A stretch of 51,153 nt of DNA from an uncultured Spirochaetaceae bacterium (GTDB lineage Bacteria > Spirochaetota > Spirochaetia > Sphaerochaetales > Sphaerochaetaceae), in contig CALXLD010000034.1 of assembly GCA_944389105.1 (NCBI GenBank), forward strand, positions 1 to 51,153. Reading direction: 5' to 3'. The notes under the pieces are model-generated. The model was not told where the DNA came from. It searched no databases and saw only the letters and a program-made list of their open reading frames with translations. The position numbers were made by a program, and so were the translations under genes. How positions within the stretch are numbered: position 1 is the first letter of the stretch; the number at the start of each line of letters is the position of its first letter. Shown here piece by piece: positions 1 through 51,153 of the stretch.

Positions 1-414
1 GAAGGTAAAGCTCTTGCAGGGTCGAGGGTAAGGATAGTGCTGGCAAACACGGCGTGCCATGGTAGAATAAGACCGGATCTGGAGAGCTTATACAGGGATC
101 TTTATGAACCAGTGGTAGAGAAGATCAGGAATCCGGAGATGCGGGAGGCCCTATACAGGGTCAAGGGGAATGAGGAGATAAGGATGAAGTCACACAGCTA
201 TCTTGCGGAGTTTGAGGAAAGAGGATTCAGGCGAGGCCGGAATGAGGGAAAGCTTGAGGGAATTGCTGAAGGTAAAGTCAGAGGCCGTGCCGAGGGAAAA
301 AGTGAAATCGCGGCGAAGATGCTCAAGGCAAACTATCCTATAAAAGACATTGCATTGATCACTGATTTATCTGTAGATGATGTAACTGAAATAGCAGCAA
401 GCATGAATAGCTGA
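1..414 (+). CDS. Rpn/PD-(D/E)XK nuclease family transposase-like protein, C-terminal part
   Basis: The reading frame is open from the first base of the window, so only the last 137 codons are seen and the nuclease domain lies upstream. The visible part has the tail typical of Rpn-type recombination-promoting nuclease/transposase proteins: a charged helical segment followed by degenerate short repeats rich in Glu, Gly and Lys (EGKLEGIAEGKVRGRAEGK), then a small helical end (IALITDLSVDDVTEIAAS). Proteins of this family are numerous in gut spirochaetes and often occur as scattered paralogues; they are related to PD-(D/E)XK nucleases and are thought to promote RecA-independent recombination. A GTG at 37 could be mistaken for a start, but the frame continues upstream of it without a stop. 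Family assignment rests on the repeat tail only. Confidence 0.7.
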   Translation, partial: EGKALAGSRVRIVLANTACHGRIRPDLESLYRDLYEPVVEKIRNPEMREALYRVKGNEEIRMKSHSYLAEFEERGFRRGRNEGKLEGIAEGKVRGRAEGKSEIAAKMLKANYPIKDIALITDLSVDDVTEIAASMNS

Positions 415-421
415 AAGCAAA

Positions 422-443
422 AGCAGGAACCGAGGTTCCTGCT
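422..443. terminator. Bidirectional terminator hairpin
   Basis: A perfect 10-bp stem (AGCAGGAACC / GGTTCCTGCT) with a 2-base loop lies between the convergent ends of the Rpn-like gene and trxB. The flanks are A-rich on one side and T-containing on the other, so it can serve both transcripts. Confidence 0.7.
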
Positions 444-450
444 TATTGCT

Positions 451-1347
451 TCAAAGATTCTGTATATACTCATCAGCCGCATGTGCAGCTGCTGCTCCGT
501 CTCCTGCTGCAGTAACAACCTGCCTGAACGGAGTTGTCCTTACATCTCCCGCTGCAAATAATCCAGGAACAGATGTCCTCATATGGCTGTCCGTCACTAC
601 AAATCCATGGTCTAGATCTGCAAATCCTTCAAGAACTGAGGAATTCGGAATAATTCCTACAAATATGAAGACTGCATCTACATCGAGTTCTGAACCATCT
701 GTAAGCGTTACGGATTTAACCCCTTTATCATCTCCATTTATTCTTTCGACATTAAGCGACAGATGCAGGAAGATATTATCCTTTGCCCTGACTCTGTTCT
801 GAAGGACTTTCTGTCCCCTGAATTCGTTTCTTCTATGGATTATGTGGACTTCGCTTCCGATCTTTGAAAGATAAAGCGCATCTGTCAGGGCTGTATCCCC
901 ACCGCCGACTACTGCAATCTTCCGGCCCCTGAAGAATGGTCCATCACATGTTGCGCAGTAGCTGACACCTCTTCCCTGGTATTCCTCCTCCCCGGGACAG
1001 CCTAGATGGCGGTGACTGGCGCCAGATGAAAATATAACAGCTTTGCAGACGACCTCCTCTCCAGTTGTCATGACTTTGAAACGGTCGCCATTCTTCTCTA
1101 TTTTCTCAGCTCCCCAGAACTCTATCCTCACTCCGAAGGATACAGCCTGCTTCTCGAAGTTCTCAGCAAGAGAATATCCTGATGTGCTTTCATAACCTGG
1201 ATAATTCTCGATTTCATCAATATAGAGGAGCTGTCCGCCAGGGGCGAGGGAGTCAATTGCAAGAACATTGTAGCCAGCACGTGCTGCATATCCAGCGGCA
1301 GAAAGACCTGCAGGGCCGCATCCTATAACGAGTATGTCACACTCCAT
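451..1347 (-). CDS. trxB: Thioredoxin reductase (NADPH)
   Basis: Flavoprotein that passes electrons from NADPH through FAD and a redox-active disulfide to thioredoxin in the cytoplasm. Visible in the 298-residue product: an N-terminal FAD-binding GCGPAG (residues 9-14), the active-site CATC (131-134) in the context YCATCDGPFF, a second dinucleotide fold with GGGDTA (148-153), an HRR motif consistent with NADPH use, and the C-terminal FAD motif ending in AAGDVR. The length is slightly below the usual 305-320 residues but nothing essential is missing. It is the last gene of the TPR-tsaE-tsaB-trxB run; its start overlaps the end of tsaB by 11 bases, implying translational coupling. The shared hairpin at 422-443 ends the transcript. 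Confidence 0.95.
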   Translation of the reverse strand: MECDILVIGCGPAGLSAAGYAARAGYNVLAIDSLAPGGQLLYIDEIENYPGYESTSGYSLAENFEKQAVSFGVRIEFWGAEKIEKNGDRFKVMTTGEEVVCKAVIFSSGASHRHLGCPGEEEYQGRGVSYCATCDGPFFRGRKIAVVGGGDTALTDALYLSKIGSEVHIIHRRNEFRGQKVLQNRVRAKDNIFLHLSLNVERINGDDKGVKSVTLTDGSELDVDAVFIFVGIIPNSSVLEGFADLDHGFVVTDSHMRTSVPGLFAAGDVRTTPFRQVVTAAGDGAAAAHAADEYIQNL

Positions 1348-2038
1348 CCTTTCTCTCCTTGATCTTCTTTTCGAGCGCTTCTTCCGCGTCAGAACGCCTT
1401 ATATAGACAGGACCTTCTCCGATATCATCAGCACCTTTTGTCCTGAATTTGTTCAGTCCGAGGGAAAGAAGTGCTTTTGAGATATTCCTCGGTGCTTCCG
1501 GATCTGCAATTACAGGTATTGCTTCATCAAGAGCTCTTATCTTATCCGTGAAAAGAAGCGCATCGGGGCCTGTTACAAGTATTGGGCTGCTTTCTTTTTT
1601 TAGAAATGGAAGTACTGTATTCTCATCGCCATCCGTATCAGGAATTATAGTTTCTCCGCCTTTTTTCATGGAAAGGTAGAATTTCTTTTTCTTGGCATCG
1701 ATTACGGAAAGTATAGCTCCCGGGTACATATCCGCTGTTTTGGCTATTGCGTCCAGCGTTGGGACCGAAACAAGCGGAATTGACAAAGCTGAGGCTATAC
1801 CTTTCATCGAGGCCATACCGATTCTGAGACCGGTGAATGAACCGGGACCTTTCGATACAATCAGAAGCTCAAGATCTTTCAGTTCTATTCCAGCTCTTTT
1901 CAGAAGTTCTTCAATCTCTGGAAGGAGGTCTTCTGAATGCGAGAAGTTTCCATCGACAAGTCTCTCTTCATAAGTTCGTTCTGTAAATAGCGCTATCGAA
2001 AGGATCTGTGTGGAAGTATCAGCAGCAAGGATGTTCAT
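1337..2038 (-). CDS. tsaB: tRNA N6-threonylcarbamoyladenosine (t6A) biosynthesis protein TsaB
   Basis: TsaB partners TsaD and TsaE in adding threonylcarbamoyl to A37 of ANN-decoding tRNAs. The 233-residue product begins with the ASKHA-fold start MNILAADTSTQILSIAL and has the conserved VSKGPGSFTGLRIGMASMKG segment of the family. It lacks the metal-binding HxxxH found in TsaD, as expected of TsaB. The start codon overlaps the tsaE stop codon by four bases (ATGA), and the end overlaps trxB by 11 bases, so the three genes are tightly coupled. Having tsaE next to it supports the t6A assignment. TsaD is not in this window. Confidence 0.93.
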   Translation of the reverse strand: MNILAADTSTQILSIALFTERTYEERLVDGNFSHSEDLLPEIEELLKRAGIELKDLELLIVSKGPGSFTGLRIGMASMKGIASALSIPLVSVPTLDAIAKTADMYPGAILSVIDAKKKKFYLSMKKGGETIIPDTDGDENTVLPFLKKESSPILVTGPDALLFTDKIRALDEAIPVIADPEAPRNISKALLSLGLNKFRTKGADDIGEGPVYIRRSDAEEALEKKIKERKDGV

Positions 2039-2451
2039 TTCCTTCCTCCCTCTATCTCTATATCCCTTGATCCATCATCAAGGATTGATACAGTGACTCT
2101 ATACGCATCGGAAGGGAGCATTTCCCCGATCTTCTCTGCCCATTCAATGAGTGTTATTCCATCAGGATAAAGAAAATCCTCTCCGCCCATGGATTCGAAT
2201 TCATCTTCTCCGGAAAGCCTGTAGAGGTCGAGGTGATAGAGCTTCTCCTTCCCTTCGTACTCCTGGACAATTGTGAAAGTAGGGGAGACTATGGCTTCAT
2301 CTATTCCAAGTGCTCTTGCAATTCCCTTCGCAAGAACAGTCTTGCCAGCTCCGAGGGTTCCGATGAGGGAGACGACATCTCCTCTCCTGAGACTGCATCC
2401 GAACCTGAATCCGGCTTCTTCCGTTTCTTTTTCAGACCTGGAGATCATCAT
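2035..2451 (-). CDS. tsaE: tRNA t6A biosynthesis ATPase TsaE
   Basis: Small P-loop ATPase that works with TsaB and TsaD in t6A tRNA modification. The Walker A motif GTLGAGKT is clear near the N-terminus, followed by SPTFTIVQEYEG and YHLDLYRL, which are typical of the family. The frame extends upstream to 2487, but that part would lie over the histidine-rich end of the TPR gene and reads as low-complexity shadow sequence. I place the start at ATG 2451 (an alternative ATG follows immediately at 2448): the bases just upstream are AGAGGAGG, and the ATG overlaps the TGA of the TPR gene (ATGA). The product is then about 138 residues, normal for TsaE. Confidence 0.92.
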   Translation of the reverse strand: MMISRSEKETEEAGFRFGCSLRRGDVVSLIGTLGAGKTVLAKGIARALGIDEAIVSPTFTIVQEYEGKEKLYHLDLYRLSGEDEFESMGGEDFLYPDGITLIEWAEKIGEMLPSDAYRVTVSILDDGSRDIEIEGGRK

Positions 2452-3728
2452 TCCTCCTCTCCATGGTGGTGATGGCCACAATGGCATTCATCCTCATCAG
2501 GTATTCCATCTTTCTCTATTTCTGCGATTTCAGCAGCATAGGCATCGTCATCTTCGTCCTCATCATGCTTTGAATCATCATGGACGATTTCCTCATGGAT
2601 GAGCTCTCCGATCTCTTCGCCTGTCTTCTTCTCATATTCCTGGATGAGATTCTTTACGATCTCGTCATTCCCGGAAAGATATCTTGCTTTTTCAAGATAC
2701 TCCCTTGCTTCATCAAACTGGGAATCCTGCAGGTACAGATAAGACAGGTTTGATGCTACAGTCAGATTGCCGGGATCCAGATCAGCTGCAGTTTCAAGAT
2801 ATGTCTTAGCAAGCTCTCTGTCTCCGACTTCAAGTTCATCAATCGAAAGCTCATTGTAGATATCCGCGCTTCTTTCTCCAAGCTCGAGGCATTTCATCTG
2901 GTCGTTTCTGGCTTCCTCGAATCTGCCTTCCTTCCTCAGTGCCCATCCTCGCAGAAAATAGCCATTCCATACCTTTGGATTGCGGGAAATGAATTTATCT
3001 GCCGCTGCAATTGCTTTAGCTGTGTCGCCAAGCATTATGAAATCATAGGCTTCCTTGATTTCCTCATCATTTTCCAGCTGCAGCTCGATTCTGGAAAGAA
3101 GCTGCTTCATCTCCTGCTTTTTTTCTCCTTCCTTTGCTACAGCCATGTATCTGTCAAGATAATCCCTGGCTTCTTCAAGATTACCCATGAAAGCCTCAAA
3201 GGAGGAAATCTCTGCAAGAACCTCGTCATTCTCTCCGAATCTTCTCAGGCCATCCGATAGAGTCCTCTTTGCGGAGAGCAGATACTCATCCTCTTTCTCC
3301 TCGTCGCCTTTATCCCTGGCATCGACTGCCATATATGAATAGAGAGTAGCAAGGTTGATGCATGAGGCAGATTGCGGCATCAGGTGGTAAACAGCTAGGA
3401 AGAGTTCCTCAGAGAACTCATAATCCTTCTGTTCTTCCTTCGCGATTGCAGCTTTGCAGAGCTTGTCTGGAAGCGTCGGGTCTATCGTCAGCACAAAATC
3501 CTTATAATAGGATACGTCCTTGTGATTCTCGTCATACGCAATCAGCGTCAGCATTCCAGAAACAATTGATTCCAGTGATATCGCGTCTGGCATGAGGCTA
3601 TGTACTCCTTGCTGAAGCTGCACCGGAAGCATGATATTCGGATCCAGGCGGAATGTTTCGCTTTCAATTCTCATTCCTTTCGGAACTTTTATGTACCTTA
3701 TTGATCTGAGGCTTTCTTCCTTGTTCAT
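2448..3728 (-). CDS. Tetratricopeptide-repeat protein with acidic, His/Cys-rich tail
   Basis: About 426 residues, starting at ATG 3728, which has AGAGGA at good spacing; an upstream in-frame start at 3788 would lie inside the structured RNA and is not favoured. The N-terminal ~100 residues (RYIKVPKGMRIESETFRLDPNIMLPVQL) match a domain seen with TPR proteins of spirochaetes. Then follow several TPR-like helical pairs (for example NPKVWNGYFLRGWALRKEG and LDPGNLTVASNLSYLYLQ). The last ~45 residues are acidic and end in DEDECHCGHHHHGEEE, a likely metal-binding tail. There is no signal peptide, so it should act in the cytoplasm, perhaps as a scaffold. The role is unknown. It is first in the operon with tsaE, tsaB and trxB. 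Confidence 0.85.
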   Translation of the reverse strand: MNKEESLRSIRYIKVPKGMRIESETFRLDPNIMLPVQLQQGVHSLMPDAISLESIVSGMLTLIAYDENHKDVSYYKDFVLTIDPTLPDKLCKAAIAKEEQKDYEFSEELFLAVYHLMPQSASCINLATLYSYMAVDARDKGDEEKEDEYLLSAKRTLSDGLRRFGENDEVLAEISSFEAFMGNLEEARDYLDRYMAVAKEGEKKQEMKQLLSRIELQLENDEEIKEAYDFIMLGDTAKAIAAADKFISRNPKVWNGYFLRGWALRKEGRFEEARNDQMKCLELGERSADIYNELSIDELEVGDRELAKTYLETAADLDPGNLTVASNLSYLYLQDSQFDEAREYLEKARYLSGNDEIVKNLIQEYEKKTGEEIGELIHEEIVHDDSKHDEDEDDDAYAAEIAEIEKDGIPDEDECHCGHHHHGEEE

Positions 3729-3738
3729 AAATCCTCTG

Positions 3739-3905
3739 AAAAAAATCCTATAGATACGGCTGCTGGTTGCTCTTGAACTATTGTTCAAGGGGGGATCATT
3801 GTTGCCCGCTTTCTGTTCCCCGTAGGGAGCAATGCCGCTAAAGCTATTCCCGATCCCAGATATATGGTTTGCTCCAAGAGGCTTCAGATGAGCCGTTCTA
3901 TAGGT
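3739..3905 (-). ncRNA. Candidate 6S-like structured RNA
   Basis: On the minus strand the region folds into one long irregular hairpin. The outer stem pairs 3891-3904 with 3747-3761 (14 bp around one bulged A). A second stem pairs CTCTTGGA with TTCAAGAG. Then comes a large internal bubble whose 5' side contains a TATATC-like stretch and whose 3' side can form its own hairpin (CTTGAAC-AATA-GTTCAAG). Inner pairings GGGATC/GATCCC and GCTTT/AAAGC lead to the terminal loop. The outer stem is followed by seven T, so it can itself be the terminator. About 165 nt, a closing stem, a central bubble and a terminal arm are the plan of bacterial 6S RNA, which binds the housekeeping RNA polymerase. No consensus could be searched. 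It might instead be a regulatory leader of the TPR operon. Confidence 0.45.
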
Positions 3906-3971
3906 GAGAGAAGTTTAACATAGTTTTTCCTAGGGTGGAAGAGCCGGATGGAATAAGGTATTATCCTATTT

Positions 3972-4439
3972 ATGGAAATGTTTATTTATGGCCTTGGCCT
4001 TGGTCTTATTATAGCGGCTGTCATTGCTGTTTACTTCTCCTCAAAAATCGGAAAGGTAAATGACGAGAAGAAGAAGGAAGTCCAGAAGTATAAGGATATG
4101 CTTTCTGACAGGATGGAACTTGAGGCTGAAGGGCTTAAGAAGGTCCGTGATGAGAATGAAGAACTCAGGAAAGTAAATGAGAATCTTCGTATTTCCCTTC
4201 TTGCCCTTCGTGATAAACCAGGCAGAAAGGAGATGCAGAGGCTGCAGATTCTTCAGAAAGCGGCAGACCGTCTTACCATCAACAGCCCAGGATTCGGCCC
4301 GGTATGGCAGGCTGCTCTTAAGGAGAGCGAGGATGAATTCCAGAAGGTATATTCCGGGTTTATTCCTTTTATCAAGCGTCATATTCCAAAACCGACCGAT
4401 GCAGAAGTTGTTGATGTCCAGGATAATACGAATCAGTGA
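3972..4439 (+). CDS. Membrane-anchored coiled-coil protein of unknown function
   Basis: 155 residues. One N-terminal membrane segment (YGLGLGLIIAAVIAVYF, about residues 6-22) is followed by a charged coiled coil (about 30-80, KKKEVQKYKDMLSDRMELEAE onwards) and a short globular end. There is no cleavage site, so it is probably a single-pass inner-membrane protein facing the cytoplasm. The plan recalls the N-terminus of RmuC-like proteins but the nuclease domain is absent. No Shine-Dalgarno is visible; TATTAT at 3959-3964 ends seven bases before the ATG, which could give a leaderless mRNA. It ends in a 7-base convergent overlap with the next gene. I do not recognise a named family. Confidence 0.7.
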   Translation: MEMFIYGLGLGLIIAAVIAVYFSSKIGKVNDEKKKEVQKYKDMLSDRMELEAEGLKKVRDENEELRKVNENLRISLLALRDKPGRKEMQRLQILQKAADRLTINSPGFGPVWQAALKESEDEFQKVYSGFIPFIKRHIPKPTDAEVVDVQDNTNQ

Positions 4440-5203
4440 TCTTCCCATTCTATCAGCATTCCGCTGAAAGGTTCTGGGGTAGATATTATGTATTTCATCT
4501 TCTGCCGGCCCCAGTTCTGCCGGAATGTATGTCCAAGACTTATGTAACCCTCTGCCTGAAATGGCTTCTTTTCGCCTTCGGGCAGGAACATATTGGGTAT
4601 CATTGTAGCGTCGGTGCTGCTTGTTCCGTTCCCGGTTCTTGGAGATAGTATATCTGCATTGATTGAGAAGAATGTGAATGCTGCATGCACTCCTATTCTA
4701 AGAGTAGTTGTTTTCTCGATATCAATTCTTATACCCATGTCGGAATCGAAGCCGAAATCCATATTCATCCATGTATGTTTTGTATCCGACAATACAGATT
4801 CCCTGTCCCTGTAATCAAGGCCGAATGCAGCTCCCAGCCCCATATACCAGATTGCTTCATCCCCTATGGCTTTTCTGAACGACGGTCCCGCGCTAAGCGA
4901 GAACCTGAATGATTTTTCGAGCCGTTCCTGCAGTTTCTCTGTGTCCTCATCCTCTCCGGAGAATATTGAAAGCAGGCTTGAGTACGGGGCCTGTATGCCG
5001 ATTCTGAGATAAATCCCGGTTCTGGATTCTCTTCCTATGAAACCATAGCCCGTATAGTCCAGTCCAAGATAATCACCTTCGAGAGACATCAGCGAATCAG
5101 AAGATACGGTCTCAAAGAACGTGAAATCGTAGCCCGGAAAAATCGCTCCGTAGAACAAGTTAGGAATTAAAAGCAGAAGCAGCAGGAGCGGAATCTTTTT
5201 CAT
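4433..5203 (-). CDS. Exported beta-rich (outer-membrane-like) protein
   Basis: 256 residues with a clear Sec signal peptide (MKKIPLLLLLLLIPNLFYGA, cleavage probably after residue 19 or 20). The mature part has alternating polar and aromatic residues and repeated short strands such as YISLGHTFRQNW and WYMGLGAAFGLDYRD, which suggests a small beta-barrel or periplasmic beta protein. The last residue is not the usual aromatic of classical porins. A Shine-Dalgarno (CGGAGA) precedes the ATG, and a TATAAT lies just upstream next to the tRNA terminator. I cannot name the family. Confidence 0.7.
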   Translation of the reverse strand: MKKIPLLLLLLLIPNLFYGAIFPGYDFTFFETVSSDSLMSLEGDYLGLDYTGYGFIGRESRTGIYLRIGIQAPYSSLLSIFSGEDEDTEKLQERLEKSFRFSLSAGPSFRKAIGDEAIWYMGLGAAFGLDYRDRESVLSDTKHTWMNMDFGFDSDMGIRIDIEKTTTLRIGVHAAFTFFSINADILSPRTGNGTSSTDATMIPNMFLPEGEKKPFQAEGYISLGHTFRQNWGRQKMKYIISTPEPFSGMLIEWEDH

Positions 5204-5233
5204 TTTCTCCGATTATAGAACGGCAATTGATAT

Positions 5234-5262
5234 GAGAAAACCCCATTCCTGATGAAATGGGG
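5234..5262 (-). terminator. Rho-independent terminator of tRNA-Pro
   Basis: Stem CCCCATT/AATGGGG followed by TTTTCT on the minus strand, just past the tRNA 3' end. Confidence 0.85.
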
Positions 5263-5273
5263 TCTGATTCCAG

Positions 5274-5346
5274 TCGGGATGAATGGACTCGAACCATCGA
5301 TATCCTGCTCCCAAAGCAGGCGCCATAGCCGCTAGGCGACATCCCG
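5274..5346 (-). tRNA. tRNA-Pro (anticodon UGG)
   Basis: A 73-nt cloverleaf reads on the minus strand. The acceptor stem is CGGGATG (5340-5346) paired with CATCCCG (5275-5281), with discriminator A at 5274. The anticodon arm is CCTGC-TTTGGGA-GCAGG, giving anticodon TGG, and the T arm carries GGTTCGAGTCC. CCA is not encoded: the next bases are CTG, so it must be added after transcription. A strong promoter and a terminator flank it, so it is a single-gene transcript. Confidence 0.95.
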
Positions 5347-5357
5347 TACAAGGTGGC

Positions 5358-5386
5358 ATTATATGGATAATGGAAAACAACGTCAA
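5358..5386 (-). promoter_or_regulatory. Promoter of tRNA-Pro
   Basis: On the minus strand TTGACG, a 17-base spacer and TATAAT, ending 11 bases before the mature tRNA 5' end. It is one of the best sigma-70-type promoters in the window and lies across the start of nth on the other strand. Confidence 0.8.
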
Positions 5387-5990
5387 CACAATCTGGGAAA
5401 TACTTGATAAGAATTTTCCAGAAAACATTAGTTTTATTGATGAACCCGATCCCTGGAGGTTCCTGATTACAGTAATGCTGAGTGCCTCGACTACGGATAA
5501 ACAGGCTGTAAAAGCTGCAGCAGCTCTCTTTGAAGAATATCCGGATGCTGCCAGTGTCGCCTCCGCATCTCTTCAGGATATCGAACGTCTGATACATCCT
5601 GCAGGACTTTCAAGGACAAAAGCTCCAAGGATAAAGGAAGTTTCACGATATATCGCAGAGCATGGTCTTCCCACATGTATGGAAGAGCTTGAAGCGCTTC
5701 CGGGAATAGGGGAGAAGACAGCTTCCTGTTATGTCAGCCAGGTTCTTTCCCTTCCGGCAGTGATTGCTGATACGCATTTTGTACGGGTAGCTTTAAGACT
5801 TGGCTTCACTGATACAGATGACAGGAACAAGGCCGCAAGGGAAATCAGAGAACGTTTCCCGGAAGAAGTCTGGTATAGGATGTCAATGGTCCTGAATCTG
5901 CATGGAAGAACTACCTGTCGTCCAAAACCACTGTGTGATAAATGCCTTGTCAGCTCTTTATGTCCTTTCTCAGCCTTCTTGAACGGATGA
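5370..5990 (+). CDS. nth: Endonuclease III, DNA glycosylase/AP lyase
   Basis: Base-excision repair enzyme that removes oxidised pyrimidines and nicks at the abasic site. From ATG 5370 the product is 206 residues, normal for the family; the longer open frame upstream is the antisense of the tRNA. The helix-hairpin-helix LPGIGEKTASC holds the catalytic Lys (K116), and ADTHFVRV holds the catalytic Asp (D134). A C-terminal iron-sulfur motif is present (C183, C189, C192, C198). The first spacing is C-X5-C rather than the usual C-X6-C, so cluster geometry may differ slightly. AAGGTGG lies about 13 bases before the ATG, rather far. The end overlaps the next, convergent gene by 41 bases. Confidence 0.92.
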   Translation: MENNVNTIWEILDKNFPENISFIDEPDPWRFLITVMLSASTTDKQAVKAAAALFEEYPDAASVASASLQDIERLIHPAGLSRTKAPRIKEVSRYIAEHGLPTCMEELEALPGIGEKTASCYVSQVLSLPAVIADTHFVRVALRLGFTDTDDRNKAAREIRERFPEEVWYRMSMVLNLHGRTTCRPKPLCDKCLVSSLCPFSAFLNG

Positions 5991-6351
5991 TGCGGAATGC
6001 ATTGTTCTCCCATTCAACAAGCGCTATTCCGCCTACAGCTGCCCTGATAGCGGGAAATTCATAGGAGGCTGCATGATTCCATGAGACGAACAGCCCTTCT
6101 GACTCTGTCCTGACAATGCCGCTTTCTATCGGGAGAATATATGCAAAACCATTGAATACTGCTTTTCTGGAAAAGGAATAGCAGCCATTGCCTATGTCTA
6201 TGGTGTCATCAAAGGAATCTCCCTTTCTGATCAGGATGCACGGAGGCATCGAGTAGATACTCCAGTCTCCTGTTATGCGGAAGTATCTTGTGAGCTCTTT
6301 CCTCCACTCAAGACGGGAGAATTCATCAAGGGTAAGCACGGTAAGCTTCAT
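5950..6351 (-). CDS. Conserved-looking hypothetical protein
   Basis: 133 residues, no signal peptide or membrane segment, mixed alpha/beta composition with several Trp and aromatic residues (WRKELTRYFRITGDWSIY, LFVSWNHAASYEF). I do not recognise the family. The ATG lacks a Shine-Dalgarno. Instead TATCAT at 6359-6364 ends seven bases upstream with TTGTAA 16 bases before it, so the message may be leaderless. The 3' end overlaps nth by 41 bases on the opposite strand. It is divergent from rpmB and the two -35 boxes overlap. Confidence 0.6.
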   Translation of the reverse strand: MKLTVLTLDEFSRLEWRKELTRYFRITGDWSIYSMPPCILIRKGDSFDDTIDIGNGCYSFSRKAVFNGFAYILPIESGIVRTESEGLFVSWNHAASYEFPAIRAAVGGIALVEWENNAFRIIRSRRLRKDIKS

Positions 6352-6358
6352 AATCGTT

Positions 6359-6386
6359 ATGATATACTTTTTGGGGCTATTTACAA
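6359..6386 (-). promoter_or_regulatory. Promoter of the 5950-6351 gene, possibly leaderless
   Basis: Minus strand TTGTAA, 16-base spacer, TATCAT; predicted start point at or next to the ATG. Its -35 occupies the same bases as the rpmB -35 on the other strand. Confidence 0.45.
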
Positions 6387-6408
6387 AGGTTTTGTGTTCA
6401 GGTATAGT
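6380..6408 (+). promoter_or_regulatory. Promoter of rpmB
   Basis: TTTACA, a 17-base spacer and TATAGT, about 70 bases upstream of the rpmB start. Confidence 0.6.
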
Positions 6409-6478
6409 CTTTTAGCTGTGACTGGCATCCTGATTGGGAAGCCTCTCTTTCAGACAACAATATAAGGTGGATGATAAC

Positions 6479-6709
6479 ATGGCAAGAAGATGTGATATCT
6501 GCGGCAAAGGAACTATTTCTGGAAGCATTGTTCCTCGCAAGGGACAGGCTAAGAAGAAGGGTGGTGTCGGTCAGCATATCGGCGTGACCAAGAAGCGCAC
6601 ATTCAAGCCCAATCTTGTTTCAGTAAAGGCTCTTATCAACGGCACACCTAGAACAATCAAGGTCTGCACACGCTGCCTCAGAAGCGGAAAGATCGTGAAA
6701 GTGGTGTAA
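6479..6709 (+). CDS. rpmB: 50S ribosomal protein L28 (bL28)
   Basis: 76 residues from ATG 6479, preceded by AAGGTGG. The start MARRCDICGKGTISG, the central GGVGQHIGVTKKRTFKPN and the end CTRCLRSGKIVKVV are typical of L28. Two CxxC pairs (CDIC and CTRC) make this the zinc-binding form of the protein. It has its own promoter upstream and a strong terminator downstream. It is not next to rpmG here, a common partner elsewhere. Confidence 0.96.
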   Translation: MARRCDICGKGTISGSIVPRKGQAKKKGGVGQHIGVTKKRTFKPNLVSVKALINGTPRTIKVCTRCLRSGKIVKVV

Positions 6710-6729
6710 TCCCACTTATTCCGGTAAAG

Positions 6730-6751
6730 AAGCTCCCGAAAGGGAGCTTTT
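6730..6751 (+). terminator. Rho-independent terminator after rpmB
   Basis: Stem AAGCTCCC/GGGAGCTT with a GAAA loop, followed by TTTT. It ends only 20 bases before the ATG at 6772, so no promoter fits between it and the thrA reading frame. Confidence 0.85.
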
Positions 6752-6771
6752 CCCGAATATGGAGATAATCT

Positions 6772-7044
6772 ATGAATTCAGTCCGTATCCATGCCCTCGA
6801 AGGTTCGATGCTCTCCCATCCACAGGGAGTGAAGAAACTGATTGCGCTTTTCAGAGAATAGAAGGAGAAGACTGAAGTCTTTGTTCTTTCCCCTGTCGCT
6901 GCATCCGATTATCAGCTTGATGGCCTGCTTGCCGCAGCTGCGGAAAATGAAGAGAAGCTCTGGAGCAGGCTGGAAAAGAGCCAGAGTATCTGGAATGAAC
7001 TTGCTGAGACGGCTCTTGATTCCCCTGGTTCCGTTCAGGAAAGA
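6772..7044 (+). other. 5' part of the thrA reading frame interrupted by an in-frame TAG
   Basis: An ATG at 6772 with a good Shine-Dalgarno (TGGAG) opens a frame that is exactly in phase with the ThrA-like gene starting at 7045. After 29 codons it meets TAG at 6859-6861, and beyond it the frame stays open into thrA. The peptide on both sides of the TAG resembles the aspartokinase N-terminus: the segment after it, TEVFVLSPVAASDYQL, lines up with the ATVLSAPAKITNHL region of E. coli ThrA. So the TAG replaces one sense codon within a homologous stretch. Possible readings are a nonsense mutation, a base-calling error, read-through, or reinitiation at 7045. The AAGGAG at 6862-6867 directly after the TAG is a ribosome-binding-like sequence but has no start codon at the right distance. 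Confidence 0.7.
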
Positions 7045-9171
7045 ATGAGCGATGTGTTTTCTGATATCGAGGAAGTACTTCGCGCAGTCTGGATTATGAG
7101 AGATGTTCCCGAAGCTGCTGTGAAGTACATGGGAGAACTCACAACTTCATTCCTTTCATGGATTCTTTCCTCTGCATTTCTGGATGCTGGAATCCCGAAT
7201 ACAATCATCACGCCCAGGGAGGCAATTGATTCCGATTCTTTTCCTGAAGGAGCTGTATTTGTCACAGGAGAGCTCTATAGAATCACGGCTTCAGCAGATG
7301 CTGCTGGGAAACCGAGAAAAGAAGGCGAGAGTGAGTATACAGCTGCTCTTATTGCAGCTTCCCATAAGGCTCCTGTTACATTCTGGAATTCCCGTTCTCC
7401 GCTCTGTACCGCATCCAGAAAGGATGTACCCTCTGCAAGAGTCATAAAGCATCTTACATATAGCGAAGCAACTGAGCTTTCATTCTTCGGAGCACCGATA
7501 ATCCATCCTCAGTCATTCCAGCCTGCCCTTGATGCCGGAATTACGGTAACACTCAGGTGCTGGGGTGATATGGATGAGGTAGGAACGGAGATAACCGGAG
7601 AGGCTGTTGATGATGGCCTTCTTGTAAAAGCGTTCTCCGTTGTAAGGAATGTTGCGATGATAAACGTTGAGGGCTCTGGTATGTCAGGAGTCCCCGGATT
7701 CTCATCCCGTCTCTTTACGGCCCTGAGAAATGAGAAGATTTCAGTGATTCTTATATCTCAGGCATCATCTGAGTATTCAATCTGTTTCTGCGTACCTCAG
7801 CGGCAGTCAGCAGAAGCAGTAAGGACTATAAAGGCTGAATTCTCACATGAGCTTGCGGAAAAAGGGATAAGCGCAATAGATTCAGAGACGGATCTTGCGA
7901 TTATCGCAGCAGTAGGAGAGGGAATGCCTGGGCATACAGGAACTGCTGGTGCATTCCTTTCTTCGCTTGGAAGGGCAGGTATCAACGTAAGAGCGATTGC
8001 GCAGGGTTCATCCGAAAGAAATATAAGCGCTGTTATCAAGGCAAATGAAAGCGGAAGGGCTTTAAGGGCCCTGCATTCTGTGTTCTTCCTGTCCCAGCAG
8101 ACGCTTTCGGTTGGCCTTTTCGGTCCTGGAAATATAGGTGGAACACTTCTTGATCAGCTAGCCAGTGAGAGCGAGAGGCTGAAAAGAGAATTTGATCTCG
8201 ATATCCGTGTAAGGGGTATTGCGACTTCAAAGAAGATGCTCTTGTCTGAAGAAGGCATAGATCTTGCTCACTGGAAGGAAAAGTTCAGAAATGAAGCTAT
8301 TTCATATAACGAGAATATCTTCCTTTCACATATTGCAGCGCAATACTACCCTCATAAGGTAATCATAGACTGCACATCATCTGAAACAAGAGCCATGCAG
8401 TATGTGAGGTTCATTGAGAATGGCTTCCATGTGATTACTCCAAACAAGAAGGCAGGGGCAGGCCCTTATGATTATTACAGGAATCTTATGGAGAGCGTAA
8501 GAAAGACAGGGCGGAAGTTCCTCTATGAGACAACAGTCGGTGCAGGTCTTCCTGTTATCTGCACGCTCAAGGACCTCAGAGAGACTGGAGACAGGGTGAT
8601 AAGCGTTGAGGGAATGGTATCAGGCACTCTTTGCTGGCTCTTCTCTGAATATGATGGAAGCATTCCGTTCTCAGAGCTCGTTAAGAAAGCCCGAAGCCTT
8701 GGCTATACAGAACCTGATCCGAGGGATGACCTTTCAGGAATGGATGTGGCAAGAAAGACTGTTATTCTTGCTAGAGAGCTTGGGTACACAACCGAAACCA
8801 GTGATATTGATGTTGAATCGCTTGTTCCTGAGGAGATGAGGGAACTCTCGATTGATGAATTCCTGGAGCGTCTTTCCGATATGGATGAGAAGATGCTTGA
8901 TATGTATAAGGAAGCCGAGAAGAAGGGAATGAAGCTTAGATATGTCGGTAAGGTGGAAGGAGGGGTGTGCTCTGTAGCTCTTAAGGAGTACCCTCTTGAT
9001 CACCCGTTCTCTCAGGCAAAAGGTACTGACAACGTGATTTCCTTCCGTACTGCCCGCTACGATAAGCAGCCACTTGTCATAAAAGGACCAGGTGCTGGTC
9101 CTGAGGTTACCGCAGGCGGTGTATTTGCTGATATCCTCAGGCTTAGTGCATATCTAGGATCGAAGGTATAA
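7045..9171 (+). CDS. thrA: ThrA-like protein: inactive aspartokinase domain, ACT motifs, homoserine dehydrogenase
   Basis: 708 residues from ATG 7045 (AGGAA just upstream). The first ~200 residues follow the aspartokinase fold of E. coli ThrA but the active-site motifs are gone: no KFGGTS, and GRNGSD is replaced by KEGESE. Two regulatory motifs remain close to E. coli ThrA (SQASSEYSICFCVP and AQGSSERNISAVI), so threonine control may persist. The homoserine dehydrogenase half looks intact: nucleotide-binding GLFGPGNIGG, VDCTSS-like IDCTSSETRA, TPNKKA, and YTEPDPRDDLSGMDVARK. It should reduce aspartate semialdehyde to homoserine; a separate aspartokinase would be needed elsewhere. It sits 11 bases before thrC, so they form a threonine operon. 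The upstream in-frame extension with TAG is listed separately. Confidence 0.88.
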   Translation: MSDVFSDIEEVLRAVWIMRDVPEAAVKYMGELTTSFLSWILSSAFLDAGIPNTIITPREAIDSDSFPEGAVFVTGELYRITASADAAGKPRKEGESEYTAALIAASHKAPVTFWNSRSPLCTASRKDVPSARVIKHLTYSEATELSFFGAPIIHPQSFQPALDAGITVTLRCWGDMDEVGTEITGEAVDDGLLVKAFSVVRNVAMINVEGSGMSGVPGFSSRLFTALRNEKISVILISQASSEYSICFCVPQRQSAEAVRTIKAEFSHELAEKGISAIDSETDLAIIAAVGEGMPGHTGTAGAFLSSLGRAGINVRAIAQGSSERNISAVIKANESGRALRALHSVFFLSQQTLSVGLFGPGNIGGTLLDQLASESERLKREFDLDIRVRGIATSKKMLLSEEGIDLAHWKEKFRNEAISYNENIFLSHIAAQYYPHKVIIDCTSSETRAMQYVRFIENGFHVITPNKKAGAGPYDYYRNLMESVRKTGRKFLYETTVGAGLPVICTLKDLRETGDRVISVEGMVSGTLCWLFSEYDGSIPFSELVKKARSLGYTEPDPRDDLSGMDVARKTVILARELGYTTETSDIDVESLVPEEMRELSIDEFLERLSDMDEKMLDMYKEAEKKGMKLRYVGKVEGGVCSVALKEYPLDHPFSQAKGTDNVISFRTARYDKQPLVIKGPGAGPEVTAGGVFADILRLSAYLGSKV

Positions 9172-9182
9172 GGAGAAGTGCG

Positions 9183-10439
9183 ATGAGATTTATTTCAACC
9201 AGAGCAAAGAGCGGCGAAACATTTTCCGCATCCGAGGCAATTCTAAAGGGACTCGCTCCTGATGGAGGGCTTTTCATACCTGAAAGCATTCCTTCCATTC
9301 CGGAAACATTCACACTGACAAAAGGTGCCTGGTATGCGATGTATCAATCCCTGATTCCATATTTCAGGGGCGATGAGCTTGAGGCTGATCTTGAAGAGAT
9401 CTGCCGCAATGCATTCTCTTTCCCTGTTCCTTTCCATTCTGATAATGGCAGAGATACCCTTGAGCTTTATTTTGGGCCAACAGCTGCATTCAAGGATTTC
9501 GGTGCACGCTTTTTAGCTTATTCAATGGAGAAGCTGCTGGAAAAAAGGAATGAAGAGATAACGATTCTCGTTGCAACATCAGGTGATACAGGAGGAGCCG
9601 TAGCTTCAGCTTTTCATGGAAGAAGCCACCTTTCCGTAAAAGTCCTGTTCCCTAAGGGAAGGGTTGCGAAGAGGCAGAGAATGCAGCTTACTGGCTGGGA
9701 TGGCAATGTCTCAAGCTATGAAGTTGAAGGGACTTTTGATGATTGCCAGAAAATGGTCAAGGAAGCTTTTATGGATTCCGCGCTTTCCGGTCTTTCCAGT
9801 GCCAATTCAATCAATCTCGGACGCCTCCTGCCGCAGATGGCTTATTATGTCTATGCTTCATCAATCTATAAACTCAAGTATGGAGAGGAAGCTGTTTTCG
9901 TCATTCCTTCCGGAAACGTCGGCAATGCAACAGGAGCTTACTGGGCTAAGGCAATGGGAGCTCCTATAAAGAGAATTGTACTTGCAGCAAATGCCAATAA
10001 GCCAATAACGGATTATCTGGAAACGGGGGAGTACAGACCACGTGCTTCTGTTATGACGCTTGCAAATGCAATGGATGTGGGGGCTCCTTCCAACATTGAA
10101 AGGCTTTTTGCTATGTTCCCGTCTGCTGAAAGCTTCCGTGCAAATGTAAGTGCGTATTCTGTATCCGATGAGGAAATCAGAAGGACTATAAAGGAAGTCT
10201 ATGATGAATCCGGATATGTTATCTGTCCTCATACAGCATGTGGTGAGAGGGTAAGAAAAGATTATGTCGAAGAGCCATTTTCTGTTGTTGTCTCAACTGC
10301 CCATCCTGCAAAATTCAGCGATATTGTTGAGCCCTTGATCGGAAGGGAGATTGCAATTCCTAAGACACTCTATGAAATAATGCAGAAGCCATCATCGGCA
10401 AAGGAAATAGCTCCTGATTATCATCTGCTGTTTGATTGA
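9183..10439 (+). CDS. thrC: Threonine synthase
   Basis: PLP enzyme that converts O-phosphohomoserine to threonine. The 418-residue product starts with FISTRAKSGETFSASEAILKG and keeps GLAPDGGLFIPE, the PLP-lysine motif PTAAFKDFGARF (K104), and the phosphate-binding ATSGDTGGAVASAF. The start has AAGGAG upstream and follows the thrA stop by 11 bases. Homoserine kinase (thrB) is not adjacent. A strong terminator follows. Confidence 0.96.
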   Translation: MRFISTRAKSGETFSASEAILKGLAPDGGLFIPESIPSIPETFTLTKGAWYAMYQSLIPYFRGDELEADLEEICRNAFSFPVPFHSDNGRDTLELYFGPTAAFKDFGARFLAYSMEKLLEKRNEEITILVATSGDTGGAVASAFHGRSHLSVKVLFPKGRVAKRQRMQLTGWDGNVSSYEVEGTFDDCQKMVKEAFMDSALSGLSSANSINLGRLLPQMAYYVYASSIYKLKYGEEAVFVIPSGNVGNATGAYWAKAMGAPIKRIVLAANANKPITDYLETGEYRPRASVMTLANAMDVGAPSNIERLFAMFPSAESFRANVSAYSVSDEEIRRTIKEVYDESGYVICPHTACGERVRKDYVEEPFSVVVSTAHPAKFSDIVEPLIGREIAIPKTLYEIMQKPSSAKEIAPDYHLLFD

Positions 10440-10447
10440 TGGAAAAG

Positions 10448-10472
10448 AAAACCGTCCGGCTGGACGGTTTTT
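10448..10472 (+). terminator. Rho-independent terminator after thrC
   Basis: Stem AACCGTCC/GGACGGTT with GGCT loop and a five-T tail. The A-rich left flank means it could also serve the convergent MATE gene. Confidence 0.9.
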
Positions 10473-10481
10473 CATTGTCTG

Positions 10482-11843
10482 TCAGTATGCTCTCTTTTTC
10501 ACTTCGTAGACATTTCCCTTGAAGTAATAGATTATGAACAGCAGCGAAGTGACTATCCATGAGAATGGATAGGAGAAAAGCACTCCGAAGATCGTGCTGT
10601 CAAAATTCGGTGCAATATAAATCCAGATAATTCTAAGAACGCAGATACCAAAGACCGATATAAGGGTTGGAACCAATGATTTTCCAGCTCCTCTTATTGC
10701 TCCAGATAAAAGCTCTATTGCTATGTATGTGATGTACCATGGAACTATAAAGTGCATTATGGAGACACCGATATCCAGAACAGTACTATCTGTTATGAAG
10801 AGCATCAGGCCGTATCTTCCGATGAGGAAGTATCCTGCTTCTATTACAAAGGTCGAGACTACGGACATAATGGTGACTGTCCTTACACCTTTTTTTGCCC
10901 TGTCTATTTTCCCTGCTCCGAAATTCTGTCCCACGAATGTAGTTATAGCTATGCTGAATGCATTTATGAACATCCAGAATATCTGATCAAGCTTTGACCA
11001 TCCAGCCCATGCCGCGGCAGTATCAGTACCATACTGGTTTATCGATGCCTGGATGATGAGATTCGATATCGTGTACATGATTGACTGGATTCCTGCAGGA
11101 AATCCGATCATCAGCATCTGTTTCAGGAGATTCCTGTCGAATGCTATCTTCCTTATCCTAAGCTTGGCTCCATCCGTCCTTCTCATGAGAGTGATGAAGA
11201 TCAGAACCATGGAAAGCACCTGTGAAATCACTGTAGCAATTGCCGCTCCTTCTACATTCATTCCGAAGACACCGACAAACAGGAGGTCTAGTACAATATT
11301 CGTAAGACAGCTTGCGAGGAGAAAATAGAATGGGCTTCTGCTGTCTCCCATAGCACGGAATATTCCTGCTCCCATATTGTACATGACTACCGGAATTCCG
11401 CCCAGGAAGTAAATCTGCATGTATTCTACGGCAAGCGGCAGGACATCATCAGGAGTTCCTATTGCAAGAAGCAGCGGACGAGTGAATACATATCCAAGGA
11501 CCGAGATTATAAGTCCGCCTACGAGTGCAAGTGCTATAGCCGTGTGTATAGCTGCGGAAACCCTTTCCTCGTTTTTCGCACCGAAGTGCTGCGAAATTAC
11601 AACCGTAGCACCTGACGAAAGACCGGTAAAGAAGCCTATGAGGAGATTTATCGCAGTTCCAGTTCCTCCGCCGACGGCAGCTAATGCTTGCTTTCCTAGG
11701 AACTGGCCAACAATAACCGCATCAGCTGTATTGTACAGCTGCTGGAAGAATGTTCCAAAGAGAATAGGGAAGAAGAATGCAAGAATCTGCTTCCAGATAA
11801 CTCCCTCTGTGATACCGTTGCTATTAATATTAAGCGCTTTCAC
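10482..11843 (-). CDS. MATE family efflux transporter
   Basis: 453 residues with twelve predicted hydrophobic segments, starting with VIWKQILAFFFPILFGTFFQQLYNTADAVIVGQFLG, the hallmark of the NorM/DinF superfamily. Such proteins export cationic drugs or metabolites in exchange for Na+ or H+. The substrate cannot be read from sequence. The start is GTG 11843; no Shine-Dalgarno is visible, and TATACT ends seven bases upstream, suggesting a leaderless message. It lies 44 bases after galK in the same direction but has its own promoter. A second MATE gene of nearly equal length is at 44367-45734. Confidence 0.92.
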   Translation of the reverse strand: MKALNINSNGITEGVIWKQILAFFFPILFGTFFQQLYNTADAVIVGQFLGKQALAAVGGGTGTAINLLIGFFTGLSSGATVVISQHFGAKNEERVSAAIHTAIALALVGGLIISVLGYVFTRPLLLAIGTPDDVLPLAVEYMQIYFLGGIPVVMYNMGAGIFRAMGDSRSPFYFLLASCLTNIVLDLLFVGVFGMNVEGAAIATVISQVLSMVLIFITLMRRTDGAKLRIRKIAFDRNLLKQMLMIGFPAGIQSIMYTISNLIIQASINQYGTDTAAAWAGWSKLDQIFWMFINAFSIAITTFVGQNFGAGKIDRAKKGVRTVTIMSVVSTFVIEAGYFLIGRYGLMLFITDSTVLDIGVSIMHFIVPWYITYIAIELLSGAIRGAGKSLVPTLISVFGICVLRIIWIYIAPNFDSTIFGVLFSYPFSWIVTSLLFIIYYFKGNVYEVKKRAY

Positions 11844-11850
11844 GAGAGGG

Positions 11851-11879
11851 AGTATATCTTGCCAAACAGCTTATGAGAA
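11851..11879 (-). promoter_or_regulatory. Promoter of the first MATE gene, possibly leaderless
   Basis: Minus strand TTCTCA, 17-base spacer, TATACT at 11851-11856. The predicted start point falls on or next to the GTG at 11843. Confidence 0.5.
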
Positions 11880-11887
11880 GATGGAAT

Positions 11888-13168
11888 TTACACTAAACGT
11901 GAGACAGGTCTTCTTCTTATTGCAATTCTGATTGAACAGCCTGCCCCGAAAAGGTTTTCCATTGCTGATATATATTTTTCGGTCATGCTCTGCGGGACAT
12001 ATGCCTGTATTGTTCCTGCAAATCCTCCGCCATGGACTCTTACAGCACCTTCACCCTGCAGTACTTCCTCTGAAAGCGCAATAGCAAGTGCAAGACCCTG
12101 GTTTGCAGGAGATGATGATGGATAGACATTCTGCAGGAATCTGAATGAGCTGTTACCCGATTCGCTTACAAACGAAAGAAATCCATCTATATCTCCTTCC
12201 TGGAGTGTCTGGAGCATGAAATCAACACGTTTGTTCTCAGTAAAGAAATGGTATGCCCTCAGAAGTGCCCTGTCATTTCCGACTTTCTCGCGTATATCCT
12301 TCATATCACGAAGGAAATCCTGGAAATTGACTTCTCTCAGGTTCTTTTTGCCGTAGTATGCCGCAACCTCTCTCATCTCCGGTGGAACAGCTGCATACTC
12401 GCCTGTAAGATCTGCGTGTGATCCCCTCGTATCTGTGATGATCATTGTATAGCCATAATCCTCAAAAGATACATCAAGCGGGGTTATAACCGGATTGTCA
12501 GTATCCTTGAAATCTATGCCGACAATTCCTCCATGAGCACAGCATGCCTGATCCAGAAGTCCTGATGGTTTTCCAAAATAGACGTTTTCTGCATATTTGC
12601 CGATCTTTGCAAGTTCAATCGGAGAGAATTTATCTTCATTGAAGAAGTTGTTGAAAATCTCTGCAATAAGCACTTCGATAGCAGCTGATGATGATAATCC
12701 GGATCCGCCTAGGACTTTAGTAGTCGTGTTGGCTTCCCATCCTCCTATTTCTATTCCTTTTTCCCTGAAAGCTGCAGCAATGCCCCTTACGAGACTGTCA
12801 GTGCCATTCTTTTCATCGTTCTTTACAGAGAGATCCGATATATCTACATCAACAACTGGAAAGCCCTCGCTTGCGATGATTACCCTGCTGTCTGATCTTT
12901 TTGATACAGCTCCGATAGTATCCAGATTTACAGATCCTCCGATTACCTTACCAAGATTATGGTCTGTATGGTTTCCCCCGATCTCTGTTCTTCCTGCCGC
13001 TGAGAAGATTGCCGGATTATCCTTTCCGAAAAGCTCTTTGTGTTTCTCAACAAGATGGATAAAGCGTGAATCCATCTCCCTCTCATCGTATTCTTTCCCG
13101 TAAATATCCGGGTAAATCCTATGAAGCTGATCTAGCATCTGCATCTCCTTTTCTATAGATTCTAGCAT
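11888..13168 (-). CDS. galK: Galactokinase (GHMP kinase family)
   Basis: Phosphorylates galactose to galactose-1-phosphate. The 426-residue product has the galactokinase signature in the variant form GRTEIGGNHTDHNLGKV, the GHMP ATP-binding loop LGGSGLSSSAAIEV, a LLDQACC segment holding the likely catalytic Asp, and the C-terminal VHGGGFAGTIQAYVP. This 430-residue form, with GNHTDH in place of GEHTDY, is familiar from clostridial genomes, so lateral exchange with Firmicutes is plausible (inference). The ATG overlaps the recQ stop by one base (TAATG), giving translational coupling to a helicase gene with no obvious functional link. The alpha-galactosidase at 28538 could supply its substrate. 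Confidence 0.9.
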   Translation of the reverse strand: MLESIEKEMQMLDQLHRIYPDIYGKEYDEREMDSRFIHLVEKHKELFGKDNPAIFSAAGRTEIGGNHTDHNLGKVIGGSVNLDTIGAVSKRSDSRVIIASEGFPVVDVDISDLSVKNDEKNGTDSLVRGIAAAFREKGIEIGGWEANTTTKVLGGSGLSSSAAIEVLIAEIFNNFFNEDKFSPIELAKIGKYAENVYFGKPSGLLDQACCAHGGIVGIDFKDTDNPVITPLDVSFEDYGYTMIITDTRGSHADLTGEYAAVPPEMREVAAYYGKKNLREVNFQDFLRDMKDIREKVGNDRALLRAYHFFTENKRVDFMLQTLQEGDIDGFLSFVSESGNSSFRFLQNVYPSSSPANQGLALAIALSEEVLQGEGAVRVHGGGFAGTIQAYVPQSMTEKYISAMENLFGAGCSIRIAIRRRPVSRLV

Positions 13169-14550
13169 TAATGAGCACGCATGGAAAACCTGAGTTTAGG
13201 GAAAGCTCTCCCTAAGATTATCTTTATTTTCCCTTCATCTGAAAGAATCCTCATTGCCTCTTCTGCTTCTTCCTCCGTCCATCCTTCAAGCCTTGGTTTC
13301 TGGAATAGTCTTCTTTCTGTCATGGCCATAGCTGCAATATCGATCTTTTTTCCTGGATGGGAATGTACCCATCTGATGATTTCAGTCTCTCCAGCTCTCT
13401 GGTAATCATCGTCTATGCAGTTTGAGCAGGAAAAGCATCCTTTTTCCTCTCTTGTTTCTCCCATAGCGTTAAGAAGCGATGTCCGTATGCATTCTCCTTT
13501 GAGGAAAACTGGTGTGAGCGGGGTATCCTCATTCTTGCTGAAAAGCACGTAGGCATCCATTCTTTCCCCATCTCTTCCGCCTCTTCCGGATTCCTGAAGG
13601 TAGTCAGAGACTGAACTAGGCATAAAAAGATGTATTACAGTACGTATATTCTTTTTATCGACCCCCATTCCATATGCTGATGTGGAAGCAAGGACTCCAT
13701 CATGAGATGCAAGAAACCATTTCTCGATTTTCTCTTTCTCCTGCTTTTCAAGTCCCGCATGATAACAGGCTGTGTCAAAAAAGTCCTTCAGTTTCTCTGC
13801 CGTTTCTTCTGCAGCCTTCCGTGATCTGCAGAATATGACAGCTGGCCTGCTTTTTTCCTGGCGGAGAATTTTTGCTGCATCATGGATTTTCGAGAGACTG
13901 GGAACTGAGTGATAGAAGATATTCTCCCTGTCCGTGCTGCTTCTTACCAGATATGGCATTTCCCCATGGAACAGCATGTTTATTATTCCTTTTTCTATCC
14001 TTCTATCCATAGTTGCTGTAAAGGCTAGGGTAAGATGGGGTTTTATTCTTTCGAGTATTGCAGGAAGAGCCAGATAGGATTCTCTGAAGCTTTCACCCCA
14101 TGTCACAAGAGTATGTGCTTCATCTATTACCGCAAGTTCTGTATCCCTGAAAAGCCAGAGCTCTCCTTTTCTCTCAATCTGGATAAGTGTTTCCGGATTT
14201 GTTATAACTGCGATTTCCTTGTTCTTCCTTATCTTGTTTATTCTGTCCTTTCTTTCTTCTGCAGGCAATCCTCCTCGAAGGACTGTAAATGGTATTCCTG
14301 CTTTTCTGAAACGTTCTCCCTGATCATTCATCAGTGACAGAAGCGGATAAACCAGAAGGCTTTTCTTTTTCATTGCTGCAATCGGGTACATAAAGCATAG
14401 AGACTTCCCGCTTCCTGTTGGCAGCGAACACAGCACCTTTCCATCTCTTCTTCCTTCTGAGCTTTCAAGGATGTGTGTTATAACCAGTTCCTGATAGGGC
14501 CGCAGATAAGAGATCCCGAACCTTTCCTTTATGAATTCCTTATCAATCAT
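13168..14550 (-). CDS. recQ: RecQ-family ATP-dependent DNA helicase, short form
   Basis: 460 residues. Superfamily 2 motifs are in order: LRPYQ, Walker A PTGSGKS (44-50), DEAH box (VIDEAHTL), FTAT, and the C-terminal YLQESGRGGRDG. A zinc-binding cluster follows (KGECIR ... GCFSCSNC). It ends soon after, with a winged-helix-like stretch (IDIAAMAMTERRLFQKP) but no HRDC domain, so it is shorter than E. coli RecQ (about 610). It would unwind DNA 3' to 5' in repair. No clear Shine-Dalgarno precedes the ATG. It is the first gene of the recQ-galK pair. Confidence 0.85.
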   Translation of the reverse strand: MIDKEFIKERFGISYLRPYQELVITHILESSEGRRDGKVLCSLPTGSGKSLCFMYPIAAMKKKSLLVYPLLSLMNDQGERFRKAGIPFTVLRGGLPAEERKDRINKIRKNKEIAVITNPETLIQIERKGELWLFRDTELAVIDEAHTLVTWGESFRESYLALPAILERIKPHLTLAFTATMDRRIEKGIINMLFHGEMPYLVRSSTDRENIFYHSVPSLSKIHDAAKILRQEKSRPAVIFCRSRKAAEETAEKLKDFFDTACYHAGLEKQEKEKIEKWFLASHDGVLASTSAYGMGVDKKNIRTVIHLFMPSSVSDYLQESGRGGRDGERMDAYVLFSKNEDTPLTPVFLKGECIRTSLLNAMGETREEKGCFSCSNCIDDDYQRAGETEIIRWVHSHPGKKIDIAAMAMTERRLFQKPRLEGWTEEEAEEAMRILSDEGKIKIILGRAFPKLRFSMRAH

Positions 14551-14733
14551 ATTAAGTAATTCATCAGAAATAGTGATTCTGGATAAAACTTAATATTAAT
14601 ATTCCAAATTAAGAATATTATATTTAATTAAATAATTATATTTTCGTGAAGATTCATAATCATCTTTTTCGACCATGCTTATGTCTAAGGCGAGATTTAA
14701 ATCTTCATAGTAAGGAGAAGAAAGAAAATAGAC

Positions 14734-14764
14734 TTGACAATATTGAACGGGGGGGGGGTATATT
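14734..14764 (+). promoter_or_regulatory. Poly-G promoter, probably phase-variable (locus 1)
   Basis: TTGACA (14734-14739), then AATATTGAAC-type spacer, a run of ten G (14749-14758), then TATATT (14759-14764). The spacer is 19 bases at this G count; eight G would give the optimal 17. Upstream sequence (14570-14645) is very A/T-rich. The lipoprotein start is 37 bases downstream. Same architecture as 24193-24223. Confidence 0.75.
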
Positions 14765-14801
14765 AACAGCATTGAACAATAAGTTCTTATTGGAGGTTTT
14801 C

Positions 14802-16010
14802 ATGCAAAAGAAAATCATACGGGCAAGCGTTATTCTACTTGCTCTAGTTGTTCTTGCTGGTTGTCAGCCAGGATATCAGGGGATTCTATTGCCCCCTGGC
14901 ATATTCAACCCTTCTAATCCAGGAAACAGTGTAACTTATACTGTAACCATTGATTACAATGATAATGGTACTGAAAACAGAATTCTTACAGATCAGAAAA
15001 CACTTGTGAAACCTGCTGATCCGGTATGGGATGATGACCATGAATTTGCATACTGGACAATCAATGGCGTAAAGGTTGAGGATAGTCAGTGGGGATCAGC
15101 CCTCAGTGGAAATGTCACGCTTACTGCGGCTTGGATCAGTATTTATGATATCTTAGTTGAAATTCCTGGTTATTCTGATCATTTTTCTGCACCTAACAAT
15201 AACTATCAATTTGGCCAGAAAACTAATAAGGAGCTTTCGATTGATGGAAAAGATTTGATTAAAATCAGAAAATGGCAGGATATAACTACACCTTATAATC
15301 TTACACTTAAGAATATCATCTTTGAAAGTGGCATATCCATTCATGCTGAAAATACCGAAAATATTACAATCACAGTAGAGGGCTGTGAGATACATCCATG
15401 TCTGTATGAAGATCTGAAGCATGATAAACCTCAAAGAACAAGTAATGCAGGGGATGGACTTTGCCTAGCAATCGATACAACAACGGATCAGAATGCAGAC
15501 CACAGTACCAGAGGAAAGGTGAATATTGTTGTTAGAGATAATCATCTGATTGGAGATAATAATCCAGAGGCTCCTCGTAAGAATGGTGCAGATATAGATA
15601 GTGCAGTTATGAAGAGCAGAGGAAATGGAGTATCTCTTGGTAACCAGGCTGGTGGTGTTCCATGTCTTTCAGAGGCAGAAATAACAGGAAATATCTTTGA
15701 AGATCTTCGCGGAAATGCTCTTCAGCTGTACAGGATTAATGACGATATGAAAGTTACTGTTTCCAATAATCAGTTCATCAGCTGGGGAATCAATAAAGAT
15801 ACACTTTCCGGTGCAGAGACAGACTACGCAATACGAGGAGAGCTCTATAACGATGGTATTTCTGCTGATGTTATCATCCTGCGGGATAATTCGTATGCAA
15901 CTTCAATGACAGTAGAAGGTATCCAAAAAGATCTATCGGAATGTAAGGTTGCTATTAACTATTGGAATGGATCAACTTCTGCCCCTTATGATCAGTCAAT
16001 GGCAGAATAA
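14802..16010 (+). CDS. Surface lipoprotein with InlB-type repeat and right-handed beta-helix
   Basis: 402 residues from ATG 14802, which has TTGGAGGT upstream; the longer open frame would run through the promoter. A lipoprotein signal peptide ends in the lipobox VLAGC. About residues 40-115 form a Listeria-Bacteroides (InlB B-repeat-like) module (TVTIDYNDNGTENRIL ... GNVTLTAAW). The rest has the regular short strands and Asn-rich turns of a parallel beta-helix (NITITVEGCEIHP, VNIVVRDNHLIGDNN, EITGNIFEDLRGNALQL, VTVSNNQFISWG). This suggests a surface-exposed binding or polysaccharide-active protein, but no catalytic motif is evident. Expression is likely switched by the G tract in its promoter. 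A terminator follows. Confidence 0.85.
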   Translation: MQKKIIRASVILLALVVLAGCQPGYQGILLPPGIFNPSNPGNSVTYTVTIDYNDNGTENRILTDQKTLVKPADPVWDDDHEFAYWTINGVKVEDSQWGSALSGNVTLTAAWISIYDILVEIPGYSDHFSAPNNNYQFGQKTNKELSIDGKDLIKIRKWQDITTPYNLTLKNIIFESGISIHAENTENITITVEGCEIHPCLYEDLKHDKPQRTSNAGDGLCLAIDTTTDQNADHSTRGKVNIVVRDNHLIGDNNPEAPRKNGADIDSAVMKSRGNGVSLGNQAGGVPCLSEAEITGNIFEDLRGNALQLYRINDDMKVTVSNNQFISWGINKDTLSGAETDYAIRGELYNDGISADVIILRDNSYATSMTVEGIQKDLSECKVAINYWNGSTSAPYDQSMAE

Positions 16011-16031
16011 GACTATTCTATTATAATTATG

Positions 16032-16057
16032 CCCATCTCTTCGGAGGTGGGTTTTCT
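16032..16057 (+). terminator. Terminator of the first lipoprotein gene
   Basis: Stem CCCATCTC/GAGGTGGG with a TTCG tetraloop and TTTTCTTT tail. Between here and 16245 I see no credible gene; the small open frame starting at 16029 begins inside this hairpin. Confidence 0.9.
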
Positions 16058-16245
16058 TTACGTAGACTTGAGTATGGATTTGCCTGAAAGGCTAGAGTTT
16101 TTAGAGAATAAGTATTCAGATACTAATCGACATAATGTCAGTGTTTTAGAAAATATTTTTGCAGCATGCCGCACTTTTTTATTGTTGCTCTTTGAATCAT
16201 TTGTCCAAAATAGGGATTCAAGCTACAGGATATGTTGGCATAGAC

Positions 16246-16285
16246 AATAAAAAACCGAGGTGGAACTGTCCAGCCTCGGTTTTCT
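16246..16285. terminator. Bidirectional terminator, mainly for ackA
   Basis: Stem AAAACCGAGG (16251-16260) with CCTCGGTTTT (16274-16283); a T run follows on the minus strand, just past the ackA stop. Confidence 0.85.
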
Positions 16286-16299
16286 CTCTTTGATTATTC

Positions 16300-17664
16300 T
16301 CAGCAGCCTTTTACTGAGCATGAAGTCTTCTGTGGAGGAAGTGCGATTATTCTCTCCAGTTCTGGCTTCTTCTTGAGCTGTTCTTTAAGACCACGAGCAC
16401 GAGCCTTGTTCACATAATCCGGGTTCTCGAATGTATAGTGGAAATTTGTATGGATGTCATAAGTGCCGTTCATGAGAGCATATGCATCCTCTGTCATTAC
16501 AAGCTCTTCATCTGTCGGGATTACGAAAATCTTTACAGGGCTTTCATCCTTTGAGATGCATGTCTCCGCGTTGCGGCAGTGGGAAAGATCGTTCTTCTCC
16601 TTGTCAATCATGATTCCGAAGTTCTCAAGTCCTTCACAGGCACCATATCTGATATGTTCGCCCATCTCTCCGACGCCTGCTGTGAATACAAGTGCATCAA
16701 CTCTTCCGAGAAGCGCTGCATAAGCACCGATGTACTTCTTGATTCTGTGGATTTCCATATCAACGCCGAGCTGTGCTTTCTTGTCTCCGTTGAGAGCAGC
16801 CTGATGAACATCTCTTCTATCAGACATGCCACAGATACCGACAAGACCTGATTTCTTATTGAGATATGTATCCATGTCGCTTGCTGAAAGACCTGTGTTG
16901 TTGCAGATGTAAGGAATGATAGCCGGATCAAGATCGCCTGATCTTGTTCCCATAACAAGTCCCTCAAGCGGTGTGAGTCCCATTGATGTCTCAACACATA
17001 CTCCGTTCTTTACAGCACAGGCTGAAGCACCATTTCCGATGTGCATGATGATGACGTTTGTATCCTCATTCTTCTTTCCAAGAAGGAGTGCTGCACGCTT
17101 TGCACAGTAAAGGTGGCTTGTACCGTGGAAACCATAGCGGCGTACATTGTATTTTGTATACCACTCATAAGGAACAGCATACATGAAAGCCTCTTCAGGC
17201 ATTGTCTGGTGGAATGCTGTATCCATAACAATTGCGTGTGGGACATTCGGCATCAGCTTTCTTGCTGCTTCAATACCCATGATGTTTGCAGGCATGTGAA
17301 GAGGTCCAAGCGGGATGATTTCCTTAAGCTGCTCAACAACTTCATCTGTTACAAGTGTTGATTTCTTGAAAAGCTCTCCTCCATGGAGAACGCGGTGTCC
17401 TACAGCGCCTATCTCAGACAGTGATTTAATACAGCCATACTTCTCATCGACAAGCATCTTGAGTATCAGCTCTATAGCTTCTTTGTGTGTAGGGGATACA
17501 AAACGCTCTGTATATTTTTCCTTGCCGATTGAGTTCTGCTCGATTGTCGAGTATTCAAGACCAATGCGCTCTACAATACCAACACAGAGCACATCCTTCT
17601 CATCCCAGTCATATACCTGGTACTTCGCAGATGAACTGCCGCAGTTCAATGTAAGTATAACCAT
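16300..17664 (-). CDS. ackA: Acetate kinase
   Basis: Makes ATP and acetate from acetyl phosphate in fermentation. The 454-residue protein starts with [19 protein letters not shown] and has [42 protein letters not shown] and [13 protein letters not shown], all characteristic of the family. The core would end near residue 405; about 50 further residues follow ([18 protein letters not shown] to KTSCSVKGC), a Cys-containing extension beyond the usual ~400 residues. AGGAGAG precedes the ATG. A phosphotransacetylase gene is not adjacent. Confidence 0.96.
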
Positions 17665-17793
17665 ATTTATTCTCTCCTGAATTACGCTAGGGAAAGGTAT
17701 CAGAAAAAGAGAGGAAAGTCACTATGATGAAATGATTTCCTTTATTTTTTCTTTAATCCTGACCAAAGTTCTGCATCCCGCGGTATCTCTTAT

Positions 17794-18822
17794 ATGAAAA
17801 AACTATTGGCAATGGCTGGAATCGTGCTTGTATCGCTTCCCCTTTATCCTGCAGTGCTGTCCACTTCTGGTGGTGGGGCCTTTTCCTTTGAGAATGCTGC
17901 CCTGAATTTCCTTTCGGGAAGGATTTATATGGATCTTGGCTTCCTTTCCTTCGGCGAGATCGGGCAGACAGGAATGATCAAGGCTTTTGATAACCCTCAT
18001 CTGCCTCTTTTTTCTTTAAGTCCGGAGACAGGAAAGCCCAAGGGAGATGAAGAGGGCAGGAATGGCTTTGTTTTCTCTTTTGAAGATTTCTCATTTGTCT
18101 ATTCAGCTGATGAAAGGAGTCTTGCCGGAGTCTTTTTCGGAAATGGAGGCTTTGAACTGGCAATGATGGCTGCTTCCGGCTGGGAAAAAAGCTATGGCTT
18201 TCATGAGGATCCTGCGAGAACTGTCTGCTATGATACTCTATACGGCGGTGTTGTGCTCTCCTGGGATTTCTTTAGTGTCAGAGGGCTTGTTTCGTATGCA
18301 GAGGAAATAGGATTCAGAGGATCGGCTTCAGCTGCTGTGGAATATAAGGATTATTCGCTTAGCCTGTCATATGGATCCTTGATTGCACTCTATGAAGATA
18401 GTCCGGACAGCACATTCGGAATAAGCGGGAGTTTCGGCGATGATGGTTTTCTGTTTGTTTTCTCCATGAATTATGGCTCTGTTCCCGTGTTCAGTGAGGA
18501 TTATCTTGTAAGAGAAGCATATGCTGCTGCAAGGCTGGATCTTGGTTCTTTTCTCCTCTATTCGGAGATGGAGACCTCTTTTACCAGAAGCGGGAAAAGG
18601 CGCCATGATGAGAGTTTCTTTCTGGACTTGTCGTACCTAGTGCTTGGTTATGGAAGCGATGGCCTTGTCCTTGCTGTTGATTTCGGACATTTTGCACTGG
18701 GATATAAAGATGGTTCTCCATTCGTCTCAATGGAGTATGAAATGGAGGGAAATGGCTTCAGCTTTCTTGCTGAGGTTTCCACTGATGGTGGTTTTGACCT
18801 TGCAATCAGAGTTCATCTCTGA
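17794..18822 (+). CDS. Exported beta-rich protein of unknown function
   Basis: 342 residues with a Sec signal peptide (MKKLLAMAGIVLVSLPLYPA). The mature part is full of alternating aromatic and small residues and strand-turn patterns (FFSVRGLVSYAEEIGFRGS, YKDYSLSLSYGSLIALY, LGYGSDGLVLAVDFGHFAL) and ends in FDLAIRVHL, compatible with an outer-membrane beta-barrel. No known family is recognised. There is no convincing Shine-Dalgarno before the ATG. It converges on murB with a 17-base overlap and no hairpin between them. Confidence 0.7.
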   Translation: MKKLLAMAGIVLVSLPLYPAVLSTSGGGAFSFENAALNFLSGRIYMDLGFLSFGEIGQTGMIKAFDNPHLPLFSLSPETGKPKGDEEGRNGFVFSFEDFSFVYSADERSLAGVFFGNGGFELAMMAASGWEKSYGFHEDPARTVCYDTLYGGVVLSWDFFSVRGLVSYAEEIGFRGSASAAVEYKDYSLSLSYGSLIALYEDSPDSTFGISGSFGDDGFLFVFSMNYGSVPVFSEDYLVREAYAAARLDLGSFLLYSEMETSFTRSGKRRHDESFFLDLSYLVLGYGSDGLVLAVDFGHFALGYKDGSPFVSMEYEMEGNGFSFLAEVSTDGGFDLAIRVHL

Positions 18823-19699
18823 AAGAACCGAGAATGGTTATCGAGGTATCCAGTTCAATCCCAAGCTTTTCCTTTATGGTCTTTCTTCCACGCTGTATCA
18901 GCGTGTAGATTTCCTGAGAGCTGCATCCTGGATATGTGAGTATTGAATTCGGCTGGTACTCTGAGAATTCTGCTCTGCTACCGTTTTTCCCCGTAAGTCC
19001 TGCGAGTTTTATAGCTTCTGAAGCTTTCATGGTCCTGCTGTCACGGAAAATCTCCCCGGAGAATCTTCTTGATGGTGGAATGTACATCTTTTCGACGTAT
19101 TTCTCCTTCCTTTCGCGCGCTTCGGCTGAAGCTCTGGAAGGAGTCAGCCTGAGAGCTACAGAGAGAATAAGGCAGTCTGTCAGGAATGTTCCCCTGCTGA
19201 AGAAATCATAGAAGAACGGTCTTCTGTGTATTTCGCCATTCAGCGTAAGGTAGTCTGCATAAAAGAACATATCGGATATCGATCTGCTGTTCGCGGAGGC
19301 ATTTACAGTAACAGCTCCTGCGATTGTCCCGGGTATCCCTGCAATCTCCTCTAGCCCTATCAGATTATGGTCTATTGCCTGGTTTATGACGTTATCAAGT
19401 GTTTCACCGGAGGAGGCTATCAGGAGATCACCTTTTATTGACATGCCTTTCATGCCGCAGGCAGAAAGCACAAGACCAGGGATCCCTTCATCCGAGACCA
19501 GAAGGTGGGTCCCTGCACCGATCACGGTTACGGAAAGTCCTTTTGCATATGCCATTTCCAGAGCATTGATTGCATCATAGGCATTCCCAGGTTCTGCATA
19601 ATACTCAGCTTTTCCTCCTGTAGAGAAGGAAGAATGCTTTTTCATGTCCATATTTTCCGTAATTGCAAAGCAACTGAGTTTCTGTCTTGTAGATACCAT
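18806..19699 (-). CDS. murB: MurB-like UDP-N-acetylenolpyruvoylglucosamine reductase, catalytic residues altered
   Basis: 297 residues. The FAD-binding half is well conserved: HSSFSTGGKAEYY, VIGAGTHLLVSDEGIPGLVLS, GLEEIAGIPGTIAGAVTVNA. The end KTIKEKLGIELDTSI also matches MurB. By eye against S. aureus MurB, however, the YRxS motif reads FFSR, the catalytic Ser of CGSVF reads Glu (SGEIF), and the Glu before xRIIG reads Ser (DTSITILG). All three catalytic positions seem replaced, so reductase activity is doubtful or the chemistry differs. The gene has an extended -10 six bases before ATG and no Shine-Dalgarno. The homology call is sure; the function is not. Confidence 0.8.
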   Translation of the reverse strand: MVSTRQKLSCFAITENMDMKKHSSFSTGGKAEYYAEPGNAYDAINALEMAYAKGLSVTVIGAGTHLLVSDEGIPGLVLSACGMKGMSIKGDLLIASSGETLDNVINQAIDHNLIGLEEIAGIPGTIAGAVTVNASANSRSISDMFFYADYLTLNGEIHRRPFFYDFFSRGTFLTDCLILSVALRLTPSRASAEARERKEKYVEKMYIPPSRRFSGEIFRDSRTMKASEAIKLAGLTGKNGSRAEFSEYQPNSILTYPGCSSQEIYTLIQRGRKTIKEKLGIELDTSITILGSFRDEL

Positions 19700-19705
19700 G
19701 GCTGA

Positions 19706-19714
19706 ATTATAGCA
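19706..19714 (-). promoter_or_regulatory. Extended -10 promoter of murB, possibly leaderless
   Basis: TGCTATAAT on the minus strand, with TATAAT ending six bases before the murB ATG. No good -35 is needed for an extended -10. The predicted start point falls on the ATG. Confidence 0.5.
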
Positions 19715-19752
19715 GAATGGAAGTACAGAAACAGTCTTTTAATCGATTCTTG

Positions 19753-19782
19753 TTGAGATTAAGAGCCGATTAGGAATATTAT
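19753..19782 (+). promoter_or_regulatory. Promoter of cysS
   Basis: TTGAGA, 18-base spacer, TATTAT at 19777-19782. The ATG at 19781 lies within the -10, which supports 19802 as the real start. Confidence 0.5.
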
Positions 19783-19801
19783 GTCTTTTCAAGGAGGGCT
19801 T

Positions 19802-21205
19802 ATGAAGCTATATAACACAATGTCGAGGCGTATCGAGGATTTTGTTCCCATTGTTCCGGGTCAGGTCTCGATGTACTGTTGCGGCCCTACAGTTTATAAC
19901 TATGCGCATATTGGCAATCTCAGAACATACATCTTTGAGGATATTCTCAAGAGGACTCTTCGCCGTGCTGGATACAGTGTAAAGCATGTAATGAATATTA
20001 CTGATGTCGGGCATCTTACAGGTGATGGGGATGATGGCGAAGATAAGATGGAGAAGACGGCCAGGGAAACTGGAAAGAGTGTCTGGGATATTGCGGCATT
20101 CTATACAGAGGCTTTCTTCAATGATGAGAAAGCTCTCAATATCATCAGGCCAGACATTGTCTGCAAGGCAACTGATCATATCCAGGATATGATTGATCTT
20201 ATCAAGAGGCTTGAAGACAGGGGGCATACCTACACTGCAGGGGGAAATGTTTATTTCTCCATTGATTCAATCGATGATTACGGCAAGCTTGCCCGTCTCA
20301 ATATAGATGAGCTTAAGAGCGGGGCAAGGATTGAAGTCGATTCAAATAAGAAGAATCCAAAGGATTTTGTTCTCTGGTTCACCAATTCCAAGTTTGCTGG
20401 GCAGGCAATGACATGGGATTCTCCATGGGGAAGAGGATATCCGGGATGGCATATTGAATGTTCTGCAATGTCAATGAAGTACCTGGGAGAGCATTTTGAT
20501 ATCCACTGCGGCGGAATAGATGCAATTCCTGTACATCATACAAATGAGATTGCCCAGTCTGAGGCAGCAACTGGAAAAACCTGGGTTAACTACTGGTGCC
20601 ATGGCGAGTTCCTGCTTATGGGGAACGCAAAGATGTCTAAATCCTCGGGAGGATTCGTGACTCTTCAGACTTTGATTGGCAAAGGCTATAATGCCCTTGA
20701 TTATCGCTATTTCTGTCTTACCGGACATTATAGAAGCCAGCTGAGATTCTCATACGATGCACTTGATGCTGCAAAGAGCGCAAGGGAAGGCATTATGGAG
20801 AGAATCGGACAGCTTAAGAAAGAGGCTGCCCCTGCAGATCAGCCTTCTTCCAAGGCAGAAGAATACATGAAGGCTTTTGATGAAGCCATGGAGAATGACC
20901 TTGGCGCACCTCAGGCACTTTCTCTTCTCTGGAAGATGCTTAAGGATGGGGAGCTTTCTGCCGCTGATAAGCTTGCAGCTGCTTACCATATGGATGAAAT
21001 TCTTGGTTTAGGACTGAAGGAAGCTGTAGCACAGAAGGCGGAAGCTGCAGGAACGGAAGAGGAAATGAAGCTTCTTGAAGAAAGAGCTCAGGCGAAGAAA
21101 GCAAAGGATTTCAAGAGAGCTGATGAGATACGCGACGAGCTTAAACGGAGGGGATATATTGTCAAGGATACTCCTTCAGGTGCGATTCTTGAGCGAATTG
21201 TGTAA
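19802..21205 (+). CDS. cysS: Cysteinyl-tRNA synthetase
   Basis: Class I aminoacyl-tRNA synthetase that charges tRNA-Cys. I choose ATG 19802 (467 residues), which has AAGGAGGGC directly upstream, over an earlier ATG at 19781. Seen: YCCGPTVYNYAHIGNLRTY with the HIGH-type motif HIGN (36-39), WHIECSAMSMKYLG and GIDAIPVHHTNEIAQ with zinc ligands, and the KMSKS loop AKMSKSSGG. The C-terminal helical domain (LLEERAQAKKAKDFKRADEIRDELKRRG) is typical. It is followed after 27 bases by the ECF sigma gene, probably in one transcript. Confidence 0.97.
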   Translation: MKLYNTMSRRIEDFVPIVPGQVSMYCCGPTVYNYAHIGNLRTYIFEDILKRTLRRAGYSVKHVMNITDVGHLTGDGDDGEDKMEKTARETGKSVWDIAAFYTEAFFNDEKALNIIRPDIVCKATDHIQDMIDLIKRLEDRGHTYTAGGNVYFSIDSIDDYGKLARLNIDELKSGARIEVDSNKKNPKDFVLWFTNSKFAGQAMTWDSPWGRGYPGWHIECSAMSMKYLGEHFDIHCGGIDAIPVHHTNEIAQSEAATGKTWVNYWCHGEFLLMGNAKMSKSSGGFVTLQTLIGKGYNALDYRYFCLTGHYRSQLRFSYDALDAAKSAREGIMERIGQLKKEAAPADQPSSKAEEYMKAFDEAMENDLGAPQALSLLWKMLKDGELSAADKLAAAYHMDEILGLGLKEAVAQKAEAAGTEEEMKLLEERAQAKKAKDFKRADEIRDELKRRGYIVKDTPSGAILERIV

Positions 21206-21232
21206 CCTTTTGCGGAGCTGAGTGTTAATAAT

Positions 21233-21766
21233 ATGGAGATAAAGAGCACTGACCGAGATGATTTCAGACGCATCTACGATGAGAATTATCATCTTCTGAT
21301 ACAGGTGATTATGCACATCGTATATAACATTGAAATCGCAGAAGATCTCACGCAGGAAGCCTTTGAGAGGTTCTATGTTAAAAACATGACCTTTCCCAGT
21401 GCAGATGATGCCAAGTACTGGCTGATAAGGGTAGCCAAGAATCTTGCGCTCAATCATGTAAGGCGCAACAAGCGTGAGATAGAGATGGTGGAAAAGGCCA
21501 GGCATAATCCATCGCTTTCCGCTGAGATGCGAGATGCATCGCAGGCAGCTGTGGAGGCAGATGAAAAGAGGGCGGTGAGAATGGCTATTGAAAGCCTGCC
21601 GGAGAACCTTAGGATGGTTATTCAGCTTAAGGAATATTCCGGACTGGATTATAAGGCGATAGCTAAGGTGCTTGGTATTTCCGAGACTAATGTAAAGGTG
21701 AGGGTTTACAGGGCCAGGAAGAAGCTTGAAGAGGCCCTTTCTACGGAGGATAGGGATGTGTATTGA
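21233..21766 (+). CDS. ECF-type RNA polymerase sigma factor
   Basis: 177 residues. Region 2 is seen in YNIEIAEDLTQEAFERFY and YWLIRVAKNLALNHVRRNKR; region 4 in LPENLRMVIQLKEYSGLDYKAIAKVLGISETNVKVRVYRARKKL. It would direct transcription of a small stress or envelope regulon. Its 3' end overlaps the start of an anti-sigma gene by 11 bases, the usual pairing. There is only a distant GGAG before the ATG, so translation may depend on read-through from cysS. No autoregulated promoter is obvious upstream. Confidence 0.92.
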   Translation: MEIKSTDRDDFRRIYDENYHLLIQVIMHIVYNIEIAEDLTQEAFERFYVKNMTFPSADDAKYWLIRVAKNLALNHVRRNKREIEMVEKARHNPSLSAEMRDASQAAVEADEKRAVRMAIESLPENLRMVIQLKEYSGLDYKAIAKVLGISETNVKVRVYRARKKLEEALSTEDRDVY

Positions 21767-22304
21767 TTCGCAGATGCTGTCAGCTTATCTCGATGGAGAG
21801 CTTCCAGAGCCATACAGGACACAGGTGGAGGAGCACCTTGAACACTGCGCGGCTTGCCGGAAGCATCTTGAGGATATGAAAGCTCTGGATAAGAGAATCC
21901 TGGACGCGGCTTTTTCGGAGGAGCTTCTGTTGCGTAATAAAGACAGGATTTACTCGCTTCTCGATAAGAAGTACTTCCAGAGCGGCAAGAAGGTCAGCTT
22001 TATCCGAAGACGCCTGGAGATATCGTTGCCGTCGTTGATTACTGCGGCGGCAGCGGTTGTCTTCATCTTTATCGGCGGCTTTATGTTCTTCGGGACATCA
22101 GCAGAGCAGACTGAGGATATTCTTCCATCCTTTGCGCTTCAGGCTGACAGTTCCAATGTCCACTATGTCTCTGATACTGCAGGTCTTGATAATTATACGC
22201 TTGAAGAGATACTTCAGTATCTTGACAGTAAGGGCTACAATGTGGATATCTCGATAAAAGGTCTACAGCCTCTTGATACTACAGTATCGGAGGATGCTGA
22301 ATAA
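21756..22304 (+). CDS. Zinc-finger anti-sigma factor
   Basis: 182 residues from ATG 21756 with GGAGGA upstream; an earlier in-frame start at 21726 lies deep in the sigma gene and is less likely. The N-terminal ZAS domain has H-x3-C-x2-C (HLEHCAAC), followed by helices, one transmembrane segment (LITAAAAVVFIFIGGFMFFG), and a ~70-residue external part. It should bind and hold the sigma factor encoded just upstream at the inner membrane. The outer part has no recognisable sensor domain. Overlap with the sigma gene implies coupled synthesis. Confidence 0.88.
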   Translation: MCIDSQMLSAYLDGELPEPYRTQVEEHLEHCAACRKHLEDMKALDKRILDAAFSEELLLRNKDRIYSLLDKKYFQSGKKVSFIRRRLEISLPSLITAAAAVVFIFIGGFMFFGTSAEQTEDILPSFALQADSSNVHYVSDTAGLDNYTLEEILQYLDSKGYNVDISIKGLQPLDTTVSEDAE

Positions 22305-22337
22305 AACGCCTAGCCATTGGGGATTGGAGATAGGTGT

Positions 22338-22361
22338 GCAGGTCGCTTGACCTGCTTTTTC
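22338..22361 (+). terminator. Terminator of the sigma/anti-sigma transcript
   Basis: Stem GCAGGTC/GACCTGC with GCTT loop, five T and CTTT following. Confidence 0.9.
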
Positions 22362-22362
22362 T

Positions 22363-22647
22363 TTATCTGAAGGCTGCCTGAAACAGTGCATCGTCTTCCG
22401 GAAAATGGGTTACAAAACCTATTGCTATTTCATGCCCGGTTGCTTCTATGATCCGTCTTGCACCTGCTTCCCCGAATGCTCCGCATAGCTCGATTGCTGT
22501 ATATCCCTCATTTTTAAGGCGTACTGCAGCAGAACAAGCTTCCTCGATATCCTTCACGCCGATCATCCTGGTCTCTTCAGAAGAGGAGAACCGTACATCA
22601 TCCTTTCCGGAGCTGTACGGTCCCATTATCATGAATGCGTATTTCAT
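22363..22647 (-). CDS. Small DUF6506-like protein
   Basis: 94 residues starting MKYAFMIMGPYSSG, with AVRLKNEGYTAIELCGAFGE and GARRIIEATGHEIAIGFVTH. From memory this pattern fits the DUF6506 family of small cytosolic proteins; the function is unknown. The start codon overlaps the glgA stop by one base (TAATG), so it is translated with glgA. No signal peptide or metal motif is seen apart from a single Cys. Confidence 0.75.
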   Translation of the reverse strand: MKYAFMIMGPYSSGKDDVRFSSSEETRMIGVKDIEEACSAAVRLKNEGYTAIELCGAFGEAGARRIIEATGHEIAIGFVTHFPEDDALFQAAFR

Positions 22648-24104
22648 TACATCCTCGAATAGAGATCCTTGTAGATCTCAGCCGATTTCTTCCATGACCA
22701 GTCTTCTTCCATTCCTCTCTTCTGCATATGCTCCCAGAGCTCATGGCGGCTGTACCAGATCCACTCTGCATGCTTTATCCTGTCAAGCAGATCTCCTCCT
22801 GTATAGTTGTGGAATGAGAATCCTGTGCCTTTGTCATCATATTCATTGAATGGTTTGACAGTATCTTTCAGTCCTCCGATTTCATGGACGATAGGAATCA
22901 TGCCATAGCGCAGAGAGATAAGTTGTGTCAATCCACATGGTTCAAATGCAGAAGGAACGAGGATTGCATCTGCTCCTGAATAGATTCTGTGCGCAAGTGC
23001 ATCTGAATATGTTATTACAGCTCTTACTTTATCTGGATACTTGCCCTGATAATAGCGGAACATGTTCTCATAGTACGGCTCGCCTGTTCCAAGGACTATC
23101 AGATTGACATTGAGGGAAAGAATCTGATCCATTACCTGATCGATGATATCAAGGCCCTTCTGATCCGTGAGGCGTGAAACTATTGCAAGGGTAAGGACAT
23201 CAGGATTCTCAGGAAGTCCCAGTTCCTTCTGCAATGCGACCTTATTCTTCTTTCTCTTTGATTTCCTGTCCTTGATAGAATAGTTGTTCTTTATGTTCTT
23301 ATCTGTCTTTGGATCCCATACTTTGTAATCTATGCCATTGATGATTCCCCAGAGTCTCTCATGCCTCCATTTCAGGATATCTTCAAGGCCCTCTCCAAAC
23401 TCCGGTGTCTGTATTTCCCAGGCATAGCTGTTGCTTACAGTCGTTATGTAATCAGAGTAGACGAGGCCGCCCCTCATCATTGTGCAGTTCCAGTCATTCT
23501 TCGGTATTGATCTGTCCTGATATGGACTGACAAGAAGTCCTGGTTCGAATACTTCATCAGGAAGTGCGGAAACCCATCTTATATGCCCTACATCCCATTC
23601 TCCTTTGAAACGGATGTTGTGGATTGTGAATACTGTCCTTATTCCCCTGAAGAACGGATCTCCCTGGAAGACTGTATTGAGGTAGACCGGAATAAGGGAA
23701 GTCTGCCAGTCATGGCAATGGATTATGTCCGGCCTGAACCCGATGAGGGGGAGTGCAGAAAGCACAGCCTTGGAGAAATATGCGAATCTCTCCAGATCCT
23801 GATACAGATCGTAATAAGGTACAAGACCTCCGAAATACTGTTCGTTATCTATGAAATAATAGGTTATTCCATCATGCTCAAGGCGATGCACGCCTACATA
23901 TATCCTGTTATCCATCTGGAAATAGTAGATGCATTCCATCTTCTCTCTCCATTCTGGCTTTATTGCATGGTAATTCGGAATAATCACACGGATATCATAT
24001 TCATCTTTATCAAAAGCCTGTGGAAGGCTCCCAACTACATCAGCAAGCCCTCCTGTTTTTACAAACGGCACACACTCTGAAGCAGCAAAGAGTATCTTCT
24101 TCAT
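22647..24104 (-). CDS. glgA: Glycogen synthase (ADP-glucose type, GT5)
   Basis: Extends alpha-1,4-glucan chains from ADP-glucose. Start chosen at ATG 24104 (485 residues) because GGAGG is six bases upstream of it but abuts the earlier ATG at 24110. N-terminal KTGGLADVVGSLP binds the nucleotide sugar; HCHDWQT, TIHNIRFKGEW, VSRLTDQKGLD and PSAFEPCGLTQLISLRYGMIPIV follow in order. The C-terminal half contains an inserted Lys-rich stretch (SIKDRKSKRKKNK). A perfect TATAAT sits at 24132-24137 on this strand. Other glg genes are not nearby. The poly-G promoter of the divergent lipoprotein lies in the same intergenic region. Confidence 0.95.
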   Translation of the reverse strand: MKKILFAASECVPFVKTGGLADVVGSLPQAFDKDEYDIRVIIPNYHAIKPEWREKMECIYYFQMDNRIYVGVHRLEHDGITYYFIDNEQYFGGLVPYYDLYQDLERFAYFSKAVLSALPLIGFRPDIIHCHDWQTSLIPVYLNTVFQGDPFFRGIRTVFTIHNIRFKGEWDVGHIRWVSALPDEVFEPGLLVSPYQDRSIPKNDWNCTMMRGGLVYSDYITTVSNSYAWEIQTPEFGEGLEDILKWRHERLWGIINGIDYKVWDPKTDKNIKNNYSIKDRKSKRKKNKVALQKELGLPENPDVLTLAIVSRLTDQKGLDIIDQVMDQILSLNVNLIVLGTGEPYYENMFRYYQGKYPDKVRAVITYSDALAHRIYSGADAILVPSAFEPCGLTQLISLRYGMIPIVHEIGGLKDTVKPFNEYDDKGTGFSFHNYTGGDLLDRIKHAEWIWYSRHELWEHMQKRGMEEDWSWKKSAEIYKDLYSRM

Positions 24105-24192
24105 TCTCATCCTCCAATATCAACATTATTGATTATACCGCTACTTAATACTGAAGCATAGGAAACTTTTATCAAAAAAATGAAGAAATCCC

Positions 24193-24223
24193 TTGACAAA
24201 ATAGAACCGGGGGGGGGTAGGCT
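24193..24223 (+). promoter_or_regulatory. Poly-G promoter, probably phase-variable (locus 2)
   Basis: TTGACA (24193-24198), AAATAGAACC, a run of nine G (24209-24217), then TAGGCT (24218-24223) in the -10 position. The spacer is again 19 bases. The -10 is weak (T, A and last T only). The lipoprotein ATG is 33 bases downstream. Confidence 0.7.
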
Positions 24224-24256
24224 GTCTATAGAAAAATTTTCGGAGGAAAAAACAAG

Positions 24257-25420
24257 ATGAAGAAAACTATTCTTGTTACTTTGGTCGCAGCGATGATGCT
24301 TTTTGCATTTGTTGCTTGTGATAGCAATGCGGGCTATCCTGTCCTTAGAGATACAGGAATTGCGACGACAACAACTGAATATCTTGTAGGAGAAGAAATC
24401 AATCCTGCAGATTTCACCTTTGTTGCATATAATTATGATGGGACTACAAGGGAAATTCCTGCAGCGGATGTAAAACTTGTTTCAGGCGATACAGAAGATG
24501 CCGGTGATGTTTCTCTTAAGTTTTCTTGGAATGGAATTACATTTGATGGAAATGTGACAGTTTATGCAGTTGACAGCATTGAAGTTGATGCTACTAATGC
24601 TTCAGAAAAAGTATATTATACAACAACTGATGCTGATTATAAGAAAGTTGATCTTGATGGAGTTGTTATCACTGCAAAGTATACCGTTGATGGTGTAGAG
24701 AAGACAAAAATTGTTGATTCTTCCCTTGCAACAGGGGCAATTGCTGATTGGGAGACTGCTGATGATGAGGCAACAGTAACAGTAACTTTTGCAACGAAAA
24801 CAGATGAGTATTCTGTTGCTCTTGAAGAGAATTTGATTTCTTCAATAACATTTTCGGTTGCAGATGCAACAAAGAAGTATTATGTAGATGACTCCGTTAC
24901 AGCTGCAGCATTTAAGATGGTTGGAAAGATGCTGAATGGTGAGGAGAAAACATTAGTTGCTGGTACAGACTATAAGTATTACAACGCGACTTCACAGAAC
25001 TATGAATTGAGTGCTCCTGCTGTTGATTCTTCAAAAGCCTCTACAATTACTGTTAGAGCTAAGTATGTTGGTGATGATGGTGTTGTTGGGCTTACAAGAG
25101 AAGGCTATCAGGCCAACATTGTAATTAACGAAGATAGGGTTGTAGGAATTATTGTTGATTCTTCTGCTCTCACAAGTACTCCAATTGATACAAAGAATAC
25201 GAATGGTTATGGCCTCACTGTAAATTATGAAATGGAGAGTGGCAAGAAGGGTGATAGCCTCACATATAATGCTGCAGAAGACGGTTTTACTGTAACTCCT
25301 GATGAGTTTAAGTCAAAGGATAACAATGGTTCTTATGAAGTTGGTGACAGAGTACAGATTACTGTAATTGCGGGAAGCTATACAGAGACTGTCCAGACAA
25401 CTCTTGTAGCAAAAATCTGA
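24257..25420 (+). CDS. Surface lipoprotein with Ig-like repeats
   Basis: 387 residues. Lipoprotein signal peptide MKKTILVTLVAAMMLFAF ends in the lipobox FVAC (Cys21). The rest is built of beta-sandwich modules of 75-90 residues with bacterial Ig-like features (EYLVGEEINPADFTFVAYNYDG; VYYTTTDADYKKVDLDGVVI; KKYYVDDSVTAAAFKMVGK), low in Cys and rich in Thr, Val, Asp. The modules resemble Big_3-type domains that bind surfaces or sugars. GGAGGAAAAAAC precedes the ATG. With the poly-G promoter this is a candidate phase-variable surface antigen. Specific function unknown. Confidence 0.85.
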   Translation: MKKTILVTLVAAMMLFAFVACDSNAGYPVLRDTGIATTTTEYLVGEEINPADFTFVAYNYDGTTREIPAADVKLVSGDTEDAGDVSLKFSWNGITFDGNVTVYAVDSIEVDATNASEKVYYTTTDADYKKVDLDGVVITAKYTVDGVEKTKIVDSSLATGAIADWETADDEATVTVTFATKTDEYSVALEENLISSITFSVADATKKYYVDDSVTAAAFKMVGKMLNGEEKTLVAGTDYKYYNATSQNYELSAPAVDSSKASTITVRAKYVGDDGVVGLTREGYQANIVINEDRVVGIIVDSSALTSTPIDTKNTNGYGLTVNYEMESGKKGDSLTYNAAEDGFTVTPDEFKSKDNNGSYEVGDRVQITVIAGSYTETVQTTLVAKI

Positions 25421-25433
25421 TTGGAATCATAAC

Positions 25434-25464
25434 CATGTCCATTCATGATTTTTGGATGGACATG
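25434..25464. repeat. Inverted repeat between lipoprotein and HTH gene
   Basis: Perfect 9-bp arms CATGTCCAT/ATGGACATG separated by 13 bases. No T run follows, so it is not a standard terminator. It ends 17 bases before the HTH gene start and could be an RNA hairpin or a protein site. Confidence 0.6.
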
Positions 25465-25481
25465 TGTCTAAGGAGGACGAA

Positions 25482-25691
25482 ATGGAAGAAAAGACAACGT
25501 CCCTCCGACAGAGGATTCCTAATGAGAAGCGTCAGGAATGCTTGAAGCTCTTTGAGCAGGGATACGGATACAAGAAGACCGCTCAGCTTGCAGGGCTGAA
25601 CACATATACAGTCCGTGAGTACAAGCGGAAGTTCGCTGCAGGAGATATGTCCTGGGCAGCGAGAGGGAGCAACGCTCCCACAATGAATTAG
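25482..25691 (+). CDS. Orphan helix-turn-helix protein, transposase-OrfA-like
   Basis: 69 residues from ATG 25482, with AAGGAGGACG upstream; an in-frame start at 25452 overlaps the inverted repeat. The core (KRQECLKLFEQGYGYKKTAQ, then LNTYTVREYKRKFAAGD) is a homeodomain-like HTH of the kind found at the N-terminus of IS3-type OrfA transposases. No second transposase frame, terminal repeats or duplication is visible around it, so it is either an IS remnant or a domesticated small DNA-binding protein. A good ribosome-binding site and its own terminator suggest it is expressed. Transcription may come from the poly-G lipoprotein promoter. Confidence 0.65.
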   Translation: MEEKTTSLRQRIPNEKRQECLKLFEQGYGYKKTAQLAGLNTYTVREYKRKFAAGDMSWAARGSNAPTMN

Positions 25692-25737
25692 GTTGAAGTG
25701 ACGATAACGTATTCGTCTCTTCCAAAGATTATCTGTT

Positions 25738-25771
25738 GGTCCATCTGGTTTCAGATGGGCCTTCTGTTTTC
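25738..25771 (+). terminator. Terminator after the HTH gene
   Basis: Ten-bp stem GGTCCATCTG/CAGATGGGCC (one G-T pair) with GTTT loop, then TTCTGTTTTC. Confidence 0.8.
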
Positions 25772-25792
25772 TGAGCTTATTACTAATCTATG

Positions 25793-25821
25793 TTGTTGGA
25801 TTTCCTTATATTTGATAAACT
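25793..25821 (+). promoter_or_regulatory. Likely promoter of valS
   Basis: TTGTTG, 17-base spacer, TAAACT, ending 23 bases before the valS ATG. It lies after the HTH terminator. Confidence 0.4.
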
Positions 25822-25844
25822 CGGTGAGGCAGTATGGAGGCGTT

Positions 25845-28496
25845 ATGAAAGCAGTAGAACTTGCGCGTAACTACGATCCTAAGGATTTTGAGGAAAGGAT
25901 ATATGCAGAGTGGAAGAGAAAGAAGGAATTTGGACCTTCTTCCTCTGATAAAGAACATTTTTCAGTTGTGATGCCGCCTCCAAATGTCACCGGTATTCTC
26001 CACATGGGACATGCCCTGAACAACAGCCTTCAGGATATTATTGTCAGATACCACAGGATGCTTGGCCGTCCGACTCTCTGGGTTCCTGGTACCGATCATG
26101 CAGGAATTGCAACACAGAATGTTGTAGAGAGACAGCTCCAGAAAGAAGGTCTCAGACGTCAGGACCTCGGACGTGAGAAATTCATTGAACGTACATGGCA
26201 GGTTAAGGAAAAGCATCACGATATCATCAAGAAACAGCTCGAGAAGATGGGATGCTCCTGTGACTGGGATCATGAGAGATTTACGATGGATGAAGGTCTT
26301 TCCCGTGCTGTAAGAGAAGCTTTCGTTACACTTTATGAACGTGGTCTTATCTATAAGGGAAAGTATCTTGTGAATTACTGTCCGAAGTGCGGGACAGCCC
26401 TTGCCGATGATGAGGTTGAGTATGAGAATGTTCCGGGCAAGCTCTATGATGTGAGATATCCATATGCTGATGGTTCTGGGTTCATCACAGTTGCCACAAC
26501 ACGGCCGGAGACAATGTTCGGAGATGTTGCTGTAGCAGTCAATCCTGAGGATGAGAGGTATACAGACATCGTCGGAAAAGAGCTGCTTCTTCCTCTTACA
26601 GACAGAAGGATTCCTATTATCACCGATAGTTTTGTAGATAAGGAGTTCGGAACTGGAATGGTTAAGATCACTCCAGCTCATGATCCTAATGACTGGGAAT
26701 GTGGCAGAAGGCATAACCTGGAAGCTATAAATCTTCTCAATCCAGATGGAACACTCAATGAGAATGTCCCTGAGAAATACAGAGGAATTAAAGCTGAAGA
26801 GGCTAGGAAGCTTGTCGTCGAGGATCTTGAGAAGGGCGGCTACCTTGTAAAGACAACCGACCATGCACATGATGTTGGACACTGCTACCGCTGTCATACA
26901 ACAGTTGAGCCATATCTTTCAGAGCAGTGGTTCGTAAGCATGAAATCCCTTGCTGACAAGGCTCTCGATGCCTGGAGAAAGGGAGATATCGTATTCTATC
27001 CGCGAAGATGGGAAAACACGTATGTCCACTGGATGGAGACAATCCGTGACTGGTGTATTTCCCGTCAGCTATGGTGGGGACACCGTATTCCAGTCTGGTA
27101 TTGCCAGGATTGCGGAAAGATGATTGTTTCCAGAGAGAACCCGGATGAGTGCCTTGAATGCCACAGCCATAACCTGAAGCAGGATGAAGACGTTCTCGAT
27201 ACCTGGTTCTCATCATGGCTCTGGCCATTCTCTACGCTTGGCTGGCCTGATAAAACACCTGATCTTGAGAAGTTCTTCCCGACAAATACTCTTGTTTCTG
27301 CATATGACATAATCTTCTTCTGGATTTCCAGAATGATCATGGCTTCAGAGGAATTCCTGGGTAAGGCTCCATTTAGGGATATTGTCATTACAGGACTTGT
27401 CAGGGATATTCAGGGAAGGAAGATGTCAAAGTCGCTTGGAAATGGCATCGATCCTATTGAAGTCATTGACAAATATGGCGCGGATGCGATGAAGTTCACT
27501 CTCTGCTACCTTGCTGCGCAGGGGCAGGATGTTATGATTGATATGGACTCCTTCCGTCTGGGCTCAAGGTTTGCAAATAAGATCTGGAATGCAACAAGAT
27601 ACCTCCTTATGAATATCGAGGGTAGGAATCTTGTGGATATCCAGCGGGATAAGCTCACCATAATGGATAGATGGATTTATTCAAGGTTCAATGATGCTGC
27701 CCGCGATATTGCTTCGGCTATGGAGAATTATCGCTTCAATGAAGCAGCGCAGACTATCTATTCTTTCTTCTGGAATGATTTCTGTGACTGGTATATTGAG
27801 GCATCCAAGGGACGCCTGAACCATGGAAGCGATGAGGAGAAGGATCTTCAGGTATCTATTCTTATGGATATTCTTGAAAAGAGCATGAGGCTCATGCATC
27901 CATTCCTTTCATTCATCACGGAAGAGATTTATCAGAAGCTTCCGAATCATAAGGGAGATGTTATTTCTGCCTCCTATCCGGTCTTTGATCCATCGCTGGA
28001 GGATAAGGAAGCAGATTCTCTTGTATCGATGCTGCAGGAAGCTGCACGTCTTGTCCGCGCGGCCCGTTCAAGCCTTCAGATTGCACCGGAGAAGAAGCTT
28101 CGTGTTGTCATAAGGATTGCCGGAGATAATCCTGCTGCAGCTTTCATGAGGGATGAAGCTTCTCTCCTGTCTGTATTCATGACGGCTTCCAGCGTGACCA
28201 TCGATACAGATGGAAGCGAGGATATTAAGGGAGCATTGCCTGCAACTGGTATTGGATTCGAAGCTTTTGTCTTTGTCAGGGCAGCAATCGATGTAGAGGC
28301 AGAGATAAAGAAGCTTCAGGGTGAGATTGAGAAAAACGAGAAGCTTCTAGAAGGTTCACTGAAGAAGCTTTCAAATGAGAACTTCATCTCGCATGCAAAA
28401 CCTGAGGCTGTGGAGAAGGAGAAATCCAAGAAAGCAGAGTTCGAAGATAAGATACAGAAGAGCAGGGAACACATTGAACTTCTGAAATCATTCTGA
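25845..28496 (+). CDS. valS: Valyl-tRNA synthetase
   Basis: 883 residues from ATG 25845, with TGGAGG upstream; the open frame extends back to 25698 but that part covers the preceding terminator and promoter. Class I features: PPPNVTGILHMGHALNNS (HIGH-type HMGH), the editing domain with TTRPETMFGDVAVAVNP, a zinc-type region (YCPKCG and YCQDCG ... CLECH), KMSKSLGNGIDP, and the anticodon-binding domain. The C-terminal ~65 residues form the tRNA-binding coiled coil (AEIKKLQGEIEKNEKLLEGS). Two Cys clusters are those of the ValS subgroup with extra zinc sites. No T-box leader is seen. Confidence 0.97.
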   Translation: MKAVELARNYDPKDFEERIYAEWKRKKEFGPSSSDKEHFSVVMPPPNVTGILHMGHALNNSLQDIIVRYHRMLGRPTLWVPGTDHAGIATQNVVERQLQKEGLRRQDLGREKFIERTWQVKEKHHDIIKKQLEKMGCSCDWDHERFTMDEGLSRAVREAFVTLYERGLIYKGKYLVNYCPKCGTALADDEVEYENVPGKLYDVRYPYADGSGFITVATTRPETMFGDVAVAVNPEDERYTDIVGKELLLPLTDRRIPIITDSFVDKEFGTGMVKITPAHDPNDWECGRRHNLEAINLLNPDGTLNENVPEKYRGIKAEEARKLVVEDLEKGGYLVKTTDHAHDVGHCYRCHTTVEPYLSEQWFVSMKSLADKALDAWRKGDIVFYPRRWENTYVHWMETIRDWCISRQLWWGHRIPVWYCQDCGKMIVSRENPDECLECHSHNLKQDEDVLDTWFSSWLWPFSTLGWPDKTPDLEKFFPTNTLVSAYDIIFFWISRMIMASEEFLGKAPFRDIVITGLVRDIQGRKMSKSLGNGIDPIEVIDKYGADAMKFTLCYLAAQGQDVMIDMDSFRLGSRFANKIWNATRYLLMNIEGRNLVDIQRDKLTIMDRWIYSRFNDAARDIASAMENYRFNEAAQTIYSFFWNDFCDWYIEASKGRLNHGSDEEKDLQVSILMDILEKSMRLMHPFLSFITEEIYQKLPNHKGDVISASYPVFDPSLEDKEADSLVSMLQEAARLVRAARSSLQIAPEKKLRVVIRIAGDNPAAAFMRDEASLLSVFMTASSVTIDTDGSEDIKGALPATGIGFEAFVFVRAAIDVEAEIKKLQGEIEKNEKLLEGSLKKLSNENFISHAKPEAVEKEKSKKAEFEDKIQKSREHIELLKSF

Positions 28497-28531
28497 AAGA
28501 AAGAAGCCGGGATCGCCGGCTTCTTTCTTTC
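28496..28531. terminator. Bidirectional terminator between valS and the alpha-galactosidase gene
   Basis: Fifteen-bp stem (AAAGAAAGAAGCCGG with CCGGCTTCTTTCTTT) with GATCG loop. It has A-rich and T-rich arms, so it works for both convergent genes. Confidence 0.85.
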
Positions 28532-28537
28532 AGTTAT

Positions 28538-30802
28538 TCATTCTTCATTGATGATATACATTCTGGTACCGTTATCTCCTATGGGCCTTGTAGAAGGGGA
28601 GAAGCCGTTTCCCATGAACTGCGGCGGAAGTGCAATTCCTGCAGAAGAGAGGATATCTCCGGAAACAATGGTATCAAAGCATTCATTTTCCTCTTTGTTC
28701 CAGTTCTTCCAGAGATCTCCGAAGAATTCCTTTGGAATAAACATCTTTCTGTTCCTGATTCTGTATAGCTTTCCTTTTTCAAGGAAAGGAACACGGAGTC
28801 TGTCGCAGCGTCCAGTGTTGGGCGTATTCCTTTTGACGAATTCCAGCACTATCGTGGTCTTTCCAAGCGTGACAGACCAGAAGACTGTTTCTGGATCTGC
28901 AGAAGGAATGGGCCTGAAATCACCATACTGAAATACTTTCCTGTATTTTTTGTAGAACGCAATTTCGCTCTTTACTGCTTTCTGATCAAGTTCCGAAAGC
29001 GCTGTAAGATCCAGTTCATAGCCAAGGACACCGAATGCAGCAACATCGAATCTGCTTTCAATCAGGCTTGTCCTGAGGCTCTGATGCCCCGGGGAAGCTG
29101 AAACATGTGCTCCCATCGTTGACTGCGGAAAGCCTCTCAGTGTTCCTTCCTGTATCGTTATCCTGTGATAAATATCTGTGTTGTCGCTCGCCCAGATCTG
29201 AGGCATGAATGCCATTATGCCGAGGTCATATCTGTTTCCGCCTGAAGCGCAGCCTTCGAAGAGAACCTCCGGAAAGCGTTCTGTGAATCTTTTCATCAGA
29301 TCATATAGCCCAAGGACATAACGGTGCTGCAGCTCTCCGTTTGATCTGCATTCAGGATTTGAGGAAAAGAGATCTGTGAGGGTTCTGTTCATGTCCCATT
29401 TCACATAATCAACGGAGGCGTCTGAAAGAATTTTCTCTATTGCTGTAAAAAGATAATCCCTGACATCCTTCCTTGATATATCCAATGTAAGCTGATGTCG
29501 TGAAATAGCAGGTTTCTTTCCAGGAATCTCGATTACCCATTCCGGATGAGCTCTGTAGAGGTCGGAATCAGGGTTTACCATCTCAGGCTCTATCCATAGT
29601 CCGAACATGAGCCCCATCCTGTGGATTTTCCCGGAAAATGATGAAAGCCCATCAGGAAATACTTCTGGTGATACATACCAGTCACCAAGTCCCTTTGTAT
29701 CATTCCTCCTTGATCCGAACCAGCCGTCATCGAGGACAAAAAGCTCAAATCCGAGCTCTGCAGCTTTTTCTGCAAGGGAAAGAAGCTTCTCTTCTTTTAG
29801 ATTGAAATAGACAGCTTCCCAGCTGTTTATAAGGACTGGCCGTTTCTTGTATTTCCATTTTCCTCTTATAATGTGATTGTTTGTGAAATGATGGAAGGAC
29901 AATGCAGCTTCTTCAATTGTCCTTGCGTATGTCGCGATAGCTTCTGGCGTATCGAAGTGCTCACCGCTTTTAAGCTTCCATTCGAAGGATGATGGATTTA
30001 TCCCGCTTATTACCCTTGTCTTTCCAAATGGTGATACCTCCACAGTCTCTCTGTGATTCCCTGAATATATCAGATTGAAGCCGTAGATTTCTCCTGTCAG
30101 ATTCCTTTCAAGGAAAATCAGCGGACTATGCTCATTGGATGTTACTCCAAGCTTGCTGTCGTTTACGATTATTCCCGGAAGAAGCTTCCTTCTGTTCTCC
30201 TGCCTTTCCCTTGCCCATGCCCCGTCGAATGTTATGAGTTCGAAATCATCATAAGGAAAATCCACGGAGAGGGAAGCAGCATTCCTTATCGTCATATCAT
30301 TTTCTGAGTTATTCTCGATGGTTGCAGAGCGGAGTATCACATCATCCTTTTCATAAACTGTGTACCGCAGAACCACATCCAGATTGAGGGTTTCATCCGA
30401 AAGTCTTATTTCCAGCGTCTCCGTCTCCTCGTCAGCTTCGCTTGAGGCTGGAAATGAATAATCCTTTCCTTTATATATTCTGTAGTTTCTGAAAAGAAGC
30501 GAAAGTGTCTCAATGCCATGCCTGCTTTCAACCTCCAGTGCGCTTTCCCTCGTGTCTCCAGAAAGAGGAGTAGGGTATTCAGATAACAGATACTCTGGAA
30601 AAAGATGGGGATGGTCTTCATCGTAATATGGAATCGTTGTCATCACGATATCAGAGGATTCTGATAGATTTTCTATACCTGTAAGGTTTTCCAGCCTTTC
30701 ACCGTAGTGAACATGGTCGACATGTCCTGTTTCAAGGACACGGAAAATATATGAGCTTCTGTCTGTTGTGATTATGAAATATCCTTTCTCTTCCCGGATC
30801 AT
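28538..30802 (-). CDS. Alpha-galactosidase, glycoside hydrolase family 36
   Basis: 754 residues, the normal size for the large bacterial GH36 enzymes that split raffinose-type sugars and melibiose. The N-terminal beta-sandwich is followed by the catalytic barrel: VLDDGWFGSRRND (near 355), GLWIEPEMVNPDSDLY, the nucleophile Asp in DYVKWDMNRTL (near 468), and the acid/base Asp in WASDNTDIYHR (near 538). There is no signal peptide, so it acts on imported oligosaccharides. TGGAGGACTT precedes the ATG. It lies 40 bases after ddc on the same strand and may be partly co-transcribed, though with no functional link. Its product galactose could feed galK at 11888. Confidence 0.94.
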   Translation of the reverse strand: MIREEKGYFIITTDRSSYIFRVLETGHVDHVHYGERLENLTGIENLSESSDIVMTTIPYYDEDHPHLFPEYLLSEYPTPLSGDTRESALEVESRHGIETLSLLFRNYRIYKGKDYSFPASSEADEETETLEIRLSDETLNLDVVLRYTVYEKDDVILRSATIENNSENDMTIRNAASLSVDFPYDDFELITFDGAWARERQENRRKLLPGIIVNDSKLGVTSNEHSPLIFLERNLTGEIYGFNLIYSGNHRETVEVSPFGKTRVISGINPSSFEWKLKSGEHFDTPEAIATYARTIEEAALSFHHFTNNHIIRGKWKYKKRPVLINSWEAVYFNLKEEKLLSLAEKAAELGFELFVLDDGWFGSRRNDTKGLGDWYVSPEVFPDGLSSFSGKIHRMGLMFGLWIEPEMVNPDSDLYRAHPEWVIEIPGKKPAISRHQLTLDISRKDVRDYLFTAIEKILSDASVDYVKWDMNRTLTDLFSSNPECRSNGELQHRYVLGLYDLMKRFTERFPEVLFEGCASGGNRYDLGIMAFMPQIWASDNTDIYHRITIQEGTLRGFPQSTMGAHVSASPGHQSLRTSLIESRFDVAAFGVLGYELDLTALSELDQKAVKSEIAFYKKYRKVFQYGDFRPIPSADPETVFWSVTLGKTTIVLEFVKRNTPNTGRCDRLRVPFLEKGKLYRIRNRKMFIPKEFFGDLWKNWNKEENECFDTIVSGDILSSAGIALPPQFMGNGFSPSTRPIGDNGTRMYIINEE

Positions 30803-30842
30803 AAGTCCTCCAGGAAGAGTATAGGATATAAAAGGGTATCTT

Positions 30843-32264
30843 TCACTCTTTTATTCGTTCAATAAGTCTGTCGATATGCTCATGTGTCAGAGCTGGATTG
30901 AGAAGAGTGAACTTAAGCATTGTTTTCCCTTCAAAGACGGTCTGTCCTATGACAACACCTTCGCTGAGAAGCCTCCGTCTCGTTTTCTTGTTCCTGTCAT
31001 CTCCACCTCTGAGCGCAAATACTACCGAGCTCAGCTCCGGTTCAATAGGAGCAATGAAATCATCATCTCTGCTTATTCTCTCATAAAAGTATGCTGCGTT
31101 TCCGATGGAAGTATCCATTATTTTCCTGTAGCCATCCTCTCCGCGCATCCTGAATGAGATATATACCTTCAGAGCATCGAAGCGCCTTGTTGTCTGCATC
31201 GATTTCCCGACAAGATTGATATATCCATCCTCTTCATCCTCTTCTCTGTTGAGGTAATCCGCATGAAGCTGGAAAACATCCAGATTCTTTCCGTTTCTGA
31301 CAAGAAGTGCTGAAGCGCTTATCGGAAGGAGGAACATCTTGTGGAAATCCACGGTAATCGAATCAGCCAGCGATAGATCTCCGATTCTTTTCCTGTAGGA
31401 GGATAGGATGGCCCCAGAGCCATATGCCGCATCTGCATGAAGGAACATTCCGAATTCATCAGCAATCTCCCTTAGCTGCTGGATATCATCTATTGACCCG
31501 AAGTCAGTAGTGCCGATTGTTGCTGCTATCAGGAATGGGTGAAGTCCTCTCTCATAATCTTCTCTGATTATTTCTCTGGCTTTCCCGATGTCGATTCTTT
31601 CCTTCTCATCAACAGGAAGCTTTACTACCGAATCGTATCCAAGGCCCATCATGTGGGCTCCTTTATCAAAAGAGAAATGAGATATTTCAGAGGTATAGAG
31701 CCTTAGCTTATAAAAATCGTCTGGAAGTCCATGCTTCTTCACATCTCTTCCAGTAAGCTTCTCAATGAACATATCCCTGAAAATGATTGCTGCAGAGATG
31801 TTGGACTGGCTTCCTCCTGATGTGAAGACACCATCTGAATCATCTGTATAACCGAAGAGACGGCAAAGTTCCCTTATGGTTCTCACTTCGATTTCAGTCG
31901 CAGCCGGACCTTGGTCCCAGCTGTCCATCGATGAGTTGAATGCCGCTATGATGAGCTCAGCTGCGATTGATTCAATCAGGGCAGGGGAGTGAAGGTGTGG
32001 CATATATGATGGAGACCAGGTTCTTAGCATGTGCGGGAGGATGTCGGTCTTTACTGATTCCAGGACATTGTCCCAGCCATCTCCATGCTCTGGTAAAAAT
32101 GGCAGTTCTCCGATTCTCTTTCTCAGTTCATATGGATTGATGCCGGAGAATGCATCATCGGAGTCAATTGAGGAGATGATTGCATCCAGCGTTGAGATAA
32201 TAGCGGCTCTGAAGGCCGCTATATCTTCTTTTTCTGATGAAAGGACTGTGTTATCTGAGTTCAC
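30843..32264 (-). CDS. ddc: L-2,4-diaminobutyrate decarboxylase (PLP group II)
   Basis: Forms 1,3-diaminopropane from L-2,4-diaminobutyrate. Glutamate-decarboxylase-type fold: PHLHSPALIESIAAELI, GVFTSGGSQSNISA, HADAAYGSGAILS, and the PLP lysine in VDFHKMFLLPISAS (near 309). The frame is open back to ATG 32321, but GTG 32264 is preferred: it has AAGGA eight bases upstream and overlaps dat by only 14 bases, giving 473 residues. Gene order dat-ddc matches the diaminopropane operons of Acinetobacter and Haemophilus, which decides the substrate over other aromatic or acidic amino acids. The exact specificity is inferred from this context. Confidence 0.85.
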   Translation of the reverse strand: MNSDNTVLSSEKEDIAAFRAAIISTLDAIISSIDSDDAFSGINPYELRKRIGELPFLPEHGDGWDNVLESVKTDILPHMLRTWSPSYMPHLHSPALIESIAAELIIAAFNSSMDSWDQGPAATEIEVRTIRELCRLFGYTDDSDGVFTSGGSQSNISAAIIFRDMFIEKLTGRDVKKHGLPDDFYKLRLYTSEISHFSFDKGAHMMGLGYDSVVKLPVDEKERIDIGKAREIIREDYERGLHPFLIAATIGTTDFGSIDDIQQLREIADEFGMFLHADAAYGSGAILSSYRKRIGDLSLADSITVDFHKMFLLPISASALLVRNGKNLDVFQLHADYLNREEDEEDGYINLVGKSMQTTRRFDALKVYISFRMRGEDGYRKIMDTSIGNAAYFYERISRDDDFIAPIEPELSSVVFALRGGDDRNKKTRRRLLSEGVVIGQTVFEGKTMLKFTLLNPALTHEHIDRLIERIKE

Positions 32265-33603
32265 TGTCAATTTCCTTGACAACAGATGAGAAGATGCTGA
32301 GCATTGTGTCGATTTCCTCATCTGTCACAGTAAGAGCGCAAAGGCATCTCATTACGCTTCCGTTTCTTCCGCCTTTTTCCATTACCAGCTTGTGTTCAAA
32401 GCATCTTCTCTGTACATCTGCAGCAATTGTCCCGGATGGCTCAGGGTGTCCCATTATATCTTTCTCGCCTTTGGGATCGATGAATTCAATTCCCTGCATA
32501 AGACCACGGCCACGGACATCCCCGATAATGGAGACTTCAGTCTTGAGCTTATCAAGGGCAGTTCTTATTTTCTCTCCCTTTCTTCTTACCTCTGCAAGGA
32601 ACTCGGGTTTTGAGATTCTGTTTAGAACTACTGTTCCTGCCGCCATTGCCAGCTGGTTGCCCCTGAATGTTCCTGCATGAGCTCCTGCAGTCCATTTGTC
32701 CAGAGCTTTATTATATACAACCACGGACATTGGCTGGGAGCCTCCGATTGCCTTGCTCATGAGAATCACGTCAGGAATGATCCCGCTTTCCTCGAAGGCG
32801 AATACATTGCCGCTTCTTCCTATTCCGCACTGGATTTCGTCGACAATCATCGGGATATCGAGTTCCTTGGTGACACGGCGTATGGTCTGAAGGAACTTTG
32901 CAGGAGCCGGAACAACTCCTCCCTCTCCCTGTATCGGTTCGATGATAACAGCTGCAGGTCTGGATATTCCGCTCTCAGGATCCTTTAGAGCACGTTCAAA
33001 ATATGCACATGCTGCATCTGTTCCTGCATCTCCTCCAAGGCCGAATGGGCATCTATATGAATTAGGATAAGGCATGAACTGAACACCTGGCATGAGGTTC
33101 TGTACCTTCGACTTCGCATTGAGGTTTCCCGTAAGGGCCATTGCTCCATGTCCCATACCATGATAGCCGCCGCTGAATGCAATTACGGTTCCCCTCCCGG
33201 TTGCAGTCTTGCAGAGCTTTATTGCAGCATCTACGGCATCTGTGCCGGATGGTGAGCAGAACTGTATCTTAACATTTCCCTGCATTTCCTCAGGGAGGAT
33301 GGAGAAAATCGTCTCCACATACTTGTCTTTTACAGGAGTTGTCAGATCAAGGGTGTGAAGAGGTGCACCTGATGTGAGAAGGTCTATCATTGCTTTGTTG
33401 ACCTCATCGTCATTGTGTCCCAGAGCAAGCGTTCCAGCTCCACAGAGGAAATCCAGATATCTGTTTCCCTCAACATCTTCAATCCATGATCCTTTTGCGC
33501 TTTTCAGTGCGAATGGAAACTTCCTAGGATAGCTTCTAGCAGATGACTCAAAGTCATTCTGACGACCGATGAACCACTCATTTGTCAGGTTTTTCTCGTT
33601 CAC
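32251..33603 (-). CDS. dat: Diaminobutyrate--2-oxoglutarate aminotransferase
   Basis: Class III PLP aminotransferase that makes L-2,4-diaminobutyrate from aspartate semialdehyde and glutamate. 450 residues with YLDFLCGAGTLALGHND, FCSPSGTDAVDAAIKLCK, FSGGYHGMGHGAMALTG, VIIEPIQGEGGV, IVDEIQCGIGRSG and the PLP lysine in LMSKAIGGSQPMS (near 284). The PSGTDA and GAGTLALGH signatures fit Dat/EctB rather than ornithine or acetylornithine enzymes. It is first in the dat-ddc pair, with a structured leader (33638-33692) upstream. It draws on the same aspartate semialdehyde pool as the ThrA-like homoserine dehydrogenase. Confidence 0.9.
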   Translation of the reverse strand: MNEKNLTNEWFIGRQNDFESSARSYPRKFPFALKSAKGSWIEDVEGNRYLDFLCGAGTLALGHNDDEVNKAMIDLLTSGAPLHTLDLTTPVKDKYVETIFSILPEEMQGNVKIQFCSPSGTDAVDAAIKLCKTATGRGTVIAFSGGYHGMGHGAMALTGNLNAKSKVQNLMPGVQFMPYPNSYRCPFGLGGDAGTDAACAYFERALKDPESGISRPAAVIIEPIQGEGGVVPAPAKFLQTIRRVTKELDIPMIVDEIQCGIGRSGNVFAFEESGIIPDVILMSKAIGGSQPMSVVVYNKALDKWTAGAHAGTFRGNQLAMAAGTVVLNRISKPEFLAEVRRKGEKIRTALDKLKTEVSIIGDVRGRGLMQGIEFIDPKGEKDIMGHPEPSGTIAADVQRRCFEHKLVMEKGGRNGSVMRCLCALTVTDEEIDTMLSIFSSVVKEIDSELR

Positions 33604-33637
33604 TCTCTTCGTCCTTCTATTCCATAAAATAATCTGT

Positions 33638-33692
33638 CTGGCTATGCCAGCCCTTTGTCATTAAGTCTCCTGAGATATCTCAGGGCCAAGGG
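33638..33692 (-). promoter_or_regulatory. Structured leader upstream of dat, possible cis-regulatory RNA
   Basis: On the minus strand an outer stem CCCTTG/CAAAGGG (one bulged A) encloses a hairpin CCTGAG-ATAT-CTCAGG and an unpaired AGACTTAATGA stretch. A second hairpin CTGGC-ATA-GCCAG follows directly. The element starts about 90 bases before the dat ATG, and a TATACT lies about 30 bases upstream of it. No known riboswitch class is recognised. Confidence 0.4.
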
Positions 33693-33762
33693 AATAATAG
33701 CAGGGGGCAGTGGGTTTGGCTAGTATATTTTCCTTAACATTGCAGAAAGATTACTGTAGAAT

Positions 33763-33788
33763 AAAAAAAGACGACACTCCGGCCGTCT
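33763..33788 (-). terminator. Terminator of the H1-like gene
   Basis: On the minus strand a GC-rich hairpin with AGACG/CGTCT arms followed by seven T. Confidence 0.75.
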
Positions 33789-33815
33789 CAATTTCTGCAG
33801 AATACAGGAATTAGA

Positions 33816-33998
33816 TTAAGCATTCTCTGCTGTTTTGGATTCCTGGATCTCCTTCCTTCTTTCTTTGCATAGCTTGGAAACTTCAGTAAGCGCCTTTCGA
33901 GCCCTTGCCGCAGATGCCTTGATTCCTTTCTGTTCAAATCTTGTGCTTTCTGCAACGTATATCTCAAACTGTGCAACGAGCTCTTCATGAATCGACAT
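33816..33998 (-). CDS. Small histone H1/Hc1-like protein
   Basis: 60 residues from ATG 33998, which has GGGAGGTGG upstream; an earlier TTG at 34016 is less likely. The sequence (EELVAQFEIYVAESTRFEQK, then GIKASAARARKALTEVSKL) is a charged helical hairpin like the N-terminal part of Chlamydia Hc1 and the short H1-like proteins found in spirochaetes and Bacteroidetes. It would bind DNA without sequence preference and help compact the nucleoid. It lacks the long Lys/Ala/Pro tail. A good promoter and terminator frame it as a single-gene transcript. Confidence 0.8.
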   Translation of the reverse strand: MSIHEELVAQFEIYVAESTRFEQKGIKASAARARKALTEVSKLCKERRKEIQESKTAENA

Positions 33999-34033
33999 GT
34001 TATTACCACCTCCCAATGGCCTTATTAAGATGA

Positions 34034-34061
34034 ATCATAACACAAGGAGTTTGAATTTCAA
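34034..34061 (-). promoter_or_regulatory. Promoter of the H1-like gene
   Basis: Minus strand TTGAAA, 16-base spacer, TATGAT, about 35 bases before the ATG at 33998. Confidence 0.65.
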
Positions 34062-34244
34062 CAAAAAACCATCAGATTTTTGCAAGATTATGCATTTCTG
34101 CGATTCTGTTGTATTTTTACTTCAGCTGAATCCCTGAGAGTTTTACGAAAAGCCGCAATTCTGTCCTAGTTGCTACAATAACTCTTTCTTTATATTGTTA
34201 AGTCTGACAGCCATCAGTTTGAACGTTATGAATTTGGAGCGGTT

Positions 34245-36110
34245 ATGATTGGAAAATATGCAAGAAGAGCAATGGTTATGGCTCTGGCTGCTTTCATGAT
34301 TATTCCTGTATTTGGCGCTGAGAATCTGCAGCGTACATATACTTCCCGTGATTGGGAATATCAGCTTACGGATATGCTTGCTCGTGAATCTGGTGTTGTA
34401 GGAACTCCAGGAATATCCCCATTTCCGGCCAGTGGTCTTCTCATGGTTCTTGAAAGAATAAATCCGTCCTCCCTTTCATTGGAGAGCCGGGAGGATCTTG
34501 CAAGGCTGAAAGCTCATCTTTCCGGAGATAATGAGGCTGTTGTTTTTGAGTATGGCTCAATGAAGGTCGAAGCGGATGCTGCAGTGAATCTCCGGGCTGA
34601 TATTGCCGATTACAGCCAGTTTGACTGGAGCAATCAGTGGGTTGACGGAAGGGGAGAGTATGCTGCTGACCGTCATAACGAGACAATTGTTCCTTTCAGG
34701 TATCAGACGCCTTTCCTTTCAGTTCTGATGAGGGTTTATTTCGGGTCCTGGTTTCAGCTTGAAGGAGGGATTGCTGTAAGCAACAACAATCATCATCTAT
34801 ATGAAAGCAGTCTTGGCTGGGTAATCAATAAATACAATGGAGAGCTGCTTACGCTTGGAATGCCGGACCAGTTTCCTTCTTCTCTTCAGTTTGATTTTCC
34901 ATGGAGAGCTGGACTATCAGTGGGAAATGATTACTTTAGCTTCATTCTCGGCCGCTATCCCCATAGCTTTGGCTCCGGTGTTACCGGCAATCTTATCATC
35001 GGTGATAACTTCACCTATCAGGAGATTGCCCAGCTTACATTCATGAATAACTACTTCACCTATGGACTTTCAGTAACTAATTTCGATCAGCAGATTCCTG
35101 CTTCAATGGAAGGTCTTGGCGATAGCGAATATCCCAGCGACACGAGCTTTTCCCAGAGGGAATTCTCCGGTGACCAGCAGTATAGGATAGTGCATCGTTT
35201 CGATGTAAACATACTTGATAAGCTGCGCCTTACCTTTGATCTGGCCACTCTTTACAATACTGACAATGGATTTGACCTGAGATTCTTCTATCCATTCTTC
35301 ATCCATCATAATCTCAGCAATTATACAAATGAGCCGCTGATGTCTTATTACGATGAGGCAAACAACATAATGGGATTCTCCGTTGAGGGGGCACTGCCTC
35401 TTGGTCTTTCCGCTTCTTTCTCATTTGTCCTTGACCAGGCTTCGACATATACGGAGAAAAAGGACACAGTCCCATCTGCATACGGCATGCTTGCAAATAT
35501 AAAGCATACTGCGCGTATTCCTTCCGGACGTTTCAATTCATATCTTGAATTTGTTCTTACGAATCCATATCTCTACCTCAATGGCAAGTATTATGATGAA
35601 AACGGCGAGAAGCGCTATGAATACAACCTCGATTATATCGTAGGATATTACTCCATGAACCTCTCCGATGTCGGATACTCAGGCTTTATATCCGGGCCTG
35701 ACAGCATTGTATTCTCTCTTGGAACCGAATTCATTGCAGATGCAGGATATAAGGTAGGGGGAAGCCTGACATACAGAATGCGCGGAGAAAATGGCTATAG
35801 AATAGCCTCTATGCGTATGGCAGATGGCGATCACAACCATACATATATCGATATGTCCAATGCGATATTCAGAGAAGGGGATAACGCAAGGGTTCCTTCG
35901 GGGGACTGGAATAAAGTCGAGCATATGATCAAGGCAGCTGCATATGGCTCATACACATTTGATGTTCCCAATATCGAAGTGTATGCAGGTGTCGCTTTCC
36001 ATCTTTATTACAATTACGGAGGGTCTTCCGATCAGGACGGTGTCTTCAGGCCACAGGCAATGATCGGGGTCAAATGGACAGGTCTGGACAATTCATGGTG
36101 GAGAAAATAG
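34245..36110 (+). CDS. Large exported outer-membrane-like protein
   Basis: 621 residues with a signal peptide (MIGKYARRAMVMALAAFMII, cleavage near VFGA). After a short helical region (residues ~30-100) the protein is a run of amphipathic strands with many Tyr, Phe and Asn residues (VYFGSWFQLEGGIAVSNNNH, YFSFILGRYPHSFGSG, NNYFTYGLSVTNFDQ). This is the look of a 16- to 18-strand outer-membrane barrel and is reminiscent of Wzi-like capsule assembly proteins, although I cannot confirm that family. It ends in WTGLDNSWWRK. TTTGGAG precedes the ATG. The next gene follows after 41 bases, probably in the same operon. Confidence 0.75.
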   Translation: MIGKYARRAMVMALAAFMIIPVFGAENLQRTYTSRDWEYQLTDMLARESGVVGTPGISPFPASGLLMVLERINPSSLSLESREDLARLKAHLSGDNEAVVFEYGSMKVEADAAVNLRADIADYSQFDWSNQWVDGRGEYAADRHNETIVPFRYQTPFLSVLMRVYFGSWFQLEGGIAVSNNNHHLYESSLGWVINKYNGELLTLGMPDQFPSSLQFDFPWRAGLSVGNDYFSFILGRYPHSFGSGVTGNLIIGDNFTYQEIAQLTFMNNYFTYGLSVTNFDQQIPASMEGLGDSEYPSDTSFSQREFSGDQQYRIVHRFDVNILDKLRLTFDLATLYNTDNGFDLRFFYPFFIHHNLSNYTNEPLMSYYDEANNIMGFSVEGALPLGLSASFSFVLDQASTYTEKKDTVPSAYGMLANIKHTARIPSGRFNSYLEFVLTNPYLYLNGKYYDENGEKRYEYNLDYIVGYYSMNLSDVGYSGFISGPDSIVFSLGTEFIADAGYKVGGSLTYRMRGENGYRIASMRMADGDHNHTYIDMSNAIFREGDNARVPSGDWNKVEHMIKAAAYGSYTFDVPNIEVYAGVAFHLYYNYGGSSDQDGVFRPQAMIGVKWTGLDNSWWRK

Positions 36111-36151
36111 GCGATACACATTTTCATTGGATATATGCTACTCTTCATTTC

Positions 36152-36922
36152 ATGAAACACCGGATTATGGCTATTGTGCTGGCTTTTGTCTTTCTTGCTG
36201 TCGGAATGCCCCTTTTCTCTGCTCCAGAGACTGGAAGTGTGAATTACTATGCTTCCATGATGGATGATGAAGCTTATGCAGGGCTTCTCAAGTATGTTTT
36301 TGATGGCGGGGACCTTGATGGCGTCGCTGATCTTTATTTCGCTCTTGAGAGCCATATGGCCGATTCGGATTATGAGGATTGGATGAAAGCAGCTGCCCTT
36401 GGAAGGGCTGGCCTGATCTGCGGCCGCTACGCCGAACAGTGCGGCGATGAGAGCCAGGCTGCTGATTTCATGGAAATGGCTGATGGTCATATAGCTGAAG
36501 CAAAGGAGCTTGGTGCTCCTGAATCAGCAACTGGTGTTCTTGAAGCTCTCTCGCTTTCCTTCTGGTATCTTATTGATGGTTCGCTTTCAAAGGGAATGAA
36601 ATTCCCCGGAATGGTTGATAAGCTCTATAAAGCCCATCCTGAGGATTTCCATGTACTTCTTCTTGAGGCTGACAGATATCTTCATTCTCCTGGCATTGCA
36701 GGGGGTAACAAGAAGAAAGGGCTTGCACTTTTTCAGGAAGCTGAGATTATTATGGATAGAGACGGAGCTGCTATATGGGATAGATTCTCTATTTATAGCG
36801 GGCTTGCAGTCGGTTATGATAAGGCGAAGGAAAAAGAGAAAGCTGGATACTATGCGTTGAAAGCTGCTGAGATATATACAGCTGATGAGACTGTTAATGA
36901 GCTTGTTGAGAAGTATACATGA
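36152..36922 (+). CDS. Exported helical-repeat (TPR-like) protein
   Basis: 256 residues from ATG 36152; an in-frame ATG at 36167 is also possible and neither has a clear Shine-Dalgarno. A signal peptide (IMAIVLAFVFLAVGMPLFSA) is followed by paired amphipathic helices in TPR style (AALGRAGLICGRYAEQCGDE, GNKKKGLALFQEAEIIMD, KEKEKAGYYALKAAEIYT). It is probably periplasmic and may dock onto the outer-membrane-like protein encoded just upstream. It recalls the TatT-type periplasmic helical proteins of Treponema in layout, but no TRAP transporter genes are near, so that is only a possibility. Confidence 0.7.
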   Translation: MKHRIMAIVLAFVFLAVGMPLFSAPETGSVNYYASMMDDEAYAGLLKYVFDGGDLDGVADLYFALESHMADSDYEDWMKAAALGRAGLICGRYAEQCGDESQAADFMEMADGHIAEAKELGAPESATGVLEALSLSFWYLIDGSLSKGMKFPGMVDKLYKAHPEDFHVLLLEADRYLHSPGIAGGNKKKGLALFQEAEIIMDRDGAAIWDRFSIYSGLAVGYDKAKEKEKAGYYALKAAEIYTADETVNELVEKYT

Positions 36923-36934
36923 TTCAGCAGGCTG

Positions 36935-36954
36935 TTCCTTGGAAAGGGAATTTT
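36935..36954 (+). terminator. Weak terminator-like hairpin
   Basis: Six-bp stem TTCCTT/AGGGAA with GGAA loop and TTTT tail. It lies between the helical-repeat gene and the glycosyltransferase gene and may only attenuate. Confidence 0.35.
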
Positions 36955-36971
36955 GATATTGGGTTTTATTT

Positions 36972-38138
36972 ATGAAGATTCTTCTAGTTCTAGAACAATT
37001 TGATGGTGCCAATAATGGCAATACTATATCGGCCAGGAGGCTTGCTGCAAATCTTAGGGATAGGGGGCATGAGGTAAGGATAGCGGCCTCTGGTGCGGAT
37101 ACCGATGAAAAATGGGGATTCGGAGAGTTCCATCTTCCTATTTTCGATAAACTGATCACAGCTCAGGGATTTGTCTTCGGACGTCCGGACAGAGAAAAGA
37201 TGAAGGAAGCTGTTTCCTGGGCTGATCTGGTGCATATAATGATGCCATTTCCTCTGAGCAAGCTTGCGGTGAAGCTTGCAATGGAGATGAATATACCATG
37301 TACAGGAGCTTTCCATGTCCAGCCTGAGAATATATGGTTCTCAGTAGGTCTTGGTAACTTCATGCCGATAATCAACTTCACATACTGGCTTGGAAAGAAG
37401 TACATCTTCAGGTATTTCCATTACATCCACTGCCCGAGCAAGATGATTGCGAATCAGCTTACGAATCATGGGTATAAGGCGGAAATACGTGTTATTTCAA
37501 ATGGAATCTCCCCTGTTTTCAAGTACCACAAATCGGAAAAGCGTCCGGAGTTCAGAGGTAAGTTCGTTATCGTTATGAGCGGACGTTACTCACATGAGAA
37601 GCGTCAGGATGTTCTTATCGAAGCTGTCCGCAGATCAAAGTATTCCGATAGAATACAGCTTTATCTTGCAGGGCAGGGACCTGTGAAGGCAGAGTATGAG
37701 AAGCTTGGTTCGACGCTCGCAAATCCTGTCATCATGAAATTCCTTTCATGCGATGAGCTTATCCAGCTTTTCGGTGAATGTGATCTATATGTTCATGCAT
37801 CCGATGCCGATATTGAGGCAATCAGCTGCATGGAGGCATTTGCATCCGGGCTTGTCCCGATAATAGCAGACAGTCCTCGTTCTGCTACTCCTCAGTTTGC
37901 TCTTGATGAAAGATCCCTCTTTAAGGCTGGGGACAGCCAGGATCTTGCGGATAAGATTGACTGGTGGATCGAGCATGAGGATGAGAGGAAAAGAATGGAG
38001 TATCTGTATGCAGAAGAGGCAAAGGAATATGCTCTTGATAAATGCGTAGACAGAATGCTCGATATGTTTGCCGATGAGATACACCGCTGCTCCCGTCCTG
38101 TTCCGGAAGCAGCTGAGCTATATGGGAAAGCCGATTAG
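36972..38138 (+). CDS. GT4 family glycosyltransferase
   Basis: 388 residues, GT-B fold. The N-terminal acceptor domain starts MKILLVLEQFDGANNGNTIS and contains HIMMPFPLSKLAVKLAMEM; the C-terminal donor domain has IVMSGRYSHEKRQDVLIEAV, LYLAGQGPVKAEYEKLG, and VHASDADIEAISCMEAFASGLVPII with the EX7E-type motif. Proteins of this kind transfer hexoses to lipids or polysaccharide; its resemblance to 1,2-diacylglycerol glucosyltransferases suggests membrane glycolipid synthesis, common in spirochaetes, but the acceptor is unproven. It has no clear Shine-Dalgarno. The stop codon lies inside the downstream terminator stem. Confidence 0.88.
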   Translation: MKILLVLEQFDGANNGNTISARRLAANLRDRGHEVRIAASGADTDEKWGFGEFHLPIFDKLITAQGFVFGRPDREKMKEAVSWADLVHIMMPFPLSKLAVKLAMEMNIPCTGAFHVQPENIWFSVGLGNFMPIINFTYWLGKKYIFRYFHYIHCPSKMIANQLTNHGYKAEIRVISNGISPVFKYHKSEKRPEFRGKFVIVMSGRYSHEKRQDVLIEAVRRSKYSDRIQLYLAGQGPVKAEYEKLGSTLANPVIMKFLSCDELIQLFGECDLYVHASDADIEAISCMEAFASGLVPIIADSPRSATPQFALDERSLFKAGDSQDLADKIDWWIEHEDERKRMEYLYAEEAKEYALDKCVDRMLDMFADEIHRCSRPVPEAAELYGKAD

Positions 38139-38152
38139 GCTTTCCTTATTTT
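38125..38152. terminator. Terminator shared by the GT4 and U32 genes
   Basis: Eight-bp stem GGAAAGCC/GGCTTTCC with GATTA loop containing the GT4 stop, then TTATTTT. It also lies at the end of the convergent U32 gene. Confidence 0.8.
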
Positions 38153-39372
38153 ACGATAGGTGAGGATGAAAGCTGCCTTATGATGTATCCTTCTTTAAGA
38201 GGATAGGCGCATCTGATGTATCCGATGTGTCCATGGTCAAGCTTTTCAGTCTCATTCATATTCTCGTCAAGAAGGGTCACTTCAGGTGAAAGCAGTGGCA
38301 CATCAGGACCGATGAACTCAAGGTTCTCCGGTTTTATCTGATTGCGGATATCAACTTCATAGACATCATCCCCGATCCTCTTTCCGATGATTCCGAGGAA
38401 CATATAGTTTCTTTCATAGCCATAGCTTGTCGGCCTCGAAACATCTGACGCACCGTCAACAGGTCCTCTTGAGAAGAAGAATCCGGTTGTATACTCCCTG
38501 TGAGAGACATCGAATAGGTCTCTTTTATACCTGTCAGCATCAGGGTCATTGTCTATTGCCTTCCGGTATGCTCTGGTCACTACTGCAACGTAGTAGATTG
38601 ATTTCATCCTTCCTTCGATCTTAAGGGATGAAAGCCCTGCATCCTCAAGTTCTTTCACATGATCTATCATGCACAGATCCTTGGAGGAGAGTATTGTCGT
38701 ATAGCCATCTTCTTCGCTGATGGGGTAGTAGATACCTTTTCTTTCCTCTTCTTCCAGGGCGTAGTGAAGCTTGTAGTTCCATCTGCATGTATGAGAGCAG
38801 TCTCCGTAATTTCCGCTCCTTCCCGCTAGGTGTGCAGAGATAAGACAGCGTCCTGAATAAGCCATGCACATTGCACCATGAACAAAGGCTTCAAGTTCTA
38901 TATCCGGTACCCTGTCTCTGATTCTTCTGATGTCATCAAGGCTTGCCTCCCTGCCTAGTATGACACGCGAGAATCCCATGCTCTTATACATCTTAACGCT
39001 CTCGGAGTTTATGCACGATGCCTGTGTTGAGAGGTGGAGCTCTTTCTCAGGGAAGTTCTTCTGCAGGAAAGGAACCAGACCGATATCAGAGATTATGAAG
39101 GCATCGAATGGCCATGCTCTTATTTCATCTGTCATAGTCTCGATTTTCTCTATATCCCGCTGATGAAAGAGTATATTCATCGTGCAGTAGATGCGTTTGC
39201 CTGTCTTTTCCTTGAGTGCTTTTACCTTATCGATTTCTTCCTGAGTGAAATTACCCGCGTTGCGGCGCAGGGAGAACTCAGTCATTCCCATATACGCCGC
39301 ATCCGCGCCATAGCTGAAAGCTGTCTGCAGCTTGTCATAGTTTCCTGCAGGGGATAGTAGCTCTATTGCCAT
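38146..39372 (-). CDS. U32 family protein, probable tRNA hydroxylation enzyme (TrhP-like)
   Basis: 408 residues. MAIELLSPAGNYDKLQTAFSYGADAAYMG at the start, LHLSTQASCINSESVKMY, and the family signature SAHLAGRSGNYGDCSHTCRW with clustered Cys are diagnostic of the 'peptidase U32' family. Members studied in E. coli and Bacillus (TrhP type) act with prephenate in making 5-hydroxyuridine at tRNA position 34 rather than as proteases. The conserved Cys residues probably hold an iron-sulfur cluster. The start overlaps the lon stop by 10 bases, so it is translated together with lon. Confidence 0.88.
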   Translation of the reverse strand: MAIELLSPAGNYDKLQTAFSYGADAAYMGMTEFSLRRNAGNFTQEEIDKVKALKEKTGKRIYCTMNILFHQRDIEKIETMTDEIRAWPFDAFIISDIGLVPFLQKNFPEKELHLSTQASCINSESVKMYKSMGFSRVILGREASLDDIRRIRDRVPDIELEAFVHGAMCMAYSGRCLISAHLAGRSGNYGDCSHTCRWNYKLHYALEEEERKGIYYPISEEDGYTTILSSKDLCMIDHVKELEDAGLSSLKIEGRMKSIYYVAVVTRAYRKAIDNDPDADRYKRDLFDVSHREYTTGFFFSRGPVDGASDVSRPTSYGYERNYMFLGIIGKRIGDDVYEVDIRNQIKPENLEFIGPDVPLLSPEVTLLDENMNETEKLDHGHIGYIRCAYPLKEGYIIRQLSSSPIVK

Positions 39373-41855
39373 CTCATTACCTTTTCAAATGCCGCTACCT
39401 GCTTGATAGCTTCTTTTTCCTTCTCTTCGTCAGCTTTTTTCTTTCTTTCATCCTGAAGAGCTTTTAGAATGGACTTCTCAAGTCTTTTTGAGCTCTCGTC
39501 GGGGAATGCGATCCTGATTACTTCGGATATATCCGAAACAGGATGGAAGATTACATCACCCTTGACCTCCTCATCAAGTTTCTCCAGATCGATTCTGTTG
39601 CGTTCTGGAATGATGATTTCTTTTATGCCATTCCTTCTTGCGGCAAGAACCTTTTCCTTCAGGCCCCCGATCGGCATTACCTTTCCCGTCAGCGTCAGCT
39701 CTCCTGTCATAGCAAGTCCAGGCTTGATGGTCTCATCCCTGAACATTGACCAGAGGGCAGTGAACAGCGTGATGCCGGCAGATGGTCCATCCTTCGGTGT
39801 TGCTCCCTCCGGAATATGGATATGGACAGTATCATCTTCAAAGAATGAGAGATCCAGACCTCTGAGGTATGCTTCCTTCTTAAGAGAGGACCACGCTATT
39901 GAAACCGATTCCTGCATTACTGAGCCAAGCTGTCCGGTTACTTTCAGTTCTCCTTTCATCGGAAGCGATTCTGCTTCAATCAGAAGAACATCGCCTCCCA
40001 TGCTTGTCCAGGCAAGACCGATAGCTGTTCCAGGCTTATCTGCTTTGATTATATCATCTGCAGGGAAGATGGGTTTTCCGAGATATTTCTCTACATTCTT
40101 TCCCTTTACATATACAGGGAGCTTCATTCCATCTTCCTTTTCAAGGATCTCAAGCGCGACCTTCCTCATTATCTTGTCTATCAGCTTCTCGAAGTTCCTT
40201 ACTCCTGCTTCTCTTGCATACTCCTCCGCTATCATAGAGAGAGCCTTGGCATCGAAGCGTATCTCCTTCCTGCTCAGCCCATTCTTCTGAAGAAGGCGTG
40301 GAACAAGGTAATCATGCCCGATGTGTATCTTCTCATTGGGCGTGTATCCGGAAAGCTCAATGATCTCCATTCTGTCAAGGAGGGGCTCCGGAATCCTTGA
40401 AGGATCATTTGCCGTTACTATGAAAAGCACGTTGGACAGATCATATGGAAGATCGATGTAGAAATCCTGGAAGCTCGTGTTCTGTTCCGGATCAAGAACC
40501 TCAAGAAGCGCGGAGGCCGGGTCTCCCTGATAGGATTCTCCCATCTTATCTATCTCATCTATGAGAATTACAGGATCAGGAACACCTACGGTTTTCATTG
40601 CCTGTATTATCTTTCCGGGCATTGCTCCCACATAGGTTCTCCTGTGTCCCTTGATCTCAGCCTCATCACGCATTCCGCCAACGCTGAAACGGAAGATCTT
40701 CTTTCCAAGAGCTCTTGCGATGGAATATCCGATTGAGGTCTTTCCGACTCCCGGAGGACCTGCAAGACAGATTATCGCACCTTTTCCATTTCCGGCTTTC
40801 AGTCTTGAGGCAAGGAATTCCTCGATTCTTTCCTTGACTTCCTTCATGCCATAGTGGTCGTGCTCAAGGACGCTTTTCACCTTCTTTATTGAGTAGTCCG
40901 GAGCTTTCTCCTCAAAGGAGAAAGGAAGCGCAAGTATTGTCTCTATGTAGAGCTTTGTCATTGCGTATTCAGGATTCATCGTCTCCAGGCCGGAGAGTTT
41001 ATCGAGCTCCTTGTTTACCTGCTCACGGTATATATCCGGAAGCTTCTTTTCCTTCGCCCTTGTCCAGAGATCATCGCTCTCGCTCTTTCCTCCGTCTTTT
41101 GAAGCGCGCCCTGTTATTTCATAAAGCTCATTGTTAAGAGCCCTGATCTGCTCCCTGAGAAGCTGCTCGCGGTTGCGGTTCTTGATTTTATCATAGATTT
41201 CCTGCTTTATCGCATTCTCCTTATCTATGATATCCTTCTCGGCTGCAATGTAGGAGAGAAGCTTTTCGATTCTCTCCTTCGCGCTCTTTGTCTCGAGTAC
41301 ATCCTGAAGGAATGTCCCAGGGGCATTTATAGCACTTGCCGCATAGAATGAAAGCAGTGACGGATCATCTATATTAGAGATGTTCACGTCGGTAGCGAAT
41401 GAGAAGAGGTTCGTTGACTGGCTAAGCGCGGTGACGGTATCTCTGAGGACGCGCACATATGATGCTGTTTCCCTTGGATCTGCCGGAACATTGTCCGGAT
41501 CGGGTGAGAACTCTGCATATGCAAGCTGCCCATCAATATCCATCCTGTCGATTCTCACACGCTGAAGCGTTGATACAAATACATGTATGCAATTATTCGG
41601 AAGCTTGATGTATCTAGATACTCTGGCAAGCGTTCCGATACTCTTATACCCACCTGCCTGATCCTGAAGAAGAGCGACAAAAGTCCCATTACCTTCTATG
41701 ACCTTTGTGATTATCTGGACATCCAGCGGCCGGCCGATAAGCAGTGTTGTGAAGGTCTCAGGGAAAAGAGGTCTTTCAAGAAGAGGCAGGACTATTGCTC
41801 TCTCTGGCATTTTTTCCTCTGTATTGGTAGTTTCAAGATTATCAGTATTGTCCAT
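39363..41855 (-). CDS. lon: ATP-dependent protease Lon
   Basis: 830 residues from ATG 41855, which has GGGAG upstream; the open frame upstream to 41897 is not needed. The N-terminal substrate domain starts at ERAIVLPLLERPLFPET. The AAA+ module has Walker A GPPGVGKT (near 368) and Walker B VILIDEIDK. The protease domain has the catalytic Ser in PKDGPSAGITL (near 691) and the Lys in GLKEKVLAARR (near 733). The C-terminal tail is a Lys/Glu-rich helix (DERKKKADEEKEKEAIKQV), longer than in E. coli. It degrades damaged and regulatory proteins in the cytoplasm and leads a two-gene operon with the U32 gene. Confidence 0.97.
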   Translation of the reverse strand: MDNTDNLETTNTEEKMPERAIVLPLLERPLFPETFTTLLIGRPLDVQIITKVIEGNGTFVALLQDQAGGYKSIGTLARVSRYIKLPNNCIHVFVSTLQRVRIDRMDIDGQLAYAEFSPDPDNVPADPRETASYVRVLRDTVTALSQSTNLFSFATDVNISNIDDPSLLSFYAASAINAPGTFLQDVLETKSAKERIEKLLSYIAAEKDIIDKENAIKQEIYDKIKNRNREQLLREQIRALNNELYEITGRASKDGGKSESDDLWTRAKEKKLPDIYREQVNKELDKLSGLETMNPEYAMTKLYIETILALPFSFEEKAPDYSIKKVKSVLEHDHYGMKEVKERIEEFLASRLKAGNGKGAIICLAGPPGVGKTSIGYSIARALGKKIFRFSVGGMRDEAEIKGHRRTYVGAMPGKIIQAMKTVGVPDPVILIDEIDKMGESYQGDPASALLEVLDPEQNTSFQDFYIDLPYDLSNVLFIVTANDPSRIPEPLLDRMEIIELSGYTPNEKIHIGHDYLVPRLLQKNGLSRKEIRFDAKALSMIAEEYAREAGVRNFEKLIDKIMRKVALEILEKEDGMKLPVYVKGKNVEKYLGKPIFPADDIIKADKPGTAIGLAWTSMGGDVLLIEAESLPMKGELKVTGQLGSVMQESVSIAWSSLKKEAYLRGLDLSFFEDDTVHIHIPEGATPKDGPSAGITLFTALWSMFRDETIKPGLAMTGELTLTGKVMPIGGLKEKVLAARRNGIKEIIIPERNRIDLEKLDEEVKGDVIFHPVSDISEVIRIAFPDESSKRLEKSILKALQDERKKKADEEKEKEAIKQVAAFEKVMRWQ

Positions 41856-41956
41856 TAATTCTCCCTCGCATGAATAATTTAATTGGATAATCCCCATCCG
41901 GCAAGGAGTTATCTTATTCCTTTTTGTGTTATGGGCAAAACTCCATTTTCCTGATA

Positions 41957-41985
41957 TTGACTATACTTCATTGGTTATGAACAAT
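41957..41985 (+). promoter_or_regulatory. Promoter of the acyl-CoA synthetase gene, possibly leaderless
   Basis: TTGACT, 17-base spacer, AACAAT, ending eight bases before the ATG at 41994. No Shine-Dalgarno is present. Confidence 0.45.
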
Positions 41986-41993
41986 CGTATTAT

Positions 41994-43718
41994 ATGCAAA
42001 GAGAGGTTGATAAACATCCTTGGGAAGAGCTTGACAGATTCCGGGGAACGGTTGTTAGGGGTAAATGGCCAACGCTTCCAGAGCTTCTGAGGCTTTCGGA
42101 GATAAAATTTGGCAGCAAGGTCGCTTTCTCTGTCTTCCAGGGAAAGGAAAAGATCTCATATTCATTTACTGAAGTGCTGCAGACAGCAATGCATGAAGCA
42201 GCGTATCTCAGACATGCTGGAATAAAAAAAGGCGACAAGGTAATGCTCATGGGAAAAAACAGTCCGGACTGGGCACTTGCTTACTTCGCCATTCCCGAGT
42301 CCGATGCTATTTCGGTCCCGATGGATAGCCAGATGCGTGCTGACAAATGCGTGAGGCTAGCAAAATTCGCAGATGTCAGATTCGTTGTTGCAGATACCCA
42401 GATCCTTTCAATGCTTAAAGCAGAGGACGAAGAATGGTTCTCTTCGCTTCTCGGAGCTGCCTCCCTTGATGGAAAAGGCGACTGGATGAGGTTATCAGAG
42501 GCACAGGATCCTTTTGGGGAACTCCCGACAGTGAAAGAGGAGGATACAGCCGCTATACTCTTCACATCAGGTACAACAGGTAATGAGAAAGGAGTTGTGC
42601 TTACACATAGCAATATAACTTCTGATGTATATATGACAGTCAATGAGGTAAAGATGCTCAGCGAGAAGGATGTGACATATGCACTTCTTCCGCTTCACCA
42701 CAGCTATTGCTGCACAGCTGTTCTTCTGGAAGCAGTGAGAATAGGAGCTGAGTGTCTTTTTGGTCATGGCTTTGCTGTTTCAAGGATGCTTGATGACCTG
42801 AAGCGCGGCGGGGTTACTGTATTCATGGGAATTCCTCTTCTTTATAACAAGCTCCTTGCCGGAATAATGGCGAAGATAAAGGAAAAGGGGAAGGCTGCTT
42901 ATGGGTTTATCCGCGGAATGATGGAAATCAACAGCATTCTCCATAAACTTTCAGGCAAGTCGCCTCTAAGGGGATTTTTCCAGCGTGCTGTGACCTCAAA
43001 GGCCGGACTGGATAAGATAAGGCTTCTTATATCTGGAGCTGGTCCGCTTTCCCCGAAGGTTGTCTGGGCTTACCATGGGCTTGGCCTTGAATTCATCCAG
43101 GGATATGGCCTTACTGAAGCTTCTCCGATCGTTACACTCAATCCTCCAGAACGCTTTAAGACAGCTTCAATCGGACATGCGCTTGCATTTATCGATCTCG
43201 CGATCTGTGACAAAGATGCAGATGGAGTAGGTGAGATAAGAATCAAAGGACCCAATGTATGCCAGGGATATTACAAGGATGAGGCAAATACCAGGGCGCT
43301 TTTTGATGAGAACGGCTATATGAGGACAGGAGATCTCGGATATATCGACAGGGATGGTTATGTTTTCCTGAAAGGAAGGGCAAAGAACATAATCGTTACC
43401 GAAGGCGGAAAGAACGTATTCCCAGAGGAAATTGAGGATATGTTCCAGCTTGAAGATATTGTCGGCCAGATTCTTATCAGGGGATACCAGAAGAATCCTG
43501 CTCTTCCTGGAGAATCCGTGGAGGCTGTGATCTATCCTGATCCGGATGTCTCGAAAGGCATGAGTGCGGAGGATGTCAGAAAGAAGATTGACAGCATCAT
43601 CTCATCGGTCAATAAGAATCTTGAAAGCTTCCAGAAAATAGAGAAGGTGACAATCCTCGATGCTCCAATGGAGGAGACTACAACCAGGAAGATCAAAAGA
43701 GGGAAGGTCGCCAGATAA
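41994..43718 (+). CDS. Long-chain acyl-CoA synthetase (AMP-forming)
   Basis: 574 residues of the ANL adenylating superfamily. Visible: the P-loop ILFTSGTTGNEKGVVLTHSN, ALLPLHHSYCCTAVLLEAVR, YGLTEASPIVTLNPP, the MRTGDLGYIDRDGYVFLKGR hinge motif, and the C-terminal Lys in TTRKIKRGK. It activates fatty acids to CoA thioesters for membrane lipid synthesis; spirochaetes commonly scavenge fatty acids this way. It is slightly shorter than E. coli FadD-type enzymes in the linker. No Shine-Dalgarno is seen before the ATG. It stands alone between divergent lon and convergent mscL. Confidence 0.9.
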   Translation: MQREVDKHPWEELDRFRGTVVRGKWPTLPELLRLSEIKFGSKVAFSVFQGKEKISYSFTEVLQTAMHEAAYLRHAGIKKGDKVMLMGKNSPDWALAYFAIPESDAISVPMDSQMRADKCVRLAKFADVRFVVADTQILSMLKAEDEEWFSSLLGAASLDGKGDWMRLSEAQDPFGELPTVKEEDTAAILFTSGTTGNEKGVVLTHSNITSDVYMTVNEVKMLSEKDVTYALLPLHHSYCCTAVLLEAVRIGAECLFGHGFAVSRMLDDLKRGGVTVFMGIPLLYNKLLAGIMAKIKEKGKAAYGFIRGMMEINSILHKLSGKSPLRGFFQRAVTSKAGLDKIRLLISGAGPLSPKVVWAYHGLGLEFIQGYGLTEASPIVTLNPPERFKTASIGHALAFIDLAICDKDADGVGEIRIKGPNVCQGYYKDEANTRALFDENGYMRTGDLGYIDRDGYVFLKGRAKNIIVTEGGKNVFPEEIEDMFQLEDIVGQILIRGYQKNPALPGESVEAVIYPDPDVSKGMSAEDVRKKIDSIISSVNKNLESFQKIEKVTILDAPMEETTTRKIKRGKVAR

Positions 43719-43747
43719 AGAAAGTCCGGCTTTTACAAGCCGGAATG
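43714..43747 (-). terminator. Hairpin between the acyl-CoA synthetase and mscL genes
   Basis: Perfect 8-bp stem TCCGGCTT/AAGCCGGA with TTAC loop; on the minus strand ACTTTCTTTATC follows. It probably ends mscL transcripts and perhaps both. Confidence 0.6.
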
Positions 43748-43749
43748 AC

Positions 43750-44178
43750 TCAGTTCTTCTTCAGAAGATCTCTGATTTCAGTAAGCAGCTGGATGTCTGC
43801 AGGAGGTGCAGCAGCGGCTGCTTTTGCTTTTTCCGTTTCAACCTTCTTCTTTGCTGTCTCTGCAAGTTTGTTGAATGCCTTTATCATGATAAAAAGCGCA
43901 AATGCAATGATGATGAATGAAATGATTGAATTGATGAATGCACCGTAGCGGATAGCAACCTCCGGAGATGTTTCTGTTGCATGCCGCAGAACTATCTGAA
44001 GCTCTGAGAAGTCAACTCCGCCGACGAGGACTCCGATTATCGGATTGATGATATCATTTACAAATGAGTTGATGATTGCTGTGAATGCAGCACCTACTGC
44101 AATGCCTACTGCCATATCGAAGACATTGCCGCGTGAGATGAATTTCCTGAATTCAGCAAAGAATCCTTTTTCTTTCAT
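43750..44178 (-). CDS. mscL: Large-conductance mechanosensitive channel
   Basis: 142 residues. Starts MKEKGFFAEFRKFISRGNVFD, followed by TM1 (MAVGIAVGAAFTAIINSFVN) with the pore-lining Gly residues, a periplasmic loop, TM2 (INSIISFIIIAFALFIMIKA), and a cytoplasmic helix ending in IQLLTEIRDLLKKN. This is the normal length and plan of the pentameric MscL valve, which opens on sudden osmotic downshift. It is a single-gene unit. Confidence 0.96.
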   Translation of the reverse strand: MKEKGFFAEFRKFISRGNVFDMAVGIAVGAAFTAIINSFVNDIINPIIGVLVGGVDFSELQIVLRHATETSPEVAIRYGAFINSIISFIIIAFALFIMIKAFNKLAETAKKKVETEKAKAAAAAPPADIQLLTEIRDLLKKN

Positions 44179-44298
44179 GTTTTCCCCTATCCAGATTAGA
44201 ATACAGAGGAGAAGTATATAGAGTTGCAGTTATTAAGAAAAGACTTTCTTCCCAAAGAGGACCATCCCTGCCCGCATCTGAATCTGGCTTAATATCCG

Positions 44299-44316
44299 TT
44301 CAGAACCGGTCCTGAA
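44299..44316. promoter_or_regulatory. Operator-like palindrome upstream of the second MATE gene
   Basis: TTCAG-A-ACCGGT-C-CTGAA is an 18-base dyad with one mismatched pair. It lies three bases upstream of the -35 of the MATE promoter, a position typical of activator sites. Confidence 0.5.
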
Positions 44317-44319
44317 TAC

Positions 44320-44348
44320 TTCACCTTGTCTGATGAGGTGAATATAAT
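44320..44348 (+). promoter_or_regulatory. Promoter of the second MATE gene
   Basis: TTCACC, 17-base spacer, perfect TATAAT. The -35 and spacer also form a 7-bp hairpin (TTCACCT/AGGTGAA). Confidence 0.6.
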
Positions 44349-44366
44349 CACCAGCAGGTTCTCAAA

Positions 44367-45734
44367 ATGAAGACTTCAGGACTTGCTAATACACATCGGG
44401 ATATATTGAACGGGCCAATGCTTAGCGGGATAGTGTTGTTTGCGCTTCCGATTGCCCTGAGCAGCATTCTGCAGCAGTTATTCAATTCAGTGGATGTTGC
44501 TGTTGTCGGACATTTTGCCTCGGATGCAGCAGCTGCGACAGCCGCTGTAGGATGCAATGGTCCGATTATAAACATGATCATCAACCTGTTCGTGGGCATC
44601 TCTGTCGGTGCGAATGTCGTCATTGCAAATTACATCGGACAGGGGGATAGGAAAAAGGCTTCAAGTGCCGTGCATACCTCAATGACAGTGGCTTTGATAA
44701 GCGGTATATTCCTCCTTTTTTTTGGCCTCTTGATTTCACGGCCCATACTTGAGCTGATGAATACTCCGGAAGATGTGCTTGATTATGCTGTTGACTATCT
44801 GAGGATCTATTCCCTAGGGCTTCCTTTTGTCATGATCTATAATTTCGGATCGGCAATCCTCAGATGCATAGGTGATACAAAGCGCCCTCTTTTCTGCCTT
44901 ATAATCTCAGGTGTTCTCAATGCCTTCCTTAATCTCTTCTTTGTAATCGTATTCCACCTTGATGTTGAGGGAGTTGCAATTGCTACCGTGATATCCAATA
45001 TTGTAAGTTCGATGCTTGTCCTTCTTTTCCTGATCCGTGAAAAGAGCGAGATCCATCTGGATATCAGAAGGCTGCATATTGATAAACATGATTTCTCAAG
45101 GCTGATGAAGATCGGTCTCCCTGCGGGTATCCAGTCTGTAGTATTCTCGATAAGCAATGTTTTCATTCAGTCCGTTCTGAATCGTTTCGGAACAGATGCT
45201 GTTGCAGGTTCAGCTGTCACTCTGAATTATGAAAACACCACATATTTTACAATCTCCGCATTCTCGCAGGCGACAATTACATATACAAGCCAGAACTACG
45301 GAGCCGGGCGCTATGACAGATGCAGGAAAGCATTCAGGATAAGCCTCCTGATGAGCCTGCTTGTAGCAGGGGTCCTGAGCAATACATTCAAAGCAGGCCA
45401 TGATATATTCATCTCTGTCTTTACATCTGATCCTTCTGTGGCCGAGTATGCGTATGTGCGGATGCAGTATCTTTTCATGTTCTATCTGCTGATATCCGCT
45501 TATGAAATACCGGGAGCTGCGCTAAGAGGAAGAGGACATTCGCTTGCTCCTGCTTTGATTACGGTGTTCGGAACTTGTGTCTTCCGCCTCTTCTGGGTCT
45601 ATATTGTCCCTGAACTGAACCCGTCTCTCGGAGCCCTTTACATGGTTTATCCGATTTCCTGGCTGCTTACAGGGATTATTGTAGGTATTACGTACATTGT
45701 GCTGTCGGGAAGGGAATACAGAAAGGCTAAATAA
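44367..45734 (+). CDS. MATE family efflux transporter (second copy)
   Basis: 455 residues, twelve hydrophobic segments. It opens with MLSGIVLFALPIALSSILQQLFNSVDVAVVGHFAS, the same region that identifies the first MATE gene at 10482, and both contain AGIQS(V/I)(V/M)(F/Y)(S/T)ISN in the middle. They are clearly related but diverged paralogues. It exports organic cations or metabolites; the substrate is unknown. AGCAGG precedes the ATG. A palindrome directly upstream of its promoter suggests regulated expression, unlike the first copy. Confidence 0.92.
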   Translation: MKTSGLANTHRDILNGPMLSGIVLFALPIALSSILQQLFNSVDVAVVGHFASDAAAATAAVGCNGPIINMIINLFVGISVGANVVIANYIGQGDRKKASSAVHTSMTVALISGIFLLFFGLLISRPILELMNTPEDVLDYAVDYLRIYSLGLPFVMIYNFGSAILRCIGDTKRPLFCLIISGVLNAFLNLFFVIVFHLDVEGVAIATVISNIVSSMLVLLFLIREKSEIHLDIRRLHIDKHDFSRLMKIGLPAGIQSVVFSISNVFIQSVLNRFGTDAVAGSAVTLNYENTTYFTISAFSQATITYTSQNYGAGRYDRCRKAFRISLLMSLLVAGVLSNTFKAGHDIFISVFTSDPSVAEYAYVRMQYLFMFYLLISAYEIPGAALRGRGHSLAPALITVFGTCVFRLFWVYIVPELNPSLGALYMVYPISWLLTGIIVGITYIVLSGREYRKAK

Positions 45735-45850
45735 ATCAGCGCTTTTAATTGAATTCAGCGTGGCCATATGCTAAGATTCCGCTGACGGAGGGCTGAGAAT
45801 GTCATCAATCTATACCATGAACTGAAAACTTGCTGATTCTGGAGGATCTG

Positions 45851-47368
45851 ATGTATTTGCAGCTTGAATGTATTTCTTTTTCATACCCCGGTGCAGGGTT
45901 TCCGATATTTTCGGATTTATCTTTATCATTCTCAGAGGGCTGGACTGTAATAGCTGGAGCAAATGGCACCGGCAAAAGTACGCTTATGTCCATAGCCGCC
46001 GGATTAATACAGCCTGATTCAGGGCGTGTAAGAAGAAGTGGCGAAGTCATAGTGTGTCCTCAGGTTTTCGGTGGACTGGAACCGGAAGACTGGGGCAGTA
46101 TTTTTTCCAATGACAACAATACCGGGCGGCTGAAATCCATACTTTCAATATCCGATGAGATGATAGAACGGGAATATACTCTTTCCGGTGGAGAAAAAAA
46201 GAGGCTACAGCTTCTTTCTGCGCTATCCCATTCTCCAGAGATCCTTATTCTGGATGAGCCTACCAATCATCTTGATGGATACAGCAGGAATCTCATGGTT
46301 GAAGCTCTACGTGCATTTGATGGAATCGGGATCATCATAACGCATGACAGAGCATTTGCTTCTGCACTCTCTTCCAGAACAGTGCTTCTTGACCGCAGTA
46401 TGGATGAGGCGGCTTCTGCGGAGATTATCCCGCTTCCCCTTGCAGAAGCCCTAGATGAAAGCGAGAGACGAAGGAAAGCCGGCCGGGCAGCATATGAGAG
46501 TATTTCAGATGCTGCAGCGGCGGAGGATTTGATAGCTCGGAGGCTCAGCGAGAGAAGTCATGAAAAACAGAAAGCCTTGTCCAAGAAAGGAATAAGCAGC
46601 AAGGACCACGATGCGAAAGCGAAGATCGACGGAGCCAGGCTGACGGGAAAAGATGCCTCACTTGATGGAGCCATAAGGAATCATCTATCCCGTTCCAGAC
46701 AGCTTGATGAGAAGCTTTCCTCGGTCAGAAAGCCATTGCTGAGGAAAGAAGGGCTGACGCTTATGGATGGCATGTATGTCCCTGATTTATCTTTTCCTGA
46801 AAGCATTCTCTATATAGGGGACTATTCTCTATCTGTCCCGTCTCTTTCAATAAAGGCCGGATCCCATATTGCCATTACCGGAATGAACGGAAGCGGCAAG
46901 ACTCTTTTTCTCAGATCCTTTTATACGTACTTATCCGAGCATGGAAAGCAGCATTATGTTCTGTATCTTCCGCAGGAATTCAGCAGCAGCGAAACAGAAG
47001 CACTCCTTTCCGCTTTCCGGTCTCTTGATGATGAAGAGCGGGGTCTTGTTCTTTCCGACATGTACAGAATGGGATCGAATCCTTCTGCATTGTTCTCCCC
47101 AGCCTCTCTGAGTCCAGGGGAGATGAAGAAGCTTGCTATAGCGCTTTCGAGAAAGGATGGACGCTCAGTGCTTCTGATGGATGAACCTACGAATCACCTC
47201 GATATAGTTTCAATGAGAATACTTGAGAAAATGCTTCGGGATGATGGAAAGGATCTTACGATGATTCTTATAAGCCATGATGAGGCATTTCTTGCATCCT
47301 GTACCGATACTTCATGGAGGATTGAGAGGTCTGGAAATGAAGGCAGGCTGATGGTGTTGTCATTATAG
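45851..47368 (+). CDS. ABC-F type ATPase with two nucleotide-binding domains
   Basis: 505 residues from ATG 45851, with GGAGGATCTG upstream. There are no membrane segments. Domain 1 has Walker A AGANGTGKST, signature LSGGEKKRL, and Walker B ILDEPTNHLD. The linker contains GISSKDHDAKAKIDGARLTG, typical of ABC-F proteins. Domain 2 has Walker A TGMNGSGKT, a variant signature LSPGEMKKL, and LLMDEPTNHLD. ABC-F proteins bind the ribosomal E site and either rescue stalled translation or protect against antibiotics; which applies here cannot be told. The gene next to it is an exporter, which would fit a resistance role but proves nothing. Confidence 0.88.
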   Translation: MYLQLECISFSYPGAGFPIFSDLSLSFSEGWTVIAGANGTGKSTLMSIAAGLIQPDSGRVRRSGEVIVCPQVFGGLEPEDWGSIFSNDNNTGRLKSILSISDEMIEREYTLSGGEKKRLQLLSALSHSPEILILDEPTNHLDGYSRNLMVEALRAFDGIGIIITHDRAFASALSSRTVLLDRSMDEAASAEIIPLPLAEALDESERRRKAGRAAYESISDAAAAEDLIARRLSERSHEKQKALSKKGISSKDHDAKAKIDGARLTGKDASLDGAIRNHLSRSRQLDEKLSSVRKPLLRKEGLTLMDGMYVPDLSFPESILYIGDYSLSVPSLSIKAGSHIAITGMNGSGKTLFLRSFYTYLSEHGKQHYVLYLPQEFSSSETEALLSAFRSLDDEERGLVLSDMYRMGSNPSALFSPASLSPGEMKKLAIALSRKDGRSVLLMDEPTNHLDIVSMRILEKMLRDDGKDLTMILISHDEAFLASCTDTSWRIERSGNEGRLMVLSL

Positions 47369-47391
47369 GGGATAGCTGCAAGTCTGTAAGC

Positions 47392-47400
47392 TGCTATAAT
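47392..47400 (+). promoter_or_regulatory. Extended -10 promoter of the GNAT gene
   Basis: TGCTATAAT. A second TATAAT at 47415-47420 is part of a 14-base palindrome (CTATAATATTATAG) in a very A/T-rich stretch up to 47450. Confidence 0.5.
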
Positions 47401-47470
47401 ATAACCCACTAACCTATAATATTATAGCTGTATATATATATCTTATATAGCCCGGAGGGAAGGAGGCGCC

Positions 47471-47974
47471 ATGATTTCATACAGGATCGTTACGGAAGAA
47501 GATGCGGAGGCTTATCTTGAATTCTTCAGGAAAGTTGTCTCTGAGACGGATAACCTTGCCTGTTCTCCAGAGGATGCAGAAAAAATGACGGTTGAGGATG
47601 AACGTGATTTCATAAAGGCAGCAGCTGCATCCGGCTCGGTTTCAGTGGCAGCTTTCGATAAGGATACTATCCTTGGTTCCTGCGATATCCGGATCTCTGC
47701 AAGAAAGAGGCTGAGGCACAGGGGAGAAATGGGTATTGCTGTAAGAAGAGAATGCTGGGGATCTGAGGTAGCTGGCAGAATCCTTAGCCTTGCACTGGCC
47801 GAAGCAAGGAAAAGAGGTGTTAGGAAAATTGATCTTACAGTCCGTTCCGACAATGAAAGAGCAAAAGCATTTTATAAAAAGAACGGCTTCGGGTATGCAG
47901 GCTCTGACCGGATGCTTTTCTGCATCGATGGTGAGTATGCTGACGGAGAGAGGTATGAGCTGATTCTCAGCTGA
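47471..47974 (+). CDS. GNAT family N-acetyltransferase
   Basis: 167 residues of the RimI/RimL-like acetyltransferase fold. The acetyl-CoA-binding motif A region reads RHRGEMGIAVRRECWGSEVAGRIL, followed by RGVRKIDLTVRSDNERAKAFYKKNGF, the usual motif B. The acceptor may be an amine, a small molecule or a protein N-terminus; it cannot be told. GGAAGGAGGCGCC precedes the ATG. It has its own promoter and is followed by a separately transcribed kinase gene. Confidence 0.9.
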   Translation: MISYRIVTEEDAEAYLEFFRKVVSETDNLACSPEDAEKMTVEDERDFIKAAAASGSVSVAAFDKDTILGSCDIRISARKRLRHRGEMGIAVRRECWGSEVAGRILSLALAEARKRGVRKIDLTVRSDNERAKAFYKKNGFGYAGSDRMLFCIDGEYADGERYELILS

Positions 47975-48015
47975 GGTCTTCTGCCTTTTTTCAGGAAACT
48001 GATTTTCTCATTTGA

Positions 48016-48043
48016 TTGCAATTGTTTTTCAGTACATCATTAT
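48016..48043 (+). promoter_or_regulatory. Likely promoter of xylB
   Basis: TTGCAA, 16-base spacer, CATTAT, about 20 bases before the start codon. Confidence 0.35.
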
Positions 48044-48064
48044 GTAAGTACTTGGGAGGATGAT

Positions 48065-49549
48065 GTGGGATTGTATTTAGGTGTTGATCTTGGGACATCT
48101 GCAGTTAAGGTTATATTGAGCGATGCTGATGGTACTGTTCTTAATACAGCAACCAGAGAGTATGAACTGCATTTTCCACATCCCGGCTGGGCGGAAGAGG
48201 ATCCATCTGATTGGTGGAATATGACGAAGGAAGGTATAAAGGAAGTCCTTCAAGGGTATCCCGCCTCTGATGTGAAAGCATTGGCTGTTGCTGGGCAGAT
48301 GCATGGTCTTGTGACACTTGATGAAAATGATGAGGTCATCAGACCTGCTATATTATGGAATGATGGCAGATGTGACAAGGAAACAGATTATCTGAATAAT
48401 ACAGTTGGCAGGGATTATCTATCTGCACATTCGGCTAATATTGCCTTTGCCGGTTTCACTCTGCCGAAGATTCTCTGGATGAAGAACAATGAAAAAGAGG
48501 CTTTTGATCGGATAAGGAAGATAATGCTCCCTAAGGATTACATCAATTACAGGCTCACGGGGGTATTTGCGACGGATTTCTCCGATGCTTCCGGTATGCT
48601 TCTGCTTGATGTGAAGAACAGGTGCTGGTCTTCCGAGATGATTGCCCTTGCAGGTATTCATCGTGATATGCTGCCTGATCTGTATGAAAGCTATTGGAAA
48701 ATAGGGACAGTCAAGGAAGATGCTGCTGTAGAACTTGGGCTTGGAAGCAGCGTAGCTGTAGCAGCGGGAGCTGGCGACAATGCTGCGGCAGCTATCGGAA
48801 CGGCAACAGTCGGGAATGGCAGATGCAACATCAGCCTAGGAACCAGCGGCACGATATTCATATCATCAAAAGACTTCATTATTGATAAATTCAATGCCCT
48901 TCATAGTTTTGCACATGCAGATGGAAACTATCATCTTATGGGATGCATGCTTTCGGCAGGATCTGCCAGCAGATGGTGGATGCAGAATGTTCTTGGAACG
49001 CATGATTATTCTGCGGAAGAGGCTCTGATAAGCGATGACAGACTTGGAAAGAACAATGTGTTCTTCCTCCCGTATCTTATGGGGGAACGCAGTCCTATCA
49101 ATGATACCGATGCCAGAGGTACATTCACCGGAATCAGCATGGATACGGTTAAGTCCGATCTCACGCAGAGCGTACTTGAAGGCGTTGCTTTTGCCTTCCG
49201 TGATAGCTTCGAAGTTGCCAGATCGCTTGGCCTTGCTATCAGCAGAAGCACTATATGCGGCGGAGGAAGCAGAAGTCCTTTATGGCGGAAGATCATTGCC
49301 AATGTGCTTGCCATTCCTCTTGATATCCTTGAGACAGAACAGGGGCCGGGATTTGGTGCTTGTATTCTTGCTATGGTTGCGGATGGACGTTTCTCTTCTG
49401 CTGAGGAAGGGGCTATGAAGCTTGTGAAGATCAAGGAGACGATTTATCCGGATGAAAAGCTTGTCAGAGCTTATGATGAACGCTATTCAGAATTCAGGGA
49501 AATCTATCCGTCGATGAAGGATTTATTCAGGAAGCTGGCTGGTAAGTGA
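48065..49549 (+). CDS. xylB: Xylulokinase (FGGY kinase family)
   Basis: Phosphorylates D-xylulose to enter the pentose phosphate pathway. 494 residues from GTG 48065, four bases after GGGAGGA; a TTG at 48071 giving MYLGVDLG is the alternative. The N-terminus GVDLGTSAVKVILSDADG binds phosphate; GWAEEDPSDWW, VAGQMHGLVTLDE, AILWNDGRCDKE, AGAGDNAAAAIGT with the likely catalytic Asp, and NISLGTSGTIF follow. The sugar-binding motif QMHG matches XylB rather than glycerol kinase. Xylose isomerase is not adjacent. The 214 bases after it (49550-49763) hold no gene or strong structure that I can see. Confidence 0.9.
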   Translation: MGLYLGVDLGTSAVKVILSDADGTVLNTATREYELHFPHPGWAEEDPSDWWNMTKEGIKEVLQGYPASDVKALAVAGQMHGLVTLDENDEVIRPAILWNDGRCDKETDYLNNTVGRDYLSAHSANIAFAGFTLPKILWMKNNEKEAFDRIRKIMLPKDYINYRLTGVFATDFSDASGMLLLDVKNRCWSSEMIALAGIHRDMLPDLYESYWKIGTVKEDAAVELGLGSSVAVAAGAGDNAAAAIGTATVGNGRCNISLGTSGTIFISSKDFIIDKFNALHSFAHADGNYHLMGCMLSAGSASRWWMQNVLGTHDYSAEEALISDDRLGKNNVFFLPYLMGERSPINDTDARGTFTGISMDTVKSDLTQSVLEGVAFAFRDSFEVARSLGLAISRSTICGGGSRSPLWRKIIANVLAIPLDILETEQGPGFGACILAMVADGRFSSAEEGAMKLVKIKETIYPDEKLVRAYDERYSEFREIYPSMKDLFRKLAGK

Positions 49550-49763
49550 AAAATAGCCCTCATTCCTGACTGATGAGACTCTGGTAATAGGCAATAGTGT
49601 TGTTGAAAAGGCGAATCACGGGAGTGGGGGATAGATTAATGTTTTCCTCCGGGACACTGTGAACTTATTCTTCAGATCATTAGTATGATTGTAGCGGAAA
49701 GCGAGCAGAAGATTCCGTCAGTATCATCCAGATACCTTTGTCATCTTCTGCCGAGGGAACATA

Positions 49764-50381
49764 TCACCTTATGAAATTGGTCAGGATTTTTGGATTGTCT
49801 GGATGTTCGAGTCCTTTTGTTCTGCCTATTTCTATGCATTTGAGAAGCCATGCCATGTTCTTCCCGATGTTTCTCATGGTCATAATGCCTTCCTCATCCT
49901 GCAACACCTCATCTGGATTGTTGCCATAGACATGATTCCAGTATGTTGATGATACGACAGGCATTGATGATATCGTGAAATACTTGTTTATTACATCGAA
50001 AGACGCTGTTGTCCCAGCTCGCCTTGCGCTGAGAACTGCTGCTGCAGGTTTGTATGCGAATGCTTTCCCGCCAGAATAGAATGCTCTGTCCATGAATGTC
50101 AGCAGTCTCCCGCTCGGATGGGCAAAATATACAGGTGATCCGAAGATGAATCCATCGGCATTCTCTGCTTTATGTACGAATTCGTTGACTTCATCGTGGA
50201 ATACGCATTCTCCATCAGTTCTGCATTTCCTGCATGCGAGGCAGTCTGGCAGAGCCTTGTTTCCGATGAAGATATCCTCTGTTTCTATTCCTTCTTCTCT
50301 GAGTGCCTCTGCAACAATCTGCAAAGCCTTGCCTGTACAGCCATCGCGTCTGGAACTGCCATTAACCAGAAGTACTTTCAT
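49764..50381 (-). CDS. NAD(P)H-dependent flavodoxin-like oxidoreductase, iron-sulfur flavoprotein type
   Basis: 205 residues from ATG 50381 (AAGGAA just upstream; the open frame continues to 50432 without support). It starts with the FMN phosphate-binding loop MKVLLVNGSSRRDGCTGKAL and has ADGFIFGSPVYFAHPSGRLL, typical of FMN-reductase/iron-sulfur flavoproteins. A cysteine cluster CLACRKCRTDGEC (near 47-59) may hold a [4Fe-4S] centre as in methanogen iron-sulfur flavoproteins. It probably transfers electrons from NAD(P)H or ferredoxin in an anaerobic redox or oxygen-defence reaction. Its real partner is unknown. Confidence 0.85.
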   Translation of the reverse strand: MKVLLVNGSSRRDGCTGKALQIVAEALREEGIETEDIFIGNKALPDCLACRKCRTDGECVFHDEVNEFVHKAENADGFIFGSPVYFAHPSGRLLTFMDRAFYSGGKAFAYKPAAAVLSARRAGTTASFDVINKYFTISSMPVVSSTYWNHVYGNNPDEVLQDEEGIMTMRNIGKNMAWLLKCIEIGRTKGLEHPDNPKILTNFIR

Positions 50382-50535
50382 TTCCTTATTTCTCCTGTCA
50401 ATGAATTTATTGCTGCTTTTGATATAAGGCAATGGAACATACAGTATGGTTTTGTGGATTATTGCTTGGTTTCAGTATCGTGGACTGATGGAGAAGCAGC
50501 AAAGAATTTTAATAACTGCCTACTAATCGGTTTTT

Positions 50536-50808
50536 ATGGTTTTCTCGATGTCTGATGTATGGTTTATGTACTATCATAAAAATGTGAGTAGATTGAATCC
50601 TTCTTGGACAGATATGTTTTCTTCTGTGATTCTTGCCCGGGGGTATAATTATTATATTTCTGGACATGTTCTGGAGATTGAAGAAAACTCTGAGGGCTAT
50701 ACGGCGACAGTAGAGGGGGCAGAGACCTATACTGTAACTTTAAATATTAATGCGGGGGAGCTAATTGATGCTGATTGCTCATGCCCATATTCCGCTGATG
50801 GAAATTCT
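50536..50808 (+). pseudogene. SWIM zinc-finger protein, 5' fragment broken by an insertion
   Basis: The frame starts MVFSMSDVWFMYYHKNV (start uncertain among 50536, 50548 and 50566) and runs through SSVILARGYNYYISGHVLEI and TYTVTLNINAGELIDADCSCPYSADGN. This is the N-terminal SWIM region that in SNF2-like helicases and related proteins continues with a CxH pair. The expected CKH is missing: at 50809 the sequence changes to an IS end and the frame runs on into the element as meaningless residues to 50964. The rest of the gene would lie beyond the far end of the element, outside the window. Confidence 0.75.
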
Positions 50809-51153
50809 GGATCTTTACAGAATTGTGTGGGATTTATACCTGTAAGGACCCCTGAGAGAAGCAAACATAATCTTCAAGAAGAAGTATTCAGTATCCCTGT
50901 AGCCATAGGCTTTTCTCCGTATTGTCTTGATCATATTGTTGATTCCCTCAACCCTTCCGGATGAGATTGGGAACTTTGCATGATAGACAATTCCCATAAG
51001 ATGCCTCTGTACCGTATCACAGAAAGAAAAAATCTCCGGGACTCCGCTCTGCATGGCAAGCTTCATCCATGTCTTCATCCCCTTATACAGCTGTGTGATG
51101 CTTGTGACAGAGTAAGCAAGATTGAATTGTTCGAGAAGGAGATAGCAGACAGA
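50809..51153. mobile_element. ISL3-type insertion sequence, partial
   Basis: The left boundary is set by the break in the SWIM gene and by a GGATCTTTACAGAATTGTGT end, which resembles ISL3-family terminal repeats. GAAATTCT (50801-50808) is the candidate target-site duplication, eight bases as usual for the family. The far end is not in the window, so neither repeat nor duplication can be confirmed. Confidence 0.75.
50815..51153 (-). CDS. ISL3 family transposase, C-terminal part
   Basis: The frame is open to the end of the window (113 codons seen); the N-terminal zinc finger, HTH and first catalytic residues lie beyond. The visible end has ISSGRVEGINNMIKTIRRKA and YGYRDTEYFFLKIMFA, the strongly conserved C-terminal motif of ISL3 transposases that contains the last catalytic Glu. 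It ends just inside the element boundary, as expected for an IS carrying a single gene. A GTG/ATG-type start at 51078 would only be an internal Met. Confidence 0.9.
   Translation of the reverse strand, partial: SVCYLLLEQFNLAYSVTSITQLYKGMKTWMKLAMQSGVPEIFSFCDTVQRHLMGIVYHAKFPISSGRVEGINNMIKTIRRKAYGYRDTEYFFLKIMFASLRGPYRYKSHTIL

Follow-up and report, generated by a model that had tools for sequence, protein, structure and literature searches.

A genome-wide set of lipoprotein genes with predicted poly-G promoters, likely switched by slippage, in an uncultured spirochaete

Across the genome of this uncultured Spirochaetaceae bacterium, a set of lipoprotein genes has predicted promoters with 8 to 12 G's in the spacer, and it is likely that slippage in the G run switches each gene. 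At least nine lipoprotein genes have such a predicted promoter, and a helix-turn-helix (HTH) gene trails six. Slippage would change the spacing between the −35 and −10 hexamers, and so turn the lipoprotein gene on or off. RNA polymerase would start at the poly-G promoters, hexamer spacing would set their activity (as reported for TP0126 and porA), run length would vary within a population, and the lipoproteins would reach the cell surface. The HTH protein, in turn, would be made when its cassette is on and not otherwise, and would bind DNA and act back on the set.

Two members of the set lie in the window—the whole stretch of 51,153 nucleotides that was analyzed—and their features are these:

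14553 to 16283 (approximate), no strand: segment missing in relatives between a recQ-like helicase gene and ackA
14734 to 14764, + strand: predicted poly-G promoter 1 (TTGACA at 14734-14739, G10 at 14749-14758, TATATT at 14759-14764)
14802 to 16010, + strand: lipoprotein gene 1 (402 aa, lipobox LAGC)
16031 to 16062, + strand: terminator-like hairpin and T-rich tail 3' of lipoprotein gene 1
24147 to 25785 (extent approximate, ends not base-exact), no strand: site 2 cassette, missing between glgA and valS in relatives
24193 to 24223, + strand: predicted poly-G promoter 2 (TTGACA at 24193-24198, G9 at 24209-24217, TAGGCT at 24218-24223)
24257 to 25420, + strand: lipoprotein gene 2 (387 aa, lipobox FVAC; tandem Ig-like (Big_3) domains by model)
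25432 to 25467, + strand: predicted stem-loop between the stop of lipoprotein gene 2 and the HTH ribosome site
25482 to 25691, + strand: 69-aa HTH gene (AAGGAGG at 25470-25476)
25738 to 25771, + strand: intrinsic-terminator-like hairpin and T-rich tail 3' of the HTH gene

Both sites have the layout TTGACA, 9-10 bases, G10 or G9, and TA(N3)T, which puts the run of G's in the spacer of a predicted promoter, flanked by its −35 and −10 hexamers. The original prediction had described two sites with TTGACA, an A/T-rich segment, G10 and G9, a −10 position and 19-base spacers, and the coordinates confirm this at site 1 and site 2 alike. Its ten-base length for the segment before the run holds at site 2 (AAATAGAACC, 10 bases between TTGACA and G9), but the segment at site 1 (ATATTGAAC, between TTGACA and G10) has 9 bases. 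With a spacer of 19 bases against a 17-base optimum, both promoters are expected to have little or no activity in most of the assembled cells. Lipoprotein 1 starts at the ATG at 14802 (MQKKIIRASVILLALVVLAGC) and lipoprotein 2 at the ATG at 24257 (MKKTILVTLVAAMMLFAFVAC). The beta-rich modules expected in both proteins are borne out in the second, which matches Big_3 (E 9e-5) and has a predicted structure of mainly beta strands (mean pLDDT 86.5); in the first the evidence is weak, with a match to Flg_new (B-repeat) at E 0.007, short of the family cut-off, and PF09479 carried by one of ten listed homologues.

The suggestion of a copied cassette likewise fits site 2 fully and site 1 in part. Site 2 is one of six closely similar cassettes in the genome, with a common promoter, signal peptide and trailing HTH gene, and its order is promoter, Ig-domain lipoprotein, stem-loop, HTH gene and terminator. 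Site 1 has the predicted promoter layout in common with site 2, but its protein is unrelated and it lacks the HTH gene; its segment between the recQ-like helicase gene and ackA is missing in five of six relatives with both flanks on one contig. Other cassettes have stem-loops at the equivalent place, with sequences that differ from that of site 2. Across the whole window, Rfam at the gathering threshold found tRNA alone, and the cassette is therefore without a listed RNA element. The HTH gene, the stem-loop, the runs in coding sequence and the empty sites in relatives were not part of the original prediction.

Genome-wide, the pattern TTGACA-N4-12-G7 occurs at nine places and its reverse at none. 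All nine sites precede lipoprotein (lipobox) genes, with G runs of 8 to 12 (lengths taken from a metagenome assembly, where an error of one is possible); the further copies with mixed run lengths that had been anticipated before lipoprotein genes thus do exist. Chance coincidence of the two window sites is ruled out by the reversed-pattern controls. More broadly, the genome holds 25 runs of G8 or more, 20 of which lie at lipoprotein genes by an automatic lipobox test (a few of its calls, for example L119, L157 and L177, are doubtful), either in promoters or within the gene start. Among ORFs without a nearby run, 16 of 147 are lipoproteins (Fisher 3e-12 against the 20 of 25), although these controls come from loci of four genomes picked around runs and hence are not a random sample. 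One gene of this genome (L114:3001) is lipoprotein-like by eye, was missed by the automatic test and stands outside the 20. By the same test, a lipobox in the first 100 aa is present in two of the 40 non-overlapping window ORFs of at least 100 aa, namely lipoprotein genes 1 and 2. To judge from their lipobox ORFs, the nine TTGACA sites precede genes of a surface or envelope type, whose products would be surface-exposed. The −10 hexamers are mostly TAGNCT, a poor match to the sigma-70 consensus, and a plain sigma-70 scan (spacer 16-18) picks up neither window promoter.

Eight of the 25 runs fall near the 5' end of a coding sequence, after the start codon and ahead of the body of the ORF. Five of these are in frame and three out of frame in the assembly with a predicted upstream start; the start codons are predictions, and several (for example L117:4085 and L119) have an upstream ATG lacking a ribosome site, L119 being doubtful.

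The pattern is found in 34 of 48 genomes of the genus, and its reverse in none of the 48. Elsewhere in the class, a stricter version, requiring TANNNT as the −10, occurs in 53 of 359 genomes, with 1 for the reversed form (counted by eye in the table). Among 117 promoters listed from 18 genus genomes, the spacer is 19 in 67 and 18 in 27. Run length offsets the length of the segment before it (Fisher 3.6e-5, a value that ignores genome relatedness, and run-edge substitution alone can hold total spacing), such that total spacing, rather than run length, tends to stay constant. Outside the genus, five of six genomes examined have their most frequent spacing at 15-16 rather than 19, with a pattern blind to spacing below 15. 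At an orthologous chaperone locus, a run of 8, 9 or 10 G's is kept in five species while the flanks have diverged, and in sister genomes some TTGACA runs precede non-lipoprotein genes (L155, L161, L199). A collection-wide search recovered five loci: two in spirochaete MAGs with the cassette (L101, L103); two in MAGs labelled Lachnospiraceae and Bacilli (L100, L102), with a −10-like hexamer after the run and other genes next to it; and one in Methanosarcina (L104), where the −10-like hexamer is absent and which is taken as a chance match.

The HTH gene and the poly-G promoter co-occur, and some HTH-lipoprotein pairs are without a visible run of at least 7 (the second pair of L178, L183 and L250). 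The 69-aa protein matches HTH_23 at E 8e-4, short of the family cut-off, and its predicted structure is helical, with a block of pLDDT 83-91 over residues 11-60; profile match and structure model together point to a helix-turn-helix fold. Foldseek matched the model weakly to HTH proteins (best E 0.4), and searching PDB sequences with the HTH profile brought up no significant match. A search limited to open-licence papers found none on the HTH pairing or on the genus. The protein is predicted to bind DNA and may link the switches. More tentatively, and in our estimation rather doubtfully, the set could form a self-referring network, in which the HTH protein of each "on" cassette acts on the shared promoters of other cassettes. 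Random slippage would then result in Ig-domain lipoproteins being displayed in an ordered way or nearly one at a time, and entire cassettes would move from one chromosomal site to another within the genus.

An alternative, which we regard as unlikely, is that the cassette is a transposon-like element mobilized by its HTH gene, the relic of a transposase, and that the poly-G promoter is a passenger. The glgA-valS spot is without the cassette in ten of ten relatives with both flanks on one contig; the HTH protein weakly matches HTH_Tnp_1 and transposase families; and a 44% identical HTH ORF sits at a contig edge beside another G run, all as this alternative would have it. However, the cassette has an HTH domain alone and no catalytic transposase gene, and the 153 bases from the HTH stop (25691) to the most likely valS start (ATG 25845) contain the terminator. 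Purifying selection also acts on the HTH gene (median dN/dS 0.10 over 118 of 253 pairs), and at the thresholds used no relative of it turned up in collections of phages, plasmids and viral contigs. The junctions have diverged, and a non-systematic inspection by eye showed neither a target duplication nor terminal repeats.

It is also conceivable, at a distinctly low probability, that the run of G's regulates the gene by itself, as a binding site or G-quadruplex, its length being incidental. The run is conserved in its place directly before TA (20 of 25 runs in this genome), and in T. pallidum, according to an excerpt of PMC7864442, run length still affects activity at tprL, where the poly-G lies outside the spacer, and a CRP homologue acts at tpr promoters. 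Yet the tract also occurs as coding-strand poly-C within the spacer: such mirror promoters are present in six of 48 genus genomes (control 0); five of the six precede a lipoprotein gene, and the remaining one precedes the gene of a different secreted protein. Spacing is therefore favored over a G-specific signal, and a wholly G-specific signal is disfavored. The tendency of total spacing, rather than run length, to be kept also speaks against self-sufficient regulation by the run, and for the eight coding runs a frame effect would be the simpler reading. Least credible of all is a single duplicated gene family with G runs as inherited neutral repeats without switching, since, although the six HTH cassettes have promoter and signal peptide in common, the layout precedes unrelated lipoproteins and a chaperone gene, other genera and families carry it before other lipoproteins (22 of 29 read), and six genomes have promoters that match in the −10 and in the bases ahead of the run, yet have runs of unequal length.

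Switching by slippage thus remains the preferred reading. To our knowledge, T. pallidum genes are the sole spirochaete examples of poly-G promoter switching so far; the present set adds its scale, a cassette that looks mobile, and an HTH partner. Because many genomes of the class have the layout, and dozens of lipoprotein genes within one genus are preceded by it, it has the look of a common means by which spirochaetes vary their lipoproteins. Moreover, the pairing with an HTH gene allows a direct test of whether independent phase-variable (contingency) loci are coordinated.

Several known systems invite comparison, here as far as excerpts of the sources describe them. In bovine and human treponemes, the distributions of homopolymeric tracts vary by species (PMC8049484); that study concerns spirochaete genomes, as does ours, but treats tracts and pseudogenes rather than a lipoprotein promoter set. 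The eight coding runs, as putative frame switches, resemble the homopolymeric tracts described within coding genes (Orsi 2010, PMC2831843), whereas in the present genome a single repertoire of lipoproteins has runs of both kinds, in promoters and in coding sequence. At T. pallidum tprE, tprG, tprJ and tprL, the promoter activity of surface protein genes changes with G-run length (PMC7864442); unlike the spacer runs described here, the tprL run overlaps the −10 region, and spacing is therefore not the mechanism there. In N. meningitidis porA, as told in PMC7864442, a poly-G in the spacer sets transcription by its length, a placement like that predicted here. Unlike the present set, porA is a single gene in another phylum. 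We know of no cassette for porA. The closest parallel is with T. pallidum TP0126, an OmpW homologue with a poly-G between −35 and −10 and best activity at 17-base spacing (PMC7864442): both have the run between (here predicted) −35 and −10 hexamers, before a gene for an envelope-type protein, in a spirochaete. TP0126, however, is one of a few unrelated poly-G genes in a pathogen, whereas the present set, from an uncultured spirochaete, is a repeated one of lipoprotein genes with predicted promoters, some of them in cassettes that include an HTH gene.

Both window promoters, site 1 and site 2 (TTGACA at 14734 and 24193), have the layout of the original prediction: TTGACA, a short A/T-rich segment ending in GAAC(C), a run of ten or nine G's, and a spacer of 19 bases between the -35 and -10 hexamers, the hexamer after the run being TATATT at site 1 (after G10) and TAGGCT at site 2 (after G9). 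This spacing predicts weak activity for both in most cells. The features concerned are listed here; the start of valS lies most likely at 25845.

14802-16010, lipoprotein gene of site 1 (402 aa), flanked by a recQ-like helicase gene and ackA
24257-25420, lipoprotein gene of site 2 (387 aa), flanked by glgA and valS
25738-25761, terminator-like hairpin of the site 2 cassette

Further copies in the source genome (2.13 Mb in 47 contigs, the window being contig C34; 91% complete) had been anticipated, as had lipoprotein genes downstream of them, and both expectations were borne out: TTGACA followed by N4-12 and seven G's occurs at nine positions (reversed pattern, none), all nine with a lipobox gene on the 3' side, and the spacers are 17, 18, 19 (five sites), 20 and 23 bases. 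On both strands the genome has 25 runs of at least eight G's, and an automatic lipobox test places lipoprotein genes at 20 of them; of 147 ORFs with no run close by, 16 had a lipobox, these ORFs being drawn from loci of four genomes that were themselves picked around runs (Fisher 3e-12). Read run by run, 12 of the 25 lie 5' of a lipoprotein start, one is a poly-C tract ahead of a lipoprotein on the opposite strand, and eight fall early within the coding sequence of an ORF, with locus L119 a doubtful case among these eight; four others fall at a PapD-like chaperone gene, at two contig edges and at one unexplained position. The coding runs comprise eight or nine G's (L112:2458, L114:3001 and L114:5804, given as locus:position, and five more loci of this genome) and mostly concern lipoproteins; five are in frame with the predicted upstream start and three out of frame, in an assembly whose homopolymer lengths may be off by one. 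Start codons and promoters are predictions, and comparisons rest on one assembly per species. Taken together, promoter runs and coding runs in and out of frame make it appear that transcriptional and frame switching are both used within one repertoire. At locus L121, the G run codes for the residues immediately before the lipobox Cys.

Six cassettes of this genome, site 2 among them, combine the promoter TTGACAAAAYNGAACC-G-TAG, a common signal peptide and a helix-turn-helix (HTH) gene of about 63-70 aa, the copy on contig C29 being cut by the contig end. The cassette also occurs in L101 and L103, loci of MAGs whose labels are uncultured Spirochaetaceae and Spirochaetales, and across eight cassettes, these two included, the mature part of the lipoprotein has diverged to about 20% identity, versus 56% in the first 26 columns. 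A predicted stem-loop sits between the lipoprotein stop and the HTH ribosome site; among stop-to-HTH segments of this and other genomes, 30 of 32 reach a folding z-score of -2 or below when compared with 60 mononucleotide shuffles, the exceptions being L235 and L252. The site 2 lipoprotein is modeled as a chain of beta domains, with fold matches to S-layer proteins, cadherins and LigA of Leptospira; because TM-scores are near 0.2 despite significant E-values, these matches would speak for domain type rather than architecture. Another lipoprotein-HTH cassette of this genome (L238, C37:57839) has G runs of 6 and 7 in its promoter and no single long run.

The cassette is absent from the glgA-valS interval in all ten relatives whose two flanks share a contig (12 were examined, two without the right flank). 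Between recQ and ackA (eight relatives examined), five of the six having both flanks show a gap of 98-158 bp without a lipoprotein gene, and the sixth carries 675 bp of other sequence. As between gain in this lineage and loss, gain would be the simpler reading of these intervals. The cassette contains no catalytic transposase gene, and searches of phage, plasmid and viral-contig collections found no HTH relatives at the thresholds applied. A diverged HTH ORF (44% identical) begins beside a G run at contig edges (L119:4628-4895 and L269), and the pre-run bases of that run recur near contig edges in sister genome G061 (L157, L162, L174); this may be an insertion sequence, from which the cassette HTH could derive.

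The HTH gene occurs in 11 copies in this genome and in 30 of 48 genus genomes, and TTGACA-N7-12-G8 in 34 of the 48 (reversed, none). Both are present in 29, the HTH gene alone in one, the pattern alone in five and neither in 13 (Fisher 5e-7, relatedness of genomes not corrected). Among 16 distinct loci fetched by the HTH gene with a whole upstream ORF, that ORF is a lipoprotein in 15 and is preceded by at least seven G's in 14, the exceptions being L237, a truncated lipoprotein copy, and L250, with no run. Another 19 loci were left unjudged, eight at an edge and 11 running off the locus; six of the 11 have a lipobox, two of these with a run. Two HTH pairs in sister genome G018 (the second pair of L178, and L183) have a lipoprotein without a run. 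The share of distinct runs at lipoproteins is 20/25, 13/22, 10/18 and 13/15 in four genus genomes bearing the HTH gene, and 5/15 and 2/9 in two without it. Median dN/dS of the gene is 0.10, computed over 118 of the 253 pairs formed by 23 copies; the protein model is a small, helical HTH whose ends have low confidence, and the protein's Pfam matches are below cut-off and its fold matches weak. In L237 (C10:7330), the lipoprotein-like ORF ahead of the HTH gene is 173 aa long and lacks both a signal peptide and a poly-G promoter; this cassette copy may be broken or silent.

With TANNNT added, the pattern is found in 76 of 394 class genomes, with one reversed match (counted by eye, 23 of the 35 genus genomes and 53 of the other 359), counts that take related genomes as they come. 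Outside the genus, the run lies 5' of a lipoprotein at 22 of 29 distinct loci read (30 fetched, from 55 sites among the matches listed in six genomes). A few TTGACA runs in sister genomes precede other genes (L155, L161, L199), and two glycosyltransferase-like genes of G018 (L189 and L190, contig C57) have G9 and G11 a short distance upstream. The sequence TTGACA-N10-G9 or G8, then TATAAT or TACAAT, is also seen in MAGs bearing the labels Lachnospiraceae and Bacilli (L100, L102); judging from such sequences, the layout may extend outside spirochaetes.

Mirror poly-C promoters occur in six of 48 genus genomes (L115, L270-L275; reversed control, none), followed by a lipoprotein gene in five of six and another secreted protein in one. 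At the PapD-like chaperone locus, a run of 8, 9 or 10 G's and then TA is found in five species with diverged flanks, which suggests that a pilus-type system may also be switchable.

C24:72045-72075 (L115:4555), strand opposite to the G run, mirror promoter TTGACA-CTA-C10-GTTGCA-TATACT of this genome, upstream of a lipoprotein
L106:4012 (contig C6 of this genome), L081, L089, L166 and L206, runs upstream of the PapD-like chaperone gene

Among the matches listed for the TANNNT pattern, 117 promoters from 18 genus genomes have runs of 8 (19), 9 (74), 10 (23) and 11 (1) G's and spacers of 15 (2), 16 (5), 17 (7), 18 (27), 19 (67) and 20 (9) bases. In six genomes, run length differs between promoters with identical pre-run bases and an identical -10. 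A pre-run segment of nine bases goes with a run of 9 in 13 promoters and of 10 in 16, and one of ten bases with a run of 9 in 50 promoters and of 10 in 6 (Fisher 3.6e-5, rows with other lengths omitted). Such compensation would be a supportive, not a decisive, sign of a spacing rule, because the genomes are related and edge substitution could yield part of it.

Slippage of the G run would alter -35/-10 spacing and therefore promoter strength, and HTH protein would be produced solely by cassettes switched on; we hypothesize that it could feed back on other cassettes. According to PMC7864442, the poly-G of Treponema pallidum TP0126 sits between -35 and -10, with best transcription at 17-base spacing, and tprE, G and J are permissive with eight or fewer G's. 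The modal spacing is 19 in the genus; of six genomes from outside it, five have a mode of 15-16, as seen with a pattern that detects spacings of 15 or more. Both values are off 17. By analogy, we infer that switching here would be spacing-based, as in TP0126.
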